Source: Aquibium microcysteis
Lineage (GTDB): Bacteria > Pseudomonadota > Alphaproteobacteria > Rhizobiales > Rhizobiaceae
DNA: 64,000 nucleotides
Reading direction: 5' to 3'
Assembly (NCBI RefSeq): GCF_014495845.1
Contig: NZ_CP061080.1
Location: 1,043,001-1,107,000, forward strand
The notes below the pieces were generated by a model. The model was not told the origin of the DNA, did no database searches, and saw nothing but the letters and a program-made list of their open reading frames with translations. Shown here one piece after another: positions 1-64,000 of the stretch. The number at the start of each line of letters is the position of its first letter. Position 1 is the stretch's first letter. The translations under genes were made by a program, and so were the position numbers.

Positions 1-92
1 TGGTCCGCACCGTTGAAAATGGCCGCGCCAAACGGGACGATCGGCCTGGATTTCTCTCCTGTATGGACCGGCCGCCCGTCAAGGGAAATGCT

Positions 93-3000
93 ATGATGGG
101 CCACTGGCGCGTCGACCAGCCTCCCGAGGCGGCGGCACGCGGCCAGCCGTCCTTTCCCGGGGTCAACGCCATGCCGACACGTCCTGATCTGCGCGAAACC
201 ATCCGCGCCAACACCCTGCCGGACGAGGACGCGGCGCTCGCCCGGCTCGTCGCCGCAGCCCGGCTGTCGGATGCCCAGCGCGCCGACATCTCCGCCCGCG
301 CCGCCGGTCTGGTGCGCACCGTGCGCTCCTCCTCCGACCGGCAGCTGATGGAAGTCTTCCTGTCCGAATATGGCCTGTCGACGCAGGAGGGCGTGGCGCT
401 GATGTGCCTGGCCGAGGCGCTGCTGCGCGTGCCCGACGCCGAGACCATGGACGACCTGATCCGCGACAAGATCGCGCCGCACGACTGGTCTGCGCATTCG
501 GGCGAATCGGCCTCGATCTTCGTCAACGCCTCGACCTGGGCGCTGATGCTCACCGGCCGCGTGCTCGACGAGGGCGAGGGCACCATCGAGCGGACGCTGC
601 GATCCATGGTCCGCCGCCTCGGCGAGCCGGTCATCCGCACGGCGGTTTCGGCCGCCATGCGCGAGATGGGCGAGAACTTCGTGCTCGGCCGCAGCATCGA
701 CGAGGCCGTGCGGCGCGGCCGCGACTTCACCCGCAAGGGCTATCTCTATTCCTACGACATGCTGGGCGAGGCCGCCCGCACCGAGGGCGACGCGCTGCGC
801 TACCACCGCGCCTATGCCGACGCCATCGCCGCGCTGGCCGCCACTGCGACCGGCAACGAGGTCCGCCGCAATCCCGGCATCTCGGTCAAGCTGTCGGCGA
901 TCCATCCCCGTTACGAGCAGGCGCAGCGCGATCGCATGCTGCCGGTCATGGTCGAGCGGCTGACGGCGCTCTGCCTCGCCGCCCGCGACGCCCGCATGGG
1001 GCTGAACATCGACGCCGAGGAGGCCGACCGGCTCGACCTGTCGCTCGACGTGATCGAAGAGACGCTGTCCAACCCCGAACTCTCCGGCTGGGAGGGGTTC
1101 GGCGTCGTCGTCCAGGCGTACGGCCCGCGCGCGCCCTTCGTCATCGACTGGCTGCATGCGCTGGCGACAGGCCTCGACCGCCGCATCATGGTGCGCCTCG
1201 TCAAGGGCGCCTACTGGGACACCGAGATCAAGCGCGCCCAGACGCTCGGGCTCGCCGGCTATCCCGTCTTCACGCGAAAACCCAACACCGACGTCTCCTA
1301 CATCGCCTGCGCGCGCAAGCTGCTCGGCATGACCGATCGCATCTACCCGCAATTCGCCACCCACAATGCCCACACCGTGGCCGCGATCCTCGCCATGGCC
1401 GACGACGCCCACGCCTTCGAGTTCCAGCGCCTGCACGGCATGGGCGAGGCGCTGCACGAGGCGGTGCGCAGGACGGAGGGCACCCGCTGCCGCATCTACG
1501 CCCCGGTCGGCGCCCATTCCGACCTGCTCGCCTATCTCGTCCGCCGGCTGCTCGAAAACGGCGCCAACTCCTCCTTCGTCCACCAGATCGTCGACGAGGC
1601 GGTCAGCGCGGAAGCGATCGCGCGCGATCCCTTCGAGGTGGTCGCCTCCCAGGGACCGGCGCACAATCCGGCGATCCCGATGCCGGCGGCGATCTTCGGC
1701 GCGGGCCGCAAGGCGGCACACGGCTTCGACATCACCGACCCGGTCACCATCGCCGCGCTCGACGCGGCGCGGGCGCCCTTCATGACGGGTTCGGTCTGGA
1801 CCGCCCGGCCGATCACGCCGGCGGCGGGCGAGGGCGGTCTCGCCCGCGTGATCGTCAATCCTGCGCGGCCGGGTGAGGCTGTGGGAACCGTGGTCGAGGC
1901 CGACGCAGCCCTTGCGGGCGAGGCCGTGCGGATCGCCGCCGCCGCGCAGCCCGCCTGGGCCGCGACCCCCGTCGCCGACCGCGCCGCCATGCTGCTGCGC
2001 GCCGCCGATCTCTACGAAGCGCATGCCGCGGAATTCTTCGCGCTCTGCACCCGCGAGGCCGGCAAGACCTTGGCCGACGGCATCGCCGAGGTGCGCGAGG
2101 CGGTCGACTTCCTACGCTACTACGCCGCCGGGGCCGCGGGTGCCGAGGCGGGCACGCAGGCGCGCGGCGTCGTCGTCTGCATCTCGCCGTGGAACTTCCC
2201 GCTCGCCATCTTCACCGGCCAGGTGGCGGCCGCCCTCGTCACCGGCAACGCCGTCATCGCCAAGCCGGCCGAACAGACGCCGCTGATCGCCGCCCGCGCC
2301 GTGGCGCTGCTGCACGAGGCCGGCGTGCCTGCCGACATCCTGCAGCTGCTGCCGGGCGACGGCCCCTCGGTCGGCGCGCCGCTGGTCGCCGATCCGGGTA
2401 TCTCAGGCGTCTGCTTCACCGGTTCCACCGAGGTCGCGAGGTCGATCGAGCGCCAGCTGGCGCGAACGGCGTCGCCCGACGCCATGCTGATCGCCGAGAC
2501 CGGCGGCCTCAACGCCATGCTGGTCGATTCCACCGCGCTGCCCGAACAGGCCGTGCGCGACGTGCTGGCCTCCGCCTTCCAGAGTGCCGGCCAGCGCTGT
2601 TCGGCATTGCGGATCCTCTACGTCCAGACCGACGTCGAGGAGAAGATCATGGAGATGCTGACCGGCGCCCTGGCCGAACTCGTCGTCGGCGACCCGGCGC
2701 AGCTGTCGACCGACGTCGGCCCGGTCATCGACGACGAGGCGCGGGCCTCGATTTCGGCCTACTGCGCCGGCATGGAAGCGCAGGGCAGGCTGGTGGCCAG
2801 GCTCGACGCGCCGGGCGAGGGGCATTTCGTGGCCCCCCACATCCTCCGCGTCTCCGGCATCGGCGAACTGGAGCGCGAGGTGTTCGGCCCGGTCCTGCAC
2901 GTCGCGACCTTCGAGGCCGACCGGATAGACCGCGTCATCGCCGACGTCAACGCGATGGGCTACGGCCTCACCTTCGGCCTGCACACCCGCATCGAGGAAC

Positions 3001-4010
3001 GCGTCCAGCGCTTCGTCGACACCGTCCATGTCGGCAATCTCTACGTCAACCGCAACCAGATCGGCGCCGTCGTCGGCTCCCAGCCCTTCGGCGGCGAAGG
3101 CCTCTCCGGCACCGGCCCGAAGGCCGGTGGCCCGCATTATCTGCGGCGGTTCCGGAAGGGTCCGTCCCGCTTCGCACCGGCCGCGGCGACCAACTCCGCG
3201 GCGGTACCCATTGCCGCCACGACGGGGCAGGCGGCCGCCGCAATCGGACAAGCGTTTGGCGTGACAGGTCAGCCGACCGAGGCGGCAGGACAGCCGATGG
3301 TTCAGACGGGGCAGGCGGTCGCCGCCACGGAGCAGGCTGTCGGCGCGAAGGAGCATGCGGTACCGGGGTCGGGACGAGAGGCCCCGGCATCAGGACAGCC
3401 GGTGACGGCGTCAGGCCAGATCGTTACCGCCGCGATGATCGCCGAGCGCTTCCCCGATGCCGCCGGCTCCGACTGGCCGACCCGCGCCGACCGCATCGGC
3501 ACCCTGCGCAAGCTCCTGCGCGGCAAGGCTTCGGAAGCGGTCGCGGCGGCCGCCGGCCTCGAAGCCGGCCCCTACGATCTCCCCGGACCGACCGGCGAGG
3601 CAAACTCGCTCATGCTGGCACCGCGCGGAAAAGTGCTCTGCCTCGGCCCGGACGCCGACCTCGTGCTGGCGCAGGCGGTTCAGGCGCTCGCCCTCGGCAA
3701 CGCCGTGCTCGCCGTCGCCCCGGGCGCCCCCGCCGCCCTCCAGCCGCTGCTCGGCAAGGGCCTGCCGGTCGCCGCCCTCGACGTCACACTCGCGCCCGAC
3801 GAACTGGCCCACCTCGCCCTCGACGCCGTCGCCTCCGCCGCCGAGCCAACCCGCCAGCGCGCGCTCCGCCAGGCGCTCGCCGCCCGCGCCGGCCCGATCG
3901 TCCCGCTGATCAGCGAAACCCTCGCGCCGGCGGCCTACGCGCAGGAACGCGCCGTCTGCGTCGACACCACGGCGGCGGGGGGCAATGCGAGTTTGCTGGC
4001 GGCGGCGTGA
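93..4010 (+). CDS. putA: PutA: proline dehydrogenase / 1-pyrroline-5-carboxylate dehydrogenase
   Basis: Oxidises proline to glutamate in two steps: an FAD-dependent proline dehydrogenase and an NAD-dependent aldehyde dehydrogenase on one chain. The PRODH barrel lies at about residues 170-500 (VKLSAIHPRY, RLVKGAYWDTEIK, QFATHNAHT); the ALDH domain follows at about 560-1030, with SPWNFPLAIFTGQ, CFTGSTEVA, the glutamate in AETGG and the catalytic cysteine in GQRCSALR (about residue 836). There is no N-terminal ribbon-helix-helix DNA-binding domain, so it is not the autoregulatory E. coli type. A Gly-Gln-rich low-complexity linker (nt 3185-3420) joins the ALDH domain to a C-terminal ALDH-like fold of about 190 residues. 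The frame is open from 63, but ATG 93 has AAGGGA six bases upstream; 171 is another possible start. The IS4 element begins about 100 bp downstream. Confidence 0.95.
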   Translation: MMGHWRVDQPPEAAARGQPSFPGVNAMPTRPDLRETIRANTLPDEDAALARLVAAARLSDAQRADISARAAGLVRTVRSSSDRQLMEVFLSEYGLSTQEGVALMCLAEALLRVPDAETMDDLIRDKIAPHDWSAHSGESASIFVNASTWALMLTGRVLDEGEGTIERTLRSMVRRLGEPVIRTAVSAAMREMGENFVLGRSIDEAVRRGRDFTRKGYLYSYDMLGEAARTEGDALRYHRAYADAIAALAATATGNEVRRNPGISVKLSAIHPRYEQAQRDRMLPVMVERLTALCLAARDARMGLNIDAEEADRLDLSLDVIEETLSNPELSGWEGFGVVVQAYGPRAPFVIDWLHALATGLDRRIMVRLVKGAYWDTEIKRAQTLGLAGYPVFTRKPNTDVSYIACARKLLGMTDRIYPQFATHNAHTVAAILAMADDAHAFEFQRLHGMGEALHEAVRRTEGTRCRIYAPVGAHSDLLAYLVRRLLENGANSSFVHQIVDEAVSAEAIARDPFEVVASQGPAHNPAIPMPAAIFGAGRKAAHGFDITDPVTIAALDAARAPFMTGSVWTARPITPAAGEGGLARVIVNPARPGEAVGTVVEADAALAGEAVRIAAAAQPAWAATPVADRAAMLLRAADLYEAHAAEFFALCTREAGKTLADGIAEVREAVDFLRYYAAGAAGAEAGTQARGVVVCISPWNFPLAIFTGQVAAALVTGNAVIAKPAEQTPLIAARAVALLHEAGVPADILQLLPGDGPSVGAPLVADPGISGVCFTGSTEVARSIERQLARTASPDAMLIAETGGLNAMLVDSTALPEQAVRDVLASAFQSAGQRCSALRILYVQTDVEEKIMEMLTGALAELVVGDPAQLSTDVGPVIDDEARASISAYCAGMEAQGRLVARLDAPGEGHFVAPHILRVSGIGELEREVFGPVLHVATFEADRIDRVIADVNAMGYGLTFGLHTRIEERVQRFVDTVHVGNLYVNRNQIGAVVGSQPFGGEGLSGTGPKAGGPHYLRRFRKGPSRFAPAAATNSAAVPIAATTGQAAAAIGQAFGVTGQPTEAAGQPMVQTGQAVAATEQAVGAKEHAVPGSGREAPASGQPVTASGQIVTAAMIAERFPDAAGSDWPTRADRIGTLRKLLRGKASEAVAAAAGLEAGPYDLPGPTGEANSLMLAPRGKVLCLGPDADLVLAQAVQALALGNAVLAVAPGAPAALQPLLGKGLPVAALDVTLAPDELAHLALDAVASAAEPTRQRALRQALAARAGPIVPLISETLAPAAYAQERAVCVDTTAAGGNASLLAAA
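3185..3420 (+). repeat. GQ-rich degenerate repeat inside putA
   Basis: Coding segment with about eight degenerate units of roughly 8 residues each centred on GQ (ATTGQ, AAIGQ, GVTGQ, EAAGQ, MVQTGQ, TASGQ). It sits between the ALDH domain and the C-terminal domain and keeps the frame. It reads as a flexible, recently expanding linker; no known domain is recognised in it. Confidence 0.75.
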
Positions 4011-4107
4011 GGGGGAAGGTCGGGGGTCCGCGTAGAGGAAAGCCGCGAAGACCACAGATCCGACGGCCGACCGTCGCCGCCGATCCGACGCCGCCTGCCG
4101 CTCCAGC

Positions 4108-4148
4108 GTCGTCATCCTCGGGCTTGTCCCCATACGCGCTAACATAGC
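4108..4148 (+). repeat. Left terminal inverted repeat of the IS4 element
   Basis: Exact reverse complement of 5449-5489 over 41 bp. The transposase start codon lies 36 bp inside it. Confidence 0.9.
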
Positions 4149-4184
4149 GTTGACGGTGCATTCGCCGCGTGATTCGTTTGGCGC

Positions 4185-5291
4185 ATGAATGATTCGCTGC
4201 ACGCATGGAATTGGGACGAGCTGGTCGCGCGACTGGGCTCGGAGGAGGAGTTGACGAGGAGCGCGCGGGAGGCGGGTGCGCTGCTTCGAAAGCGGCAGGT
4301 GTCCAGCGCCACAATTCTGTTGCGGTTGTGTTTCGCCTATGTGCTGGGGCGGTTTTCGCTTCGCACGCTGGCGGCCTGGGCCGAGCAGCGAGGCCTGGCG
4401 TCGATGTCCGACGTGGCGATGCTCAGGCGGCTGAAGGCCAGTGCCGACTGGGTGGGCGACCTGGTCTCGGACCTGCTCGCCGAGCGCTGCCCCGAAGCCC
4501 TGGCCGGTTCGAGCGGCGGACTGCGGATAATGGCGGTCGACGCCACGGTGGTGGCGCCGCCCGGACCCAAGCGGGCCTATTGGATGGTGCATACGGTGTT
4601 CGACCTCTCGAGGCTCAGGCTGTGTTCGGTGGACGTGACCGATCGGCATGATGCCGAGCGGTTGTCGCGCGGCGTCGTCCAGGCCGGCGAATTGCGGATC
4701 GCCGATCGCGCCCACGCCAGGGCGGACGATCTGGCTCGGGTGGTCGAGGCTGGCGGCGCGTTCCTGGTTCGCGCCCCTTCGACCCATCCGCGCCTGCTGG
4801 ATGGGGAGGGTCGGCTGCTGGATCGTCTGGCGCTGTGCCGCGAGGCGGGCGAGAAGGGCGTGCTCGATCGGCCGGTGAGGGTCCAGGACCGCAAGTCGAA
4901 GGTCGAGGTGGCCGCCCGGGTGGTGATCCTGCCCCTGCCGCCCGAGGCGGCGGCGAAGGCCAGGCGCGCGGCGCGCCGTCTGGCCGCCAAGGCGGGGTAC
5001 GAGCCCAGCGAGGCCGGCATCGAGATGGCCGGTTGTCTGGTGCTGCTGACGTCGCTCCCGTCGGACGGCTGGCCGCCCGAACGGCTCGCCTCGACCTATC
5101 GGCTGCGATGGCAGGTCGAGCTGGCGTTCAAACGGATGAAGTCGCTGGTGGGCCTGGAAGACCTCCGCGCAAAAGATCCCAACCTGGCGCGCCTGTGGAT
5201 CAACACCGCCCTTCTGGCCGCCCTGCTGACCGAAGACGACCTGCCGGCCCTCGGTCCCGAGGCGCCGGACTCTCTCCCCCTGGCCGCCTGA
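4185..5291 (+). CDS. IS4-family DDE transposase
   Basis: Transposase of 368 residues with the IS4 DDE core. The first aspartate is in MAVDATVV (about residue 119), the second in IADRAHA (about 174), and the catalytic glutamate lies in the family YREK signature Y-x2-R-x3-E-x6-K, read here as YRLRWQVELAFKRMK (Y305, R308, E312, K319). The N-terminal part is helical and presumably binds the ends. The frame is uninterrupted and key residues are present, so the element may be active. It lies just downstream of putA in the same direction and does not disrupt a recognisable gene. A 160-bp tail without genes follows before the right end. Confidence 0.92.
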   Translation: MNDSLHAWNWDELVARLGSEEELTRSAREAGALLRKRQVSSATILLRLCFAYVLGRFSLRTLAAWAEQRGLASMSDVAMLRRLKASADWVGDLVSDLLAERCPEALAGSSGGLRIMAVDATVVAPPGPKRAYWMVHTVFDLSRLRLCSVDVTDRHDAERLSRGVVQAGELRIADRAHARADDLARVVEAGGAFLVRAPSTHPRLLDGEGRLLDRLALCREAGEKGVLDRPVRVQDRKSKVEVAARVVILPLPPEAAAKARRAARRLAAKAGYEPSEAGIEMAGCLVLLTSLPSDGWPPERLASTYRLRWQVELAFKRMKSLVGLEDLRAKDPNLARLWINTALLAALLTEDDLPALGPEAPDSLPLAA

Positions 5292-5448
5292 ACCGGGCCG
5301 CCCTGCCGATCTGGCGTCTCGCAGCCATGGCGCTCGCCAACATCTCCCTGGCGGTCTTGCAGGGACCAACCAGACGGATCCCCATCGACCGTCTGCTCCA
5401 CCGACTGCGCGAGCCACCGCGACGACGGCGCGCAATTGCACATCGGCA

Positions 5449-5489
5449 GCTATGTTAGCGCGTATGGGGACAAGCCCGAGGATGACGAC
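5449..5489 (-). repeat. Right terminal inverted repeat of the IS4 element
   Basis: Exact reverse complement of 4108-4148 over 41 bp. Confidence 0.9.
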
Positions 5490-5583
5490 CGACCCGTCAT
5501 TGCACCGCCCCATCCTCGTCGACCCCGCTGCATCCGATGGTTCCGGCCCGGGCACCGTCAGTCGACGGCGCTGACCACCGCTG

Positions 5584-5754
5584 GCGTCATTCCGGACCGG
5601 ATGCCGAGCGAAGCGGAGGCATCCGGATCCGGAATCCATTCCGCGGACGCGGCGGCAGGCATCGTCCGCTCGTCGATATCACCGTCATGCGTCACAGAAT
5701 GGATTCCGGGCAGGCTCCACCGCGCCCCGCGCGGCTCGCCTTCCGGAATGACGC
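5584..5754. repeat. Nested palindromic intergenic element
   Basis: The gene-free stretch 5490-6015 holds a 171-bp element. Its outer arms are GCGTCATTCCGGA (5584-5596) and the exact reverse complement at 5742-5754. A second perfect 11-bp inverted pair lies inside, at 5631-5641 and 5697-5707. This layout fits a non-coding mosaic repeat able to fold into a long hairpin. Nothing else was recognised in 5490-6015. Confidence 0.75.
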
Positions 5755-6015
5755 GGGCCTGAACGATGCGGCCCGGCGGCCGGAGCCGAGCCCGGTTCCG
5801 GAGGAGCTTTCCTCCTGCGCGTCGGCGCCGCGCGCTCTGACATTCGCCGCCGGCGAGGTCCGATGCCGTCACGAAGGCGCCTCGATTGCCCGCACCGTTT
5901 CCACGCCTGGAGGCTCAGTGCGTCTTATGCCGGAATTGATCGCAACCCAGAGGAGAATTCGCTATAGGGAGAGCAAGACGGCTGAAGGCCCCGCTCTCCA
6001 GGCAACGCTGACCAT

Positions 6016-6561
6016 ATGCAGCACCATAATTTTCGCCAGAACGGCACCTTGATCGACCTCAGCCATCTGCGTCAGACGACCACCGATTTCGATTGGAGGA
6101 GTCCAACCGGAAAGCAGACATACAGGGTGTGGCTCCGGTATTCGACACATTGCTATTCCCGGGAACTCGGCGAGGGAGAAACCTTGGGCGAAAGTGACCA
6201 TGTCGTCGAGACCCACCCCAGGCTCAGGGTCTACTGCCCGGAAAGATACGGCCAAACGGGACGGCTGGTCATCATGATCCGCGGCCTGTTCGAGAAGCCG
6301 ACCTCGAAGGTCTCGCTGACTCGTGAAAGAAACTGGACCACCTTCACCTTTTACGAGCATTCTGAAGGGGGCGGCCAGCACAGGTATTGCGCCTTCTTCA
6401 GGATCAGGAACTCGGCGAGACAGCTAGAAGACCCGAGCCTGCATTCCCTCGAAATGTACGTGGAGAGCGCCTACGTCAGGTCGGACATGGTCCGGACACT
6501 GCGGTCATGCCCCTTTGGACTCGTCGCACATATGACTAGGTACCGGATTCCCTACTTCTGA
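6016..6561 (+). CDS. Conserved-looking protein of unknown function, 181 aa
   Basis: Not recognised. The predicted soluble protein has no signal peptide or membrane segment and is rich in Arg, Tyr and His, with several short beta-like stretches (RLVIMIRGLF, NWTTFTFYEH, YCAFFRIRNSA). Base composition is visibly lower in GC than its neighbours, and codon use is more relaxed, which suggests recent acquisition. It stands alone, with no operon partner, between the intergenic palindrome and the rirA unit. A strong hairpin at 6570-6591 follows the stop codon closely, which supports it as a real transcription unit. No good Shine-Dalgarno is seen before ATG 6016. Confidence 0.6.
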   Translation: MQHHNFRQNGTLIDLSHLRQTTTDFDWRSPTGKQTYRVWLRYSTHCYSRELGEGETLGESDHVVETHPRLRVYCPERYGQTGRLVIMIRGLFEKPTSKVSLTRERNWTTFTFYEHSEGGGQHRYCAFFRIRNSARQLEDPSLHSLEMYVESAYVRSDMVRTLRSCPFGLVAHMTRYRIPYF

Positions 6562-6569
6562 AACGAGGA

Positions 6570-6591
6570 GGGGGACCGTTACCGGTCCCCC
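6570..6591 (+). terminator. Hairpin after the 6016-6561 gene
   Basis: A perfect 9-bp GC-rich stem (GGGGGACCG / CGGTCCCCC) with a TTAC loop begins 8 bp after the stop codon. No T-run follows, so it may be an RNA-stabilising hairpin or an imperfect terminator. The stretch from here to 6814 shows no gene. Confidence 0.55.
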
Positions 6592-6814
6592 CATGGGTAT
6601 CCTCGACGACGTCAAACCCGAAGGTCCACAGCCATAGGCAAGTGATCGAGCGGAATTCCCGACGACCTCGGCACTATCGATCCCGTAGGATCTCAGTCGA
6701 TCTGCACCGATCCAGAGGAAATAGGGCAAGAGGGCATGCGGGTCAAGGCAGCGCACGCTGCCTCGGTCGACGGTAGCCCGCCGCGCTGCGGTTCGCGGCT
6801 ATTTCGCAAGCCCG

Positions 6815-7129
6815 TCACGCCCCCTCGACCGCCGTAAACCCCTCGAACTGCGGCGGGCCCATGTACAGCGGCTTGTTGTTCCCCGCATTCCTGTGCGCGG
6901 CGCGGAACTGTTCCGACTTCGTCCAGGCGGAGAAGTCGTCGTAGCTCGCCCACACCGTGTGCGAGGCGTAGAGCGTGTAGCCCTCGGCCTCGTTGGTGGC
7001 GCCGCGCAGCAGGTGGAAGGTCCGGAACCCCTTCATCTCCGACAGCGTCGAATCCCGGCCCTTCCAGACGGCCTCGAAGGCCTCTTCCGAACCCTTGTTG
7101 ACCTTGAAGCGGTTCATGGCGACGTACAT
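6815..7129 (-). CDS. IsdG/HmuQ-type haem-degrading monooxygenase
   Basis: A small dimeric ferredoxin-like alpha/beta-barrel protein of the antibiotic-biosynthesis-monooxygenase superfamily, 104 aa, the usual length. It closely fits the rhizobial HmuQ/HmuD haem oxygenases that open the haem ring and release iron in the cytoplasm. The IsdG catalytic Asn-Trp-His set appears as N6 (AMNRFKV), W69 (SAWTKSEQF) and H79 (FRAAHRNAG), with the same Trp-His spacing of ten as IsdG. It lies 100 bp downstream of rirA on the same strand and is probably cotranscribed and iron-regulated. No haem transporter genes are adjacent. Confidence 0.85.
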   Translation of the reverse strand: MYVAMNRFKVNKGSEEAFEAVWKGRDSTLSEMKGFRTFHLLRGATNEAEGYTLYASHTVWASYDDFSAWTKSEQFRAAHRNAGNNKPLYMGPPQFEGFTAVEGA

Positions 7130-7229
7130 GGCGGGTCTTCCTTCCTGTTCAGGCGTGGCGGGATGGGGCGAACGGCAGGCAAGCGGAAGCCCCCGCGCGG
7201 GCGGGTGCAGGCGGCGCCGGCGCCCACCG

Positions 7230-7691
7230 TCAGTTGGCGATGGCGTGGCCGGTGTTGGCGTCGATGCCGAGCAGGAGCTGCAGGCTCGGCCGTTCCTTCG
7301 CCAGGTCGGCGATGGTGTAGCTCTCCAGCACGTCGAAGAAGGCGCCGAGCGCCTTGCGCAGCGCCGCGTTCAGCGCGCAGCTGTCGATCAGCGGGCAGTC
7401 GGCCGCGTCGTTCTCGAAGCATTCGGCCATGGCGAAGCTCTCCTCGGTCACGCGCACGACGTCGAACAGCGTGATCTCGGCGGCCGGCTTTGCGAGCTTC
7501 ACCCCGCCATTGCGGCCGCGAACCGTCGCGACCAGCTGGTTCTCGACCAGCGGCTGCAGGATCTTGAACAGGAACAGCTCCGACACCGTATAGGCCGCCG
7601 CGATCTCGGGAATCCGGCTGAGTCGGCCTTCGTTGGCCGCGCAATACATCAGGATGCGGATGGCGTAGTTCGTCTGGCGTGTGAGCCGCAT
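7230..7691 (-). CDS. rirA: RirA, Rrf2-family iron-responsive regulator
   Basis: Global iron regulator of rhizobia: with its Fe-S cluster it represses iron-uptake genes when iron is replete. At 153 aa it has the N-terminal winged helix (MRLTRQTNYAIRILMY, GRNGGVKL) and the three cluster cysteines in the spacing AECF-x4-DCPLIDSC, about residues 91, 99 and 105. It is the first gene of a minus-strand unit with the haem monooxygenase at 6815-7129. A TGA-N9-TCA iron-responsive operator lies about 90 bp upstream (7779-7793), implying autoregulation or co-regulation. RirA is restricted mainly to Hyphomicrobiales and relatives, which helps place the organism. Confidence 0.95.
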   Translation of the reverse strand: MRLTRQTNYAIRILMYCAANEGRLSRIPEIAAAYTVSELFLFKILQPLVENQLVATVRGRNGGVKLAKPAAEITLFDVVRVTEESFAMAECFENDAADCPLIDSCALNAALRKALGAFFDVLESYTIADLAKERPSLQLLLGIDANTGHAIAN

Positions 7692-7778
7692 AGGTCGTCC
7701 TCGCTGCCATGGTCCGAGTGGCGTGGCCTCTCTTTAGAACAGTTCCAGACAATATGGTAGAGGGCGAACGAAAAAACA

Positions 7779-7793
7779 TGAGCCTAATTATCA
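7779..7793. promoter_or_regulatory. Candidate iron-responsive operator (IRO) upstream of rirA
   Basis: TGAGCCTAATTATCA fits TGA-N9-TCA, the IRO consensus known for RirA targets, within an AT-rich island (7750-7800) in otherwise GC-rich DNA. A second short palindrome, GAACAGTTC, lies at 7737-7745. Both are between rirA (minus) and the thioesterase gene (plus), so either direction could be controlled. Confidence 0.6.
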
Positions 7794-7941
7794 TATTTCT
7801 GTGGGCAGGGAAGCGGGGTGCGCGGAAAGGCGAGGGATTGTCGCGCGGATGCAGCGCGAGCCTGTTCAACCGCTGCCGACATTGCTCTAGCTGTCCCGGA
7901 CCGCCCCCGCGGCGTGAGGCACAACAGTCCGGAAGTCGGCC

Positions 7942-8373
7942 ATGATCGAGATCGTCCACGAGAATTCCATCCCCGTCAGCTTCGGCGACTGCGATCCTGC
8001 GGGGATCGTCTACTATCCGAATCACTTCCGCTGGTTCGACGCCACCTTCCACGCACTGCTCTACCGCTATGGCGGCGGTCACGCCGCGATCTGCGACGGC
8101 CTCGGCTCGATCGGGCTCGGGCTGATCGACGTCGGCGCCACGTTCCGGTCGCCCGCGGCCAATGGCGACCGTCTCGACCTCGTCGTGCGCATCGTCGAAT
8201 GGAATGCCAGAACCTTCCGCCTCGCCTATCGCGGCGTCATCGGCGAGCGCCTCGTGGTCGAAGGCTTCGAGCTGCGCGGCGTCTTCATCCGCGAGGGCGA
8301 GGGCCTGCGGGCGGGTGCGGTCGCGCCGCTCAGGGCCGTCATCGAAGCCGGCGCGGGGAGGGCGCGGTCGTGA
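7942..8373 (+). CDS. Acyl-CoA thioesterase, 4-hydroxybenzoyl-CoA thioesterase/YbgC type
   Basis: Hot-dog-fold thioesterase of 143 aa. The family signature is at the N terminus: FGDCDPAGIVYYPNHF, with the catalytic aspartate in DPAGIV. Such enzymes hydrolyse acyl-CoA or aromatic acyl-CoA esters in the cytoplasm. GGAAG precedes ATG 7942 at normal spacing. Its stop codon overlaps the GTG start of the following hydrolase (GTGA), so the two are translationally coupled. The exact acyl substrate cannot be read from the sequence. Confidence 0.85.
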   Translation: MIEIVHENSIPVSFGDCDPAGIVYYPNHFRWFDATFHALLYRYGGGHAAICDGLGSIGLGLIDVGATFRSPAANGDRLDLVVRIVEWNARTFRLAYRGVIGERLVVEGFELRGVFIREGEGLRAGAVAPLRAVIEAGAGRARS

Positions 8374-9263
8374 CGCCCGCAGCCCTCCGCGACCTGATCC
8401 GCGTGCCCGCGCGTCCGCGACATGCCCCGCCGGCGCTGGCGCGCAGCGTCGTCGCCGGCGCGGGCGTGGCCATCGAGACCCTGCGGTTCGACCTCGGCGA
8501 GGGCCGCAGCGCGCGGGCCTTCCTCGCCCGGCCCGAAGCGCCGGCAGGGCGCCTGCCGGCCGTGCTCTACTGCCACGCCCATGGCGCCCGCTACGGCATC
8601 GGCGCGGCCGAGCTGCTCGACGGCCGCCCGAGCCTGCTCTCGCCCTGGGGGCCGCTGCTCGCGCAGCGCGGCTTCGTGACGCTCTGCCTCGACATGCCGA
8701 CCTTCGGCGAGAGCGCGGACGAGCGCGAGGATCCGCTGTCCAAGGCACTCCTGTGGCAGGGCAGGACGCTGATGGGCGAGATGCTGGCCGACCTTCTCGC
8801 CGGCTTCGACCATCTCGCCGCCCGCAGCGACGTCGATCCCGCCCGCATCGCCGCCTTCGGCCTGTCCATGGGCGCCACGCATGCCTATTTCCTCGCCGCC
8901 ATCGAGCCGCGCATCGCCCGCGTCGCGCATCTGTGCTGCTTTGCCGATCTCGCCGGCCTGATCCGCACCGGCGCGCACGACCTGCATGGCCATTACATGA
9001 CGATCCCGGGGCTCCTGGCGCAGACCTCCTTCGGCCGCATCGCCGGCATGGTCGCGCCGCGCCCGCAGCTCGTCTGCACCGGAGACCGCGACCCGCTGAC
9101 TCCGCCTGACGCGGTCGAGACTGCCTTCGCCGAGTGCCGTGAGGCCTATCGTGCCGCGGGTGCGGAGCAAGCGCTGCTCCGGCTCACCGATCCCGACACG
9201 GGCCATGCCGAGACGCCGGCCATGCGCGGGGCGGTGCTCGGTTTCCTCGGCGCCATGCGCTGA
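8370..9263 (+). CDS. Alpha/beta hydrolase, dienelactone-hydrolase-like
   Basis: A cytoplasmic esterase-like enzyme of 297 aa. The catalytic triad is visible: nucleophile Ser in GLSMGA, Asp in CTGDRDP, His in DTGHAE. LYCHAHGARYG probably forms the oxyanion-hole region. The frame is open much further upstream, but the likely start is GTG 8370, with GGGGAGGG just before it and a 4-bp overlap with the thioesterase stop. The coupled pair suggests sequential hydrolysis of a thioester and then an ester or lactone. No signal peptide is seen. Convergent with the next gene, 13 bp apart. Confidence 0.8.
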   Translation: MTPAALRDLIRVPARPRHAPPALARSVVAGAGVAIETLRFDLGEGRSARAFLARPEAPAGRLPAVLYCHAHGARYGIGAAELLDGRPSLLSPWGPLLAQRGFVTLCLDMPTFGESADEREDPLSKALLWQGRTLMGEMLADLLAGFDHLAARSDVDPARIAAFGLSMGATHAYFLAAIEPRIARVAHLCCFADLAGLIRTGAHDLHGHYMTIPGLLAQTSFGRIAGMVAPRPQLVCTGDRDPLTPPDAVETAFAECREAYRAAGAEQALLRLTDPDTGHAETPAMRGAVLGFLGAMR

Positions 9264-9276
9264 ACCGGCATGCGGT

Positions 9277-10395
9277 TCAGCTGATGCCGATGCCGGCGAG
9301 CGCGGCCCGCACCGACTGCGACCGCGCCGCGTCGCCATGGGTCTCGTGCACGAAGCGCCGCCCCTCCGCCGCGAGCCGCCGGCCGAGGTCCCGGTCCTGA
9401 AACAGCTGCGACAGCGCCGACACGAAGTCGCCGGTCGTCTCGGCGCGCAGGAAGTGCCGCCCGTCCTCCAGTGCCAGGCCTTCCACCGCCTTGGCCGTCG
9501 CCACCACCGGACAGCCGACCGCCAGCGCCTCCAGCGCCTTGATCCGCGTGCCGCCGCCCTGGCGCAGCGGCATGACGGCTGCCGCCGCGTCGCGGTAGAG
9601 CGGCGCCATGTCCGGCGGGTCGGCGGTCAGCCGGTGGCCGTGCGCGCCGAGCAGCCGCGCCTGGCGCTCGCGCGGCGCCCGGCCGCCGACATGCAGTTCG
9701 GCATCGGCGAAGTGCTGCCGCAGCGCCGGCATGATCGCGCCGACCAGTTCGTCGACGGCGCGCCGGTTCGGGGCGTAGCCGAGATGGCCGACGAAAAGAA
9801 CCCTGCGTCCTGCGCCGCGTTCCGCCCAGGCTCCGGCGGTCCCGCACCAGGACGGGATGGGATTGGGCACCACAGGCACCGCCCGCGCTTCGCCCATGGC
9901 GCGTACGGCGGCGGCGTCGCGCTCCGAACAGGTCCAGACCGAATCGGCGATCCGCACCGCTTCCCGGTCCGCGGCCGCGGCGGCCCGCAGCCGTCGCAGC
10001 AGCAGCAGCCGGGCGAACGGCCGCACCGGCGCCGCAAGCCGCGCCAGGCGCACGTCCCTGTAGAGCGGCCCTTCGAGGTTGTGGAAATCGACGACGATCT
10101 TCACCTGCGGCAGCGCCCGCCGCACCTCGCGCATCGCATCGAGCAGGGCCACGCCCTCGAACAGGATGAAGTCCGGCCGACCGGCCCGCGCGGCCTCCAC
10201 GAGGCCGGCCACGTCGCCCGGATCAAGGGCGGCCACTGTCGGAGCGGCGCGGCGGGAGGCGTGGAGGTTTTTCCGCAGAAACAGCCGCGCTCCCTGCAGA
10301 CGGCCCGAAAGGACTTGATAATTGGCGTCATTCCGGATTTCTGCGCCGGACACACGGCCGTCCTCCTCAATCAGGTTTGCTTGCAAGAATGGCAC
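9277..10395 (-). CDS. Glycosyltransferase family 4 (GT-B fold)
   Basis: Retaining glycosyltransferase of 372 aa. The N-terminal half begins with GRVSGAEIRN, typical of the GT4 acceptor domain. The C-terminal half carries the nucleotide-sugar site: VLFVGHLGYAPNRRAV and PLRQGGGTRIKALEALA, with the family glutamates. The only start giving a full fold is GTG 10395. This overlaps the 5' end of the divergent gene at 10389 by 7 bp, so each promoter must lie inside the other coding sequence. Together with the two genes to the right it forms a glycan (surface polysaccharide or glycolipid) assembly group. Confidence 0.85.
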   Translation of the reverse strand: MPFLQANLIEEDGRVSGAEIRNDANYQVLSGRLQGARLFLRKNLHASRRAAPTVAALDPGDVAGLVEAARAGRPDFILFEGVALLDAMREVRRALPQVKIVVDFHNLEGPLYRDVRLARLAAPVRPFARLLLLRRLRAAAAADREAVRIADSVWTCSERDAAAVRAMGEARAVPVVPNPIPSWCGTAGAWAERGAGRRVLFVGHLGYAPNRRAVDELVGAIMPALRQHFADAELHVGGRAPRERQARLLGAHGHRLTADPPDMAPLYRDAAAAVMPLRQGGGTRIKALEALAVGCPVVATAKAVEGLALEDGRHFLRAETTGDFVSALSQLFQDRDLGRRLAAEGRRFVHETHGDAARSQSVRAALAGIGIS

Positions 10396-12005
10396 ATTCC
10401 GTCTCCGCCGGCATTCCGCGCATCATACACCAGACCTGGCGCAGCAGGGACCATCCCATCAAGGCGGGCGACCCGAAAAGCTGGGAGACCCTCAACCCCG
10501 GCTGGCGCTACATGTTCTGGTCCGACGAGGATCTGCATGCCTTCATGGCCGCAGAGTTCCCGCATCTGCTGCCCATGTTCGACGGCTATTCCCGCCCCGT
10601 GCAGCGGGCGGATCTGGCGCGCTACTGTCTGCTGAAGCACTTCGGCGGCATCTATGCCGACATCGACACCATCTGCACGGCCTCCCTCGAGCCGCTCGCG
10701 GGCGATCCGCGCGTGGTGCTGTGCGAGGAGCCGCGCCTGCAGCACCATCCCGCGCGCTTCCGCGGCATGCACGCGCTGTGGTTCAACGGCACCATGGCGA
10801 GCCCCGCCGGCCATCCCTTCTGGGACCGCGTCATCGACCTGTGCACCCTGATGTACCCGCGCCGCGACTTCGACGTCCTTGAGACGACGGGTCCGCTGAT
10901 TCTCTCGGCCGCCGTCGAGCAATGGCCGCAACCGGCTTCCCTGTCGCTCAACTCCTCGCATCTCTTCGCCGGCATCACCGTCCACGGCGACGACGCCGCC
11001 GATCCGCGCTGGGGCGATTTTGCCGGCGGCGTCCTGTCGGTGCATTGCTGGCAGGGGAGCTACTTCGACAATCGCCCGCATTCGCTCTACCACCGCAAGC
11101 TCGCGCAGCTGCGCGAGCTGCGAAGCCGGCTGCGGTGGGACGAGCGCCTCACGTTCAAGGCTGCGCGGCGGCAGGTCGACCAGGCGATTCTGACGCTGCC
11201 GCTCCGGCGCCCGGCCGAACCGCCTTTCGTCAAGGTGCTCATCCCCGTCCGCAATGCCGAGGCTTTCCTGGAGGAGAACCTGCGGCAGCTGCTCGGGCTC
11301 GATCATCCGCGCGACCGCATCCACGTGCTCTACGGCGAGAGCGGCAGCAGCGACCGGACGGCGGACGTCATCGCCGATCTGATCGCGCGCCATGGCCGCG
11401 ACTTCGCCTCCATGACGAGCGTCCGTCTGCAGCGCGGTGCGCCCGACGTTCCGCGCGACCGCCGCTGGCATCCGAAATACCAGCGCGCGCGCCGTGCCGG
11501 CATCGCCAGGGCGCGCAACGACCTGATCGACCACGCGCTGCGCAGCCGCTTCGATGGCTGGTATCTCTGGCTCGATGCCGACATCGTCGGCCTGCCGCGC
11601 GATCTGATCGGTTCGCTGCTTTCCGCCGAGGCCAAGATCGTCGTGCCCGACTGCGTCATCGTTCCCGACGGTCCGAGCTTCGACCTCAACACCTGGCTCG
11701 CCGTCGGCAAGCCGCACCGCGTCGAGCACTACCGCTACCTCAAGCACGGACTGACCCAGCCGCCGATCGACGCCTGGTGGCGGCGGCACCTCCATGACCT
11801 GCGCTATCTCGATCGCGTTCCCCTGAACGGCGTCGGCGGGACCACCCTCTTCGTCCATTCCGACGTGCACCTCGCGGGTCTGAAATTTCCCGAGATCCCC
11901 TATGAATGTCTGATCGAGACCGAGGCCTTCGGCCAGCTGGCGCGCGATCTCGGCGTCACGCCGATCGGCCTGCCCAGGGTTCAGGTCCGGCATCATGCCA
12001 GCTGA
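10389..12005 (+). CDS. Two-domain glycosyltransferase: OCH1-like (GT32) fused to Anp1-like domain
   Basis: A 538-aa protein. Residues 1-270 look like a GT32/DXD sugar-binding transferase (IPRIIHQTWRS, then the DXD in GGIYADIDT near residue 90). From about residue 278 a second GT-A domain begins (FVKVLIPVRNAEAFLEENL). It has the Anp1/mannan polymerase hallmarks: ESGSSDRT, ARARNDLID, the DXD in WLWLDADIV-like YLWLDADIV near residue 395, LNGVGGTTLFVH, and ETEAFGQLA. Both families are best known from yeast Golgi mannan synthesis. TTG 10377 is an alternative start. It overlaps the GT25 gene by 11 bp, so the two are one operon. Confidence 0.8.
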   Translation: MAHSVSAGIPRIIHQTWRSRDHPIKAGDPKSWETLNPGWRYMFWSDEDLHAFMAAEFPHLLPMFDGYSRPVQRADLARYCLLKHFGGIYADIDTICTASLEPLAGDPRVVLCEEPRLQHHPARFRGMHALWFNGTMASPAGHPFWDRVIDLCTLMYPRRDFDVLETTGPLILSAAVEQWPQPASLSLNSSHLFAGITVHGDDAADPRWGDFAGGVLSVHCWQGSYFDNRPHSLYHRKLAQLRELRSRLRWDERLTFKAARRQVDQAILTLPLRRPAEPPFVKVLIPVRNAEAFLEENLRQLLGLDHPRDRIHVLYGESGSSDRTADVIADLIARHGRDFASMTSVRLQRGAPDVPRDRRWHPKYQRARRAGIARARNDLIDHALRSRFDGWYLWLDADIVGLPRDLIGSLLSAEAKIVVPDCVIVPDGPSFDLNTWLAVGKPHRVEHYRYLKHGLTQPPIDAWWRRHLHDLRYLDRVPLNGVGGTTLFVHSDVHLAGLKFPEIPYECLIETEAFGQLARDLGVTPIGLPRVQVRHHAS

Positions 12006-12783
12006 GCGGCCCGATATCTTCATTCTGACGTCGGGGGCTTCGCCGGCCGCCCGGCTGCGCTCGGCGCTCGACCAGGCGGCGCTCGTCGCCGAGGCGGGCC
12101 GGATCGGCGTGATCCACGGCGCGACGCCTTCCGATCCCCTGGTGTCGGCACTGCATGATCCGAAGGCGGCGGCGCGCTGGAGCAAGCGCCCGCCGATCCC
12201 CGCCGAAATCGCGGCCTACGCCACCCACCGCATGGCCTGGCGGGCCCTGCTCGACGGCGGCCGGCCCTTCGCGCTGGTGCTGGAGGACGACGTCGTCGTC
12301 CCGGACCCGGACCGCCTCCGCGTCGTCCTCGCCGCCGCCGACGACCTGCTGGCGGACGGCCGTCACCTCGTCAAGCTGTTCGACTTTCCCGGCGAGCGGG
12401 CGAGGGGGCGCACCGTCGAGCGCAGCGTCGCCGGCATCCGCCTCCTCAAGCGCGAGCACGTGCGCGCCGGGCTGGTCGGCTACCTGATCTCGCGCGAGGG
12501 TGCCGCCCGCTTCCTGTCGCGCGCCCGGGTCTTCCGGGTTGTCGACGAGGACATCAAGTACCACTGGGAGCTCGGCCTCGACGTCTGGTCGGTCGCCGAG
12601 AACCTCGTCGCCGACGGCAGCGCCGCCCTGGGCGGCAGTCTCATCGAGAGCGCCCGCAAGGCCTCACGCCGCCGCTCGCCCTGGCGCTCGCTCAAGGGAA
12701 ACCTGCTCGCCTTCCACCGCGACTGGCGCACGCGCCGCGCATTCGACGTCTGGCTGGCGCGGGAAGGGCAGGGCGGTCGGTAG
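11995..12783 (+). CDS. Glycosyltransferase family 25 (LPS glycosyltransferase type)
   Basis: A 262-aa GT25-like enzyme of the LgtB/LpsA type. Signs are RMAWRALLDGGRPFALVLEDDVVV with the EDD metal/nucleotide-sugar motif, and GLVGYLISREGAARFL. Members transfer galactose or glucose to lipooligosaccharide cores. It overlaps the preceding transferase by 11 bp and is surely cotranscribed. The C terminus is short and basic, possibly for membrane association. The following 250 bp (12784-13033) holds no recognisable feature. Confidence 0.8.
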   Translation: MPAERPDIFILTSGASPAARLRSALDQAALVAEAGRIGVIHGATPSDPLVSALHDPKAAARWSKRPPIPAEIAAYATHRMAWRALLDGGRPFALVLEDDVVVPDPDRLRVVLAAADDLLADGRHLVKLFDFPGERARGRTVERSVAGIRLLKREHVRAGLVGYLISREGAARFLSRARVFRVVDEDIKYHWELGLDVWSVAENLVADGSAALGGSLIESARKASRRRSPWRSLKGNLLAFHRDWRTRRAFDVWLAREGQGGR

Positions 12784-13033
12784 GGCGCCCGGCCGGTTTC
12801 TCGGGCGGATCCCGATGGCGGGCTCAGACCGCGGTTCGCGGGCGGGCGGAACGTTCCCGCACGCCGATGGCTCGAAGAGGCCCACGCCCCGGACGGGACG
12901 GTTGCACCGGACGAGAACCGAGGATGACGGTCCGTCGAGCATGCGCCGAGAAGGAAAGGTTCGACCTGCCAGGCCGGGGGACGCTGGCACGACGCCCGAA
13001 ACCGCCGCCATCCCCCCGCCTGCGCGCGCGCCC

Positions 13034-14218
13034 TCACAGCCTCGTCCACGCCGCGTCGTTCCTGGACGATGCCACGCAGGCCTCCACGAAGGCGACGCCC
13101 TCGACGCCGTCGGCGACGGTGGGATAGGTCACGTCCGGATCGGGGGCCGCACCCGAGCGGGCGGCGCGGATGGCGCGGGCCGCTTCGGCGTAGATCGTGG
13201 CGAAGCCTTCGAGATAGCCTTCGGGATGGCCCGACGGCACGCGGCTGACGCGGGCGGCCGCCGGTCCGGCGCCGGCGCCGGACCGTGTCACCAGCCGCTT
13301 CGGTTCGCCGAACGGCGTGAACCAGAGGTGGTTCGGCTGTTCCTGCTCCCATGCGAGCCCGCCCTTGGTGCCGTAGACGCGGAGCTTCAGCGCGTTCTCG
13401 TTGCCGGGCGCCACCTGGCTCGCCCACAGCATGCCCTTCGCCGCCGGGGCATCGCCCTTCGCCTTGAAGCGCAGCATCACATGGGCGTTGTCGTCGAGCG
13501 GCCGGCCCTCGACGAAGGCCGTGAGATCGGCCGACAGCGCGTCGAGTTCCAGCCCGGTGACGAAGCGGGCGAGGTTGTAGGCGTGCGTCCCGATGTCGCC
13601 CGTCGCGCCGCCGGCCCCGGACTTCGCCGGATCGGTGCGCCAGGCCGCCTGCTTCTGCCCGCTCGCCTCCAGCCGCGTCGTCAGCCAGTCCTGCGGATAT
13701 TCGGCCTGCACCACGCGGATGTCGCCGAGTTCGCCCGCCGCCACCATCGCGCGGGCCTGCCGCACCATCGGATAGCCGGTGTAGTTGTGGGTGAGCACGA
13801 ACAGCTTGCCGCTCTTCTCCACCGCCGCGGCGAGCGCCCGCGCGTCGGCGAGGGTGGAGGTCAGCGGCTTGTCGCAGATGACGTGGATGCCCGCCTCGAG
13901 GAAGGCCTTCGCCGCCGGGAAGTGCATGTGGTTGGGCGTCACGATCGCCACCGCCTCGATGCCGTCGGCGCGGCCGGCCTCCGCCGCCGCCATCTCGGCA
14001 AAGGAGCCATAGCTGCGCTCGGGATCGAGCCCCAGTTCCGCCGCCGACGCCTTCGCGCGCTCCGCATCCGACGACAGCGCGCCGGCCACCAGCACGAACT
14101 CCCCGTCGAGCCGCGCCGCGATCCGGTGCACCCCCCCGATGAACGCCCCCTGGCCGCCGCCGACCATGCCGAGGCGGATGGGGCCGGACTGGGTGGAGAG
14201 GTTCGATGCGCTGACCAT
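13034..14218 (-). CDS. Gfo/Idh/MocA-family oxidoreductase
   Basis: NAD(P)-dependent sugar or polyol dehydrogenase of 394 aa. The N-terminal Rossmann fold has [15 protein letters not shown], and ICDKPLT holds the conserved Lys of the EKP-type motif. The C-terminal substrate domain includes [16 protein letters not shown] 14218 follows GGAG at good spacing; the frame stays open upstream through the 7-bp repeats, which are not coding. It lies downstream of the isomerase (14468-15529) on the same strand. The two resemble inositol or keto-sugar catabolic pairs. It is too long for LigC of the 4,5-protocatechuate pathway. Confidence 0.85.
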
Positions 14219-14233
14219 GGGGGGCTCCGGGGG

Positions 14234-14282
14234 TTGGAAGTTGGAAGTTGGAAGTCGGCAGTCGGCAGTCGGCAGTCGGAAG
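14234..14282 (-). repeat. Array of seven 7-bp units (TTGGAAG/TCGGCAG)
   Basis: Three TTGGAAG, three TCGGCAG and one TCGGAAG in tandem. The TCGGCAG unit is the reverse complement of a rotation of the CCGACTG unit repeated at 14376-14466. The two arrays therefore face each other across 93 bp and could pair in RNA. Confidence 0.9.
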
Positions 14283-14375
14283 GAAGATGGAGAGACGTGG
14301 CGCGGAAGGCGCAGGACAACGGGATCACCCGGACGAAAACGCTTGTATCGGGACCCGGTCCCGGTCACCTTTTTT

Positions 14376-14466
14376 CCGACTGCCGACTGCCGACTGCCGA
14401 CTGCCGACTGCCGACTGCCGACTGCCGACTGCCGACTGCCGACTGCCGACTGCCGACTGCCGACTG
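14376..14466 (+). repeat. Thirteen perfect tandem copies of CCGACTG
   Basis: Exactly 91 bp made of 13 identical 7-bp units. It starts one base after the stop codon of the isomerase gene (minus strand). All reading frames through it are open, which creates false ORFs. Copy number is expected to vary by slippage. Confidence 0.97.
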
Positions 14467-14467
14467 C

Positions 14468-15529
14468 CTACTCCCCAATCCCCATCATCCTCCGCAACGC
14501 CGCCCGATCCGTCGACCCGCCCGCAAAATCGTCGAAGGCCTTTTCCGTCACGTCGATCAGATGGCTCTTGATGAAGGGCGCGCCTTCGGCGGCCCCCTGT
14601 TCGGGGTGCTTCAGGCAGCATTCCCATTCCAGCACCGCCCAGCTGTCGTAGCCATATTGCGTCAGCTTCGAGAAGATGCCGGAGAAGTCGACCTGCCCGT
14701 CGCCCAGCGAGCGGAAGCGGCCGGCGCGGTTGGTCCAGCCCGCATAGCCCGAATAGACGCCCTGCCGGCCGGTCGGGTTGAACTCGGCATCCTTGACGTG
14801 GAAGGCCGAGATGCGCTCGTGATAGATGTCGATGAAGGCGAGATAGTCGAGCTGCTGCAGCAGGAAGTGCGAGGGATCGTAGTTGATCGTGCAGCGCCGG
14901 TGCCCGCCCACCGCGTCGAGGAACATCTCGAAGGTGGTGCCGTCGAACACGTCCTCGCCGGGATGGATCTCGTAGCCGATCGAACAGCCCGCATCCTCGT
15001 AGGCGTCGAGGATGGGCCGCCAGCGCCGGCCGAGCTCGGCGAAGGCCTCCTCGATCAGCCCTGCCGGCCGCTGCGGCCAGGGGTAGAGATAGGGGAAGGC
15101 GAGCGCGCCGGTGAACGACACCGAGACGTCGAGCCCGAGATTCTTCGAGGCCCTGGCCGCGAGCAGCATCTGCTCCACGGCCCAGGCCTGCCGCGCCTTC
15201 GGATTGCCGTGCACGGATGCCGGCGCGAAGCCGTCGAACTGCGCGTCATAGGCCGGATGCACCGCCACCAGCTGGCCCTGCAGATGCGTCGACAGTTCGG
15301 TGATGGCCACGCCCGCATCGGCGCAGATGCCCTTCATCTCGTCGCAATAGGCCTGCGACCCGGCTGCCGTCTTCAGGTCGAACAGCCGCCCGTCCCAGGT
15401 CGGGATCTGCACCCCCTCGTAGCCCAGCCCCGCCGCCCACCGGGCGATCGAGGGCAGCGAATCGAACGGCGCCGCATCGCCCGCAAACTGCGCCAGAAAG
15501 ATCGCAGGCCCCTTGATCCGCGCCGCCAT
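14468..15529 (-). CDS. Sugar phosphate isomerase/epimerase (xylose isomerase-like TIM barrel)
   Basis: A 353-aa TIM-barrel enzyme of the AP-endonuclease-2/xylose-isomerase superfamily. Likely metal ligands are the glutamate in GYEIHPGED, the aspartate and histidine in NYDPSHF, the histidine in FHVKDAEF, and the glutamate in VLEWECC. ATG 15529 has GGGAGGAG five bases upstream; an in-frame extension to 15685 has no good signal. It is the first gene of a unit with the Gfo/Idh/MocA dehydrogenase, and the pair probably catabolises a sugar, inositol or a keto derivative. The 240 bp to the divergent TetR gene (15530-15769) should hold both promoters. Confidence 0.85.
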
Positions 15530-15769
15530 GGTGCTCCTCCCGTTGGTTTTCACCGAGAATATCCGGACTGAAACGTTGCAGTCCAGTCGTCGGGCGCGCT
15601 TGTCCACGCGTTCTGCGGCTGCCGCTCCGCCGGCGCACCGGTCGTCGGCGGCGCGCCGACCGGCGGTCCTTGGACGCATCGACATGGCTGTTGAACGACT
15701 GTCGAAAACCTATGGACACCCGGACATGCTGCCGCTAGAACCGCCCGGACGGGAAGGAGGCGGCAGGAC

Positions 15770-16456
15770 ATGGCCAGGGCAGGGAAGGAGACCGATTCCA
15801 GGACCGCGATTCTCGACGCGGCCGAGGAGCTGTTCTCGCGCCATGGCTACGGCGCGGTGGCGCTGCGCGAGATCGCGCGCGCCGCGGACCTCAATGTCGG
15901 CAGCCTGACCTACCATTTCGGCGACAAGGCCGGCATCCTCTCGGCCATCTACGAGCGCCACACCCGGCCGATGAACGCGCGCCGCCTCGAACTCATCCGC
16001 GAGGCGACCCGCATCGAGGAGCGCAGCGCCCGGCTCACCGCCATCCTGCGCGCCTATGTCGTGCCGGCCTTCCGCTCCTCCGACGATCTCGTCGGCGGCG
16101 GCGCCCGCTTCACCCGGCTGCGCGCCATGCTGTCGGCCGAGGGCAGCGAGCAGGCGCGGCTGATCATCGCCGATGCCTTCGACACCACCACGCGCGCCTT
16201 CATCGACGCCATCGCCGATTGCGTGCCGGGCTCGCTCCGCGAGGACATCGTCTGGCGCAGCCAGTTCCTGCTCGGCTCGCTCTACTACACGCTCATCAAT
16301 CCCGAGCGTATCTCGCGTCTCTCGGACGGCCGGGCGGACGGCTTCGACCACGACGAGGCGATCCGCCAGATCGTCGAAGCCAGCCACGCCAGCCTCTGGG
16401 CGCTCGCCCGTCCCGCGGCGGCGGAAAGAACCGCCGCGACGGCTCGTTCAACCTGA
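15770..16456 (+). CDS. TetR-family transcriptional regulator
   Basis: A 228-aa repressor-like protein. The N-terminal helix-turn-helix is ILDAAEELFSRHGYGAVALREIARAADL followed by VGSLTYHFGDKAGIL (about residues 14-60), then a helical ligand domain. It lies 23 bp upstream of the TRAP substrate-binding gene in the same direction. It is therefore the probable local regulator of the TRAP/pyrone-dicarboxylate operon and could also act on the divergent isomerase promoter. Its ligand is unknown; a pathway intermediate would be expected. Confidence 0.88.
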   Translation: MARAGKETDSRTAILDAAEELFSRHGYGAVALREIARAADLNVGSLTYHFGDKAGILSAIYERHTRPMNARRLELIREATRIEERSARLTAILRAYVVPAFRSSDDLVGGGARFTRLRAMLSAEGSEQARLIIADAFDTTTRAFIDAIADCVPGSLREDIVWRSQFLLGSLYYTLINPERISRLSDGRADGFDHDEAIRQIVEASHASLWALARPAAAERTAATARST

Positions 16457-16479
16457 TCCATCCATAGGGAGGAAAGACC

Positions 16480-17409
16480 ATGAAGCATCTCGCAATGAAG
16501 GCGGCGCTCGCCGCGTTCGCGCTGGCGGCGACGCCGGCCATCGCGCAGGAGCGCATCTCCATCGGCACCGGCGGCACCGGCGGCCTGTTCTACGTCATCG
16601 GCGCCGGCATGGCCGACGTGCTCAACAAGCACATGGAAAACACCACCGCGCGGGCCGAGGTGACGGGCGCCTCGGTGGAGAACATCCGCCGCGTCGCCGC
16701 CAACCAGATGACCTTCGGCTTCTCGTCCTCCTCCACGCTCTACGAGGCCAAGAACGGCATGGGCCCGTTCGACGGCGATGCGCAGAAGGTGGCGGCGATG
16801 GCCTATCTCTATCCCGCCGTGCTGCAGGTGGCGACCACCGCCGACACCGGCATCGCCTCCTTCGGCGACCTCGCCGGCAAGCGCGTGAACCTCGGACCTC
16901 CCGGATCGAACGCCGCCGTGCTCGCGCAGCGCCTGCTCGAGGCCTATGGCGTGTTCGACGCCGGCAATGCGCAGTTCCTGTCCTACACCGAAGGCACCAA
17001 CGCGCTGATGAACGGCACGGTCGACGCGACCGTGGTGCTCGCTGGCGCGCCGACCGCAGCCCTCATCGATCTCGACGCGCAGCGCGACATGGTGCTGCTG
17101 CCGATCGAAGAGGACAAGGTCGCGGCGCTGTTCGAAAAATACCCCTTCTACCAGCCCTACGAGATCAAGGCCGGCACCTATCCGGACCAGACCGCGCCGG
17201 TGATGGTCATCAACGACCCCGCGACGATCTTCACCGCCGAGGGCGCCGACGAGACGCTGATCAACGGCATCACGAAGACGATCTTCGAGCACCTGCCGGA
17301 ACTCGGCGAGGTGCACCCGCAGGCGAAGGCCATCGCGCTCGACACGGCGACGCAGACGCCGATCGACCTGCATCCGGGCGCCAAGGCGTTCTTCGACCAG
17401 GCCAAGTGA
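16480..17409 (+). CDS. TAXI-family TRAP transporter substrate-binding protein
   Basis: Periplasmic solute receptor of 309 aa with a cleavable signal peptide (MKHLAMKAALAAFALAATPAIAQ). The TAXI fold is shown by ISIGTGGTGGLFYVIGAGMA at the mature N terminus and by GKRVNLGPPGSNAAV. A strong ribosome-binding site (AGGGAGGA) precedes ATG 16480. The fused TRAP permease follows after 13 bp. TAXI-type TRAP systems carry carboxylates. Because LigI, GalB, LigK and GalD genes follow, the substrate is probably a dicarboxylate or aromatic acid of that pathway (inference). Confidence 0.92.
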   Translation: MKHLAMKAALAAFALAATPAIAQERISIGTGGTGGLFYVIGAGMADVLNKHMENTTARAEVTGASVENIRRVAANQMTFGFSSSSTLYEAKNGMGPFDGDAQKVAAMAYLYPAVLQVATTADTGIASFGDLAGKRVNLGPPGSNAAVLAQRLLEAYGVFDAGNAQFLSYTEGTNALMNGTVDATVVLAGAPTAALIDLDAQRDMVLLPIEEDKVAALFEKYPFYQPYEIKAGTYPDQTAPVMVINDPATIFTAEGADETLINGITKTIFEHLPELGEVHPQAKAIALDTATQTPIDLHPGAKAFFDQAK

Positions 17410-17422
17410 GCAGGCGACGCGC

Positions 17423-19363
17423 ATGATCGGGGCACTCGACAGGCTGCGGATCGACCGCGCGGCGGACCGCGGCGAAGGGGAGGCGGCGACCGCGTCGCTC
17501 CTCTTTGCCGTCATCGCCGTGGCGGTCACCGCGCTGGTGATCTACGGCGCCTATTTCGGGCTGATCACGGCCCTGATCCTGCGCTCGCTGTTCTATTCGC
17601 TGGTCTCCGCCGGCGGGCTGCTGCTCGTCGGCATCAATGCGCGGGCGAGCTGGGTCCGGCTCGCCTGCTATGCGCTGGTGCCGGTGGCGCTGGTGCCGGG
17701 CTTCCATCTCTGGCAGTCCTACATCGACATCGTCATGCGCGGCGCCATGGCCACGCCCCCGGATCTCTGGATCTTCGTCGGCCTGATGGCGGTGGTCTTC
17801 GTGCTGGTGCGCATGGCGCTGGGCTGGGCGCTGGTCGCCCTGATGGTGGCCGCACTCGCCTATGCCTGGTTCGGCTACCTGATCCCCGGCCAGTACGGCC
17901 ATGGCGGCTACGACCTGCGCCGGCTGGCCTCGACGCTCATGCTCTCCACCGAGGGCGTCTACGGCCTGCCGATGGGCGTGGCGGTCGAATACATCTTCCT
18001 CTTCGCGCTGCTCGGCACGCTGCTGATGAAGATCGGGACCGGAGAAGTCTTCGTCGACATCGCCCGCGGCATCACCGGCCGCATGCAGGGCGGGCCGGGC
18101 CTGTCGGCGGCGCTGTCCTCGGCCATGCTCGGCACCATCAACGGCAGCGCGGTGGCCAACGTCGTCACCACCGGCACCTTCACCATCCCGCTGATGAAGC
18201 GCGTCGGCTACTCGCCGACGCTCGCCGGCGCCATCGAGGCCGCAGCCTCCTCGGCCGGCCAGATCCTGCCGCCGGTCATGGGCGCGGCGGCCTTCCTGAT
18301 GGCCGAGATCATCGGCGTCCCCTATGCGCAGATCGCGCTCGCAGCCCTCGTGCCGGGCCTCCTCTACGTGCTCGCCCTGATGGTCGCGGTGCGGCTCGAG
18401 GCCGGCCGTCTCGATCTCCAGCCCGACCGCGACGCGGGCCTGGCGCTGCTGCGCGAGACGCTCGCCAGGCGCGGCTACCTGCTCCTGCCGCTGGTGGCGC
18501 TGATCGCCTTCCTGATCATCGGCTACACGCCGACGCGGGCCGCCGTCATGGCGCTGGTCTTCGGCCTCGCCGTCTCGCCCTGGCGCAAGGAGACGCGGGT
18601 CGGTCTCGTCGACCTCGTGGCGGTCTGCCGCGAGACCCTGGTCTCGACCATGCCGATCGTGGCGGCCGTCGCCGCCGCCGGCGTCGTCATCGGCGTGCTC
18701 AATCTCTCCGGCCTCGGGCTGATGCTGTCCGGCCTCATCGTCGATCTCGGCGGCCAGAACATCTGGGCGATCCTGGTGCTCACCGCGCTCGCCTCCTTCG
18801 TCCTCGGCATGGGCCTGCCCACCTCGGCGGCCTATCTTCTGCTCGCCGTCCTCGTCGCGCCGGCCCTGACGCGGCTCGGCCTGCCGCCCATCGTCGCGCA
18901 CATGTTCATCTTCTACTACGGCCTCGTCTCGGCGATCACGCCGCCGGTGGCGCTGGCGGCCTATGCGGCGGCCTCGATCTCGGGCGGCGACGCCAACAGG
19001 ACCGCGTTCGAATCGGTCCGTCTCGGCTTCGTCAAGCTGCTGGTGCCGTTCCTCTTCGTCACCATGCCGGGGCTGCTCACCATCGGCACCGGTCTCGACG
19101 TCGCGCTCTCGGCCATCCTCGCCGCCATCGGCGTGGTCGGCCTGACGACGGCCTTCGCCGGCTGGCTCGGCCGCGACCTCGGCGCCGCCGAGCGGCTCGG
19201 CATGGCCGCCGCCTCGCTGCTCGTGCTGTGGCCGACGACCGTCACCGCGACCGATCCCGTCACCCTCGTCGCGCGCCTCGCCGGCTGCGCTGCGCTCGGC
19301 GTCCTCGCCTGGCGGGCGCTCTCGGCGGGCGCCGCTCTTCCCAGCCGACACGGAACGTCCTGA
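17423..19363 (+). CDS. TRAP transporter permease, fused small and large subunits
   Basis: Integral membrane protein of 646 aa with many hydrophobic segments. It combines the small (DctQ-like) and large (DctM-like) TRAP permeases in one chain, the form that partners TAXI receptors. Conserved loop motifs include AALSSAMLGTINGSAVANV, AAASSAGQILPPVMGAAAFL and SFVLGMGLPTSAAYLLLAV. Uptake is driven by an ion gradient, not ATP. The stop codon shares one base with the ATG of the lactonase gene (TGATG), which indicates tight coupling of transport to catabolism. Confidence 0.93.
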   Translation: MIGALDRLRIDRAADRGEGEAATASLLFAVIAVAVTALVIYGAYFGLITALILRSLFYSLVSAGGLLLVGINARASWVRLACYALVPVALVPGFHLWQSYIDIVMRGAMATPPDLWIFVGLMAVVFVLVRMALGWALVALMVAALAYAWFGYLIPGQYGHGGYDLRRLASTLMLSTEGVYGLPMGVAVEYIFLFALLGTLLMKIGTGEVFVDIARGITGRMQGGPGLSAALSSAMLGTINGSAVANVVTTGTFTIPLMKRVGYSPTLAGAIEAAASSAGQILPPVMGAAAFLMAEIIGVPYAQIALAALVPGLLYVLALMVAVRLEAGRLDLQPDRDAGLALLRETLARRGYLLLPLVALIAFLIIGYTPTRAAVMALVFGLAVSPWRKETRVGLVDLVAVCRETLVSTMPIVAAVAAAGVVIGVLNLSGLGLMLSGLIVDLGGQNIWAILVLTALASFVLGMGLPTSAAYLLLAVLVAPALTRLGLPPIVAHMFIFYYGLVSAITPPVALAAYAAASISGGDANRTAFESVRLGFVKLLVPFLFVTMPGLLTIGTGLDVALSAILAAIGVVGLTTAFAGWLGRDLGAAERLGMAAASLLVLWPTTVTATDPVTLVARLAGCAALGVLAWRALSAGAALPSRHGTS

Positions 19364-20241
19364 TGCAGCCTGCCGCCCTCCCATTCCACCCGGACCCCAA
19401 GACCCCCGACATCGTCCTGCCGGCCGGCGCCTGCGACGCGCACTGCCACGTCTTCGGCCCGGCGGCGCGCTTTCCCTTCGCGGAGAGCCGCACCTACACG
19501 CCGGTCGATGCGCCGAAGGAGACGCTGTTTGCCCTGCACGGCAAGCTCGGCATCGACCGCTCGGTGCTGGTCCAGGCCTCCTGCCACGGCACCGACAACT
19601 CGGCCATGCTCGACATGATCGCCGCAGGCGAGGGGCGCTACCGGGGCATCGCCATGGTGAAGGCCGAGGTGACGCCGGAAGAGCTCCAGGCGCTGCACGC
19701 CGGCGGCGTGCGCGGCGTGCGCTTCAACTTCGTGGCCCATCTCGGCGAGGATGCCGACATCGACGCCGTGCGCATGATCGTCGAAAAGATCGCGCCGCTC
19801 GGCTGGCACGCGGTGGTGCATTTCGACGCCGTCAAGCTCGAGACGCTGGCCCCGGTGCTGAAGGAGATTCCGCTGACCATGGTCATCGACCACATGGGCC
19901 GCGTCGACGCGAGCCGGGGCCTCGGCCAGCCGGCCTTCGCCATGCTCTGCGACCTGATGGAAGACGAGCGCTTCTGGGTGAAGGTCTGCGGCGCCGAGCG
20001 CATCTCGCGCGCCGGCCCGCCCTTTCACGACGCCGTGCCCTTCGCGCGCAGGCTGGTCGAGCGCTATCCCGACCGCGTGCTCTGGGGCACCGACTGGCCG
20101 CATCCCAACATCCGCCGCAACATGCCGGACGACGGAGCGCTGGTCGACCTTCTGGCGCTGATCGCGCCCGACGAGACGCATCGCCGCAAGCTGCTGGTCG
20201 ACAATCCGACGCGCCTCTACTGGCCCGAAACGATTGCCTGA
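19363..20241 (+). CDS. ligI: 2-pyrone-4,6-dicarboxylate lactonase (LigI-type amidohydrolase)
   Basis: Hydrolyses 2-pyrone-4,6-dicarboxylate to 4-oxalomesaconate/4-carboxy-2-hydroxymuconate in the protocatechuate 4,5-cleavage or gallate pathway. The 292-aa TIM barrel has the LigI form of the metal/substrate motif (DAHCHVFGPAARFPF), VIDHMGRVD, and the catalytic aspartate in LWGTDWPHP. The start ATG 19363 overlaps the TRAP permease stop by one base. The product would be used by the next three genes. The family is broad, but the pathway neighbours make the specific call likely. Confidence 0.82.
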   Translation: MQPAALPFHPDPKTPDIVLPAGACDAHCHVFGPAARFPFAESRTYTPVDAPKETLFALHGKLGIDRSVLVQASCHGTDNSAMLDMIAAGEGRYRGIAMVKAEVTPEELQALHAGGVRGVRFNFVAHLGEDADIDAVRMIVEKIAPLGWHAVVHFDAVKLETLAPVLKEIPLTMVIDHMGRVDASRGLGQPAFAMLCDLMEDERFWVKVCGAERISRAGPPFHDAVPFARRLVERYPDRVLWGTDWPHPNIRRNMPDDGALVDLLALIAPDETHRRKLLVDNPTRLYWPETIA

Positions 20242-20323
20242 CCAGATATTTGGACGGATTGAAGGAATCAACACGCGAGCGGCGCCCGGGGGGCGGCCGC
20301 GGGCAGGAAGGGAGAGAACGGGC

Positions 20324-21058
20324 ATGAGCAGGAAGACCGGACTGGTGGTGAGCGCGCATTCGGCAGACTTCGTCTGGCGCGCCGGCGGCGCGATCGCGCT
20401 GCACGCCGAACAGGGCATCGACGTCACCGTCGTCTGCCTCTCCTATGGCGAGCGCGGCGAGAGCGCCAAGCTCTGGCGCCAGGACGGCATGACGCTCGAC
20501 CGGGTGAAAAGCGAGCGCCAGGCCGAGGCCGAGGCCGCCGCGAAGGCGCTCGGCGTCGCCGACATCCAGTTCTGGGATCTCGGCGACTACCCGATCACGC
20601 TGACCCAGGAGAGCCTGTTCCGGCTGGTCGCGCTGATGCGGAAGATCCGCCCGTCCTTCGTGCTCACCCATTCGAAGGAGGACCCCTACAACCGCGACCA
20701 CCCGCTGGTCAGCCAGTTCGCGCAGGAGGCCCGCATCGTCGCGCAGGCGCATGGCCACGACCCCGAGGTCAAGGTCATCGGCGCGCCGCCGGTGATGCTG
20801 TTCGAGCCGCACCAGCCCGAGCAGTGCCGCTGGATGCCCAACACGCTGCTCGACATCACCCCGGTCTGGGAGAAGAAGCTCGCCGCCATCAAGTGCATGG
20901 CGGGCCAGGAGCATCTGTGGGAATACTACACCCGCGTGGCGCTGCAGCGCGGCGTCCAGGCCGCCCGCAACTCCGACAAGACGATCAAGTATGGCGAGGC
21001 CTACGAGGCCGTCTTCCCGCACGTGGTCGAGACGCTGGTTCCGACGGAGGGACGCTGA
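20324..21058 (+). CDS. galB: 4-oxalomesaconate hydratase, GalB-type (PIG-L/LmbE family)
   Basis: A 244-aa Zn-dependent PIG-L/LmbE-fold protein. The usual AHPDDE metal motif is replaced by [13 protein letters not shown], as in Pseudomonas GalB, a hydratase acting on 4-oxalomesaconate to give 4-carboxy-4-hydroxy-2-oxoadipate. Further signs are LSYGERGES and [13 protein letters not shown]. The start ATG 20324 has GGAAGGGAGAG upstream; the frame is open to 20234 without a signal. The stop overlaps the aldolase ATG by one base. A deacetylase role is less likely given the neighbours. Confidence 0.82.
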
Positions 21059-21732
21059 TGGGCGGCGTGGTTGTCCAGACCGTCGAGCGCACCCCGCTCG
21101 ACACGGTCGACGGTCTCAGCGCCTGCGGCGTCGCCACCGTCCACGAGGCGATGGGCCGCACCGGGCTGATGCGTTCCTTCATGCGCCCGATCTATCCGGG
21201 CGCCCGCATCGCGGGCAACGCGGTCACCGTCTCGATCGCTCCCGGCGACAACTGGATGATCCACGTCGCCGTCGAGCAGTGCCGCGAGGGCGACGTCCTC
21301 GTCGTTTCGCCGACCAGTCCCTGCGAGGACGGCTATTTCGGCGAACTGCTCGCCCGGTCGCTCATGCATCGCAAGGTGCGCGGCCTGATCATCGAAGCCG
21401 GCGTGCGCGACGTCCGCGACCTGACCGAGATCGGCTTCCCGGTCTGGTCGAAGGCGGTCTTCGCGCAGGGCACCGTCAAGGAGACGGTCGGCTCGGTCAA
21501 CGTGCCCGTCGTCTGCGCCGGTGCCCTGGTGAACCCCGGCGACGTCATCGTGGCCGACGACGACGGCGTCTGCGTCGTACCCCGCGCGACGGCCGACACC
21601 GCGCTTCAGGCGAGCCGGGCGCGCGAGACCAGGGAAGCCGAGACCCGCCGCCGCCTGATGGCCGGCGAGTTGGGCCTCGACATCTACGGCATGCGCGACA
21701 AGCTCGCGGCCAAGGGGCTGAAATATGTCTGA
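21058..21732 (+). CDS. ligK: 4-carboxy-4-hydroxy-2-oxoadipate aldolase (LigK/GalC, RraA family)
   Basis: A 224-aa class II aldolase of the RraA-like fold that splits 4-carboxy-4-hydroxy-2-oxoadipate into pyruvate and oxaloacetate, and often decarboxylates oxaloacetate. Typical motifs are [34 protein letters not shown] (the Arg and Asp that bind pyruvate and the metal) and [16 protein letters not shown]. It completes the route from pyrone dicarboxylate to central metabolism. It is coupled to galB by TGATG. A 173-bp palindromic element (21752-21924) separates it from galD. Confidence 0.9.
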
Positions 21733-21751
21733 TGTTTTGAGACCCGCGCCG

Positions 21752-21924
21752 AAGCACCCCCTCACCGACCCTTCGGGCCACCTCTCCCCCTGCCCGGGGG
21801 AGAGGAATCGCAGCTTCGGCGTCGCGCCGTTTCCGTTGCTGGAAGCGAGACAAGCCGGGCGCCTATCCTCTCCCCCGGGCAGGGGGAGAGGTGGCTCGCG
21901 AAGCGAGACGGAGAGGGGGTGCTT
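21752..21924. repeat. Palindromic intergenic element, class with CCCCCTCACCG ends
   Basis: Outer arms AAGCACCCCCTC (21752-21763) and the exact reverse complement (21913-21924). Inner 30-bp arms lie at 21777-21806 and 21866-21895, each containing CCTCTCCCCCTGCCCGGG or its complement. The same family occurs at 44613-44757. It lies inside the operon, between ligK and galD, and would fold into a long hairpin in the mRNA. Confidence 0.85.
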
Positions 21925-21951
21925 CCGTGCGTGGGAACCGGAGATGGGAAA

Positions 21952-23022
21952 ATGACAACTCCACCGGACACCGCCATCCCCTGCCTGTGGATGCGCGGCG
22001 GCACCTCGAAGGGCGGCTACTTCCTCGCCGGCGACCTGCCCGCCGACACCGCTGCCCGCGACGCCTTCCTCTTGCGCGTCATGGGCTCGCCCGATCCGCG
22101 CCAGATCGACGGCCTGGGCGGCGCCGACCCGCTCACCTCCAAGGTCGCGGTCGTCCGCAAGTCCGCCCGCGACGGCGTCGACGTCGACTATCTCTTCCTG
22201 CAGGTCTTCGTCGACAAGGCGATCGTCACCGACGCGCAGAACTGCGGCAACATCCTCGCCGGCGTCGGCCCCTTCGCCATCGAGCGCGGGCTGGTCGCGG
22301 CGCAGGACGGGGAGACGCCGGTGCGCATCTTCATGGAAAACACCGCCCAGACGGCGGTCGCCACCGTCGCCACGCCCGGCGGCCGGGTCACCTATGCCGG
22401 GAACGCCCGCATCGACGGCGTGCCGGGCACCGCCGCGCCCGTGCCCATCGAATTCGAGGACACGGCTGGCTCCTCCTGCGGCGCGCTGCTGCCGACGGGC
22501 AACGCCGTCGACGTCATCGACGGGATCGAGTTGACCCTGATCGACAACGGCATGCCCTGCGTGGTCATGCGGGCGTCCGACATGGGCATTTCGGGCGAGG
22601 AAAACCCGAAGGACCTCGAGGCGAACGCCGCGCTGCGCGCGAAGCTGGAGGCGATCCGCCTGAAGGCCGGACCGCTGATGAACCTCGGCGACGTCGAAAA
22701 ATCCTCGGTCCCGAAGATGACCATGGTCTCGGCGCCGCGGAACGGCGGCGCCATTTCCACCCGCACCTTCATCCCGCATTCCTGCCACTCGTCCATCGGC
22801 GTGCTCGGCGCCGTCAGCGTCGCCACCGCCTGCCTGCTGCCCGGCTCGCCCGCAGCCGAACTGGCGCAGGCGGGCGAGGGGGCGCGCCGCTCCCTCTCCA
22901 TCGAGCACCCGACCGGCGAGATGACGGTGGTGGCGACGCTCGACGCGGCGGGCGGCGTCAAGAGTGCCGCCATCCTGCGCACGGCGCGAAAACTCTTCGA
23001 CGGCGTGGTCTTCGGCGACTGA
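21952..23022 (+). CDS. galD: 4-oxalomesaconate tautomerase (GalD/LigU, PrpF family)
   Basis: A 356-aa PrpF-type isomerase of the diaminopimelate-epimerase fold. It converts the keto and enol forms of 4-oxalomesaconate so that the hydratase can act. Motifs are CLWMRGGTSKGGYF at the N terminus, QNCGNILAGVGPFA with the catalytic Cys, and FIPHSCHSSIGVLGAVSVA. ATG 21952 follows GGAG. It belongs to the same plus-strand unit as ligI-galB-ligK despite the inserted palindrome. PrpF homologues also isomerise 2-methylaconitate, but no methylcitrate gene is near. Confidence 0.88.
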   Translation: MTTPPDTAIPCLWMRGGTSKGGYFLAGDLPADTAARDAFLLRVMGSPDPRQIDGLGGADPLTSKVAVVRKSARDGVDVDYLFLQVFVDKAIVTDAQNCGNILAGVGPFAIERGLVAAQDGETPVRIFMENTAQTAVATVATPGGRVTYAGNARIDGVPGTAAPVPIEFEDTAGSSCGALLPTGNAVDVIDGIELTLIDNGMPCVVMRASDMGISGEENPKDLEANAALRAKLEAIRLKAGPLMNLGDVEKSSVPKMTMVSAPRNGGAISTRTFIPHSCHSSIGVLGAVSVATACLLPGSPAAELAQAGEGARRSLSIEHPTGEMTVVATLDAAGGVKSAAILRTARKLFDGVVFGD

Positions 23023-23132
23023 GAGGATGTGAAGAATGCCCGTTTCCGCGAAGCCGGAGCCAGAAATCTCGAGGATTTCGGTGGGTGTTCTTTCGCATCC
23101 CCGATCGATTCACACATTCTGAGGAGGCGGAA

Positions 23133-24011
23133 ATGCGCATCGGCTTCATCGGCTTCGGCGAGGCGGGCCGCGCCTTTCGCGACAGTCTGGCGGCGGCCGA
23201 CCCCGCGCTCGCCTTCGCCGCCTTCGACCGCCTGCTGCCGGGCGAGGGCGTCGACGGCCCCTGCCGCGCGGCCCTGCGCGGACGCGGCGTCGCCGAGGCC
23301 GGCCGCGAGACCGGCATGCCCGACGCCGGCTGGATCGTCTCCGCCGTCACCGCCGACCAGAGCCTGGAAGCGGCGACCGACGCCTGCCGGTGGCTTCGGC
23401 CGGGCCAGGTCTTCCTCGACGTCAACTCCGTCTCGCCCGACCGCAAGCGCCAGACCGCGGCCCGCGTCTGCGCCACCGGCGCCGTCTATGTCGACATGGC
23501 GGTGATGGCACCCGTTCATCCCAAGGGCCACCGCACCCCGACCCTGCTGGCCGGACCGGTCGACGCCGCGCTGCGCGACCGGCTGGCCGCGCTCGGCTTC
23601 GCCTTCGAGCTGGTCGGCCCCGAGCCGGGCGCGGCCACCGCCATCAAGATGGTGCGCAGCCTGTTCGTGAAGGGGCTGGAGGCGATCACCGTCGAGGCGC
23701 TGCTCGCCGCCGAGGCCTCCGGCTGCCGCGACTACATCCTGAAATCCCTGTCGGGCTCCTATCCCGGGCTCGGCTGGCCGGCCTTCGCCGGCTACGAGTT
23801 CGAGCGCACCATGAAGCACGGCGCCCGCCGCGCCGCCGAAATGCGCGAAAGCGCCGCCACCCTCGACGCGCTCGGCCTCCACGGCGCGCTGGCGCAGGCC
23901 ATCGCCGACGTCCAGGACAGGATGGGCGCACTCGCCGCCCCCCCGCCCGACTTCTCGACCGGCACGCCCGACCTGTCGACGCTGGCCCGGCTGCGGCAGG
24001 GCCGAACCTGA
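23133..24011 (+). CDS. NAD(P)-dependent dehydrogenase, 6PGDH-like with DUF1932
   Basis: A 292-aa beta-hydroxyacid-dehydrogenase-like protein. The N-terminal Rossmann fold begins MRIGFIGFGEAGRAF; FLDVNSVSPDRK and the lysine in AATAIKMVRSLFVKG match the catalytic region, and the C-terminal helical part is DUF1932. GAGGAGG precedes ATG 23133. It lies 110 bp after galD in the same direction, and such genes often accompany gal/lig aldolase genes, so it may reduce or oxidise a pathway 2-oxo acid. The actual substrate is unknown. Confidence 0.8.
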   Translation: MRIGFIGFGEAGRAFRDSLAAADPALAFAAFDRLLPGEGVDGPCRAALRGRGVAEAGRETGMPDAGWIVSAVTADQSLEAATDACRWLRPGQVFLDVNSVSPDRKRQTAARVCATGAVYVDMAVMAPVHPKGHRTPTLLAGPVDAALRDRLAALGFAFELVGPEPGAATAIKMVRSLFVKGLEAITVEALLAAEASGCRDYILKSLSGSYPGLGWPAFAGYEFERTMKHGARRAAEMRESAATLDALGLHGALAQAIADVQDRMGALAAPPPDFSTGTPDLSTLARLRQGRT

Positions 24012-24032
24012 ACCGCCCGCGCCGTCCTCCCC

Positions 24033-24268
24033 CACCTTCGTCATCCCGGAACGGCGTCCGAGCGCAGCGCAGGACGACGTATCCGGGATCCATGCCTCGC
24101 CGCCCATCCCCGCGATCCGGTCCACGACGAGGCACGTGCCGCCCGGTCGCCGCCGCGGGCGCCACATCCTGCGCCGCCCCCCCTCCGTCGTCGCTGCGCG
24201 ACGCCACCTCCGCCCCCCTCCGTCGTCGCTGCGCGACGCCACCTCCGCCCCACTGCGTGGGGTGGAGG
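24033..24268 (+). repeat. Intergenic duplication, copy A
   Basis: Begins CACCTTCGTCATCCCGGAAC and is repeated with few changes at 24466-24673, offset 433 bp for the first 135 bp. It ends in a CCCCACTGCGTGGGGTGGAGG hairpin. Copy A has an extra tandem copy of a 35-bp unit (CCCTCCGTCGTCGCTGCGCG...). The whole stretch 24012-24767 is non-coding. Confidence 0.85.
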
Positions 24269-24465
24269 AAGCCCGCCCCAAGCGCCGCCGCCCATCCTCC
24301 AACCCCACGAAGTGGGGGGGAGGTGCCGAGCGAAGCGAGGCGGAGGGGGGGACCCCGCCGGGCCTGGTCGCGACGACGGACGGTCGGCACGACGGATGTG
24401 GCCAAGCCGTCCATCATGCTTCTGCGCATCGACGGCCCGAGGATCCGACCCGTCGCGCGCCCCTT

Positions 24466-24673
24466 CACCTTCGTCATCCCGGAACGGCGTCCAAGCGCAG
24501 CGCAGGACGCCGTATCCGGGATCCATGCCTCGCCATCCGTCCCCGCGATCCGGCCCACGACGAGGCACGTGCCGCCCGGTCGCCGCCGCGGGCGCCGCAT
24601 CCTCCAGCGTCGCCGCCCCCCCTCCGTCGTCGCTTCGCGACGCCACCTCCGCCCCCACTGCGTGGGGTGGAGG
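24466..24673 (+). repeat. Intergenic duplication, copy B
   Basis: Direct repeat of 24033-24268. The segment between the copies carries the inverted counterpart of the shared end, CCCCACGAAGTGGGG followed by a run ending GCGGAGGGGGG (about 24311-24352), so the block can also fold on itself. Confidence 0.85.
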
Positions 24674-24767
24674 ACAGGCGCTTCCAGTGAAAACAACGCC
24701 TTGCGGAAAATCTGTCCACACCCCTGCCGGTCCACCGCAGACTGGCCGCAGCTGAAGGAGGGCGGAC

Positions 24768-25196
24768 ATGGGCGGGGCGGGACTGAACGGGCGGAAGCTG
24801 CGGGAGACGATCACGCTCCTGCTGTCGCTCGCCGCGCATGCCGACGCCGCCGCCGGCCGTTGCTTCGCCGTGCGCTGGCTGGTGCTGTTCTTCCTGCGCC
24901 GCGGCGAGCGGGCCGCACGGGTCAGCGTCGCGGACGCGCTGCGGATCGACGTCGAAGCGATCGAGGACGAACTGGCGGCCGCCGCCGGGCCGGACGACGC
25001 CAGCCCCTTCGATGCCGCGCTGGTCGCCTGGCGCTACCGCTGGTGCGCGGCGATGCTCTCCGCGGTGCTGGCCAGCATGGGCGGCACCGCCTGGGCGCCC
25101 GGCCGCGACGCGATCCCCGGACGCCGCGCGTGCCTGGCCGTCGCCTGCCCCGTCCTGCCCGGCCTGCCGCTGCCGCAGGTTCACGACACCTCCTGA
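24768..25196 (+). CDS. Small protein of unknown function, 142 aa
   Basis: Not recognised. The frame has a very good ribosome-binding site (AAGGAGGGCGG) just before ATG 24768, the main reason to accept it. The protein is mostly helical and rich in Ala and Arg, has four Cys residues, and shows no clear signal peptide; RWLVLFFLRRGERAARVSVADALRI might be an amphipathic or membrane-touching helix. It stands alone between two repeat blocks. It could be a lineage-specific regulator or a non-functional frame. Confidence 0.45.
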   Translation: MGGAGLNGRKLRETITLLLSLAAHADAAAGRCFAVRWLVLFFLRRGERAARVSVADALRIDVEAIEDELAAAAGPDDASPFDAALVAWRYRWCAAMLSAVLASMGGTAWAPGRDAIPGRRACLAVACPVLPGLPLPQVHDTS

Positions 25197-25282
25197 CGCC
25201 GACGCCGCGCCGATCCCATCCCGATGTCCCGCAGGCCGGGCGGCAGCGCCGCTTCCCGGCCCGCCCGTGCTGGCGGAAATGC

Positions 25283-25515
25283 GGGGACAGTCTGCTTCAT
25301 TCGACCTGAAACCGACCGCGAAAGCGCGGCGACCGGTGCCGGATTGAGGAAACCGGCCCCGGTTTTCGTCCGCGATCACGCCCCTCGGGACGGCGCGTCG
25401 GACGATCGCGAACGAAGGAGACCGTCCCCGGAATTCCGCACCCTGCGAGCGGGTCGCTGCGGGGATGTTTCGCTGCGGCGATTCCGCCCCGGGTCGAATG
25501 AAGCGGACGCTCCCC
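25283..25515. repeat. Inverted-repeat-bounded non-coding element
   Basis: The gene-free stretch 25197-25609 holds a 233-bp segment. It is bounded by imperfect 24-bp inverted repeats, 25283-25306 (GGGGACAGTCTGCTTCATTCGACC) read as GGGGACAGTC... and 25492-25515, differing at about two positions. The interior has further short complementary runs. It is likely another small mosaic or MITE-like repeat. Confidence 0.65.
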
Positions 25516-25609
25516 GGCGACCGCAACGCCGCTTTCCGTCTTCCGGACCGTCGGCGAACATGCGAGACCTTGGGGCAGACACGCGCAGCCGAACAGGAGG
25601 CCGACGATC

Positions 25610-26452
25610 ATGACCGATTTCTTCGTCTCGACCGGGTGGCTCGCCGAGCATCTCGACGATCCCGGCCTGTCGGTGGTCGACGGTTCCTGGTACCTTCCCG
25701 CGCAGGGTCGTGACGCCAGGGCGGAGTACGAGGCCGGCCACATCCCGCGCGCCGTCTTCTTCGATCAGGACGTGGTGGTCGCGCCCGGATCGACGCTGCC
25801 GCACACGCTGCCCCCGCCGGAGGTCTTCGCCACCTTCGCCGGTTCGATGGGCATCGGCCGCGACGACACCATCGTCGTCTATGACGGGCCGGGCCTGTTC
25901 TCGGCGCCGCGGGTCTGGTGGATGTTCCGGATCATGGGAGCAAAGGACGTGCGCATCCTCGAAGGCGGCATCGACCGCTGGAAGCGGGAAGGGCGCTTCG
26001 TGACGGACAAGCCGACGAAGGTCGCCCCTTGCCTGTTCGAGGTCGCGTTCGACCCCGGCCGCGTCGCCTCGCTCGACGAGATGCGCAGGGTGGTGGAGAC
26101 GGGGACGGCCCAGGTCGCCGACGCCCGCCCGGCCGGCCGCTTCGAAGGCGTCGATCCGGAGCCGCGCGCGGGCGTGCGCGGCGGCCACATGCCGGGCGCC
26201 CGGAACGTGCCGGCGCTGTCGCTCGGCCGCGACGGCCGTCTGCTGCCGCCCGACGAACTGCGTGCAGCCTTCGAGACCGCCGGCATCGACCTGACGAAGC
26301 CGGTCGTCACCTCCTGCGGCTCGGGGGTCACGGCCGCCGTGCTGGTGCTGGCGCTGGAGACGCTCGGCCATGCCGACACCCGCCTCTACGACGGATCCTG
26401 GACCGAATGGGGCGGACGGCCCGACACGCCGGTCGCCACGGGAAAGGCCTGA
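25610..26452 (+). CDS. sseA: 3-mercaptopyruvate sulfurtransferase
   Basis: A 280-aa enzyme with two rhodanese domains: an inactive N-terminal one (about residues 5-125) and a catalytic C-terminal one. The active cysteine is at residue 236 in SCGSGVTA, the loop form that favours 3-mercaptopyruvate over thiosulfate. GSWYLP and RFEGVDPEPRAGVRGGHMPGA are standard family segments. It transfers sulfur in the cytoplasm during cysteine breakdown. The acetyltransferase starts 5 bp after its stop and is probably cotranscribed. Confidence 0.92.
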   Translation: MTDFFVSTGWLAEHLDDPGLSVVDGSWYLPAQGRDARAEYEAGHIPRAVFFDQDVVVAPGSTLPHTLPPPEVFATFAGSMGIGRDDTIVVYDGPGLFSAPRVWWMFRIMGAKDVRILEGGIDRWKREGRFVTDKPTKVAPCLFEVAFDPGRVASLDEMRRVVETGTAQVADARPAGRFEGVDPEPRAGVRGGHMPGARNVPALSLGRDGRLLPPDELRAAFETAGIDLTKPVVTSCGSGVTAAVLVLALETLGHADTRLYDGSWTEWGGRPDTPVATGKA

Positions 26453-26457
26453 CCGCC

Positions 26458-26982
26458 ATGACGGCCCGCATGCTTACCGCCCGCATCACCCATCTCGAAA
26501 TGGCCGCGCGGCCGGCGCACCGGGTGCCGGCGCCGCTCGGCGCGCAGCTCGCCGTCATGCGCGCGCCGAAGATGCCGCTGCATTTCTACCGCTACCTCTA
26601 CGAGCGGGTGGGCCGGCCGCATCACTGGGAACTGCGCCGCCGGATGGACGACGATGCGCTGGCGGCGGTCATCCACGCCACGACGACGCTGATCGACGTG
26701 CTCTACGTCGACGGCGCGCCGGCGGGCTTCGTGGAGATCGACCTGTCGCGCGCGCCGGAGCAGGCGGAGGTGGAGTATTTCGGCCTGATGGCCGAGTTCC
26801 AGGGCAGGGGCCTGTCGAAGTTCTTCCTGTCCTGCGCGCTGCATGCCGCCTGGCAGCACGATCCGAAGACGCTGATCATCCAGACCAATTCGCTCGACAG
26901 CCCGCGCGCGCTGCAGCTCTACCAGACGATGGGATTCGTACCGGTCGGCACCTCGCAGGCGGAGGTCGAGGCCTGGGACTGA
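26458..26982 (+). CDS. GNAT-family N-acetyltransferase
   Basis: A 174-aa acetyltransferase. The acetyl-CoA-binding motif A is EVEYFGLMAEFQGRGLSKFF with the Q/R-x-x-G core (QGRGLS), followed by QTNSLDSPRALQLYQTMGF, the usual C-terminal strand-helix. The substrate is not evident. It follows sseA by 5 bp. Converges on ald, with a terminator hairpin in between. Confidence 0.85.
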   Translation: MTARMLTARITHLEMAARPAHRVPAPLGAQLAVMRAPKMPLHFYRYLYERVGRPHHWELRRRMDDDALAAVIHATTTLIDVLYVDGAPAGFVEIDLSRAPEQAEVEYFGLMAEFQGRGLSKFFLSCALHAAWQHDPKTLIIQTNSLDSPRALQLYQTMGFVPVGTSQAEVEAWD

Positions 26983-27013
26983 GTACCCGCACGCCTCGTC
27001 TCGGGCACGAAAA

Positions 27014-27042
27014 GGCCCGCCGGCGGTGCAGACCGGCGGGCC
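27014..27042 (-). terminator. Rho-independent terminator of ald
   Basis: A perfect 10-bp stem GGCCCGCCGG / CCGGCGGGCC with a 9-base loop. Read on the minus strand it is followed by CTTTTC, giving the T-run 40 bp after the ald stop. It also separates the convergent acetyltransferase gene. Confidence 0.85.
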
Positions 27043-27083
27043 GGCACGCTTCGCGCGGGAGGGTGCGCGAAGGTGTCGTAGGA

Positions 27084-28202
27084 TCAGGCGGCCTTCAGCG
27101 CCGCCTGCGGCTCGGCCATCTCGTAGCCCAGCGCCTCGGCCACGGCGCGGTTGGTGATCCGCCCCTTGTGGACATTGAGGCCGTTGCGCAGATGGTGGTC
27201 GTCGACCAGCGCCTTCAGACCCTTGTCGGCGAGCTGAAGCCCGTAGAACAGCGTCGCGTTGTTCAGCGCATGCGCCGAGGTGACGGGCACCGCACCCGGC
27301 ATGTTGGCCACGCAATAGTGGATGATGCCGTCGACCCCGTAGGTCGGCTCGGCATGGGTGGTGGCGTGCGAGGTCTCGAAGCAGCCGCCCTGGTCGATGG
27401 CGACGTCGACGAGCACCGCGCCCTTCTTCATGCCCGACAGCATCTCGCGGGACACGAGCTTCGGCGCGGCAGCACCGGGGATCAGCACGGCGCCGACCAC
27501 GATGTCGGCCGAAAAGCACTCCTCCTCCAGCGCCTCGACGGTCGAGTAGCGGGTGTGGATGCGGCCGTTGAAGATGTCGTCGAGCTGGCGCAGCCGCGGG
27601 ATCGAGCGGTCGATGATGGTGACGTCGGCGCCGAGCCCGACCGCCATCTTGGCCGCATGCAGGCCGACGACGCCGCCGCCGATCACGGCGACCTTGCCCG
27701 GCAGAACGCCCGGCACGCCGCCGAGCAGCACGCCGCGGCCGCCATTCGCCTTCTGCAGCGCGGTCGCGCCGGCCTGGATCGACAGGCGGCCGGCCACTTC
27801 CGACATCGGCGCCAGCAGCGGCAGGCCGCCGCGCTCGTCGGTGACGGTTTCGTAGGCCACCGCGGTGACGCCCGAGGCGATCAGGCCCTTGGTCTGCTCC
27901 GGATCCGGCGCCAGATGCAGGTAGGTATAGAGGATCTGGCCCTCGCGCAGCTGCACCCATTCGCCCGGCTGCGGCTCCTTCACCTTGACGATCATGTCGG
28001 AACGCTCGAACACCTCGGCGGCGGTCCTGGCGATCGAGGCGCCGGCCGCGCGGTAGGCGTTGTCGTCGGCGCCGATGCCGGCGCCCGCGCCGGTCTCCAC
28101 CAGCACCTCGTGGCCATGGGCGACGTATTCGCGGACCGCGCCCGGCGTCAGGCCGACGCGGTATTCGTGGTTCTTGATTTCCTTGGGGCAGCCGACGCGC
28201 AT
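27084..28202 (-). CDS. ald: Alanine dehydrogenase
   Basis: NAD-dependent reversible deamination of L-alanine to pyruvate and ammonia; 372 aa, the family length. Catalytic residues are the lysine in [10 protein letters not shown] and the histidine in YTYLHLAPD. The NAD site is [17 protein letters not shown]. The start ATG 28202 has GAGG at good spacing. It diverges from an Lrp/AsnC regulator gene, the standard ald-aldR arrangement in alphaproteobacteria. A strong terminator follows it. Confidence 0.96.
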
Positions 28203-28355
28203 GTGAGCCTCCTCGTTGAGCTGGGGTGCCTGTTCCCTGATCGTCGGATTCAACCACATCCGGCGTCGAATGTGTTTGCGAAGTCGGTTGCGGGGAGGCG
28301 GCTGCGCGGCTATTGCTTGCGCCGGTCAGGGTCATCGTCGAAGGAATCGCCGCGC

Positions 28356-28829
28356 ATGGGGCTGGACAGGATCGATTTCGCCATCCTCGACACGCTCCAG
28401 AAGGACGGTCGAATCTCCAACGCGTCGCTGGCCGAGAAGGTCGGCCTGTCGCAGTCGGCCTGCTCGCGCCGGCTCGACCATCTGGAGAAGAGCGGCGTCA
28501 TCGAGGGCTATCATGCGCGGCTGTCCAACGGCGCGCTCGGCCACAAGATGACGGCGATCGTCCACATCTCGCTGTCTGGCCAGTTCGAGAAGTCGCTGGC
28601 CGAATTCGAGGCCGCCATCCGGCGCTGCCCCAACGTCCTGTCGTGCCACCTGATGTCGGGCGAATACGACTACGTGCTGCGCATCGCCGCCCGCGACCTC
28701 GAGGATTACGAGCGCATCCACAAGGAATGGCTGACGGCAATGCCGCACGTCATCAAGATCAACTCGTCCTTCGCCCTGCGCGAGGTGATCGACCGCACCT
28801 GGATGGGGATCAGGCCGGAAATGGCCTGA
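28356..28829 (+). CDS. Lrp/AsnC-family regulator, probable AldR
   Basis: A 157-aa feast/famine regulator. The N-terminal helix-turn-helix covers LDRIDFAILDTLQKDGRISN through SQSACSRRLDHLEKSGVI. The C-terminal RAM domain has CHLMSGEYDYVLRIAARDLEDY. It is divergent from ald across 153 bp, so it very likely activates ald in response to alanine; this is inference from the common arrangement. The intergenic region contains the two promoters, but no clear Lrp box could be assigned by eye. Confidence 0.88.
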   Translation: MGLDRIDFAILDTLQKDGRISNASLAEKVGLSQSACSRRLDHLEKSGVIEGYHARLSNGALGHKMTAIVHISLSGQFEKSLAEFEAAIRRCPNVLSCHLMSGEYDYVLRIAARDLEDYERIHKEWLTAMPHVIKINSSFALREVIDRTWMGIRPEMA

Positions 28830-28844
28830 CGGCCGGCGCGGCGC

Positions 28845-30161
28845 TCAATCCTCGAAAGGATCCGGCAGCCGCCGCGCCGGATCGCGCCGCACCAGCACCT
28901 CGCGATGCGGGTAGGGGATCTTGATGCCGTTCGCCTTGAAGGCGTCCCACAGCGCCAGGAACACCTTGCCGCGCACGTTGGTCAGCCCCTGCTGCGGATC
29001 GTGGATCCAGAAGCGCAGCACGAAATCCAGCGACGAGTCGCCGAAGCCGGTAAGCCAGCAGACCGGGCGCCGGTCGACGTCGACGCGGCCGACCCCCATC
29101 GCCGCCTCGATCGCCAGCGCGCTGACCTCGTGCGGGTCGCAGTCGTACGAGACGCCGAACGCGACGTCGAGGCGCACGAGTTCGTCGCTGAACGACCAGT
29201 TGATCACCCGCTGGGTGACGAAATCCTCGTTCGGGATCAGGTATTCGCGCCCGTCGCGGGTGACGACGGAAACGAAGCGCGCCCGCAGCTCACGGATCCA
29301 GCCGAAGGTCTCGCCCACCGAGATCGTGTCGCCCGGCTTGATCGACTTGTCGGTCAGCATGATGATGCCCGAGACGAAGTTGGAGACCACCTTCTGCAGG
29401 CCGAAGCCGAGGCCGACGCCGACCGCGCCGGAGAAGACCGTGAAGGCGGTGAGATCGACGCCCACCGACGTCAGCGCGATGGCGCCGCCGGTCAGGACGA
29501 GACCGAATTTCAGGACCTTGCCGACCAGGACGCGGATCGACGGAGTGAGGTCCTTCGACTGCTGCACGCGCTCGTCGAGATAGCTGCCGATGGCGCCGGC
29601 GACCCACAGGGCGAGCGTCAGCAGGACGGCCGCCTTGAGCAGCGTCAGCGCCGACAGCCGCGACTGGCCGACCGGGAGCGCCAGGCTGTCGAGCAGAAAC
29701 GCGGCGCGGGCATCGAAGCCCAGGATGACCAGCGCCGCGTAGATCCACACCGCCCAGCCGACCAGACGCGCGGCGAGGCGGTTGCGGATCACCCGCGAGG
29801 CGATCGACACGACGACCCAGGCGAGCGCCAGCCACAGGAGGAGCGAAAGCAGCCAGCTGCGGCTCGGCCATGTCGTGGCCCGCAGCACGGTGACGAGCAG
29901 GAACATCAGCACGACGAAGACGATCCAGTCGACCCTTCGCAGGGTGGCGACGAGGACCCGAAGCAGACCCGGATGGCCACGGATCGCGCGCGCCCGGCGC
30001 TCCAGCGCGCTTTCGATCCGTCTGCCTGCAAGCTTGGCCACGGCAAGCAGGATTGCCGCCGCCACGACCTGGAAGAGAAACCACGGATCGGTCGCATGGA
30101 CGAGCCAGCCCTCGATCCAGCCGGTGACGACGTCGGCGATCGCCCGCAGCTGCATCTCCAT
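28845..30161 (-). CDS. MscS-family mechanosensitive channel
   Basis: Inner-membrane channel of 438 aa with about six membrane segments in the N-terminal half. The pore helix and MscS core follow, with GAVGVGLGFGLQKVVSNFVSGI, the beta domain (DKSIKPGDTISV, REYLIPNEDFVTQRVINWSF) and a C-terminal alpha/beta cage ending IKIPYPHREVLV. It probably releases solutes on hypo-osmotic shock. GAGGAGGGCG precedes ATG 30161. It converges on the Lrp gene with 15 bp between them. Confidence 0.93.
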   Translation of the reverse strand: MEMQLRAIADVVTGWIEGWLVHATDPWFLFQVVAAAILLAVAKLAGRRIESALERRARAIRGHPGLLRVLVATLRRVDWIVFVVLMFLLVTVLRATTWPSRSWLLSLLLWLALAWVVVSIASRVIRNRLAARLVGWAVWIYAALVILGFDARAAFLLDSLALPVGQSRLSALTLLKAAVLLTLALWVAGAIGSYLDERVQQSKDLTPSIRVLVGKVLKFGLVLTGGAIALTSVGVDLTAFTVFSGAVGVGLGFGLQKVVSNFVSGIIMLTDKSIKPGDTISVGETFGWIRELRARFVSVVTRDGREYLIPNEDFVTQRVINWSFSDELVRLDVAFGVSYDCDPHEVSALAIEAAMGVGRVDVDRRPVCWLTGFGDSSLDFVLRFWIHDPQQGLTNVRGKVFLALWDAFKANGIKIPYPHREVLVRRDPARRLPDPFED

Positions 30162-30360
30162 CGCGCGCCCTCCTCATCCAGGTCGGAACCGACCGACGGC
30201 TTTCTTCACAGGCCGGAGCCAGGGCGCCGCAGCGTCAGCGACGCCCGCTGCGCCCTGTCATCAATCCGTCTCCTGAATCTGCTGGACTCCCTGACAGACC
30301 GGCGCGACACTCGCTCGCTTTCAGCCGGCTAACGTCAAGCGAGACCCTTCAGGAGGCACC

Positions 30361-32343
<1,983 letters not shown>

Positions 32344-32383
32344 CGCGTTGCCCCGAAACGGGAACGGCTTCCCCTGAAACAGA

Positions 32384-32406
32384 AACGGCGCCCTCAGGGC
32401 GCCGTT
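32384..32406. terminator. Bidirectional terminator between cpdB and the BA14K gene
   Basis: A perfect 10-bp stem AACGGCGCCC / GGGCGCCGTT with a TCA loop, placed between convergent genes. Short T/A runs flank it on both sides (CGTCGTTT to the right, GAAAC to the left). Confidence 0.8.
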
Positions 32407-32429
32407 CGTCGTTTCGTCGGGACTGCCGA

Positions 32430-32870
32430 TCAGCTGTAGGGCGACCAGCACTGCTGGCGCGGGCCGCGATAGGGCTGGAACGTGTTGTCCCACGCGCGGT
32501 AGGAGCGGTAGCGATTCTCGCACCAGTTGATGTGCGCGCGAGTCAGGCTGACGCGGGGGGCGTAGCGGCGCGGTTCCACGTAGCGGTAGGCCGGCACGCC
32601 GAGATAGATGCCGACGTTCGGGCCGCTGTGGCGGTACTTGTGGCGGTACTTGTGACGCTTGTGGCCGTGACGGTAGTCGCCGTCGCGATAGTCGTGGTGG
32701 CGATAGCGAAAGTCTCCGTGACCCTGGTAACCCGGGCCACCGAAGATGTTCTCGTTCTGGTAGCGGGGGATGCCGGCGCCGTCCTGTGCGGAAGCGCCCG
32801 CCGTGCCCGCAAGCATGGCCGCGCCCACCACGGCGCAGAGCCACCCGATCATTCTGGGCGTCTTTGACAT
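32430..32870 (-). CDS. BA14K-family exported protein
   Basis: A 146-aa protein with a signal peptide (about residues 1-30, ending GTAGASA) and a His/Tyr/Arg-rich middle ([17 protein letters not shown]). The C-terminal BA14K motif is [19 protein letters not shown] and RQQCWSPY, with the two cysteines. The family is named from a Brucella immunoreactive lectin-like protein and is common in Hyphomicrobiales. It is probably periplasmic or surface-bound. The frame stays open far upstream, but ATG 32870 before [10 protein letters not shown] is the natural start, with a purine-rich signal upstream. Confidence 0.85.
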
Positions 32871-33044
32871 CTGCTTTCTCCTCGTTCGTCTGGTCCGGTC
32901 GACCAGATCCGTATCGGTGAAGGGATAACGGCCGGAACCTGAACCCGACATGAACGCGGCGCACCGAAGGTGGTTCCGGGCCGGAATTCCGAAGCACCGG
33001 AGGCGGAGCTTGTCATTCCTGGCGGGCGCGGGCAATGGTCTGTC

Positions 33045-34154
33045 ATGTCGCTTCGCATCGCCACCTTCAACATCGAGAACCTGATGGCCAGGTTCGATTT
33101 CTCCGGCTACCGCAACGAACTCTGGCGGGACCGGGCCGTGGCCCTGTTCGAGGTGAAGAACGAGGCCGAGTACCGCGAACTGGAACGTGCCCGTGCCATC
33201 GCCCACACCGACGACGCCCGACAATTGTCGGCGCTGGCGATCGCCCGCGCAAAGGCCGACATCCTGTGCCTGCAGGAGGTCGACACCATCGAGGCGCTGA
33301 AGGCCTTCGAATACGGCTACCTGTTCAAGATGGTGGGGCAGGGCTACCGCCACAAATACATGACGCCCGGCAACGACAGTCGCGGCATCGATCTCGCCGT
33401 CATGATGCGCGAGGAGACGCGGCACGGCCAGCCGATCGAGTTCGTGCGCATGTCCAGCCACGCCCATCTCACCTTCGACGATCTCGGTCTCCACACGCCG
33501 CTGCTCGGCGAACTGGGCAACGACCCGCACGAGCGGGTCTTCCGCCGCGACTGCCTGGAGATCGACGTGACCGTGGGCGGCCGGCCGCTGACGATCTACA
33601 CCGCCCATTTCAAGTCGATGGGCAGCCCGCGCAACGGCATGACCGGCCGCGAGGCGACGATGCCCGTCCGCATCGCGGAAGCCCTGGCCGTGCGCCGCAT
33701 CATCGAGGACCGCTTCGGCAAGGACCGCACGGCCGACAGGCGCTGGGTGATCTGCGGCGACCTGAACGACTATGCCGAACGCGTCATCATCGAGGGCGAC
33801 GAGGATGCCCCGCGCTTCCGGGTGGCCAGGGAGGCGGGCAGTTCGATCGACGTGCTGACGGCCGACGGCTTCTGCGAGAACGTGGTTCAGCGCCGTCCGG
33901 AACTCGACCGCTGGACGCTCTACCATACGCGCGGGCCGCAGGAGCGGCACCTGTGCCAGCTCGACTACATCCTGCTGTCGCCGGCTCTCGCCCGCAAGAA
34001 TCCGGGTGCGGTCCCCGACATCATCCGCAACGGCCAGCCGTATCGCACCGTCTTTCCGCCCGGCCAGGCGGTGGAACGCTTCCCGCGCACCGGCTGGGAC
34101 CGGCCCAAGGCGTCGGACCACTGCCCCGTGGCGGTCACGCTGGACATGGCCTGA
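33045..34154 (+). CDS. Endonuclease/exonuclease/phosphatase-family protein
   Basis: A 369-aa member of the DNase I-like (EEP) superfamily. It shows [12 protein letters not shown] at the start, the metal-binding glutamate in [23 protein letters not shown] and the C-terminal SDHCPVAV histidine. No signal peptide is seen, so it is probably cytoplasmic. Substrates of the superfamily range from DNA to phospholipids, and none can be assigned. The frame is open to 32970, but ATG 33045 gives the normal domain start. A Nudix-like gene follows 7 bp downstream, suggesting a hydrolase operon. Confidence 0.82.
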
Positions 34155-34161
34155 GCCGACG

Positions 34162-34887
34162 ATGAGCGTCATCGGCTTCGCCCAGGACCACATGCTGCCG
34201 ACCCCGGACGTGACGCTCCGGCTCGTCGGCGAGCCGCATCCCTACGAGGTGCTGCACGCCGCCGGGATCGAAGCGAACTGGCAGGCGGAGCTTGCACGCA
34301 ACCCCGACCTGTTCGACGGAAGGACCGTCCTGTTCTCCCGCCTGGCGCTCCACGACGGGCGCCTCGTCGGAGACTGTCACGAGGTCCGCTACGCATCGCT
34401 GCTGCACTGGCGTCTGGCGCGCCGGACCGACATGGCTGCCCACCTCTTCGCGATGGCGCTTCCCGTCACCGCCGACGGCGCGGTGCTGACGGTCCGGATG
34501 GCGCCCTGGACGGCCAATGCCGGCCAGGTCTACTTCGCCGGCGGATCGCTGGAGCCGGCGGATTTCGTCGGTGGCGTGGCCGACGTCGATGCCAACATGC
34601 AGCGCGAAGTGCTCGAGGAAACCGGGATCGCGCTGGCCGGCACGCCGCGGGAAGCCGGCTATCGCGTCCTGCGTTCGGATCGCGGCGTCGTCGTGATCCG
34701 CCGCTACGCGCTGAAGCAGACCGCCCGCGAGATCGAGGCTCGGATCGCCGCCTTCGTGGCCGGCGAGGCGCGTCCGGAGATCGTCGAGCCGGTGCTCGTC
34801 ACGCGCACGCAGCCGCGCGCTCCCGGCCTGCTGCCCTGGGTCGGCCGGATCGTCGACTGGCACTTCGCGACGCAGGACGGCGCCTGA
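34162..34887 (+). CDS. Nudix-like hydrolase with a degenerate Nudix box
   Basis: A 241-aa protein with REVLEETGI, the second half of the Nudix box (REUXEEXGU), preceded by [12 protein letters not shown]. The upstream Gly and first Glu of the canonical box are not at the usual distance; an alanine stands where the first Glu is expected. The protein may thus be an atypical or inactive Nudix member. It lies 7 bp after the EEP-family gene and is probably cotranscribed. It converges on the next gene, with 7 bp between stops. Confidence 0.65.
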
Positions 34888-34894
34888 GCCACCG

Positions 34895-35926
34895 CTACTT
34901 CGACTGCCCGACCGCCAGACACGGATAGTAGCCCTCCTCGTCGACGGCTGCGGCCGTACACTGGTCGAAGGCGGCGAGTTCGGCTTCGTCGTCATAGAGG
35001 ATGTACGGGTCCACCAGCATCCGGCCCTTGAGGTCGAGCGAGTTGCCCAGCCGGTCGATCTGCCCCTCGACCTCCGGGCTCAGCGTCAGAAGCGCGTCGC
35101 GCAGCACGTTGCCTTCGACGAAATTGTCCGGCAGCTGGTCGAACGGCCCGTCGAAGAAGGTGTTGAGCGACGTCTCGGCGGCACGCACGCCGACCAGGAT
35201 CCAGCGCTCGCGGTAGCGGTCCTTGTACCAGGCAAAGTGGGTGCGCCGGCCGATCTTGACCTGGGTCGACGCGCTCGACTGGAAGTAGCTCTCGGTGACG
35301 ACGGACTCGTCGAGGACGTAGTGGAAGGTCTCCGTCGCCGGGTTCCACATCAGGAACATCTGCACCCCGGACTCGTCGAACACCGGGCCGATATACTGCT
35401 CGCCGTCGGCCACGATCGCTTCCGGCGGCTTCACGCCGCGCAGGTCGTTGAGGCGGAAGAGGACCATACGCCCCTTCGCGGTGATCGCATAGTCGAGTTC
35501 ACCCCTCTTCTCGACCTTCACCCCGAACTGCTCGGTGTAGGCCCGGTGCTCGGAGATCTCCTGCTCGACGAAGGGATTGTTCTCCGAGAAATAGGCGAAA
35601 TGCACGATCCCCTGGTCGCGGTCGGCGATGTCGAGGCGGAAGTTGCCGGCATAGGGCACGCCGCCATGGACGAACTTGAAGTAGTAGTAGTTCTCCGTCG
35701 GATAGACGGTCACCGCGTCGCCGAGGCTGGAGAAGACGTAGTCGAAGACCTCGTCGATGGAGCGGATGTCGAATTCCGGAGCGCGCAGCACCTCCTCGAC
35801 ATAGGCCTCGTTGGTCTTGATCGTGTTCTGGGCGGCGGCCAGGCCGGTGGCGGACCCGGCGAGAAGGCTGCCGGTCAGGAGCGCCACGGGCGCGAGCGAC
35901 AGGTGAAAAGCACAGCGAAAGCCCAT
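34895..35926 (-). CDS. Exported protein of unknown function, 343 aa
   Basis: Not recognised. It has a signal peptide (MGFRCAFHLSLAPVALLTGS to about residue 33, then QNTIKTNE) and no further membrane span. The mature part is acidic and aromatic-rich (ENYYYFKFVHGGVPYAGNFR, NNPFVEQEISEHRAY, TFFDGPFDQLPDN), with two late cysteines (AFDQCTA, YPCLAVG) that may form a disulfide. GGAGA precedes ATG 35926. It lies 76 bp downstream of the SHxKxGS repeat protein on the same strand, so the two exported proteins may act together. Confidence 0.7.
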   Translation of the reverse strand: MGFRCAFHLSLAPVALLTGSLLAGSATGLAAAQNTIKTNEAYVEEVLRAPEFDIRSIDEVFDYVFSSLGDAVTVYPTENYYYFKFVHGGVPYAGNFRLDIADRDQGIVHFAYFSENNPFVEQEISEHRAYTEQFGVKVEKRGELDYAITAKGRMVLFRLNDLRGVKPPEAIVADGEQYIGPVFDESGVQMFLMWNPATETFHYVLDESVVTESYFQSSASTQVKIGRRTHFAWYKDRYRERWILVGVRAAETSLNTFFDGPFDQLPDNFVEGNVLRDALLTLSPEVEGQIDRLGNSLDLKGRMLVDPYILYDDEAELAAFDQCTAAAVDEEGYYPCLAVGQSK

Positions 35927-36002
35927 TGGCTGTCTCCGGAGAGGCTGGGAACGGCGTGGCGGACGCGGGCGGGACGCAGGGTCCCGCCCGTCATGGCGGA
36001 CG

Positions 36003-39000
36003 TCACTGGATCTGCGGGATGATCGGCAGAACCGGCTGGATTTGGATCGACCCCGCCTTCTGGTGCGACTCCTCCTTGCCGTGCCGGCTGCGCGACCCTT
36101 CCTTCTGGTGCGACTGTTCCTTCGTATGCACGCTGCCCGATCCCTCCTTCTGGTGGGATTCACGCTTGCTGTGACCGTCCGAACCCTGCTTCTGGTGGGA
36201 CTCCCGCTTGGAGTGGTCGTTGCCCGAGCCGTCCTTCTGGTGGGACTGGCGCTTGTCGTGAATCACCGAACCCTGCTTCAGGTGGGACTGCACCTTGTTG
36301 TGCGGCGAACCGGTCTTCAGATGCGACTCGCTCTTGGTATGGACGTCCGAGCCCTGCTTGCGGTGGGACTCGTTCTTGGTGTGGATGTCCGAGCCCTGCT
36401 TGCGATGGGACTCGTTCTTGGTGTGGACGTCGGAGCCCTGTTTGCGGTGGGACTCGTTCTTGGTGTGGATGTCCGAGCCCTGCTTCAGGTGGGACTGGAG
36501 CTTGTTGTGCGGCGAACCGTCCTTCAGGTGCGAGACGGTCTTCTCGTGGATGAACGAGCCGGCCTTCTTGTGCGACTGGACCTTGTTGTGCGGCGAACCG
36601 TCCTTCAGGTGCGAGACGGTCTTCTCGTGGATGAACGAGCCGGCCTTCTTGTGCGACTGGACCTTGTTGTGCGGCGAGCCGTCCTTCAGGTGCGAGACGG
36701 TCTTCTCGTGGATGAACGAGCCGGCCTTCTTGTGCGACTGGACCTTGTTGTGCGGCGAGCCGTCCTTCAGATGCGAGACGTTCTTTTCGTGGATGGTCGA
36801 GCCGAACTTCTGGTGCGACTGGATCTTGTTGTGCGGCGAATCGTACTTCTGATGCGACTGGACCTTGTTGTGCGGTGATCCGACCTTCAGGTGCGACTGG
36901 ACCTTGTTGTGCGGCGAGCCGACCTTGAGGTGGGACTGCACCTTGTCGTGCGGCGAACCGACCTTGAGGTGCGACTGGACCTTGTTGTGGGGAGAGCCGA
37001 TCTTGAGATGCGACTGCACCTTGTTGTGCGGCGAGCCGATCTTGAGATGCGAGTTCCACTTGGAGTGCACCGGCTGCGGGCGGTCGGTCGTCACGTCGTG
37101 GCAGTCCTCGTCGTTGGAGGCGTCGAGATCGCCCGCGATGCCGACGAGGCCCGGGTAGAGCAGCGCAATCGTGCTTTCGTCGATCTCGCCGGTGGCCGGC
37201 AGACCGTTGTCGGCCTGGAACCGCGCCAGCGCATCGCGGGAGCGCGGTCCGAACACGCCGTCGACCGTACCGAGATCATAGCCGAGCAACGTCAGAGCCG
37301 ACTGGATCGCCAGCATGTCGATCGCACCGGTCTCGTCGTAGAGCCACTGGACGGCGATGCAGTTGCTCATCACGTCCGATGGATAGCGCGACGGGATGTC
37401 GATGCTGAGCGTGAAGGAAGACGTCTGGCCGACCCCGAGCGACAGCGCCGGGTTGAGGCACTGGATGCCGGTCCCGAGATCGTAGCAGGACCAGTCGCCG
37501 CCGCTGACGCCCGACAGCGGCGCCTGGTTCGGCTGCATGAAGTCCCAGAGATAGACCGGACCGGAGAAGGCGCCCGGACCGCGGTTGGTGAGCGTGATGG
37601 TGAAGTCGCAACGCGTGCCGCCGAGGCACTGCAGCGGCCCCGACTTGTCGATGTCGAGGTCATAGCCCTGCGGCTGCGGCAGGCCCGGGGGCGGCGTGGT
37701 CCCGCCGCCGCCGCGCACCACCTCGACGTCGCCGATCTTCGTCGAGTCGTGCTTGAGGGCCTGGAGCCGGACCGGGGCGCCGGCCGCCGTCACGTTGGTA
37801 TCGAGATCGACGAGATAGGAGGCGAGCGGACCGTTGGCGGGGTAGGGGTCCCCATTGGCCGGATAAGGACCCGTCGCGCCGGCGGGCAGGATTTCGCTGG
37901 TCTCGGCGATACGCGTGCCCTGCAGGCCGTGCACCTCGTCCTTGTTCGTGCGCTGGCCCGTCGACGGGTCGACGCAGGCGCCCGTGGGCGAGCAGAGGAA
38001 GTCGCCGCTCATCCAGGCGGTGTCGTAGGGACGGTTCGGGTCGATCGCGCCCGCGGCATCGTAGCCGTGGCCGAAGTCGACGCCGCCCGCCGCCCCCGCC
38101 CGCAGCCACGGCGCGCCGACGCTGCGGCGGTCGTCGAAGCCGACGTCGTAGCGGCCCTGCGGCGCCCATGTGCCGTTCTGGGCATGCACGTAACGCAGCA
38201 CGCGCGCTGCGTTCGGCGCGGCGAAGGGCTGCGGCTTGTCGAGACCGAGATTGCGCAGGCCGCCGCGCTCGGCCACCAGCATCTCGCCCTGCGGCGAGAT
38301 CGCGATGTCGGGCACGACGCGCGGTCCTTCGGAGGCGGTGCCGAAATCAGGCAGGATGAACTCGCGCCGGACGTCGGCGGCGTCGAAGCCGCCATTGGCG
38401 TCGAGGCCGACGGACCAGACGGCGTTCTTCGCGTCCTCGCCGGCCGCCGCCCAGTCGGCTGCGCCGAGCCCGTCGCCGCCGGAGACGGCATAGAACAGAC
38501 GGGTCTCGCCATTGACCGGATCGGTGTGCACGGCCAGGCCCCAGACGCGGCGGCGGAAGTCGGCGACGTTCCAGCACGAAGGCGTCAGCGAGAAGTCGGC
38601 GGGCGCGCCCGCGCCGTCGGCGCAATCGAACAGCGCGGCCGTGCTGGCGGGATCGAAGGCGATTGCGGCGAGTGTCTTGTTGGTGCCGCTCGCCACGTCG
38701 AGGAACGAGGTCCGGCCCTGCGTGCCGTGGTCGAAGCGATCGATGTGGGTGCCGTCGAGTGCCACCCGGTGGATCATGCCCGTCTCGAGATCCGAAACGA
38801 AGAGCTGCCCGACGGCGCGGTCGAAAGCGACGTTGCCGAGCGCCGCACCGCTGTTCTCGCGGCCGTCGAGATCGATGATGGTGAAGAGCTGCGGCGCGTA
38901 GCCATTGTCGGGGCTGAGCACGTAGATCGCGCCGGACCCGCCTTCGCCGAACTGACCCGGCAGCCAGTCGCTGCCGTCCTCGAAGCGGTGGAGGCCGAAG

Positions 39001-39383
39001 GCCGAGGTTGCTGCGAGGTAGATCGAGGGTTCCGCGTCGTCCGAGATGGCGATGCCGAACACCTGGCCGATTTCGGCCGCGGTAACCGCGAGATGCTGGG
39101 GCTCGTTCGCCCAGTGGCGGCCGTCGGCCGTGAAGCCGGGGCTGCGGATGTCGATGGCGCTGGCCACCACGCCGTCCTCGTCGATGAGCGTCAGCCGGGA
39201 GCCGTCGCCGAGCGTGATCTCGGTGGTTCCGGAGAAGCGGGTGGCGAAGGCTTCGCCGGCCGCCGGTGCCTCCTGGGCGAAGGCGGGCGCCACGAGCGCC
39301 GAGGATGCGAGAAGCAGCGCCGAGATCAGTGCCGTCCGCCTGCGGTCACGCCGGGACGGGGCGTTCGAAACGGTGGTAGCCAT
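36003..39383 (-). CDS. Large exported protein: propeller-like domain, peptidoglycan-binding domain, SHxKxGS repeats
   Basis: A 1126-aa protein whose role is unknown. Signal peptide at residues 1-36 (cleavage after APAFA). Residues about 40-560 look like a beta-propeller with repeated strand motifs (GNVAFDRAVGQLFVSDLETG, PDIAISPQGEMLVAERGG). Residues about 571-671 resemble a DUF11-like immunoglobulin domain (FTITLTNRGPGAFSG). A peptidoglycan-binding-1 domain follows at about 688-747 (LGYDLGTVDGVFGPRSRDAL). Residues 778-1112 are 25 tandem 13-15-residue units with consensus SH-x-K-x-GS-x(1-3)-H-x-K. The end is IQIQPVLPIIPQIQ. GAGGAGG precedes ATG 39383. It is probably cell-wall or outer-surface associated. 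Confidence 0.8.
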   Translation of the reverse strand: MATTVSNAPSRRDRRRTALISALLLASSALVAPAFAQEAPAAGEAFATRFSGTTEITLGDGSRLTLIDEDGVVASAIDIRSPGFTADGRHWANEPQHLAVTAAEIGQVFGIAISDDAEPSIYLAATSAFGLHRFEDGSDWLPGQFGEGGSGAIYVLSPDNGYAPQLFTIIDLDGRENSGAALGNVAFDRAVGQLFVSDLETGMIHRVALDGTHIDRFDHGTQGRTSFLDVASGTNKTLAAIAFDPASTAALFDCADGAGAPADFSLTPSCWNVADFRRRVWGLAVHTDPVNGETRLFYAVSGGDGLGAADWAAAGEDAKNAVWSVGLDANGGFDAADVRREFILPDFGTASEGPRVVPDIAISPQGEMLVAERGGLRNLGLDKPQPFAAPNAARVLRYVHAQNGTWAPQGRYDVGFDDRRSVGAPWLRAGAAGGVDFGHGYDAAGAIDPNRPYDTAWMSGDFLCSPTGACVDPSTGQRTNKDEVHGLQGTRIAETSEILPAGATGPYPANGDPYPANGPLASYLVDLDTNVTAAGAPVRLQALKHDSTKIGDVEVVRGGGGTTPPPGLPQPQGYDLDIDKSGPLQCLGGTRCDFTITLTNRGPGAFSGPVYLWDFMQPNQAPLSGVSGGDWSCYDLGTGIQCLNPALSLGVGQTSSFTLSIDIPSRYPSDVMSNCIAVQWLYDETGAIDMLAIQSALTLLGYDLGTVDGVFGPRSRDALARFQADNGLPATGEIDESTIALLYPGLVGIAGDLDASNDEDCHDVTTDRPQPVHSKWNSHLKIGSPHNKVQSHLKIGSPHNKVQSHLKVGSPHDKVQSHLKVGSPHNKVQSHLKVGSPHNKVQSHQKYDSPHNKIQSHQKFGSTIHEKNVSHLKDGSPHNKVQSHKKAGSFIHEKTVSHLKDGSPHNKVQSHKKAGSFIHEKTVSHLKDGSPHNKVQSHKKAGSFIHEKTVSHLKDGSPHNKLQSHLKQGSDIHTKNESHRKQGSDVHTKNESHRKQGSDIHTKNESHRKQGSDVHTKSESHLKTGSPHNKVQSHLKQGSVIHDKRQSHQKDGSGNDHSKRESHQKQGSDGHSKRESHQKEGSGSVHTKEQSHQKEGSRSRHGKEESHQKAGSIQIQPVLPIIPQIQ
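36048..37052 (-). repeat. 25 tandem SHxKxGS coding repeats
   Basis: About 1 kb of tandem 39-45-bp units within the exported protein: eleven of 13, ten of 14 and three of 15 residues, plus a final partial unit. Subtypes are SHLKxGSPHNKVQ, SHKKAGSFIHEKTV, SHRKQGSDxHTKNE and SHQKxGSxxHxKxE. A 27-residue (81-bp) double unit is repeated almost identically three times at about 36530-36780, a sign of recent duplication. Confidence 0.95.
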
Positions 39384-39624
39384 GCCTGTTTCCTCCTCTG
39401 GGCGCCGCGGAGCGGGCGCCACCTTGGATGGCGGCGATTGGTGTCACGCGCCGTCAACCGGTTCCATGAAGCTTTTCACATCTCCGTGAAGCGCGACACT
39501 ATCCGGGGATTGTTTCGGCAGCGCGGAAGATGTTTGCAGGCTCACAATCGGCCGCGCCACCTGAACGGTGGCTGAACGATGGATTTCCGGTGGCTGGGGA
39601 ATGGCGAACGCGCGGCGGGGCACC

Positions 39625-40908
39625 TCACCCCGCTGGTCGGTGGCGCCTGTCGACGTCGGAGGGGCGACCGGCCAGCGCCAGCCGCGTCTTCTGCCGGGTG
39701 CGCTCGGCCACGACCTTGCCGCGCGCCACGACGCACAGCCTTTCGGCGCGCAGCCGAACGGCCTCGGTCGGGTTGCCGGCGTCGAGCACCATGAGGCTCG
39801 CCCGCTTGCCGACGGCCAGACCGTAGTGGTCGAGACCCATGATGGCGGCGCTGTCGACCGTCACCATGTCGAAGCATTTGCGCATCTCCGCCGGATGCGA
39901 CATCTGCGCCACATGCAGGCCCATGAAGGCGACGTCCAGCATGTCGGCGGTGCCGAGCGAATACCAGGGGTCGAGCACGCAGTCCTGGCCGAAGCCGACG
40001 CGAATGCCCAACGCCAGCATCTCCTTCACCCGGGTCATGCCGCGGCGCTTGGGGAACGTGTCGTGGCGGCCCTGCAGCATGATGTTGATCAGCGGATTGG
40101 GGATCGCCGACACCTCGGCCTCCGCGATCAGCGGCAGCAGCTTGGAGACGTAGTAGTTGTCCATCGAGTGCATGGAGGTGAGGTGCGAGCCGGCGACGCG
40201 GCCCTGCAGGCCGAGCCGCTGCGTCTCGTAGGCAAGCTGCTCGATGTGGCGCGACTGCGGGTCGTCGGTCTCGTCGCAATGCATGTCGACCATCAGTCCG
40301 CGCTCGGCGGCGATCTCGCAAAGGTCGGTGACGGAGCGGCGGCCGTCGGCCATGGTGCGTTCGAAATGCGGGATGCCGCCGACCACGTCGACGCCCATGT
40401 CGAGTGCGCGGACGGTGTTGCGGCGCGCCGAGGGCGAGCGGTAGAGCCCGTCCTGCGGGAACGCGACGAGCTGGAGATCGATATAGGGCGCGATCTCGCG
40501 CTTGACCTCGAGCAGCGCCTCGACCGCCAGCAGCCGGTCGTCGCAGACGTCGACATGGGTGCGGATGGCGAGCAGGCCCATCGAGACCGCCCAGTCGCAA
40601 TAGGCCAGCGCGCGGCTCTTCACCGCCTCGTGCGTCAGCAGCGGCTTCAGCTCGCCCCACAGCGCGATGCCTTCCAGCAGCGTGCCGGACGCGTTGATGC
40701 GCGGGATGCCGTAGGACAGCGTCGCGTCCATGTGGAAATGCGGGTCGACGAAGGGCGGCGCGACGAGATTCCCGGTCGCGTCGATCACACGTCCTGCGTC
40801 CGAACCGAGCGACGGCGCGATGGCGGCGATGGTCTCGCCGGTGATGCCGATGTCGGCCACGGAACCGTCGGGCAGGGTGCCGCCCTTGATGAGGAGGTCG
40901 AAGGTCAT
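39625..40908 (-). CDS. codA: Cytosine deaminase / CodA-like amidohydrolase
   Basis: A 427-aa metal-dependent amidohydrolase that deaminates cytosine or a related base (isoguanine, creatinine-type substrates are possible). The metal site is HFHMDATL, then HCDETDDPQSR, AGSHLTSMHSMDN, and the catalytic aspartate in GQDCVLDPWYSLGTADML. This last segment is very close to the DPWYPLGTANML region of E. coli CodA. ATG 40908 is preferred over TTG 40914. It follows the BMP-type ABC transporter genes on the same strand, 163 bp away across a palindromic repeat, so it probably processes the imported nucleobase. Confidence 0.85.
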   Translation of the reverse strand: MTFDLLIKGGTLPDGSVADIGITGETIAAIAPSLGSDAGRVIDATGNLVAPPFVDPHFHMDATLSYGIPRINASGTLLEGIALWGELKPLLTHEAVKSRALAYCDWAVSMGLLAIRTHVDVCDDRLLAVEALLEVKREIAPYIDLQLVAFPQDGLYRSPSARRNTVRALDMGVDVVGGIPHFERTMADGRRSVTDLCEIAAERGLMVDMHCDETDDPQSRHIEQLAYETQRLGLQGRVAGSHLTSMHSMDNYYVSKLLPLIAEAEVSAIPNPLINIMLQGRHDTFPKRRGMTRVKEMLALGIRVGFGQDCVLDPWYSLGTADMLDVAFMGLHVAQMSHPAEMRKCFDMVTVDSAAIMGLDHYGLAVGKRASLMVLDAGNPTEAVRLRAERLCVVARGKVVAERTRQKTRLALAGRPSDVDRRHRPAG

Positions 40909-40928
40909 GGGCAAGATCTCCGTATGCG

Positions 40929-41035
40929 CGCCGTCATCCTCGGGCTTGTCCCGAGGATCTGCCGATCGTTGCTGGTTGGCGCTCCGAACCTGCCGGGACC
41001 AGCAGATCCTCGGGACAAGCCCGAGGATGACGGCG
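40929..41035. repeat. Perfect 34-bp inverted repeat, MITE-like
   Basis: Arms 40929-40962 and 41002-41035 are exact reverse complements over 34 bp, separated by 39 bp. Each arm also contains an inner palindrome, ATCCTCGGGCTTGTCCCGAGGAT. The outer GTCATCCTCGGGCTTGTCC is shared with the ends of the IS4 element at 4108-5489. It lies between codA and the permease genes. Confidence 0.92.
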
Positions 41036-41071
41036 GCGTGAGGCAGTACGCCGGACGAGACGTGTGCGACA

Positions 41072-42016
41072 TTACCGCTCGCCCTTCTGGTACGGCACCA
41101 TCAGCGCCCTGGGATAGGTCGCGCGGCGGGCGACGAGGACCAGGGCCAGGATCGACAGCACGTAGGGCAGCATCAGGAACAGCTGGTAGGGCACGACGCC
41201 GCCCGTCACCTGCTGCAGGCGGATCTGGTAGGCGTCGAAGGCGGCGAACAGGATCGCGCCGATCAGCGCCTTGCCCGGCCGCCACGATCCGAAGACGACG
41301 AGCGCGATGCAGATCCAGCCGCGGCCGTTGATCATCTCGAAGAAGAAGGAGTTGAAGGCCGACATGGTGAGGAAGGCGCCGCCGATCGCCATCAGCGCGC
41401 TGCCGGCCATGACCGCGCCGATCCTGATGGCGGTGACCGAGAGCCCCTGCGCCTCGACCGCCGCCGGGTTCTCGCCCGCCGCGCGCACGGCCAGACCGAG
41501 CGGAGTCCTGTAGAGCCCCCAGCCGACCACGGCCACGGTGACGAAGGCGAGGTAGGTCAGCGGCGTCTGCGAGAACAGCGCCTCGCCGACGACCGGGATG
41601 TCGGACAGGACGGGGATCGGCAGCGGCTGGAACGGCTCGATCTTCGGCGGCGAGGTGACCTGCGGCAACGCCAGCCGGTAGGTGAAGTAGGTGATGGAGG
41701 TGGCGAGCAGCGTCACGCCGATGCCCACGACGTGCTGCGACAGGCCGAGCGGCACGGTGAGCGTCGCGTGCAGCAGGCCGAAGGCCGCGCCCGTCGCGGC
41801 TGCCACGACAACGCCCGTCCACAGGTCGCCGCCCGAATAGACCGTGAACCAGCCGGCGAAGGCGCCCGCCGCCATGATGCCCTCGATGCCGAGGTTCAGC
41901 ACGCCCGCCCGCTCGCAGATCAGCTCGCCCATGGTGGCGAAGATCAGCGGCGAGGCGATGCGGATCGCGGCGACCCAGAACGAGGCGGTGAAGAGGATCT
42001 CGAAGGCTTCGATCAT
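41072..42016 (-). CDS. BMP-type ABC transporter permease (NupQ/YufQ-like)
   Basis: Inner-membrane permease of 314 aa with about eight to nine hydrophobic segments. GVLNLGIEGIMAAGAFAG, AAGENPAAVEAQGLSV and GALMAIGGAFL-like stretches (GSALMAIGGAFLTM) mark the branched permease type used by nucleoside importers. Its ATG overlaps the stop of the partner permease by one base. With 42016-43065, the ATPase and the lipoprotein-like receptor it forms a complete nucleoside/nucleobase ABC importer. Confidence 0.92.
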   Translation of the reverse strand: MIEAFEILFTASFWVAAIRIASPLIFATMGELICERAGVLNLGIEGIMAAGAFAGWFTVYSGGDLWTGVVVAAATGAAFGLLHATLTVPLGLSQHVVGIGVTLLATSITYFTYRLALPQVTSPPKIEPFQPLPIPVLSDIPVVGEALFSQTPLTYLAFVTVAVVGWGLYRTPLGLAVRAAGENPAAVEAQGLSVTAIRIGAVMAGSALMAIGGAFLTMSAFNSFFFEMINGRGWICIALVVFGSWRPGKALIGAILFAAFDAYQIRLQQVTGGVVPYQLFLMLPYVLSILALVLVARRATYPRALMVPYQKGER

Positions 42017-43065
42017 CACCGCCACCGCACCCTGAACCGCGTCAGCATGATCGCCGTGACCATGGTCAGCAACGCGGTCGCGACCATGACGTTGGCGATG
42101 TAGGAAGGCACGCCCGCCGTGCGGCTCATGGCGTCGGCACCGACGAAGATGCCGGCGACGAAGATCGCGGCGGCCACGACCCCGAGCGGGTTCAGCATGG
42201 CGAGCATCGCCACGACGATGCCCGAGTAGCCGAAGCCCGGCGACAGGTCGAGCGTCAGATTGCCCTTGAGCCCGGCCACCTCGGAGAAGCCGGCCAGCGC
42301 GGCGAGGCCGCCGGAGAGGACGGCCGTCTTGATCAGCACGCCGTTGACCGGAATGCCGGCGAAGCGCGCGGCGGCCGGGTTGTGGCCGACGGCGCGCATC
42401 TCGTAGCCGAGCGCCGTCTTCTTCATGACGATCCAGACGACGATCGCCGAGACGATGGCGAGCGCGAAGCCGTAGTGCAGGCGCTTGCCGGTAATGATGC
42501 GCGGCAGCCGCGCCTCGGCGATGAGCTTCTGCGACTGCGGCCAGCCGAGCCCCATCGGGTCTTTCAGCACGCCTTCGAGCAGCATCGAGACGAAGAGCAG
42601 CATGATGAAGTTCAGGAGCAGCGTCGTCACCACCTCGTCGACGCCGAAACGCGTCTTCAGGATCGCCGGACCGAGCAGGAGGAGCGCGCCGGCGCTCACC
42701 GCGGCGATCGCCAGCAGCGGCAGCAGGACGGGCGCGGGCAGCGGCAGCGCACCGGTGCCGAGCACGACCGTCGCGACCGCACCGGCATAGAGCTGCGCCT
42801 CCGCGCCGATGTTCCAGAGCTTGGCGCGGAAGGCGACCGCAATGGCGAGCCCGGTGAATATCAGCGGCGTGGCGCGGGTCAGCGTCTCCAGCAGGGCGAA
42901 CTGCGTGCCGGCCGCGCCCTTCAGCACCAGCCCGAAGACCGACAGCGGCGAGGCGCCTGCCGCCAGCACGAGCAGCGAGGCGACGAGGACGGTGACGAGA
43001 ACGGCGCCGACCGGCAGCGCGAGCAGTGTCGTCAGGCCGGGCGCGGGGCGGGGTTCGAGCCGCAT
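42016..43065 (-). CDS. BMP-type ABC transporter permease (NupP/YufP-like)
   Basis: Second membrane subunit, 349 aa. LIFTGLAIAVAFRAKLWNIG and AEAQLYAGAVATVVLG are the standard N-terminal signature, with RAVGHNPAAARFAGIPV and GFGYSGIVVAMLAMLNPLGV in loops. Start ATG 43065 overlaps the ATPase stop by one base; its own stop overlaps the next ATG. This tight coupling points to one operon in the order receptor-ATPase-permease-permease-deaminase. Confidence 0.92.
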   Translation of the reverse strand: MRLEPRPAPGLTTLLALPVGAVLVTVLVASLLVLAAGASPLSVFGLVLKGAAGTQFALLETLTRATPLIFTGLAIAVAFRAKLWNIGAEAQLYAGAVATVVLGTGALPLPAPVLLPLLAIAAVSAGALLLLGPAILKTRFGVDEVVTTLLLNFIMLLFVSMLLEGVLKDPMGLGWPQSQKLIAEARLPRIITGKRLHYGFALAIVSAIVVWIVMKKTALGYEMRAVGHNPAAARFAGIPVNGVLIKTAVLSGGLAALAGFSEVAGLKGNLTLDLSPGFGYSGIVVAMLAMLNPLGVVAAAIFVAGIFVGADAMSRTAGVPSYIANVMVATALLTMVTAIMLTRFRVRWR

Positions 43066-44582
43066 CAGGCCGCCTCCAGTCCGTGCCCGGCCATGAGTTC
43101 GGCCAGATCGCGCACCGAGCGCTCGCCGCGCGCCGAGGGCGTCGACAGCCGGCCCCTGGACATGACCAGGATGCGGTCGGATAGCGCCATGATCTCTTCC
43201 AGGTCCTCCGAGATGAGCAGGATGGCGGCACCGCGCTGGCGCGCGGCGAGCAGGCGTCCGTGGACATAGGCGATGGCGCCGACGTCGAGCCCGCGCGTCG
43301 GCTGGTTGGCGAGGATCACGGCCGGGTCCGGATCGAGCGCACGGCCGAGGATCAGCTTCTGCATGTTGCCGCCGGACAAGAGCCGGATGCGGGCCTCGGG
43401 GGAGGGGCACTTCACGTCGTAGTCGCGGATGAGGTCTTCCGCGAACGCCCGGGCTGCCTTCCAGTCGATGAGTCCGCGTTTCGAGAAGCGCGCGGCGCGG
43501 TATTGTTCCGCGATCACGTTCTCCGTCACGCTCATGTCGCCGATCGTGCCGACGGCATGCCGGTCTTCGGGGATGCGGGCGACGCCTGCCGATAGGGCCG
43601 CGCGCGGCGACCAGTCGGCGACGACGGCGTCGGCAATCTCGATGCGACCGGACGCGGGCTTCTCCAGTCCTGCGACCAGGTCTGCCAGCGCCGCCTGGCC
43701 GTTGCCGGAAACCCCCGCAAGGCCGGTGATTTCCCCGCCGATCAGGGCCAGGGACACGTCGTCGAGCCGCTGCCGGGTGCCGCGCCCGCCGGTCGAGACG
43801 CCGCAGAGCTTCAGGAGGACCGGGCCGCGCGCGACCTCGGGCACGGCGGGCGGCCTGACGTCCTGTCCGACCATCAGCGCGGCGAGCTCCTGCCGCGTGG
43901 CGCCTGCCGTGCGGCGTTCGCCGGAGAGCTTTCCGGCCCGCAGCACCAGCACGCGGTCGGAGATGGCCAGCACCTCGTTGAGCTTGTGCGAGATGAAGAT
44001 GATCGACAGCCCTTTTGCCACGAGCTTGCGCAGGGTCGCAAACAGCGCCTCCGTCTCGATCGGCGTCAGCACCGCCGTCGGCTCGTCGAGGATCAGGATG
44101 CGCGCGTCCCGGTAGAGCGCCTTCAGGATCTCGACGCGCTGCCGCTCGCCGACCGTCAGCGCGGCGACGGTGGCAGCCGGGTCGACCTCCAGCCCGAAAT
44201 CTGCGGCGAGCGCGCGGATGCGGGCGGCGGCCCTGCGACGGTCGAAGGACAGGCGCCAGGCGCTCTGCGTCCCGAGCGCGATGTTTTCCAGCACCGTCAT
44301 GTTGTCGGCCAGCGCGAAGTGCTGGTGCACCATGCCGACGCCCGCCCCGAGCGCCGCGCGCGGGTCGCCGGGCGGCAGTTCGCGCCCGAACACCTCCACC
44401 GTGCCCTCGTCGGCGACGTAGTGGCCGAACAGGATGTTCATCAGCGTCGTCTTGCCGGCGCCGTTCTCGCCCAGAAGCGCGACGACCTCGCCTGCCGCCA
44501 GTTCGAACGAGATCGCATCGTTCGCCGTCAGCGGGCCGAAGCGCTTCGTGATGGAGGAGAGGCGCAGGACGGGAGAGGTCAT
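43065..44582 (-). CDS. BMP-type ABC transporter ATP-binding protein (NupO/YufO-like)
   Basis: A 505-aa ATPase with two nucleotide-binding domains in tandem, as in sugar and nucleoside importers. The first has Walker A GENGAGKTT, ABC signature LTVGERQRVEI and Walker B ILILDEPTAVL. The second is degenerate: Walker A is GVSGNGQAA, the signature is LLSGGNMQKLI, and Walker B ends in ILANQPTRGLD, lacking the usual Asp-Glu. Such asymmetry is normal for the family. A palindromic element separates it from the receptor gene. Confidence 0.93.
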   Translation of the reverse strand: MTSPVLRLSSITKRFGPLTANDAISFELAAGEVVALLGENGAGKTTLMNILFGHYVADEGTVEVFGRELPPGDPRAALGAGVGMVHQHFALADNMTVLENIALGTQSAWRLSFDRRRAAARIRALAADFGLEVDPAATVAALTVGERQRVEILKALYRDARILILDEPTAVLTPIETEALFATLRKLVAKGLSIIFISHKLNEVLAISDRVLVLRAGKLSGERRTAGATRQELAALMVGQDVRPPAVPEVARGPVLLKLCGVSTGGRGTRQRLDDVSLALIGGEITGLAGVSGNGQAALADLVAGLEKPASGRIEIADAVVADWSPRAALSAGVARIPEDRHAVGTIGDMSVTENVIAEQYRAARFSKRGLIDWKAARAFAEDLIRDYDVKCPSPEARIRLLSGGNMQKLILGRALDPDPAVILANQPTRGLDVGAIAYVHGRLLAARQRGAAILLISEDLEEIMALSDRILVMSRGRLSTPSARGERSVRDLAELMAGHGLEAA

Positions 44583-44612
44583 CGGGAGCGCTTGGTGTGA
44601 GGAGCAGGAAGG

Positions 44613-44757
44613 ACCCCCCTCACCGTCTCGGGCTTCGCCCGAGCCACCTCTCCCCCACTTCGTGAGGGGAGAGGAAACGCCAATCGCCGAAGCCGCGTTT
44701 CCTCTCCCCCGGGCAGGGGGAGAGGTGGCACGCGAAGCGTGACGGTGAGGGGGTGCT
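44613..44757. repeat. Palindromic intergenic element, same class as 21752-21924
   Basis: Outer arms CCCCCTCACCGTC (44615-44627) and its reverse complement (44741-44753). Inner arms carry CCTCTCCCCC and GGGGGAGAGG. It shares GCCACCTCTCCCCC and the CCCGGGCAGGGGGAGAGGTGGC end with the copy between ligK and galD. It lies between the receptor and ATPase genes and would form a hairpin in the transcript, possibly lowering downstream expression. Confidence 0.85.
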
Positions 44758-44773
44758 TTGGCCAGGCCGTTCG

Positions 44774-45811
44774 TCAGCTCGACTTCGGCTCCTCGTCGTT
44801 GATCGCGACCGTGAAGGAGCCGTCCTTGATGGCCTTCTCCTTCTCGGCGACCAGCGCCATGGCCTCGGCCGGGACCTTGCCCTCGAAGGTACCGAGCGGC
44901 GCGATCGAGCAGCCGCCCTCCTTCATGAAGGAGTAGACGCCGTAGTCCGCCGCCTTGAAGGTGCCGGCCTTCACTTCCGCGATCGCCTTGTCGAGCGTCG
45001 GCTCGAAGTGCCAGAGCGCCGAGGCCACGACGGTCTCGGGATAGTCGGCCTGGGTGTCGATGACGTTGCCGATGGCGAGCACGCCCTTCTCCTTGGCCGC
45101 GTCCGACACGCCGAATCGCTCGGCGTAGAGGATGTCCGCGCCGCCGTCGATCTGGGCGAAGGCGGTCTCCTTTGCCTTGGGCGGATCGAACCACGAGCCG
45201 ATGAAGGCGACCTGGAACTTCGCATCCGGCGCGGTCTCCTTCACGCCCGCCATGAAGGCGTGCATCAGCCGGTTGACCTCGGGGATCGGGAAGCCGCCGA
45301 CCATGCCGATGTTCTTCGACTTGGTCATGGCACCGGCAATGATGCCCGTCAGATAGGAGGCGTCCTGAATGTAGTTGTCGAAGACCGAGAAGTTGGGCAG
45401 CGCGTCGTCCGGCTTGAAGCTCGAGCCCATCAGGAACGCGGTGTCGGGATAGTCGGCCGCAACCGTGCGGGCGGCCTCCTCGACACCGAACACCTCGCCG
45501 ACGATCAGCTTGTTGCCGGCCTCGGCATATTCGCGCATCACGCGCTCGTAGTCGGTGTTGGAGACGTTCTCCGTCGCGGTATACTCGATGTCGCCGCGCT
45601 CCTGCGCCTTCAGCGCCGCCTGGTGAATGCGCGACACCCACTGCTGCTCGAAGGGCACGGTGTAGATCGCGGCGACCTTGAGCTTCTCCTGCGCGAACAG
45701 GCGCGTGGGCAGCGTGCCGGCCGCGGCCAGTGCCGCGCCCGCACCGGCGGCCTTGATCAGGGTCCGGCGCGACACGCCGGCAAGCATCGGACTGCGCAAA
45801 TCGAAAGTCAT
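44774..45811 (-). CDS. BMP-family substrate-binding protein (nucleoside/purine receptor)
   Basis: A 345-aa periplasmic receptor of the BmpA/PnrA family. It has a twin-arginine-like signal (SRRTLIKAAGAGAALAAAGT) ending at about residue 40 and no lipobox cysteine. Family segments are VAAIYTVPFEQQWVSRIHQA, FDNYIQDASYLTGIIAGAM and NIGMVGGFPIPEVNRLMHAF. First gene of the importer operon; the AT-rich stretch 45850-45900 upstream is the probable promoter. Substrate inferred as a nucleobase from the linked cytosine deaminase. Confidence 0.9.
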   Translation of the reverse strand: MTFDLRSPMLAGVSRRTLIKAAGAGAALAAAGTLPTRLFAQEKLKVAAIYTVPFEQQWVSRIHQAALKAQERGDIEYTATENVSNTDYERVMREYAEAGNKLIVGEVFGVEEAARTVAADYPDTAFLMGSSFKPDDALPNFSVFDNYIQDASYLTGIIAGAMTKSKNIGMVGGFPIPEVNRLMHAFMAGVKETAPDAKFQVAFIGSWFDPPKAKETAFAQIDGGADILYAERFGVSDAAKEKGVLAIGNVIDTQADYPETVVASALWHFEPTLDKAIAEVKAGTFKAADYGVYSFMKEGGCSIAPLGTFEGKVPAEAMALVAEKEKAIKDGSFTVAINDEEPKSS

Positions 45812-45950
45812 GGCTCCACCTCTCTGTAGATGCGTGCGGCCGCTTCGGTCGCACCGGCATTTTTTATCGTTTGGTCAAGGGTAGGCGATATTTTTGGGCA
45901 CTGCAATCGTGATGCACAAGCATGTTGCAGCGTTCTCCGCAGCTTTGTTT

Positions 45951-46763
45951 TCAGCCAAGCCGGGCGGGGAGGCGCTTTTCGAGCCTGCGGAAGGCGTAGA
46001 CGATGATCCCGGTGATCATCAGATAGACGAGCGCCAGCAGCAGCAGCGGTTCGTAGACGATGAAGGTGTCCTGGCGGACCCGTCCCGCGACCGCATAGAT
46101 GTCGATGACGGTGATGGTGGCGACCAGCGGCGTCGCCTTCAATTGCAGCACCGTCTCGCCGGCCAGTGTCGGCAACGCCCGCTGGATCGCCTGCGGCAGC
46201 CAGATGCGGCGGAAGATCGTCGTCCGGCGCATGCCGAAGGCCCGCGCCGCCTCGAGCTGCCCGCGCGGCACGCCGGCGAAGGCGCCGCGCATCACCTCGC
46301 CCTCGTAGCCGGCGAAGGAGAGCGTGAGCCCGAGCACCGCATAGGGCCAGGCCTGGCGCAGATAGGGCCAGAGCTCCGATTCGCGGATCCACGGAAACTG
46401 CGGGAAGAGCGAGCCGAGGCCGAAATAGAGGAGCCACAGTTGCAGCAGCAGCGGCGTGCCGCGGATGACGGTGCAGAAGGCGCGCGCGGGGACGGCGAGC
46501 CAGCGCGGCCCGGCGGCCTGCGCGAGGCCGAGCGGGATGGCGAGCAGGAAGCCGAGCGTGCAGGTGACGGCCAGGATCCAGATCGTGCGCCACAGGCCCT
46601 GCAGCGCCAGCGGCCAGTAGCGCTCGATCCAGTCCCAGCGCATCGTCGCGGCGGCCAGGGCGACGAGCCCGAGGGCGATGGCGATCATCACGACCCGGTG
46701 CGGACGCAGCCAGAGACGCAGCCGCGATGCCGTCGGAGTGTCGACGTTGGCCGCGCGCGCCAT
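45951..46763 (-). CDS. Polar amino-acid ABC transporter permease (HisM-like)
   Basis: Inner-membrane permease of 270 aa with about five to six spans. The EAA loop reads EVMRGAFAGVPRGQLEAARA then FGMRRTTIFRRIWLPQAI. TLAGETVLQLKATPLVATIT is typical of His/Arg/octopine-type permeases. Its ATG overlaps the stop of the partner permease by one base. Last gene of a minus-strand operon in the order ATPase, receptor, HisQ-like, HisM-like. Confidence 0.92.
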   Translation of the reverse strand: MARAANVDTPTASRLRLWLRPHRVVMIAIALGLVALAAATMRWDWIERYWPLALQGLWRTIWILAVTCTLGFLLAIPLGLAQAAGPRWLAVPARAFCTVIRGTPLLLQLWLLYFGLGSLFPQFPWIRESELWPYLRQAWPYAVLGLTLSFAGYEGEVMRGAFAGVPRGQLEAARAFGMRRTTIFRRIWLPQAIQRALPTLAGETVLQLKATPLVATITVIDIYAVAGRVRQDTFIVYEPLLLLALVYLMITGIIVYAFRRLEKRLPARLG

Positions 46764-47560
46764 CAGTTGGCCCCTCCGACGGACGGCATGCCGCGCCGCG
46801 CCCGCTTCTCGATCCAGCCGATGATGACGTTGGAGAACAGGGTGAGCAGCAGGTAGAGCGCACCGGCGGCGATGAAGAAGGTGAAATAGGCCTTGGTCGT
46901 GCCGGCCGCCTGGCGCGTCGCAAGCGTCAGTTCGTTGAAGCCGACGACGGCGAGCAGGGCGGTGTCCTTCGTGGCGATCAGCCAGAGATTGGCGAGGCCG
47001 GGAATGGCGAAGGGCAGCATCGCGGGAAGGGTGATGCGGCGTAGCAGCTTGAGCGGGCTCATCCCGTAGGCGCAGGCGGCCTCGATCTGCCCCTGCGGGA
47101 TCGACAGGATCGCGCCGCGGATCACCTCCGTCGCATAGGCGCCCTGCACGAAGCCGAGCACGGCGATGCCGGCGACGAGCCCCGAAATGTCGACCGGGGC
47201 ATAGCCCATCGCCGCGAGCAGGCGGTTGATCAGGTCGGTGCCCGCATAATAGAGCAGCAGGATCAGCACCAGCTCGGGCACCGCCCGCACGACCGTCGTA
47301 TAGACCTCCATCAGGTCGCGGACGACCGGTCCGCCATAGAGCTTGCCATAGGCGCCCGCGGTGCCGATCAGGAGGCCGATGCCGAAGGCGCCGAGCGCGA
47401 TCTGCACCGAATTCGCCAGGCCGCGCAGGAGATTGCCGCCCCAGCCCGGCGGCGAGGGAGCAAGCAGGTCGAACAGGCTCGCCTGGGCGAAGGCGGAGAG
47501 GAGCGTTTCGATCGGCGCGGGCTCCGGCGGGAACGGGGCCGGCGGCGCGCGCGGCGCCAC
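46763..47560 (-). CDS. Polar amino-acid ABC transporter permease (HisQ-like)
   Basis: Partner permease of 265 aa. Hydrophobic spans follow a Pro-rich cytoplasmic N terminus. The EAA loop is EVIRGAILSIPQGQIEAACA then YGMSPLKLLRRITLPAML. The start is taken as GTG 47560, 26 bp after the receptor stop; no convincing ATG lies closer, so the N terminus is uncertain. The pair resembles arginine/ornithine/histidine permeases. Confidence 0.9.
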   Translation of the reverse strand: MAPRAPPAPFPPEPAPIETLLSAFAQASLFDLLAPSPPGWGGNLLRGLANSVQIALGAFGIGLLIGTAGAYGKLYGGPVVRDLMEVYTTVVRAVPELVLILLLYYAGTDLINRLLAAMGYAPVDISGLVAGIAVLGFVQGAYATEVIRGAILSIPQGQIEAACAYGMSPLKLLRRITLPAMLPFAIPGLANLWLIATKDTALLAVVGFNELTLATRQAAGTTKAYFTFFIAAGALYLLLTLFSNVIIGWIEKRARRGMPSVGGAN

Positions 47561-47586
47561 CGGCAGGTTCAGGTCGATGCGGAGCC

Positions 47587-48366
47587 TCAGCCGCCGTAGA
47601 TGTCGAAGTCGAACCAGGGCTTGGAGATCGCCTCGTAGGTGCCGTTGGCCCGGATCGCCTTGATGGCGGCGTTGAGCTTCTCCTTGAGTTCGGTGTCTTC
47701 CTTGCGCACGCCGAAGCCGACGCCGAGGCCGAGCACGTCCGGATCGTCGGCGACCGTTCCCTTCACCTCGCAGCAGGCCTTGCCCTGATCCGTCTCGAGG
47801 AAGGCGTCGAGGGCGATGGAATCGGCCTGCGTGGCGTCGATGCGGCCGGCGGCGAGGTCCTGGTTGGCCTCGTCCTGCGTCTGGTACTCCTTGATCTCGG
47901 CCGCGGTGCCGCCGAAATGCTTCTTGGCGTAGTTCTCGTGCACGGTGGACACCTGCACGCCAAGGATCTTGCCCTTCAGCCCCTCCGGCGTCGCATCCAT
48001 CTCCATGCCCTTGGCGCCGACGACGACGGTGGGCGTGTTGTAGTACTTGTCGGAGAAGTCGATCGTCTGCTTGCGCTCCTCGGTGATCGACATCGAGGCG
48101 GCGATGAAATCGATCTTGTTGGTCGTGAGGGCCGGAATGATTCCGTCCCAGGAGACCGGCGTGATCTCGCAGTCGAGTTTCGCCTCCGCGCAGATCGCCT
48201 TGGCGATCTCCACCTCCCAGCCCTCCCAGGCGCCGGAGGCCGACGGCGAGGCGAAGGGCGGATACGGCTCGGCGGCGATGCCGACCTTCACGGTCTGCGC
48301 CTGCGCGGGGATGGTGGCGGCCGAGAGCATCAGCGCTCCGGCGGCAAGCTTCAGGATCGTCTTCAT
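47587..48366 (-). CDS. Amino-acid ABC transporter substrate-binding protein (family 3)
   Basis: Periplasmic receptor of 259 aa. A signal peptide (MKTILKLAAGALMLSAATIPAQAQ) precedes VKVGIAAEPYPPFASP, the family-3 mature start. Ligand-site segments are FIAASMSITEERKQTIDFSDKYY and the arginine/aspartate region DLAAGRIDATQADS. The opposed enzyme genes (dimethylargininase-like, keto-acid decarboxylase) make arginine or a methylated arginine a reasonable ligand; that is inference. Two adjacent cysteines (GKACCEV) are unusual for the family. Confidence 0.9.
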   Translation of the reverse strand: MKTILKLAAGALMLSAATIPAQAQTVKVGIAAEPYPPFASPSASGAWEGWEVEIAKAICAEAKLDCEITPVSWDGIIPALTTNKIDFIAASMSITEERKQTIDFSDKYYNTPTVVVGAKGMEMDATPEGLKGKILGVQVSTVHENYAKKHFGGTAAEIKEYQTQDEANQDLAAGRIDATQADSIALDAFLETDQGKACCEVKGTVADDPDVLGLGVGFGVRKEDTELKEKLNAAIKAIRANGTYEAISKPWFDFDIYGG

Positions 48367-48413
48367 CGTGGTACTCCCGTTCTTGTCGTTGGTCTTTCCC
48401 CTCGCTCCGCCGG

Positions 48414-49226
48414 TCAGGAGACCGTGCGGAGGAACTGCTGCAGGCGCTCCGATCGCGGCGCGCCGAAAATCTGCTCGGGCGGACCTTCCTCCTCCACCAG
48501 GCCGTTCCACAGGTAGATCACGTGGCTCGCCACCTCGCGAGCGAACTTCATCTCGTGCGTGACCAGCACCATGGTCCGGCCCTCCGCCGCGAGGTCGGCG
48601 ATGACCTTGAGCACCTCGCCGACGAGTTCGGGGTCGAGCGCGGAGGTCGGCTCGTCGAACAGCATCACGCGCGGCTGGATGGCGAGCGCGCGGGCGATCG
48701 CCGCCCGCTGCTGCTGGCCACCGGACAGGAAGGCCGGATAGACGTCGCGCTTCTCGGCGAGCCCGACCCGGTCGAGCAGGCGCTCGGCGGTGGCGATGGC
48801 CTCGGCGCGCGCGACGCCGAGCACATGCACCGGCACCTCGATGACGTTCTCGATCAGCGTCCTGTGGCTCCACAGGTTGAAGCTCTGGAACACCATGCCG
48901 AGCCGCGAGCGGATGCGCTCGATCTGGCGCCGGTCGGCCGGCATCAGCCCGCCATTGCCGTCGCCCTTGAGCCTGATCTCCTCGCCATTCACCCGGATCA
49001 GGCCGCTGGTGGGGTTCTCCAGGCAGTTGATGCAGCGCAGCAGCGTCGATTTGCCCGAACCGCTGCCGCCGATGATGGCCACCACGTCGCCGTCGCGCGC
49101 CGACAGCGAGACGCCCTTCAGCACGTGCAGCTGGCCGAATTTCTTGTGCAGCTTCTCGATGTGGATCGCTTCGGCGGGCGCGCTCGCGGCGGCATTTGGA
49201 TGATCGACGGGCGACGCCGCCGTCAT
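48414..49226 (-). CDS. Amino-acid ABC transporter ATP-binding protein (HisP-like)
   Basis: A 270-aa ATPase: Walker A GGSGSGKST, Q-loop FQSFNLW, signature LSGGQQQRAAIARAL, Walker B VMLFDEPTSALD and the H-loop VTHEM. The segment VNGEEIRLKGDGNGGLMPAD is the insert seen in HisP/ArtP-type polar amino-acid ATPases. ATG 49226 (MTAASPVDHP) is chosen; the frame is open to 49349, overlapping the divergent promoter. First gene of the importer operon. Confidence 0.92.
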   Translation of the reverse strand: MTAASPVDHPNAAASAPAEAIHIEKLHKKFGQLHVLKGVSLSARDGDVVAIIGGSGSGKSTLLRCINCLENPTSGLIRVNGEEIRLKGDGNGGLMPADRRQIERIRSRLGMVFQSFNLWSHRTLIENVIEVPVHVLGVARAEAIATAERLLDRVGLAEKRDVYPAFLSGGQQQRAAIARALAIQPRVMLFDEPTSALDPELVGEVLKVIADLAAEGRTMVLVTHEMKFAREVASHVIYLWNGLVEEEGPPEQIFGAPRSERLQQFLRTVS

Positions 49227-49365
49227 CGCGACGGCTCCGTCGCTGACATCGCGATTCCGATCGATGGCCGGCGTGTGTTCACGCTCGTCGTTCCCCTTTG
49301 TGGCGCCAGAATGGACTGGCCCCACCGGACCCGTCAACTGGCGCACCAAGGCCGCATTACCGCAC

Positions 49366-49393
49366 TTGCGGGCTTGTTATGCAAGCGTATAAT
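49366..49393 (+). promoter_or_regulatory. Promoter for the 49439 operon, with an overlapping palindrome
   Basis: A perfect -10 box TATAAT (49388-49393) lies 16 bp after TTGCGG (49366-49371). The spacer holds the inverted repeat GCTTG-TTATG-CAAGC (49372-49386), a plausible operator where a bound repressor would block polymerase. Transcription would start near 49400, followed by GGGAGG (49427-49432) and GTG 49439. The TetR-type gene at 50316 is the obvious candidate repressor. Confidence 0.6.
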
Positions 49394-49438
49394 TACGGCG
49401 CGCCGCAGGCTCGGCGAAAGTTCGTCGGGAGGTCGCGC

Positions 49439-50314
49439 GTGGACGCAGCATTCGGATCGCAGTCGATGGCAGCGCCGCTGAGGCGCGTGCTGATGCGCTC
49501 GGCGCGGGGCGCCATGCAGGGCGCCGACCCGGCCCGCTGGCACTACGGCCCGAGCTTCGACGCCGCGCGCGCCGCCGCGCAGCATGCCGCCTTCGCCGCT
49601 CTGGTCGCCGTCTCCGGCGCGGCGGTCGAATGGCTGGACGACGCCGACGACGGTCTGGCGGATTCCGTCTTCACCCACGATCCCTCGCTGATGACCGACA
49701 AGGGCGCCGTGATCCTGTCGATGGGCAAGGCGCTGCGCCGCGCCGAACCGGCCCTGCACGAGGCGGCCTACCGGCGGCTCGGCATCCCGGTGCTCGGCCG
49801 CGTCGAGGGCGAAGGGCAGGTGGAGGGCGGCGACTGCGTCTGGCTCGACCGGAACACGCTGGTCGTCGGGCGTGGGGTGCGGACCAACCAGGACGGCATC
49901 CAGCAGCTCGCCAACATCCTCGGCCCCATCGGCGTCTCGGTCTTCGGCTTCGACCTGCCGCTCTGGCAGGGGGAGGAGGCCTGCCTGCACCTGATGTCGG
50001 TGATCAGCCCGCTCGCCGACGTTCTGGCGCTCGTCCATTCGCCCCTCCTGCCGGCACCGTTCTGGCAGATGCTGCGCGGGCGCGGGATCACGCTCGTCGA
50101 GGGCGACCGAGACGAGTTTTCCGCAAGCGGCGGCCTGTCGCTCAACGTGCTGCCGACGGCGCCGCGCGAGGTGATCATGGTCGCCGGCTTTCCGAAGACG
50201 CAGGCGGCGATGGAGGCCGCCGGCTGCACCGTCGCGACCTTCGAGGCCGATGCGCTCTGCATCGCCTGCGAGGGCGGGCCGACCTGCCTGACGCGGCCGA
50301 TCCTGCGGCGCTGA
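49439..50314 (+). CDS. Dimethylargininase-like / amidinotransferase-family hydrolase
   Basis: A 291-aa guanidino-modifying enzyme of the pentein fold. It includes DSVFTHDPSLMTDKGAVIL near residue 70, EGGDCVWLDRNTLVVGRGVRTN in the middle and the C-terminal catalytic cysteine in CEGGPTCLTRPI. Members hydrolyse methylarginines to citrulline plus methylamines. The start is GTG 49439, six bases after GGGAGG and downstream of a good promoter; ATG 49379 lies within the promoter and is rejected. The TetR gene starts one base after the stop. The divergent ABC importer could supply the substrate. Confidence 0.82.
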   Translation: MDAAFGSQSMAAPLRRVLMRSARGAMQGADPARWHYGPSFDAARAAAQHAAFAALVAVSGAAVEWLDDADDGLADSVFTHDPSLMTDKGAVILSMGKALRRAEPALHEAAYRRLGIPVLGRVEGEGQVEGGDCVWLDRNTLVVGRGVRTNQDGIQQLANILGPIGVSVFGFDLPLWQGEEACLHLMSVISPLADVLALVHSPLLPAPFWQMLRGRGITLVEGDRDEFSASGGLSLNVLPTAPREVIMVAGFPKTQAAMEAAGCTVATFEADALCIACEGGPTCLTRPILRR

Positions 50315-50315
50315 G

Positions 50316-50954
50316 ATGACCGGGCGTCGCAAGTTCCGCCGCGAGGGCGAGGAGCGGCGGCGCCAGGACCTGATCGAGGCGACGCTGGACTGCGTGGCGG
50401 CCGACGGTATCGAGGGTGCGACGCTGCGGGCGATCGCGCGCCGGGCCGGTGTGACGGCGGGCCTCATCCGCCACTATTTTCCCGGCAAGGAGGACCTGCT
50501 GCAGGCGGCCTATGCCACGATCGTCGAACGGATGACAGCGCAGGCTCTCGCGTCGTTGGACGCCACCGGAAGGGCCCCGGCGGCACGTCTCGCCGCCTTC
50601 GTCGCCGCCAATCTCGCCGCGCCGATCGTCGACGCCCGGGTCTTCTCGCTCTGGGCGGGCTTCATCGGCCGGGCGCATGCCGATCCGGCGCTCTCGGCGG
50701 TGCATCGCGACGGCTACATCGGGTTTCGCGACCGGCTGGAGCAGCTGATCGCCGAGACCTTCGCTGCGGCGGGCCAGTCGGCCGATGCCGGGCAGCTGCG
50801 TCGGCACGCCATCGCCGTCAACGCCGTCATCGACGGGCTGTGGATCGAGGGCTGCATGGCCGGCGATCTGTTCGAGACGGGCGAACTGGCCGCGATCGGT
50901 ACCGCCTCGGTCGGACGGGTCCTCGGTATCGACATCCAGGGAGCGGACGCATGA
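50316..50954 (+). CDS. TetR/BetI-type transcriptional regulator
   Basis: A 212-aa repressor with the BetI-like helix-turn-helix: LIEATLDCVAADGIEGATLR, then VTAGLIRHYFPGKEDLLQAAY (residues about 18-65). The C-terminal domain also resembles BetI (FSLWAGFIGRAHADPALSAV). It sits between the dimethylargininase-like and decarboxylase genes, with one-base spacing to the first and an ATGA overlap with the second. It therefore probably regulates this operon, via the palindrome at 49372-49386. Its effector is unknown. Confidence 0.85.
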   Translation: MTGRRKFRREGEERRRQDLIEATLDCVAADGIEGATLRAIARRAGVTAGLIRHYFPGKEDLLQAAYATIVERMTAQALASLDATGRAPAARLAAFVAANLAAPIVDARVFSLWAGFIGRAHADPALSAVHRDGYIGFRDRLEQLIAETFAAAGQSADAGQLRRHAIAVNAVIDGLWIEGCMAGDLFETGELAAIGTASVGRVLGIDIQGADA

Positions 50955-52549
50955 CGACGGTGGGCGAAAGGCTGGTCGAACTGCTGGAGGCGCGTGGTGT
51001 CGACATGGTGTTCGGCATCCCCGGCGTCCACACGATCGAACTCTACCGCGGGCTGGCGGCATCGACGATCCGCCATGTGACGCCGCGCCACGAGCAGGCG
51101 GCGGGCTTCATGGCCGACGGTTATGCGCGGGCGACGGGAAAGCCCGGCGTCGCCTTCCTGATCACCGGCCCCGGCATTACCAACGCCATCACCGCGCTGG
51201 CGCAGGCGCGGGCCGATTCCGTGCCGGTGCTGGCGATCTCGGGCGTCAACGCCCGCGCGACCCTCGGCCGCGGGCTGGGCTGCCTGCACGAACTGCCCGA
51301 CCAGCGCGCGACCATGGCGAGCGTCTGCCTGTCGTCCGAAAGGATCGAGGACCCGCGCGACCTCGGCCCCGCGCTCGACCGCGCTTTCGCGCTCTTCGCC
51401 TCCGGCCGGCCCGGCCCGGTGCACATCGAGATCCCGGTCGACGTGATGGCGCTGTCAGCCGTCGAAGCGACCACCGATGCAGCGCCCTTTGCCGGTCCGC
51501 CGCAGCCGGACTCCGGCGTCGTCGCGCGCGCCGCGGCGCTGCTGTCGCGGGCGACAAGGCCGGCGATCCTGGTCGGTGGTGGCGCGAAAGGGGCGGCGGC
51601 GCTCATCCGCGAAATTGCCGAAAGGCTCGACGCGCCTGTGGTGATGACGGCGAACGGCCGTGGCCTCCTGCACGCGCATCCGCTGGGCGTTCCGGCGAGC
51701 CCGAGCCTGAAGGCCGTCCGCGCGCTGCTTGCCGACAGCGACGCGGTGCTGGCTGTCGGGACGGAGTTCGGTCCGACCGACTACGACATGTACGCCGTCG
51801 GCGGTTTCCCGCCGCTGAACGGGCTCGTGCGGATCGACGTCGACGCGGCGCAGTTGGCCCGCCACCCTTGCGACGTCGCAATCGTGGCGGATGCGCGTGC
51901 GGCCGTCGAGGCGCTCGTGGCGGCGCTCGGCCAGGGGCCGGACCGCGCCGTGCCAGGCGAGGGCGCGGCCCGTGCCGGCGCGGCCCGTAACGGCGCCCTG
52001 GAAGAGATCGGACCGCGCTACCGCATCCATCTCGGCGCGCTCGCGGCGATCCGGCAGGCCGCACCCGGCGCGATGATCGTCGGGGATTCCACGCAGGCGG
52101 TCTATGTCGGCAACCTCCTCTTCGACCACGACCGGCTCGGCGGCTGGTTCAACGCCGCGACCGGCTACGGCGCGCTGGGCTACGGCCCGCCGGCCGCGAT
52201 CGGTGCGAGCCTCGGCCGGCCGGACGTGCCGGTCGTCTGCGTGGTGGGCGATGGCGGGATGCAGTTCGTGCTGGCCGAACTGGGAACGGCGATGGACGAG
52301 AAGGCCGCGGTCGTCTTCGTGGTCTGGAACAACGAAGGCTTCCAGGAGATCGAGAGCGCCATGACCGACGCCGGCATCGTCCCGGTGGGCGTCAGGCCCT
52401 CCGCGCCCGATTTCTGCCGGGTGGCGAAGAGCTACGGCATGCCGGCCGAGCGCATCCCGTCTCTCGGGGGCCTCGGCGCGGCGTTATCGCGGGCGCTGGC
52501 GCGGGAAGGCCCCGCGCTGGTGGAGATCGCCGGCGATCCGGCTCTCTGA
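50951..52549 (+). CDS. Thiamine-diphosphate decarboxylase, probable 5-guanidino-2-oxopentanoate decarboxylase
   Basis: A 532-aa acetolactate-synthase-like enzyme. The N-terminal Pyr domain has VFGIPGVHTIELYRGL and the catalytic glutamate in TPRHEQAAGFMADGYARA. The ThDP-binding motif in the C-terminal domain is VCVVGDGGMQFVLAELGTAM through VWNNEGF. The N-terminal sequence closely fits AruI of the arginine transaminase pathway, which decarboxylates 2-ketoarginine; the adjacent guanidino hydrolase and amino-acid importer support this. No aminotransferase (AruH) is present in the window. ATG 50951 overlaps the TetR stop. Confidence 0.72.
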   Translation: MTTVGERLVELLEARGVDMVFGIPGVHTIELYRGLAASTIRHVTPRHEQAAGFMADGYARATGKPGVAFLITGPGITNAITALAQARADSVPVLAISGVNARATLGRGLGCLHELPDQRATMASVCLSSERIEDPRDLGPALDRAFALFASGRPGPVHIEIPVDVMALSAVEATTDAAPFAGPPQPDSGVVARAAALLSRATRPAILVGGGAKGAAALIREIAERLDAPVVMTANGRGLLHAHPLGVPASPSLKAVRALLADSDAVLAVGTEFGPTDYDMYAVGGFPPLNGLVRIDVDAAQLARHPCDVAIVADARAAVEALVAALGQGPDRAVPGEGAARAGAARNGALEEIGPRYRIHLGALAAIRQAAPGAMIVGDSTQAVYVGNLLFDHDRLGGWFNAATGYGALGYGPPAAIGASLGRPDVPVVCVVGDGGMQFVLAELGTAMDEKAAVVFVVWNNEGFQEIESAMTDAGIVPVGVRPSAPDFCRVAKSYGMPAERIPSLGGLGAALSRALAREGPALVEIAGDPAL

Positions 52550-52571
52550 CGGCGGGCGGGCGCGGCGCGGG

Positions 52572-52877
52572 TCAGGCGCAGAGGCGCGCGAGATGCTCGC
52601 GGCTGGGGCGGGCCGGTACGTCGTCCTCCACCAGGATGCCGCGGCGGCGGGCATAGGCAGTGACGACGTCGAGCGCTTCGCCCGGGTCGATCTCGACGCC
52701 GTCGGCACCCGCGATCGCGTCGCGGCAGGCTGCGCAGGTCGCCTCGTAGGCCTCGTCGCGAACGGCGGCCGGTTCGCTCTCCAGCCATTCGAGCGCGCCG
52801 CGCGCGTCGCGGATGCGCAGCGGATAGCCGAGGCCGACGAGAATGGTGACGGACCGGTGGGACCTGATGGCGAACAT
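52572..52877 (-). CDS. DUF982-family protein
   Basis: A 101-aa cytoplasmic protein of the DUF982 family, which is largely confined to Hyphomicrobiales and often occurs in many copies per genome. It has the typical early strand VTILVGLGYPLRIRDARGALEWL, then CAACRDAIAG and a helical end. Function unknown. It stands alone, converging on the decarboxylase gene with 22 bp between. Confidence 0.75.
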   Translation of the reverse strand: MFAIRSHRSVTILVGLGYPLRIRDARGALEWLESEPAAVRDEAYEATCAACRDAIAGADGVEIDPGEALDVVTAYARRRGILVEDDVPARPSREHLARLCA

Positions 52878-53027
52878 GGGACGGATCCTTGGTGGGGACG
52901 CGGTGACGTTTCGGCGCCGCGTGACGGGCGCCGTGAGAAAGCCGCGGACCCGCCAAAGGTTCCGCCACCCGGTTGCGCAATCCCATGACCCTGCGGTCGC
53001 CGTCAGGAAGCGGACGGCTGCCGGCTG

Positions 53028-53816
53028 TCAGCCGTCGGCCACCTCCCACCGTCCGCCGGCTGCGCCGACCGCCGCCGCGATGTCGGCCGGGGGCGGGCGG
53101 TCGCTGACCAGGAGGTCGAAATCGGAGAATCCGCAGACCCTGACCAGCGCCGTGCGCTCGAATTTCGAATGGTCGGTCGCCACGATCCGGCTGGCACCGC
53201 AGGACAGCACCGTGCGGGCGAACTCAGCCTCCTCGAGCAGGTAATCCATCGGCCCCATCCGCGCGTCGATCGCGCCGATCGAGATGATGGCGTGGCGCAC
53301 CCGGAAACGGGCGACGAAGTCGATCGCGGTGCGGCCGAAGGCGGCGCCGTTGTCGCCATGCAGCTCGCCGCCGGCCATGAACACCTTGTTGCCGTTGACG
53401 GTGGCGAGCGTGCGGGCAACGTCGGACGAGTTGGTGACGATGGTCAGTTCGCGCCGCGCCGACAGTTCGCGGGCGAGGATGCTGGTGGTGGTGCCGGTGT
53501 CCATCATGATCGAATCGCCGTCGGCGATGCGGGCGGCGATGTGTCGGGCGATGCGGCGTTTCTCGGCGGCGTTCTCGCGCATGCGCCGGTCGAAGGGCGC
53601 TTCTCGGCCATGCTCCGGCACGTGCACGGTGCCGTGCTTCTTGACCAGATGACCGTCGTCGACCAGCGGGCGGATGTCGCGGCGGACGGTCTCCAGCGAG
53701 ACGCCGAGCGTGGCTGCCAGCGCCGAGATGCTGGCCGCGCCGTCGCGCCGCGCCGCCGCGAGGATCTCCGACTGTCGGGGGGACAGGGCCATCTGGGTCA
53801 TGAATGTCTCATCCAT
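53028..53816 (-). CDS. DeoR/GlpR-family transcriptional regulator
   Basis: A 262-aa repressor. The N-terminal DeoR helix-turn-helix is LSPRQSEILAAARRDGAASI then LGVSLETVRRDIRPLVDDGH. The C-terminal sensor domain has the phosphosugar-isomerase-like motif MMDTGTTTSILARELSAR and VTNSS. ATG 53801 is an alternative start. It is divergent from the betaine-type ABC operon (54003 onward) across 186 bp and is the likely regulator of it. The ligand would normally be a phosphorylated compound, perhaps the product of the linked choline-kinase-like protein (inference). Confidence 0.88.
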   Translation of the reverse strand: MDETFMTQMALSPRQSEILAAARRDGAASISALAATLGVSLETVRRDIRPLVDDGHLVKKHGTVHVPEHGREAPFDRRMRENAAEKRRIARHIAARIADGDSIMMDTGTTTSILARELSARRELTIVTNSSDVARTLATVNGNKVFMAGGELHGDNGAAFGRTAIDFVARFRVRHAIISIGAIDARMGPMDYLLEEAEFARTVLSCGASRIVATDHSKFERTALVRVCGFSDFDLLVSDRPPPADIAAAVGAAGGRWEVADG

Positions 53817-54002
53817 GAAGCAATCTGTGCCGCATTTTCGGGCAAATCAACTCCAAAGCCACGCAATGCCACAGACTGGGCGGAAAAGGCCACAAATCCC
53901 GGTTGACATCTGACGCAGCGGCAATCCACACTTCGCGCCTGCGGCCTGTTCCCGACGATCAGAAGCGGGACCTGCCTGGCGAAAAACAGAGGGACGCGAC
54001 CG

Positions 54003-54971
54003 ATGCATAGCCGGACATTCTCCAGACTGGGACGTTTCACCGCCCTGACCGCCGCGGCGCTGTCGCTCGGCCTCGGCATGGCGCAGGCCGAACCCGAATC
54101 GACCGACCCCATCAAGCTGACGCTGCACGACTGGACCGGCCAGCTGATCACCACCAACCTGATGGCCGAGGTGCTGAAGAAGGCCGGCTACAATGTCGAG
54201 CTGGTGCAGGCCGACTATCTCGCCCAGTTCGCGGGGCTGGAGACGGGCGACCTGCACGTCGCGATGGAGATGTGGGAGACCACCGGCCGCGAGGCGATGG
54301 ACGCCGCGACCGCCACCGGCAAGGTCGAGAACATCGGCCCGACCGGCATGAAGGCCAAGGAAGAATGGTGGTATCCCTCCTACATGAAGGACAAGTGCCC
54401 CGGCCTGCCCAACTGGGAAGCGCTGAAGTCCGACGCCTGCGCGGAAGCCTTCTCGACGGCCGAGACGGCGCCGAAGGGCCGTTATCTCGGCGGCCCGGTC
54501 ACCTGGGGCGGCTTCGACGACGAGCGCGTCGAGGCGCTGGACCTGCCCTTCGAGGTGATCCATGCCGGCACCGACGCGGCGCTCTTCGCCGAGCTCGAGA
54601 GTGCCTATCAGCGCCAGGCGCCGATCCTGCTCTGGGTCTACGCGCCGCACTGGGCGCCGGCGAAGTACCAGGGCGAATGGGTCGAGTTCCCCGAATACAC
54701 GGCCGAGTGCTACACCGACCCGAAGTGGGGTTCGAACCCCGACATGGCCTATGATTGCGGCAAGCCCTTCGGCGAGATCTGGAAGGTCGGCTGGGCCGGC
54801 GTGAAGGACAAGTGGCCGGGCGCCTACGAGGCGATCAAGGCCTTCACCATCGACAACGACCAGATGGGCGCGATGATCACCGAGGTCGATCTCGACGGCA
54901 AGACCGTCGAGACGGTCGTGGCGGACTGGATGGGCAAGAACGAGGCCGTCTGGTCGGCCTGGATCAAGTAG
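54003..54971 (+). CDS. Betaine/choline-type ABC transporter substrate-binding protein
   Basis: A 322-aa periplasmic receptor of the OpuAC/ProX family with a signal peptide (residues 1-29, ending GMAQA). Aromatic residues for a quaternary-ammonium cage are plentiful: LHDWTGQ, EMWETTG, EEWWYPSYM, ILLWVYAPHW. A TTGACA at 53903-53908 could be the -35 box, but no clear -10 follows. It is the first gene of an operon with ATPase, double permease, kinase-like and flavoprotein genes. Glycine betaine, choline, carnitine or a similar methylated amine is the expected ligand. Confidence 0.88.
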   Translation: MHSRTFSRLGRFTALTAAALSLGLGMAQAEPESTDPIKLTLHDWTGQLITTNLMAEVLKKAGYNVELVQADYLAQFAGLETGDLHVAMEMWETTGREAMDAATATGKVENIGPTGMKAKEEWWYPSYMKDKCPGLPNWEALKSDACAEAFSTAETAPKGRYLGGPVTWGGFDDERVEALDLPFEVIHAGTDAALFAELESAYQRQAPILLWVYAPHWAPAKYQGEWVEFPEYTAECYTDPKWGSNPDMAYDCGKPFGEIWKVGWAGVKDKWPGAYEAIKAFTIDNDQMGAMITEVDLDGKTVETVVADWMGKNEAVWSAWIK

Positions 54972-55073
54972 CGGCGCCTCGATCGGCGCATCGATGGCAG
55001 CCGCCGGCCTTGCGGCGGCTGCACGGACGAGAAGCGGGCGCCTGCGCCCGCGCCCTTCACCATCGCGGACACC

Positions 55074-56120
55074 ATGCCTGAAACCGACGCGCCTGCAGCA
55101 GCGGCCAAACTCGTCTGCCGGTCGGTCTGGAAGTTCTTCGGCCCGGATGCCGACCGGCTGGGCAGGGCGGCCGACGCCGGCACCCTGCGACCCGAGGAAC
55201 TCGCCGGCACCACCGCCGTCGCGGCCGTGCGCGACGTCTCGCTGTCGGTGCGCGAGGGCGAGTGCTTCGTCATCATGGGCCTGTCGGGCTCGGGCAAGTC
55301 GACGCTGGTGCGCTGCATGTCGCGCCTGGTCGAGCCGAGCGCGGGCGAGATCCTCTTCGACGGCGAGAACCTTCTGGCGGCGAGCGAGAAGCGGATGATC
55401 GAGATCCGCCGCCGCCACATGGGCATGGTGTTCCAGAACTTCGCGCTGCTGCCGCACTTGACCGTGCTCGGCAACGTCGCCTTTCCGCTGGAAGTGCAGG
55501 GGGTGGGACGCGCGAAGCGCGAAGCGCGGGCGATGGAGATGATCGCGCTGGTCGGGCTCGCCGGCCGCGAGCACTTCTTCCCGCGCGAACTCTCCGGCGG
55601 CCAGCAGCAGCGCGTCGGCATCGCCCGCTCGCTGGCCGTCGAGCCGGACCTCTGGTTCCTCGACGAGCCGTTCTCGGCGCTCGACCCGCTTATCCGCCGC
55701 GAGATGCAGGACGAGTTCATGCGGCTGCAGTCGGTGCTGAAGAAGACCATCGTCTTCATCACCCATGATTTCGACGAGGCGATCCGCCTTGGCGACCGCA
55801 TCGCCATCATGAAGGACGGGGCGGTGGTGCAGGTCGGCACGCCCGACGAGATCGTGCTCGCGCCGGCAACGGATTACGTCTCGGAGTTCACGCGCAACGT
55901 CACCCGCGCCAAGGTGGTGAAGGTGGCCGCCCTGCTGACGCCCGCCGACGCGGCGACCGCCGGCGCTGTGGCCGGCGAGGTCTCCGACCGTGCCACCGTG
56001 GCCGAGGCGGCGCCGCTGTTCGGCGACACTGGCACGCATCTCCTCGTGCGCGGCCGGGACGGCGCGGTCGCGGGCGTGCTCGAGCGCGAGCGCGTCGCCG
56101 CCATGATGATGCGGGGCTGA
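55074..56120 (+). CDS. ProV-type quaternary-amine ABC transporter ATP-binding protein
   Basis: A 348-aa ATPase with the ProV-specific lead GTTAVAAVRDVSLSVREGEC, Walker A GLSGSGKST, signature LSGGQQQRVGIARSL, Walker B LWFLDEPFSALD and H-loop ITHDFDEAI. The C terminus (residues about 270-348) is a short CBS-like remnant, shorter than the paired CBS domains of E. coli ProV. The ribosome-binding site before ATG 55074 is weak. The permease starts 3 bp after the stop. Confidence 0.92.
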   Translation: MPETDAPAAAAKLVCRSVWKFFGPDADRLGRAADAGTLRPEELAGTTAVAAVRDVSLSVREGECFVIMGLSGSGKSTLVRCMSRLVEPSAGEILFDGENLLAASEKRMIEIRRRHMGMVFQNFALLPHLTVLGNVAFPLEVQGVGRAKREARAMEMIALVGLAGREHFFPRELSGGQQQRVGIARSLAVEPDLWFLDEPFSALDPLIRREMQDEFMRLQSVLKKTIVFITHDFDEAIRLGDRIAIMKDGAVVQVGTPDEIVLAPATDYVSEFTRNVTRAKVVKVAALLTPADAATAGAVAGEVSDRATVAEAAPLFGDTGTHLLVRGRDGAVAGVLERERVAAMMMRG

Positions 56121-56123
56121 GCC

Positions 56124-58154
56124 ATGGCCGCGATCGGTCCGGCCGAGACGGCGCGTACGGGGTGGCCGGCGGCGCCGTCGCGCGGGCTCGTGGTGTGGGT
56201 CGTCGCGCTCTGCGCCTTCGCGCTGCTGTGGGCCGGCGCCGGTGCGCTGGTTCCCTGGGCGCAGGAATGGCCGCGCGCCTGGACCCCGCGCTTCGCCGCC
56301 TCGATCACCGCCTTCATGCGCTGGCTGGTCGACGACGCGCATTTCGGCCTCTTCACCTTCACGGAATTCACGCGGTTCCTGTCGGCCATGGTCGAGGCGC
56401 CCTATCGATTCGTGCTCGCCATCCTCTCGACGGGCCTTCTGTCGGGGCAGGGCTCGCAGGCCGTGCAGATCGCGCCGCCCGTCTCCTGGGCCGGCGTCAT
56501 CGGCGTCTTCGTGATCGCCGCGCATGCGGCGGGCGGACGCCGGCTGGCGCTGCTCGCCGTCGCCTGCCTCGGCTTCATCCTCGTCTTCGGCCAGTGGGAC
56601 AGCGCCATGGTGACGCTGGCCTCGATCGTCGTGGCGGTGCCGGCGGGTGCCGCTGGCGGGCTGCTGCTCGGGCTCGCCGCCTATCGCTGGCCGTCCTTCG
56701 AGCGGGCGATCTCGCCGGTGCTCGACCTGATGCAGACCATCCCGATCTTTGCCTATCTGGTGCCGATCCTGTTCCTGTTCGGGTTCGGACCGGTGGCGGC
56801 GATCCTCGCGACCATCATCTACGCCATGCCGCCGATGACCCGCATCGCGGTCGTCGCGCTGCGCGCCGTGGCGCCCGAGATCCGCGACCTCGGCCGCATG
56901 ACCGGCTGCACGCCGCGCCAGATGACCTGGCGCGTCATGGTGCCGGCGGCGATGCCGGGGCTGATGGTCGGCGTCAACCAGGTGATCATGCTGTCGCTCA
57001 ACATGGTCATCATCGCCTCGATGATCGGCGCCGGCGGCCTCGGTTTCGACGTGTTGTCGGCGCTGCGCCGGCTCGACTTCGGCGCCGGGCTGGAGGCGGG
57101 TGTGGCGATCGTGGCGCTCGCCGTCCTGCTCGACCGCACCTCGCAGGCCTTCGCCCGGCAGACCGTGCAGCGCGCCCATGCCGAGGGTGCCGGGCTCGTC
57201 GCGCGCCATCAGCATCTCGTCGCGGCAGCTCTGGTGCTGGTCGCGAGCGTCCTCGCCGGCCTCGTCGTGTCTCCGCTCGCCCGGTGGCCGCAGGCCTGGG
57301 AACTGTCGACCGGCACCTTCTGGTCGGAACTGGTGCGCTGGATCAACGTCAACTTCTTCGACCAGCTCGAGGCGGTGAAGAACGCGCTGCTGCTCAACGT
57401 GCTGATCCCCTTCAAGCGCTTCCTGCTCGGCCTGCCCTGGCTGGGGGTCGCGCTGCTCGCCGGCGTCGCCGGATGGGCGCTTTCGGGATTCCGCCTCGCG
57501 CTTCTCGCGGTGGTCCTCTCCACGCTGATCGCCGTGTCCGGCCTCTGGGAGGAGGCGATGACGACCGTCTATCTCTGCGGCATCTCGGTGGTCTTCGCGC
57601 TGATGATCGGCGTGCCGGTCGGCGTCTGGTCGGCCGATCGTCCGAGGGTCTGGCGCATCGTGCAGGGCGTCATCGACACGCTGCAGACGCTGCCGTCTTT
57701 CGTCTACCTGATGCCCGTGGTGATGCTGTTTCGCGTCGGCGACTTCACCGCCATGATCGCCATCGTCGCCTATGCGCTGGCGCCCGCCATCCGCTACACC
57801 GCGCACGGGCTGCAGCAGGTCGATCCCCGGCTGATCGAGGCCGGACGCGCGGCCGGCTGCACGCCGTTCCAGCTGCTGGTCAAGATCAGGCTGAAGCTCG
57901 CGCTGCCGGAGATCATGCTCGGCGTCAACCAGACCATCATGCTGGCGCTGTCGATGCTGGTCATCACCGCGCTCGTCGGCACCCGCGACCTCGGCCAGGA
58001 GGTGTATATCGCGCTGACCAAGGCCGACACCGGCCGCGGCATCGTCGCGGGTCTCGCGGTCGCCTTCATCGCCATCATCGCCGACCGGCTGATCGCAGCG
58101 GGCGCTGCCCGCGCCCGCGCCAGGCTCGGCCTGTCGGGGCAGGAAGTTTCGTGA
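56124..58154 (+). CDS. Betaine-type ABC permease, two ProW modules fused
   Basis: A 676-aa membrane protein formed of two tandem permease modules. Each has its own conserved core: first LMQTIPIFAYLVPILFLFGF and AGCTP-like GCTPRQMTWRVMVPAAMPG; second LQTLPSFVYLMPVVMLFRVG and GCTPFQLLVKIRLKLALPEI. This double ProW form is common in alphaproteobacteria and can supply both halves of the channel from one gene. The stop overlaps the kinase-like ATG by one base. Confidence 0.93.
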   Translation: MAAIGPAETARTGWPAAPSRGLVVWVVALCAFALLWAGAGALVPWAQEWPRAWTPRFAASITAFMRWLVDDAHFGLFTFTEFTRFLSAMVEAPYRFVLAILSTGLLSGQGSQAVQIAPPVSWAGVIGVFVIAAHAAGGRRLALLAVACLGFILVFGQWDSAMVTLASIVVAVPAGAAGGLLLGLAAYRWPSFERAISPVLDLMQTIPIFAYLVPILFLFGFGPVAAILATIIYAMPPMTRIAVVALRAVAPEIRDLGRMTGCTPRQMTWRVMVPAAMPGLMVGVNQVIMLSLNMVIIASMIGAGGLGFDVLSALRRLDFGAGLEAGVAIVALAVLLDRTSQAFARQTVQRAHAEGAGLVARHQHLVAAALVLVASVLAGLVVSPLARWPQAWELSTGTFWSELVRWINVNFFDQLEAVKNALLLNVLIPFKRFLLGLPWLGVALLAGVAGWALSGFRLALLAVVLSTLIAVSGLWEEAMTTVYLCGISVVFALMIGVPVGVWSADRPRVWRIVQGVIDTLQTLPSFVYLMPVVMLFRVGDFTAMIAIVAYALAPAIRYTAHGLQQVDPRLIEAGRAAGCTPFQLLVKIRLKLALPEIMLGVNQTIMLALSMLVITALVGTRDLGQEVYIALTKADTGRGIVAGLAVAFIAIIADRLIAAGAARARARLGLSGQEVS

Positions 58155-59041
58155 TGGCCGACGATCTCGCCCGCATCCGCGCGCTGCCGCTCTGGCGCGG
58201 CACGGTGGAGCCGCAGCCGCTGCACGGCGGCCTGTCCAACCAGAGCTATACGGTGGAAGACGCGGGAGAAAAATACGTCGTGCGGCTCGGCCGCGACTAC
58301 GTCTTCCACCACGTCATCCGCGAGCGCGAACTGATGACGGCGCGCGCCGCCCATGCCGGCGGTTTCGCGCCGGAGGTGGTGCATGCGCAGCCCGGCCTGA
58401 CCGTGTCGCGCTTCATCGCCGGCAAGCCCTTCTCCGAGGCCGACATGCGGGCGAAGATCCCGGACGTCGCCGCCATGGTCCGGCGCTTCCACGACGAGAT
58501 GCCGCGCCACGTCTCCGGCCCGGGCTTCATCTTCTGGCCGTTCCACGTCATCCGCGACTATGCGCTGACGCTTTCGGCCGGCGGCAGCGCCTTCGCGCGC
58601 GAGCTGCCGGGCTGGCTGGCGCTGGCGGACGAACTGGAGGCCGCGCAGGAGGCGCTGCCGATCGCCTTCGGCCATCACGACTTCCTCCCGGCCAACATCA
58701 TCGACGACGGCGACCGCCTGTGGATGATCGACTTCGAATATGCCGGTTTCGGCACGGCGATGTTCGACCTCGCCGGCATCGCCTCCAACGCGGAATTCTC
58801 TTCAGACGAGTCCGAGGCGCTGCTCGGCCATTATTTCGATCGGTCGCCATCGGCCGCGATCATCCGCGCGCATGCGGCCATGCAGTGCGCCTCGCTGCTG
58901 CGCGAGGCGATGTGGGGCATGGTCTCGGCGCTCCATCTCGACAATCCGGGCATCGACTACGCCGCCTATGCCCGGATGAACCTCGAGCGGCTGGCGGCAG
59001 CGCTCGACGCCTACAGAACCCAGTTCGGAAAAGAGACCTGA
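58154..59041 (+). CDS. Choline/ethanolamine-kinase-like phosphotransferase
   Basis: A 295-aa protein of the aminoglycoside phosphotransferase/choline kinase superfamily. The N lobe has LHGGLSNQSYTVEDAGEKYV with the ATP-binding lysine or arginine (YVVRLGR). The catalytic loop is GHHDFLPANIIDD (Brenner HxDxxxxN) and the metal aspartate is in MIDFEYAGFG. It is translationally coupled to the importer permease, which suggests phosphorylation of an imported amino-alcohol such as choline. A flavoprotein gene starts one base after the stop. Confidence 0.85.
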   Translation: MADDLARIRALPLWRGTVEPQPLHGGLSNQSYTVEDAGEKYVVRLGRDYVFHHVIRERELMTARAAHAGGFAPEVVHAQPGLTVSRFIAGKPFSEADMRAKIPDVAAMVRRFHDEMPRHVSGPGFIFWPFHVIRDYALTLSAGGSAFARELPGWLALADELEAAQEALPIAFGHHDFLPANIIDDGDRLWMIDFEYAGFGTAMFDLAGIASNAEFSSDESEALLGHYFDRSPSAAIIRAHAAMQCASLLREAMWGMVSALHLDNPGIDYAAYARMNLERLAAALDAYRTQFGKET

Positions 59042-59042
59042 C

Positions 59043-61484
59043 ATGGCGCTTCCCAGCCACGCGGAGATCGTCGTCATCGGCGGCGGCATCATCGGATGCT
59101 CGACGGCCTATCATCTGGCGCGCGACCACAAGGCCGACGTGCTCCTGATCGAGCAGGGCAAGCTCACCTCCGGCTCGACATGGCACGCGGCCGGGCTGGT
59201 CGGCCAGCTGCGCTCCTCCGCATCGATCACCCAGCTGCTGAAATACTCCGTCGACCTCTACAAGCAGCTCGCCGCCGAGACCGGGCTGGAGACCGGCTGG
59301 AAGATGACCGGCTGCCTGAGGCTCGCCACCAGCCAGGACCGCTGGACGGAGTTCCGGCGGCTCGCCACCACCGCGCAGAGCTTCGGCATGGAGATGCACC
59401 TCGTCTCACCCGAGGAAGTGAAGCGCATGTGGCCGCTGATGGAGGTGTCGGACCTCGTCGGCGCGAGCTGGCTGCCGACCGACGGCCAGGCGAGCCCCTC
59501 CGACATCGCCCAGTCGCTCGCCAAGGGCGCTCGCATGCACGGGGCAAGGATCGTCGAGGGCGTCCGCGTCACCGGTTTCGACATCGACGACGGCCGCATC
59601 ACGGCGGTGCATACGACGCAGGGCGTCGTCGAATGCGACAAGGTGGTCAATTGCGGCGGCCAGTGGGCGCGCCAGATCGGCGCCCTGGCGGGGATCGAGG
59701 TGCCGCTGCAGCCGGTCAAGCATCAATACGTCATCACCGAGCGGATCGAGGGCCTGTCGTCCGACGCGCCGACCATCCGCGATCCCGACCGGCGGACCTA
59801 TTTCAAGGAGGAGGTCGGCGGCGTCGTCATGGGCGGCTACGAGCCGAATCCGCAGGCCTGGACATTGGGCGACGTGCCCGACGATTTCCAGTTTCAGCTC
59901 TTCCCCGACGACTGGGAGCATTTCGAGCAGCACATGGAACAGGCCGTCGCCCGCATCCCGGCACTCGCCGAGGCCGGCGTCAAGCAGATGATCAACGGCC
60001 CGGAGAGCTTCACCCCCGACGGCAACTTCATCCTCGGCCGCGCGCCGGAATGTTCGAACATGTATGTCGGCGCGGGCTTCAACGCCTTCGGCATCGCGTC
60101 GGGCGGCGGGGCGGGCTGGGCATTGGCGGCCTGGGTGGCGCGCGGCGAGGCACCGCTCGACCTCTGGGTCGTCGACATCAACCGCTTCTCCGACCTGCAC
60201 CGCGACCGCCGGTGGGTCTGCGACCGCACGCTCGAAGCCTATGGCAAGCACTACACAGTAGCCTTCCCGCACGAGGAGTACGACAGCGGCCGGCCGCGCC
60301 TCGTCTCGCCGCTCTACGACCGGCTGAAGGCCCGTCGTGCCGTCTTCGGCTCCAAGCTCGGCTGGGAGCGGCCGAACTGGTTCGCGCCGGACGGCGTGGA
60401 GCCGAAGGACGTCTACTCCATGGGCCGGCAGAACTGGTTCGCCCCCGTGGGCGAGGAGCACCGGCTGGTGCGAGAGGCCGTCGGCGTCTTCGACCAGTCC
60501 TCCTTTGCCAAATTCGAACTGAGGGGCAGCGATGCGGCGGCGGCGCTCGAGGCGATCTGCTCCAACCGCGTCGCGCGGGAGCCGGGCCGGCTCACCTATA
60601 CGCAGATGCTCAACTCGCGCGGCGGCATCGAATGCGACCTGACGGTCGCGCGGCTCGCGGACGACCTGTTCTACATCGTCACCGGTACCGGCTTCCGGAC
60701 CCATGACGGCGGCTGGATCGCCGACCATCTGCCGGCGGGTGGCGACGTCGCGCTGATCGACGTGACGGAGGACTACGGCACGCTGTCGCTGATGGGACCG
60801 CGGGCCCGCGACGTGCTGGAGAAGGTGACCGGCGCCGACGTTTCCAACGCCGCCTTCCCCTTCGGCCACGTGCGGGTGATCGACATCGCCGGCCAGCCGG
60901 TGCGGGCCTTGCGCGTGACCTATGTCGGCGAGCTCGGCTGGGAACTGCACGCGCCGCTCGCCGGCCTCGGCGCGGTCTTCGATGCGCTGATGGAGGCCGG
61001 CGCACCCTTCGGCATCGCGCCCGTCGGCTACCGCGCGCTGGAATCGCTGCGGCTGGAAAAGGGCTACCGCGCCTGGGGCTCCGACATCACGCCCAACGAC
61101 ACGCCCTTCGAGGCCGGGCTGGGCTGGGCGGTGAAGCTTAAGTCCAATCTCGATTTCGTCGGCCGCGAGGCGGTGGCGAAGGTCGCTGCCGCGCCGCTGA
61201 AGAAGCGGCTGATGACCTTCACCGTCGATGACCCTTCGGTTGTGCTGCTCGGCCGTGAGACCATCCTGCGCGACGGTGACTTCGGCGGCTACCTGTCGAG
61301 CGGCGGCTATGGCTACACGATCGGGAAACCGATCGGCCTCGGCTACGTCCGCCGCTCCCAGGGGGTGAGCGACGAGTGGCTGGCCGCGGGGCGCTACGAA
61401 CTGGTGGTGGCGAAGGAGCGCGTGAAGGCGTCGCTGCACATGGGGCCGCTGTATGATCCGGAGGCCGCGCGGGTGAAGGGGTAG
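59043..61484 (+). CDS. Dimethylglycine/sarcosine-dehydrogenase-like flavoprotein with GcvT domain
   Basis: An 813-aa two-part enzyme. The N-terminal DAO domain has the FAD-binding EIVVIGGGIIGCSTAYHLA and the covalent-flavin region SGSTWHAAGLVGQLRSS with the histidine. The C-terminal half is GcvT-like (aminomethyltransferase fold binding tetrahydrofolate): FEAGLGWAVKL, YTQMLNSRGGIECDLTVARL. This architecture demethylates dimethylglycine, sarcosine or similar N-methyl compounds and passes formaldehyde to folate. Lying at the end of a betaine-type importer operon, it likely degrades the imported methylated amine. The exact substrate is open. Confidence 0.88.
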   Translation: MALPSHAEIVVIGGGIIGCSTAYHLARDHKADVLLIEQGKLTSGSTWHAAGLVGQLRSSASITQLLKYSVDLYKQLAAETGLETGWKMTGCLRLATSQDRWTEFRRLATTAQSFGMEMHLVSPEEVKRMWPLMEVSDLVGASWLPTDGQASPSDIAQSLAKGARMHGARIVEGVRVTGFDIDDGRITAVHTTQGVVECDKVVNCGGQWARQIGALAGIEVPLQPVKHQYVITERIEGLSSDAPTIRDPDRRTYFKEEVGGVVMGGYEPNPQAWTLGDVPDDFQFQLFPDDWEHFEQHMEQAVARIPALAEAGVKQMINGPESFTPDGNFILGRAPECSNMYVGAGFNAFGIASGGGAGWALAAWVARGEAPLDLWVVDINRFSDLHRDRRWVCDRTLEAYGKHYTVAFPHEEYDSGRPRLVSPLYDRLKARRAVFGSKLGWERPNWFAPDGVEPKDVYSMGRQNWFAPVGEEHRLVREAVGVFDQSSFAKFELRGSDAAAALEAICSNRVAREPGRLTYTQMLNSRGGIECDLTVARLADDLFYIVTGTGFRTHDGGWIADHLPAGGDVALIDVTEDYGTLSLMGPRARDVLEKVTGADVSNAAFPFGHVRVIDIAGQPVRALRVTYVGELGWELHAPLAGLGAVFDALMEAGAPFGIAPVGYRALESLRLEKGYRAWGSDITPNDTPFEAGLGWAVKLKSNLDFVGREAVAKVAAAPLKKRLMTFTVDDPSVVLLGRETILRDGDFGGYLSSGGYGYTIGKPIGLGYVRRSQGVSDEWLAAGRYELVVAKERVKASLHMGPLYDPEAARVKG

Positions 61485-61510
61485 AGACCTTTCTTCGATC
61501 GCTCCATCAT

Positions 61511-61529
61511 CCGATCCCGGACGGATCGG
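61511..61529 (+). terminator. Weak hairpin after the flavoprotein gene
   Basis: A perfect 7-bp stem CCGATCC / GGATCGG with a 5-base loop, 26 bp after the stop codon. No strong T-run follows, so termination is tentative. Confidence 0.35.
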
Positions 61530-61617
61530 GCGTCGAATTCTTGCCAATGCTATGTGACCAAGGCACCCTCGGTGCAGTCGATCGACGAGACGGCGAGACG
61601 GCCGAAGGACTGATCGG

Positions 61618-61899
61618 ATGGCATCGCACTACATCGCCCTGATTCACAAGGATTCGGACAGCGGATACGGGGTGTCCTTTCCCGATCTGCTCGGCGTCAC
61701 GACGGTCGCCGATACATTGGACGACGCGCTGGGCGAAGCGTCCGTGGTACTGGCCTTCGCGCTCGAAGACTGGCCCGGCGGAGCACCCCGTCCGCGAACG
61801 CTCGATGCCCTGCGCAGCGATCCGACTTTCGTCGACTGGTCGGCCGACGCGGTCGTCGCCGCCGTCCATCCGGGCGTTCCCGCGACCGAAGCAGCCTAG
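61618..61899 (+). CDS. HicB-like small protein without a HicA partner
   Basis: A 93-aa protein with the HicB RNase-H-like start: YIALIHKDSDSGYGVSFPDL then GVTTVADTLDDALGEASVVL. HicB proteins are antitoxins that pair with the small RNA-cleaving HicA. No HicA frame is visible in the 133 bp upstream or the 51 bp downstream, and the usual C-terminal DNA-binding helix-turn-helix is absent. It may be a solitary HicB-fold regulator or a remnant. GAAGGA precedes ATG 61618. Confidence 0.75.
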   Translation: MASHYIALIHKDSDSGYGVSFPDLLGVTTVADTLDDALGEASVVLAFALEDWPGGAPRPRTLDALRSDPTFVDWSADAVVAAVHPGVPATEAA

Positions 61900-61950
61900 A
61901 ACCGGACGGCGAGGCCGACCGCTTGCGATCGCGCACCGCAACCCGATGCC

Positions 61951-62580
61951 TCAGATCCGCTTCAGCACCAGCCCGCGGCTGGGGATCGTGCCTTCCTCGC
62001 CGGGCATCGAGACGTAGGATTCGGTCTCTTCCGCGACCGCGACCTTGCCGGCCGCCACGAAGCCGGCGACGTGGGTGGAAAAGCCGTCCCAGAGCGTGTC
62101 CTTGACCGTCAGCACGATGACGCCGCCGGGCCGGCAGATGCGCACCAGTTCGTCGAGGCCTTCCGGCCCGACATGGCCGGTGGTGAAGACGCCGGCCGAG
62201 ACGATGCCGGCGAAATGGCCGTCGGCGAAGGGCAGGGGGCCGCCGAGCGCCAGCCGGTGCAGCGCCGCATAGACGTTCTTGCGCGCGGCCACGGCCAGCA
62301 TGCCTTCCGACAGGTCGAGCGCCTCGACATGGCGATAGCCGACGATGCCCAGCCACTCGCCGACGAGCCCGGTGCCGGCGCCCGCGTCGAGGAGCGGTCC
62401 GGCCCCGCGCGGCAGGTGGCGGGCGAGCAGCGCCAGGCAGATCGCCGGGTGGCGATAGCCGGCCTGCGCCATTTCGCGGTCGTAGCTGTCGGCCCAGCCG
62501 TCGTAGAGCGCCGCGACCTCCTCCGGCCGCTTCGCCGCATAGACCGCGCCCAGCGCGCCGCCATGTTCGTTGCCTGCCAT
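61951..62580 (-). CDS. Class I SAM-dependent methyltransferase
   Basis: A 209-aa Rossmann-fold methyltransferase. Motif I is LLDAGAGTGLVGEWL, motif II is VEALDLSEGMLAVA and the late motif is RICRPGGVIVLTVKD. ALYDGWADSYDREM near the N terminus is common in small-molecule methyltransferases. A start at ATG 62580 follows a GAGG-rich stretch; the frame stays open far upstream as an antisense shadow. The substrate is unknown; proximity to methylated-amine genes is suggestive only. Confidence 0.85.
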   Translation of the reverse strand: MAGNEHGGALGAVYAAKRPEEVAALYDGWADSYDREMAQAGYRHPAICLALLARHLPRGAGPLLDAGAGTGLVGEWLGIVGYRHVEALDLSEGMLAVAARKNVYAALHRLALGGPLPFADGHFAGIVSAGVFTTGHVGPEGLDELVRICRPGGVIVLTVKDTLWDGFSTHVAGFVAAGKVAVAEETESYVSMPGEEGTIPSRGLVLKRI

Positions 62581-62685
62581 GCCTCGTCCCTCGTCTCGAT
62601 TTCCGCGTCCCGACACCCTAGCCGAACGGGCCATTCTGTGGAACCGTGGGTGCACGATACCGGACATGAAAAGGGGAGATCGGGC

Positions 62686-63603
62686 GTGGCGGACCAGACG
62701 GCGGAACTCGACGAGGCGCGCGGCATACTGGCGTCGATCCCTGCCTTCGCAGGCATCGACGCCCCCCTGCAGCGCCTTGGCGGCCTGACCAACCGGGTTT
62801 ACCGGGCTGGGAGCCTCTGCCTGCGCATCCCGGGCAAGGGGACCGAGGAATACATCGACCGCAAGAACGAGAAGGTGGCGGCCGCCGAGGCGGCGAAGGC
62901 CGGCGTCAGCCCCGAGGTACTCTTCTTCGACGACTCGACCGGCGTGATGGTGACGCGCTTCCTCAACGGCGCGGCGACGATGTCGCCGGAGGCGTTCCGC
63001 TCCCGCCCGGGCGCCCCGGCGCGGGCGGGCGAGGCCTTCCGCCGGCTGCATGAGTCGGGTGCCGCGTTCCCGTTCCGCTTCGAACTGTTTTCGATGATCG
63101 ACGGCTATCTGACGATCCTTGCGACCAAGGACGTCACGCTGCCCGACGGCTACCACGACGTGGTCCGCGAGGCCGAAACGGTCCGCGCGGCTCTCGCCGC
63201 CCACCCGCTGCCGCTCGCGCCCTGCCACTGCGACCCGCTCTGCGAGAACTTTCTCGATGCCGGCGACCGCATGTGGATCGTCGACTGGGAATATTCGGGC
63301 ATGAACGACCCGATGTGGGACCTCGGCGACCTCGCCGTCGAGGCGGGCTTCGACGCGGCGCAGGAAGACGAGATGATCCGGGCCTGGTTCGGGGCCGAGC
63401 CGTCGGCGGCCGAACGCGGCCGCATCGTCATCTACAAGGCCATGTGCGATCTGCTGTGGACGCTCTGGGGCCTGATCCAGCACGCCAACGGCAACCCCGC
63501 CGACGACTTCTGGGCCTATTCCGTCAACCGCTTCGAGCGCTGCAAGGCGCTGATGGCCACGCCCGATTTCGCCCGCCACGTGGCGGCGGTGGCGCGCGGC
63601 TAG
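62686..63603 (+). CDS. Choline-kinase-family phosphotransferase (second copy)
   Basis: A 305-aa member of the same superfamily as 58154-59041 but clearly diverged. It shows LGGLTNRVYRAGSLCLRIPG, then the catalytic loop PCHCDPLCENFLDAG (HxDxxxxN) and the metal aspartate in IVDWEYSGMNDP. This form is very close to bacterial LicA-type choline kinases. The start is GTG 62686, seven bases after AAGGGGAG. Divergent from the methyltransferase across 105 bp; its stop overlaps the stop of the convergent AraC gene. Confidence 0.87.
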   Translation: MADQTAELDEARGILASIPAFAGIDAPLQRLGGLTNRVYRAGSLCLRIPGKGTEEYIDRKNEKVAAAEAAKAGVSPEVLFFDDSTGVMVTRFLNGAATMSPEAFRSRPGAPARAGEAFRRLHESGAAFPFRFELFSMIDGYLTILATKDVTLPDGYHDVVREAETVRAALAAHPLPLAPCHCDPLCENFLDAGDRMWIVDWEYSGMNDPMWDLGDLAVEAGFDAAQEDEMIRAWFGAEPSAAERGRIVIYKAMCDLLWTLWGLIQHANGNPADDFWAYSVNRFERCKALMATPDFARHVAAVARG

Positions 63604-64000
63604 GACTGGCGGCGCAGGGCGCGCCAGCGGCTGGGCGACAGGCCGTAGGCGGCCGAGAATGCGCGGCTGGCATGGGCCGCGTCGGCGAAGCCCCGGGCGA
63701 AGGCGATCTCGGTGACCGAACGGGCGGCGAGCCGCGGATCGGCGAGATCGCGGCGCATCGCAGCGAGCCTGCGGGCGCGGACATGCGCCGAGAACGTCGT
63801 GCCCGTGGCGGAAAACAGCATGTGCAGATAGCGCACCGACACGCCGAACCGTTCGGCGGTGCGCGACGGCGTCAGCCCGTGATCGTCGAGATGGGCCTCG
63901 ACATGCGAGAGAAGGCGCGGCAGGAGGTCGCCGGCATGCGCGGGCGCCGGGCCGGGCTCGACCAGCCGGCCGAGCAGGTCCACCACGATGTCGGCGGCGA
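63600..64000 (-). CDS. AraC-family transcriptional regulator, 5' end beyond the window
   Basis: Partial gene: about 130 C-terminal residues are visible, running off the right edge. The AraC/XylS DNA-binding domain is clear, with both helix-turn-helix units: TPSRTAERFGVSVRYLHMLF and SVTEIAFARGFADAAHASRA, then YGLSPSRWRALR. The family is usually about 300 aa, so a sensor domain should lie outside. Its stop overlaps that of the choline-kinase-like gene by three bases. Confidence 0.88.
   Translation of the reverse strand, partial: AADIVVDLLGRLVEPGPAPAHAGDLLPRLLSHVEAHLDDHGLTPSRTAERFGVSVRYLHMLFSATGTTFSAHVRARRLAAMRRDLADPRLAARSVTEIAFARGFADAAHASRAFSAAYGLSPSRWRALRRQS

Follow-up and report, generated by a model that had tools for sequence, protein, structure and literature searches.

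An H-x4-S motif array on an exported propeller protein of Aquibium microcysteis and its linkage to an uncharacterised neighbouring gene

Introduction

The disordered tails of exported bacterial proteins have mostly been left unexplained, because no alignment of them is possible. The repeats of Lysostaphin_N (PF25533) are 13 residues long, those of RTX proteins are GGxGxDxUx nonapeptides, and the streptococcal histidine-triad (Pht) proteins carry HxxHxH motifs. Fibrillar adhesins with CLIPPER domains (DUF11, PF01345) present a long stalk of domains in tandem; in the excerpts of the description that were consulted (PMC12617251), the CLIPPER domain of PDB entry 9IFR contains K715, D748 and N806, a spacing of +33/+91.

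The two genes analysed here lie in a window of 64,000 nucleotides of the A. microcysteis genome (contig NZ_CP061080.1, positions 1,043,001 to 1,107,000; all coordinates below are positions within this window). Their features, all on the minus strand, are as follows:

36003..39383, minus strand: gene A, an exported protein of 1126 aa (propeller, CLIPPER/DUF11 domain with inserted PG_binding_1, H-x-K-x-x-S tail)
39273..39383, minus strand: predicted signal peptide, residues 1-37, ending in VAPAFAQ (translation read by eye; pLDDT low at residues 10-35)
37719..39266, minus strand: six-bladed beta-propeller with large insertions, residues 40-555
37341..37667, minus strand: DUF11/CLIPPER-like Ig domain, first part, residues 573-681 (Foldseek, 9ifr)
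37158..37316, minus strand: PG_binding_1 (PF01471), residues 690-742, inserted ahead of the last CLIPPER strand (Pfam; strand order in the model)
37074..37136, minus strand: last CLIPPER strand (NDEDCHDVTT), residues 750-770 (structure model)
36048..37067, minus strand: tail array of 50 H-x-K-x-x-S motifs (25 SHxKx[G/D]S units), residues 773-1112, with no predicted fold
36006..36047, minus strand: short hydrophobic C-terminus, IQIQPVLPIIPQIQ, residues 1113-1126; the ends of several relatives are loosely alike
34895..35926, minus strand: gene B, 343 aa, with a signal-like N-terminus, of an uncharacterised family, 76 nt past the gene A stop codon

Like the CLIPPER adhesins, as far as the excerpts of PMC12617251 describe them, gene A is exported and has a CLIPPER Ig fold, with Lys, Asp and Asn as candidate isopeptide residues at a similar spacing. 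It differs from them in having one CLIPPER domain instead of a tandem stalk, in the PG_binding_1 domain inserted in that domain, and in its probably disordered H-x4-S tail, which is not mentioned in those excerpts. The fold of its propeller is shared with six-bladed propellers of the YWTD, NHL and DFPase types (PDB 1npe, LRP6, Pizza6, 3li5), though at 9-15% identity among the matches listed and with large insertions in gene A. The PG_binding_1 domain, well above the cut-off, is shared with other envelope proteins, from which gene A is distinguished by the location of this domain inside CLIPPER and by having no Pfam hydrolase domain. A periodicity of 13 residues is common to the tail and Lysostaphin_N, but the tail scored 23.8 bits against that family's cut-off of 60. 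RTX and Pht proteins likewise repeat metal-relevant residues in exported proteins; neither GGxGxD nor HxxHxH occurs in the gene A protein (0 copies of each), and assignment to either group was rejected.

Results

Domain organization of gene A

The carrier part of gene A consists of known domains. PF01471 scored 54.7 bits in Pfam (gathering score 23), the propeller had the six-bladed fold of the YWTD/NHL type, and the CLIPPER Ig-like (CnaA-like) fold was detected by Foldseek (9ifr, E 3.9e-6, probability 1.00, TMt 0.68, rmsd 2.7). DUF11 was not reported by Pfam for gene A itself (P0001); PF01345 was precomputed on many of its wider relatives, and DUF11 copies without the PG-binding insert were read in a Ciceribacter protein. 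K580, D614 and N674 are candidate isopeptide residues, proposed from sequence: a pattern search found K/D/N at +34/+94 in 19 of the 20 proteins P0001-P0020, close to the spacing given for 9IFR in the excerpts of PMC12617251. The first-pass annotation had described an export signal, a propeller, an Ig/DUF11 domain, a peptidoglycan-binding domain and a regular His/Lys array, and all of these were found. A location at the surface or in the periplasm is plausible from the predicted signal peptide and PG_binding_1.

In several tails of the family the last few residues are hydrophobic and rich in Pro (IQIQPVLPIIPQIQ, EKPPAFLPKL, INPLLLAPKQ); such ends may act as a terminal signal. Elsewhere in the window, heptamer tandem repeats were present at 14236-14282 and 14376-14472 (GGAAGTC/GGCAGTC type, then about 14 CCGACTG copies at 98%); these are near-inverted and are found in the region where one minus-strand frame starts and the following one ends. 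A 35-base repeat (2.3 copies at 95%) was located in a G+C-rich stretch at 24178-24258.

The tail array and its conserved rule

The array (residues 773-1112) contained 50 His, all of them with Lys at +2 and Ser at +5 (50/50); shuffled tails contained a mean of 6.7 H-x4-S. The 25 SHxKx[G/D]S units reported earlier are real, but they are pairs of a smaller motif, H-x-K-x-x-S, and it is this motif, in 50 copies, that is the true repeat unit. Over the 25 units, H, K and S were invariant, G was changed once and the x positions varied, and the H, K, S and G codons occurred in 2-4 synonymous forms each.

The homolog search gave 216 proteins at E <= 1e-3 among 7993 candidates scored, and tails were compared in 121 proteins (the best 120 of the 216 homologs, plus P0001). 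By a score which itself uses H-x4-S, these were classified into 73 H-x4-S tails, 45 Cys-rich tails and 3 others. Ser was found at +5 for 2701 of the 3055 His in the H-x4-S class, a figure raised by the H-x4-S-based selection. A choice of His-rich tails blind to Ser (at least 4% His and at least 8 His) retained 76 of the 121 listed tails: the top enriched residue-offset pair was Ser at +5 in 63 of them and K or R at +2 in 11, and two were odd (P0066 and P0074). Among the 634 His of the remaining 45 tails, 23 had Ser at +5. The 76 His-rich tails were dominated at +2 by R (29 tails), K (28) or P (17), and outside the H-x4-S rule the tail drifts freely among relatives. A protein search with the tail alone (7677 candidates of 0.55-1.75 times the query length) gave no match at E <= 1e-3, a result in which composition bias may hide matches.

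Two other forms were observed on the same propeller. One has a tail of Cys-rich repeats (CxGGxV...CxCPKG...NAFRC and CPRGWxQVxRxRAKxL; P0022-P0055 and others); in the other (L013-L022), the repeat tail is replaced by a short domain that contains a CC motif resembling GGYFPCCKV.

The window array is rich in positive residues (53 K and 8 R vs. 14 D and 15 E), and tails were positive at 25 of the 27 genome loci measured. Net charge per 100 residues ranged from -4.4 (P0021) to +22.9 in the His-rich tails of the family (+1.3 in P0081), and from -3.0 (L139) to +29.1 at the 27 loci (-1.9 in L138). Tail charge varies across the family while H-x4-S persists; the “cationic” character proposed in the first-pass annotation is not the conserved property, in view of these two ranges and of the R, K or P at +2. 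The beta-solenoid suggested there was also left unsupported, because AlphaFold found no fold in the tail: the model (16 aligned sequences) had a pLDDT of 42.9, no secondary structure and no strands, and such low model confidence suggests disorder.

Linkage of gene B to the tail

Gene B was not part of the first-pass annotation. Its linkage to the tail was first seen in 22 loci clustered by gene content (at 4 of the 22, gene A was not picked up by the filter for genes) and was checked by tblastn. The set used to measure it comprised 82 propeller loci: the window, L003 and 80 from genomes of the order, the choice of the first 20 of these 80 leaning towards H-x4-S tails. Ten loci (2 H-x4-S and 8 others) were dropped for a gene off the contig end or a flank shorter than 1.3 kb, leaving 72. 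Gene B was directly downstream in 26 of the 27 usable loci with H-x4-S tails vs. none of the 45 without (Fisher p 1e-18, a value that ignores kinship), and the spacing between the two genes went from an overlap of 58 nt to 308 nt apart. One of the loci scored as non-H-x4-S (L071) had an empty tail, and a Cys-rich tail at that place when read as L051. In the propeller tree (82 rows), 6 changes had to be assumed for tail type and 6 for gene B. On well-supported branches, B went with the tail in a mean of 2.9 of 3 independent pairs, never against it; the sign test cannot reach significance because the independent pairs are too few (3 on supported branches, 5 on all branches). The promoter and terminator scan gave nothing above chance, and no minus-strand terminator-like site was found in 34600-39800.

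Judged by sequence comparison, gene B goes with the tail and not with the propeller, because of one exceptional locus, two loci without a propeller, one isolated propeller and the partial correlations. L059, the sole exception of the 27, had an H-x4-S gene first, then B, then a 224-aa frame and finally the propeller gene. The first of these is an 835-aa frame that starts in a signal-like way, has 52 H-x4-S motifs and was followed directly by B. Read by eye, it has a CLIPPER-like stretch into which a PG-binding-like one is inserted, and a comparison with 11 propeller queries detected no propeller in it (best blastp E 0.54). In L117 and L118, from one genus, B lay 64 nt after a propeller-free frame of 219-234 residues that has a signal-like start and carries an H-x4-S array. 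The propeller of L065 belongs to a clade whose 46 other rows lacked such tails, yet L065 had both B and an H-x4-S tail; its nearest locus was L128, both by tail composition and by B identity, and its B grouped with those of L117 and L118 in the B tree (support 88, long branch). Across 26 loci, the flanking residues of the tail correlated more strongly with B distance after control for propeller distance (partial r 0.36, p 0.0005) than with propeller distance after control for B (0.19, p 0.047).

Three further loci are recorded as side observations. In L115 (8875-9760, minus strand), B was preceded by a frame at the contig edge with an H-x4-S array (Ser at +5 for 16/16 His), the carrier part being off the contig. 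A distant B in L120 followed a 107-residue frame with Ser at +5 for 3/3 His, a weaker hint. In L184 (G773, about 367-1294), a 309-residue frame with SHQPGSLRHRRAS repeats, in which Ser is at +4 and not +5, was followed by a distant homolog of B (32%).

Characteristics of gene B

The gene B protein had no significant match in Pfam, NCBIfam or PDB, and its profile gave none against PDB. Pfam searches on 32 members reported 8 families, each in a single member (the best was NlpE_C at E 0.0019), and the PHROGs search gave one match, at E 0.065. The family is large (of 7661 candidates, 2119 were homologs at E <= 1e-3), and in the alignment of 32 members the segment DGPFDQLPDNF and two Cys were invariant. 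The protein was acidic at the 27 loci (pI 4.1-6.2). Electrostatic pairing between the two proteins was dropped because B charge follows the propeller (Spearman 0.52) and not the tail (0.00); the latter result also counts against a reading of the tail by B.

Distribution

The propeller domain was present in 114 of the 397 genomes of the order and in 59 of 142 genera (E <= 1e-10), and B in 44 of the 397 genomes. Outside the order B was rare: it occurred in 1 of the 384 other genomes drawn from the class and in none of the 397 others drawn from the phylum, both draws including some genomes of the order. No B was found on plasmids; the one plasmid propeller, from Ciceribacter thiooxidans, had a Cys-type tail, with no B in the stretch examined.

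For some B genes no tail partner is apparent, which counts against the tail-B pairing. In 11 B loci from genomes without a propeller match (L104-L114), scanning of the flanks yielded no H-x4-S gene; among the frames listed for L119, L122 and L123 there was no clear H-x4-S partner, and the sole candidate in L121 was an antisense Arg/Tyr-rich frame. A search for unlinked H-x4-S tails in the 11 genomes with B and without A gave a best E of 0.2, with only 2 of 5 positive controls found (G187 and G502 were found, G170 and G481 were missed, and G163 was found only elsewhere, at E 0.06).

Discussion

A tail co-inherited with the neighbouring gene points to a two-protein system outside the cell membrane. 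Gene A would be an envelope protein held close to the cell wall by its PG_binding_1 domain, with the propeller and CLIPPER domains as carrier, and its C-terminal tail would be an unfolded array of a short linear motif, H-x-[K/R/P]-x-x-S, in 50 copies here. We infer that the two proteins meet outside the cytoplasm, where the putatively exported gene B protein would recognise this motif and the array would serve as a multivalent platform on which many B molecules dock, or which they modify. We regard this reading, a linear-motif array read by B in which the pair acts as a wall docking or modification platform, as somewhat probable. Cohesin-dockerin and multi-core peptide systems, which combine repeated sites with a dedicated partner, may serve as a working analogy. 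As to the form of the recognition, binding is the first choice, tentatively held, and covalent modification the second, with a distinctly lower probability. A wider proposal, which we consider doubtful, is that the motif and B form an extracytoplasmic modification or assembly module of Hyphomicrobiales that is mobile between carriers, with B founding a new enzyme or reader family; B would then act on each motif, and the carriers would be propeller, CLIPPER-only and stand-alone exported proteins.

The strongest of the rival explanations is a metal or proton sponge, in which the His are ligands of Zn, Cu or Ni or take up protons around neutral pH, Ser assists as a further ligand, and B carries or senses that metal. 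The fixed spacing of all 50 His in the array agrees with it, as does the fact that His with Ser is the constant part across tail types, but HxxHxH and HH are both absent from the protein and the fixed Ser at +5 is left unexplained. We consider it unlikely as the full explanation, while metal binding by the array His is possible, alone or within recognition by B. Lower odds are given to explanations by charge alone, a solenoid or a simple spacer. A Lys/Arg-rich tail could act as a glue for extracellular DNA, LPS or acidic polysaccharide, in keeping with the Lys and Arg excess of the window array and the predominance of positive tails; yet the four tails named above with negative or low charge (P0021, P0081, L139 and L138) keep H-x4-S, and for charge alone His and Ser would be superfluous, making such a glue improbable. 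The least probable rival is a drifting low-complexity stalk grown by DNA slippage with no motif-specific role, which fits the variable copy number and the strong DNA repeats at the array but not the varied synonymous codons behind fixed amino acids, the Ser +5 rule common to 63 of the 76 His-rich tails or the link to B.

Returning to the motif array and its putative reader, the pair of H-x4-S array and B appears to be new: nothing matching was found in the libraries searched, and at the level of titles and abstract openings the open-access records listed gave no paper on the SHxKxGS repeat, the B motif or the gene A architecture, most subscription papers lying outside this search. Confidence in this novelty is moderate, because function is deduced from inheritance and not from experiment.

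One rule, a His with a Ser five residues on, outlasts other change in the tail and is a near-perfect predictor of the neighbouring gene in the loci examined. An unreadable tail may in this way be turned into a testable two-protein system, and the large uncharacterised B family gains a first functional lead, with gene B itself now looking like the main clue to function.
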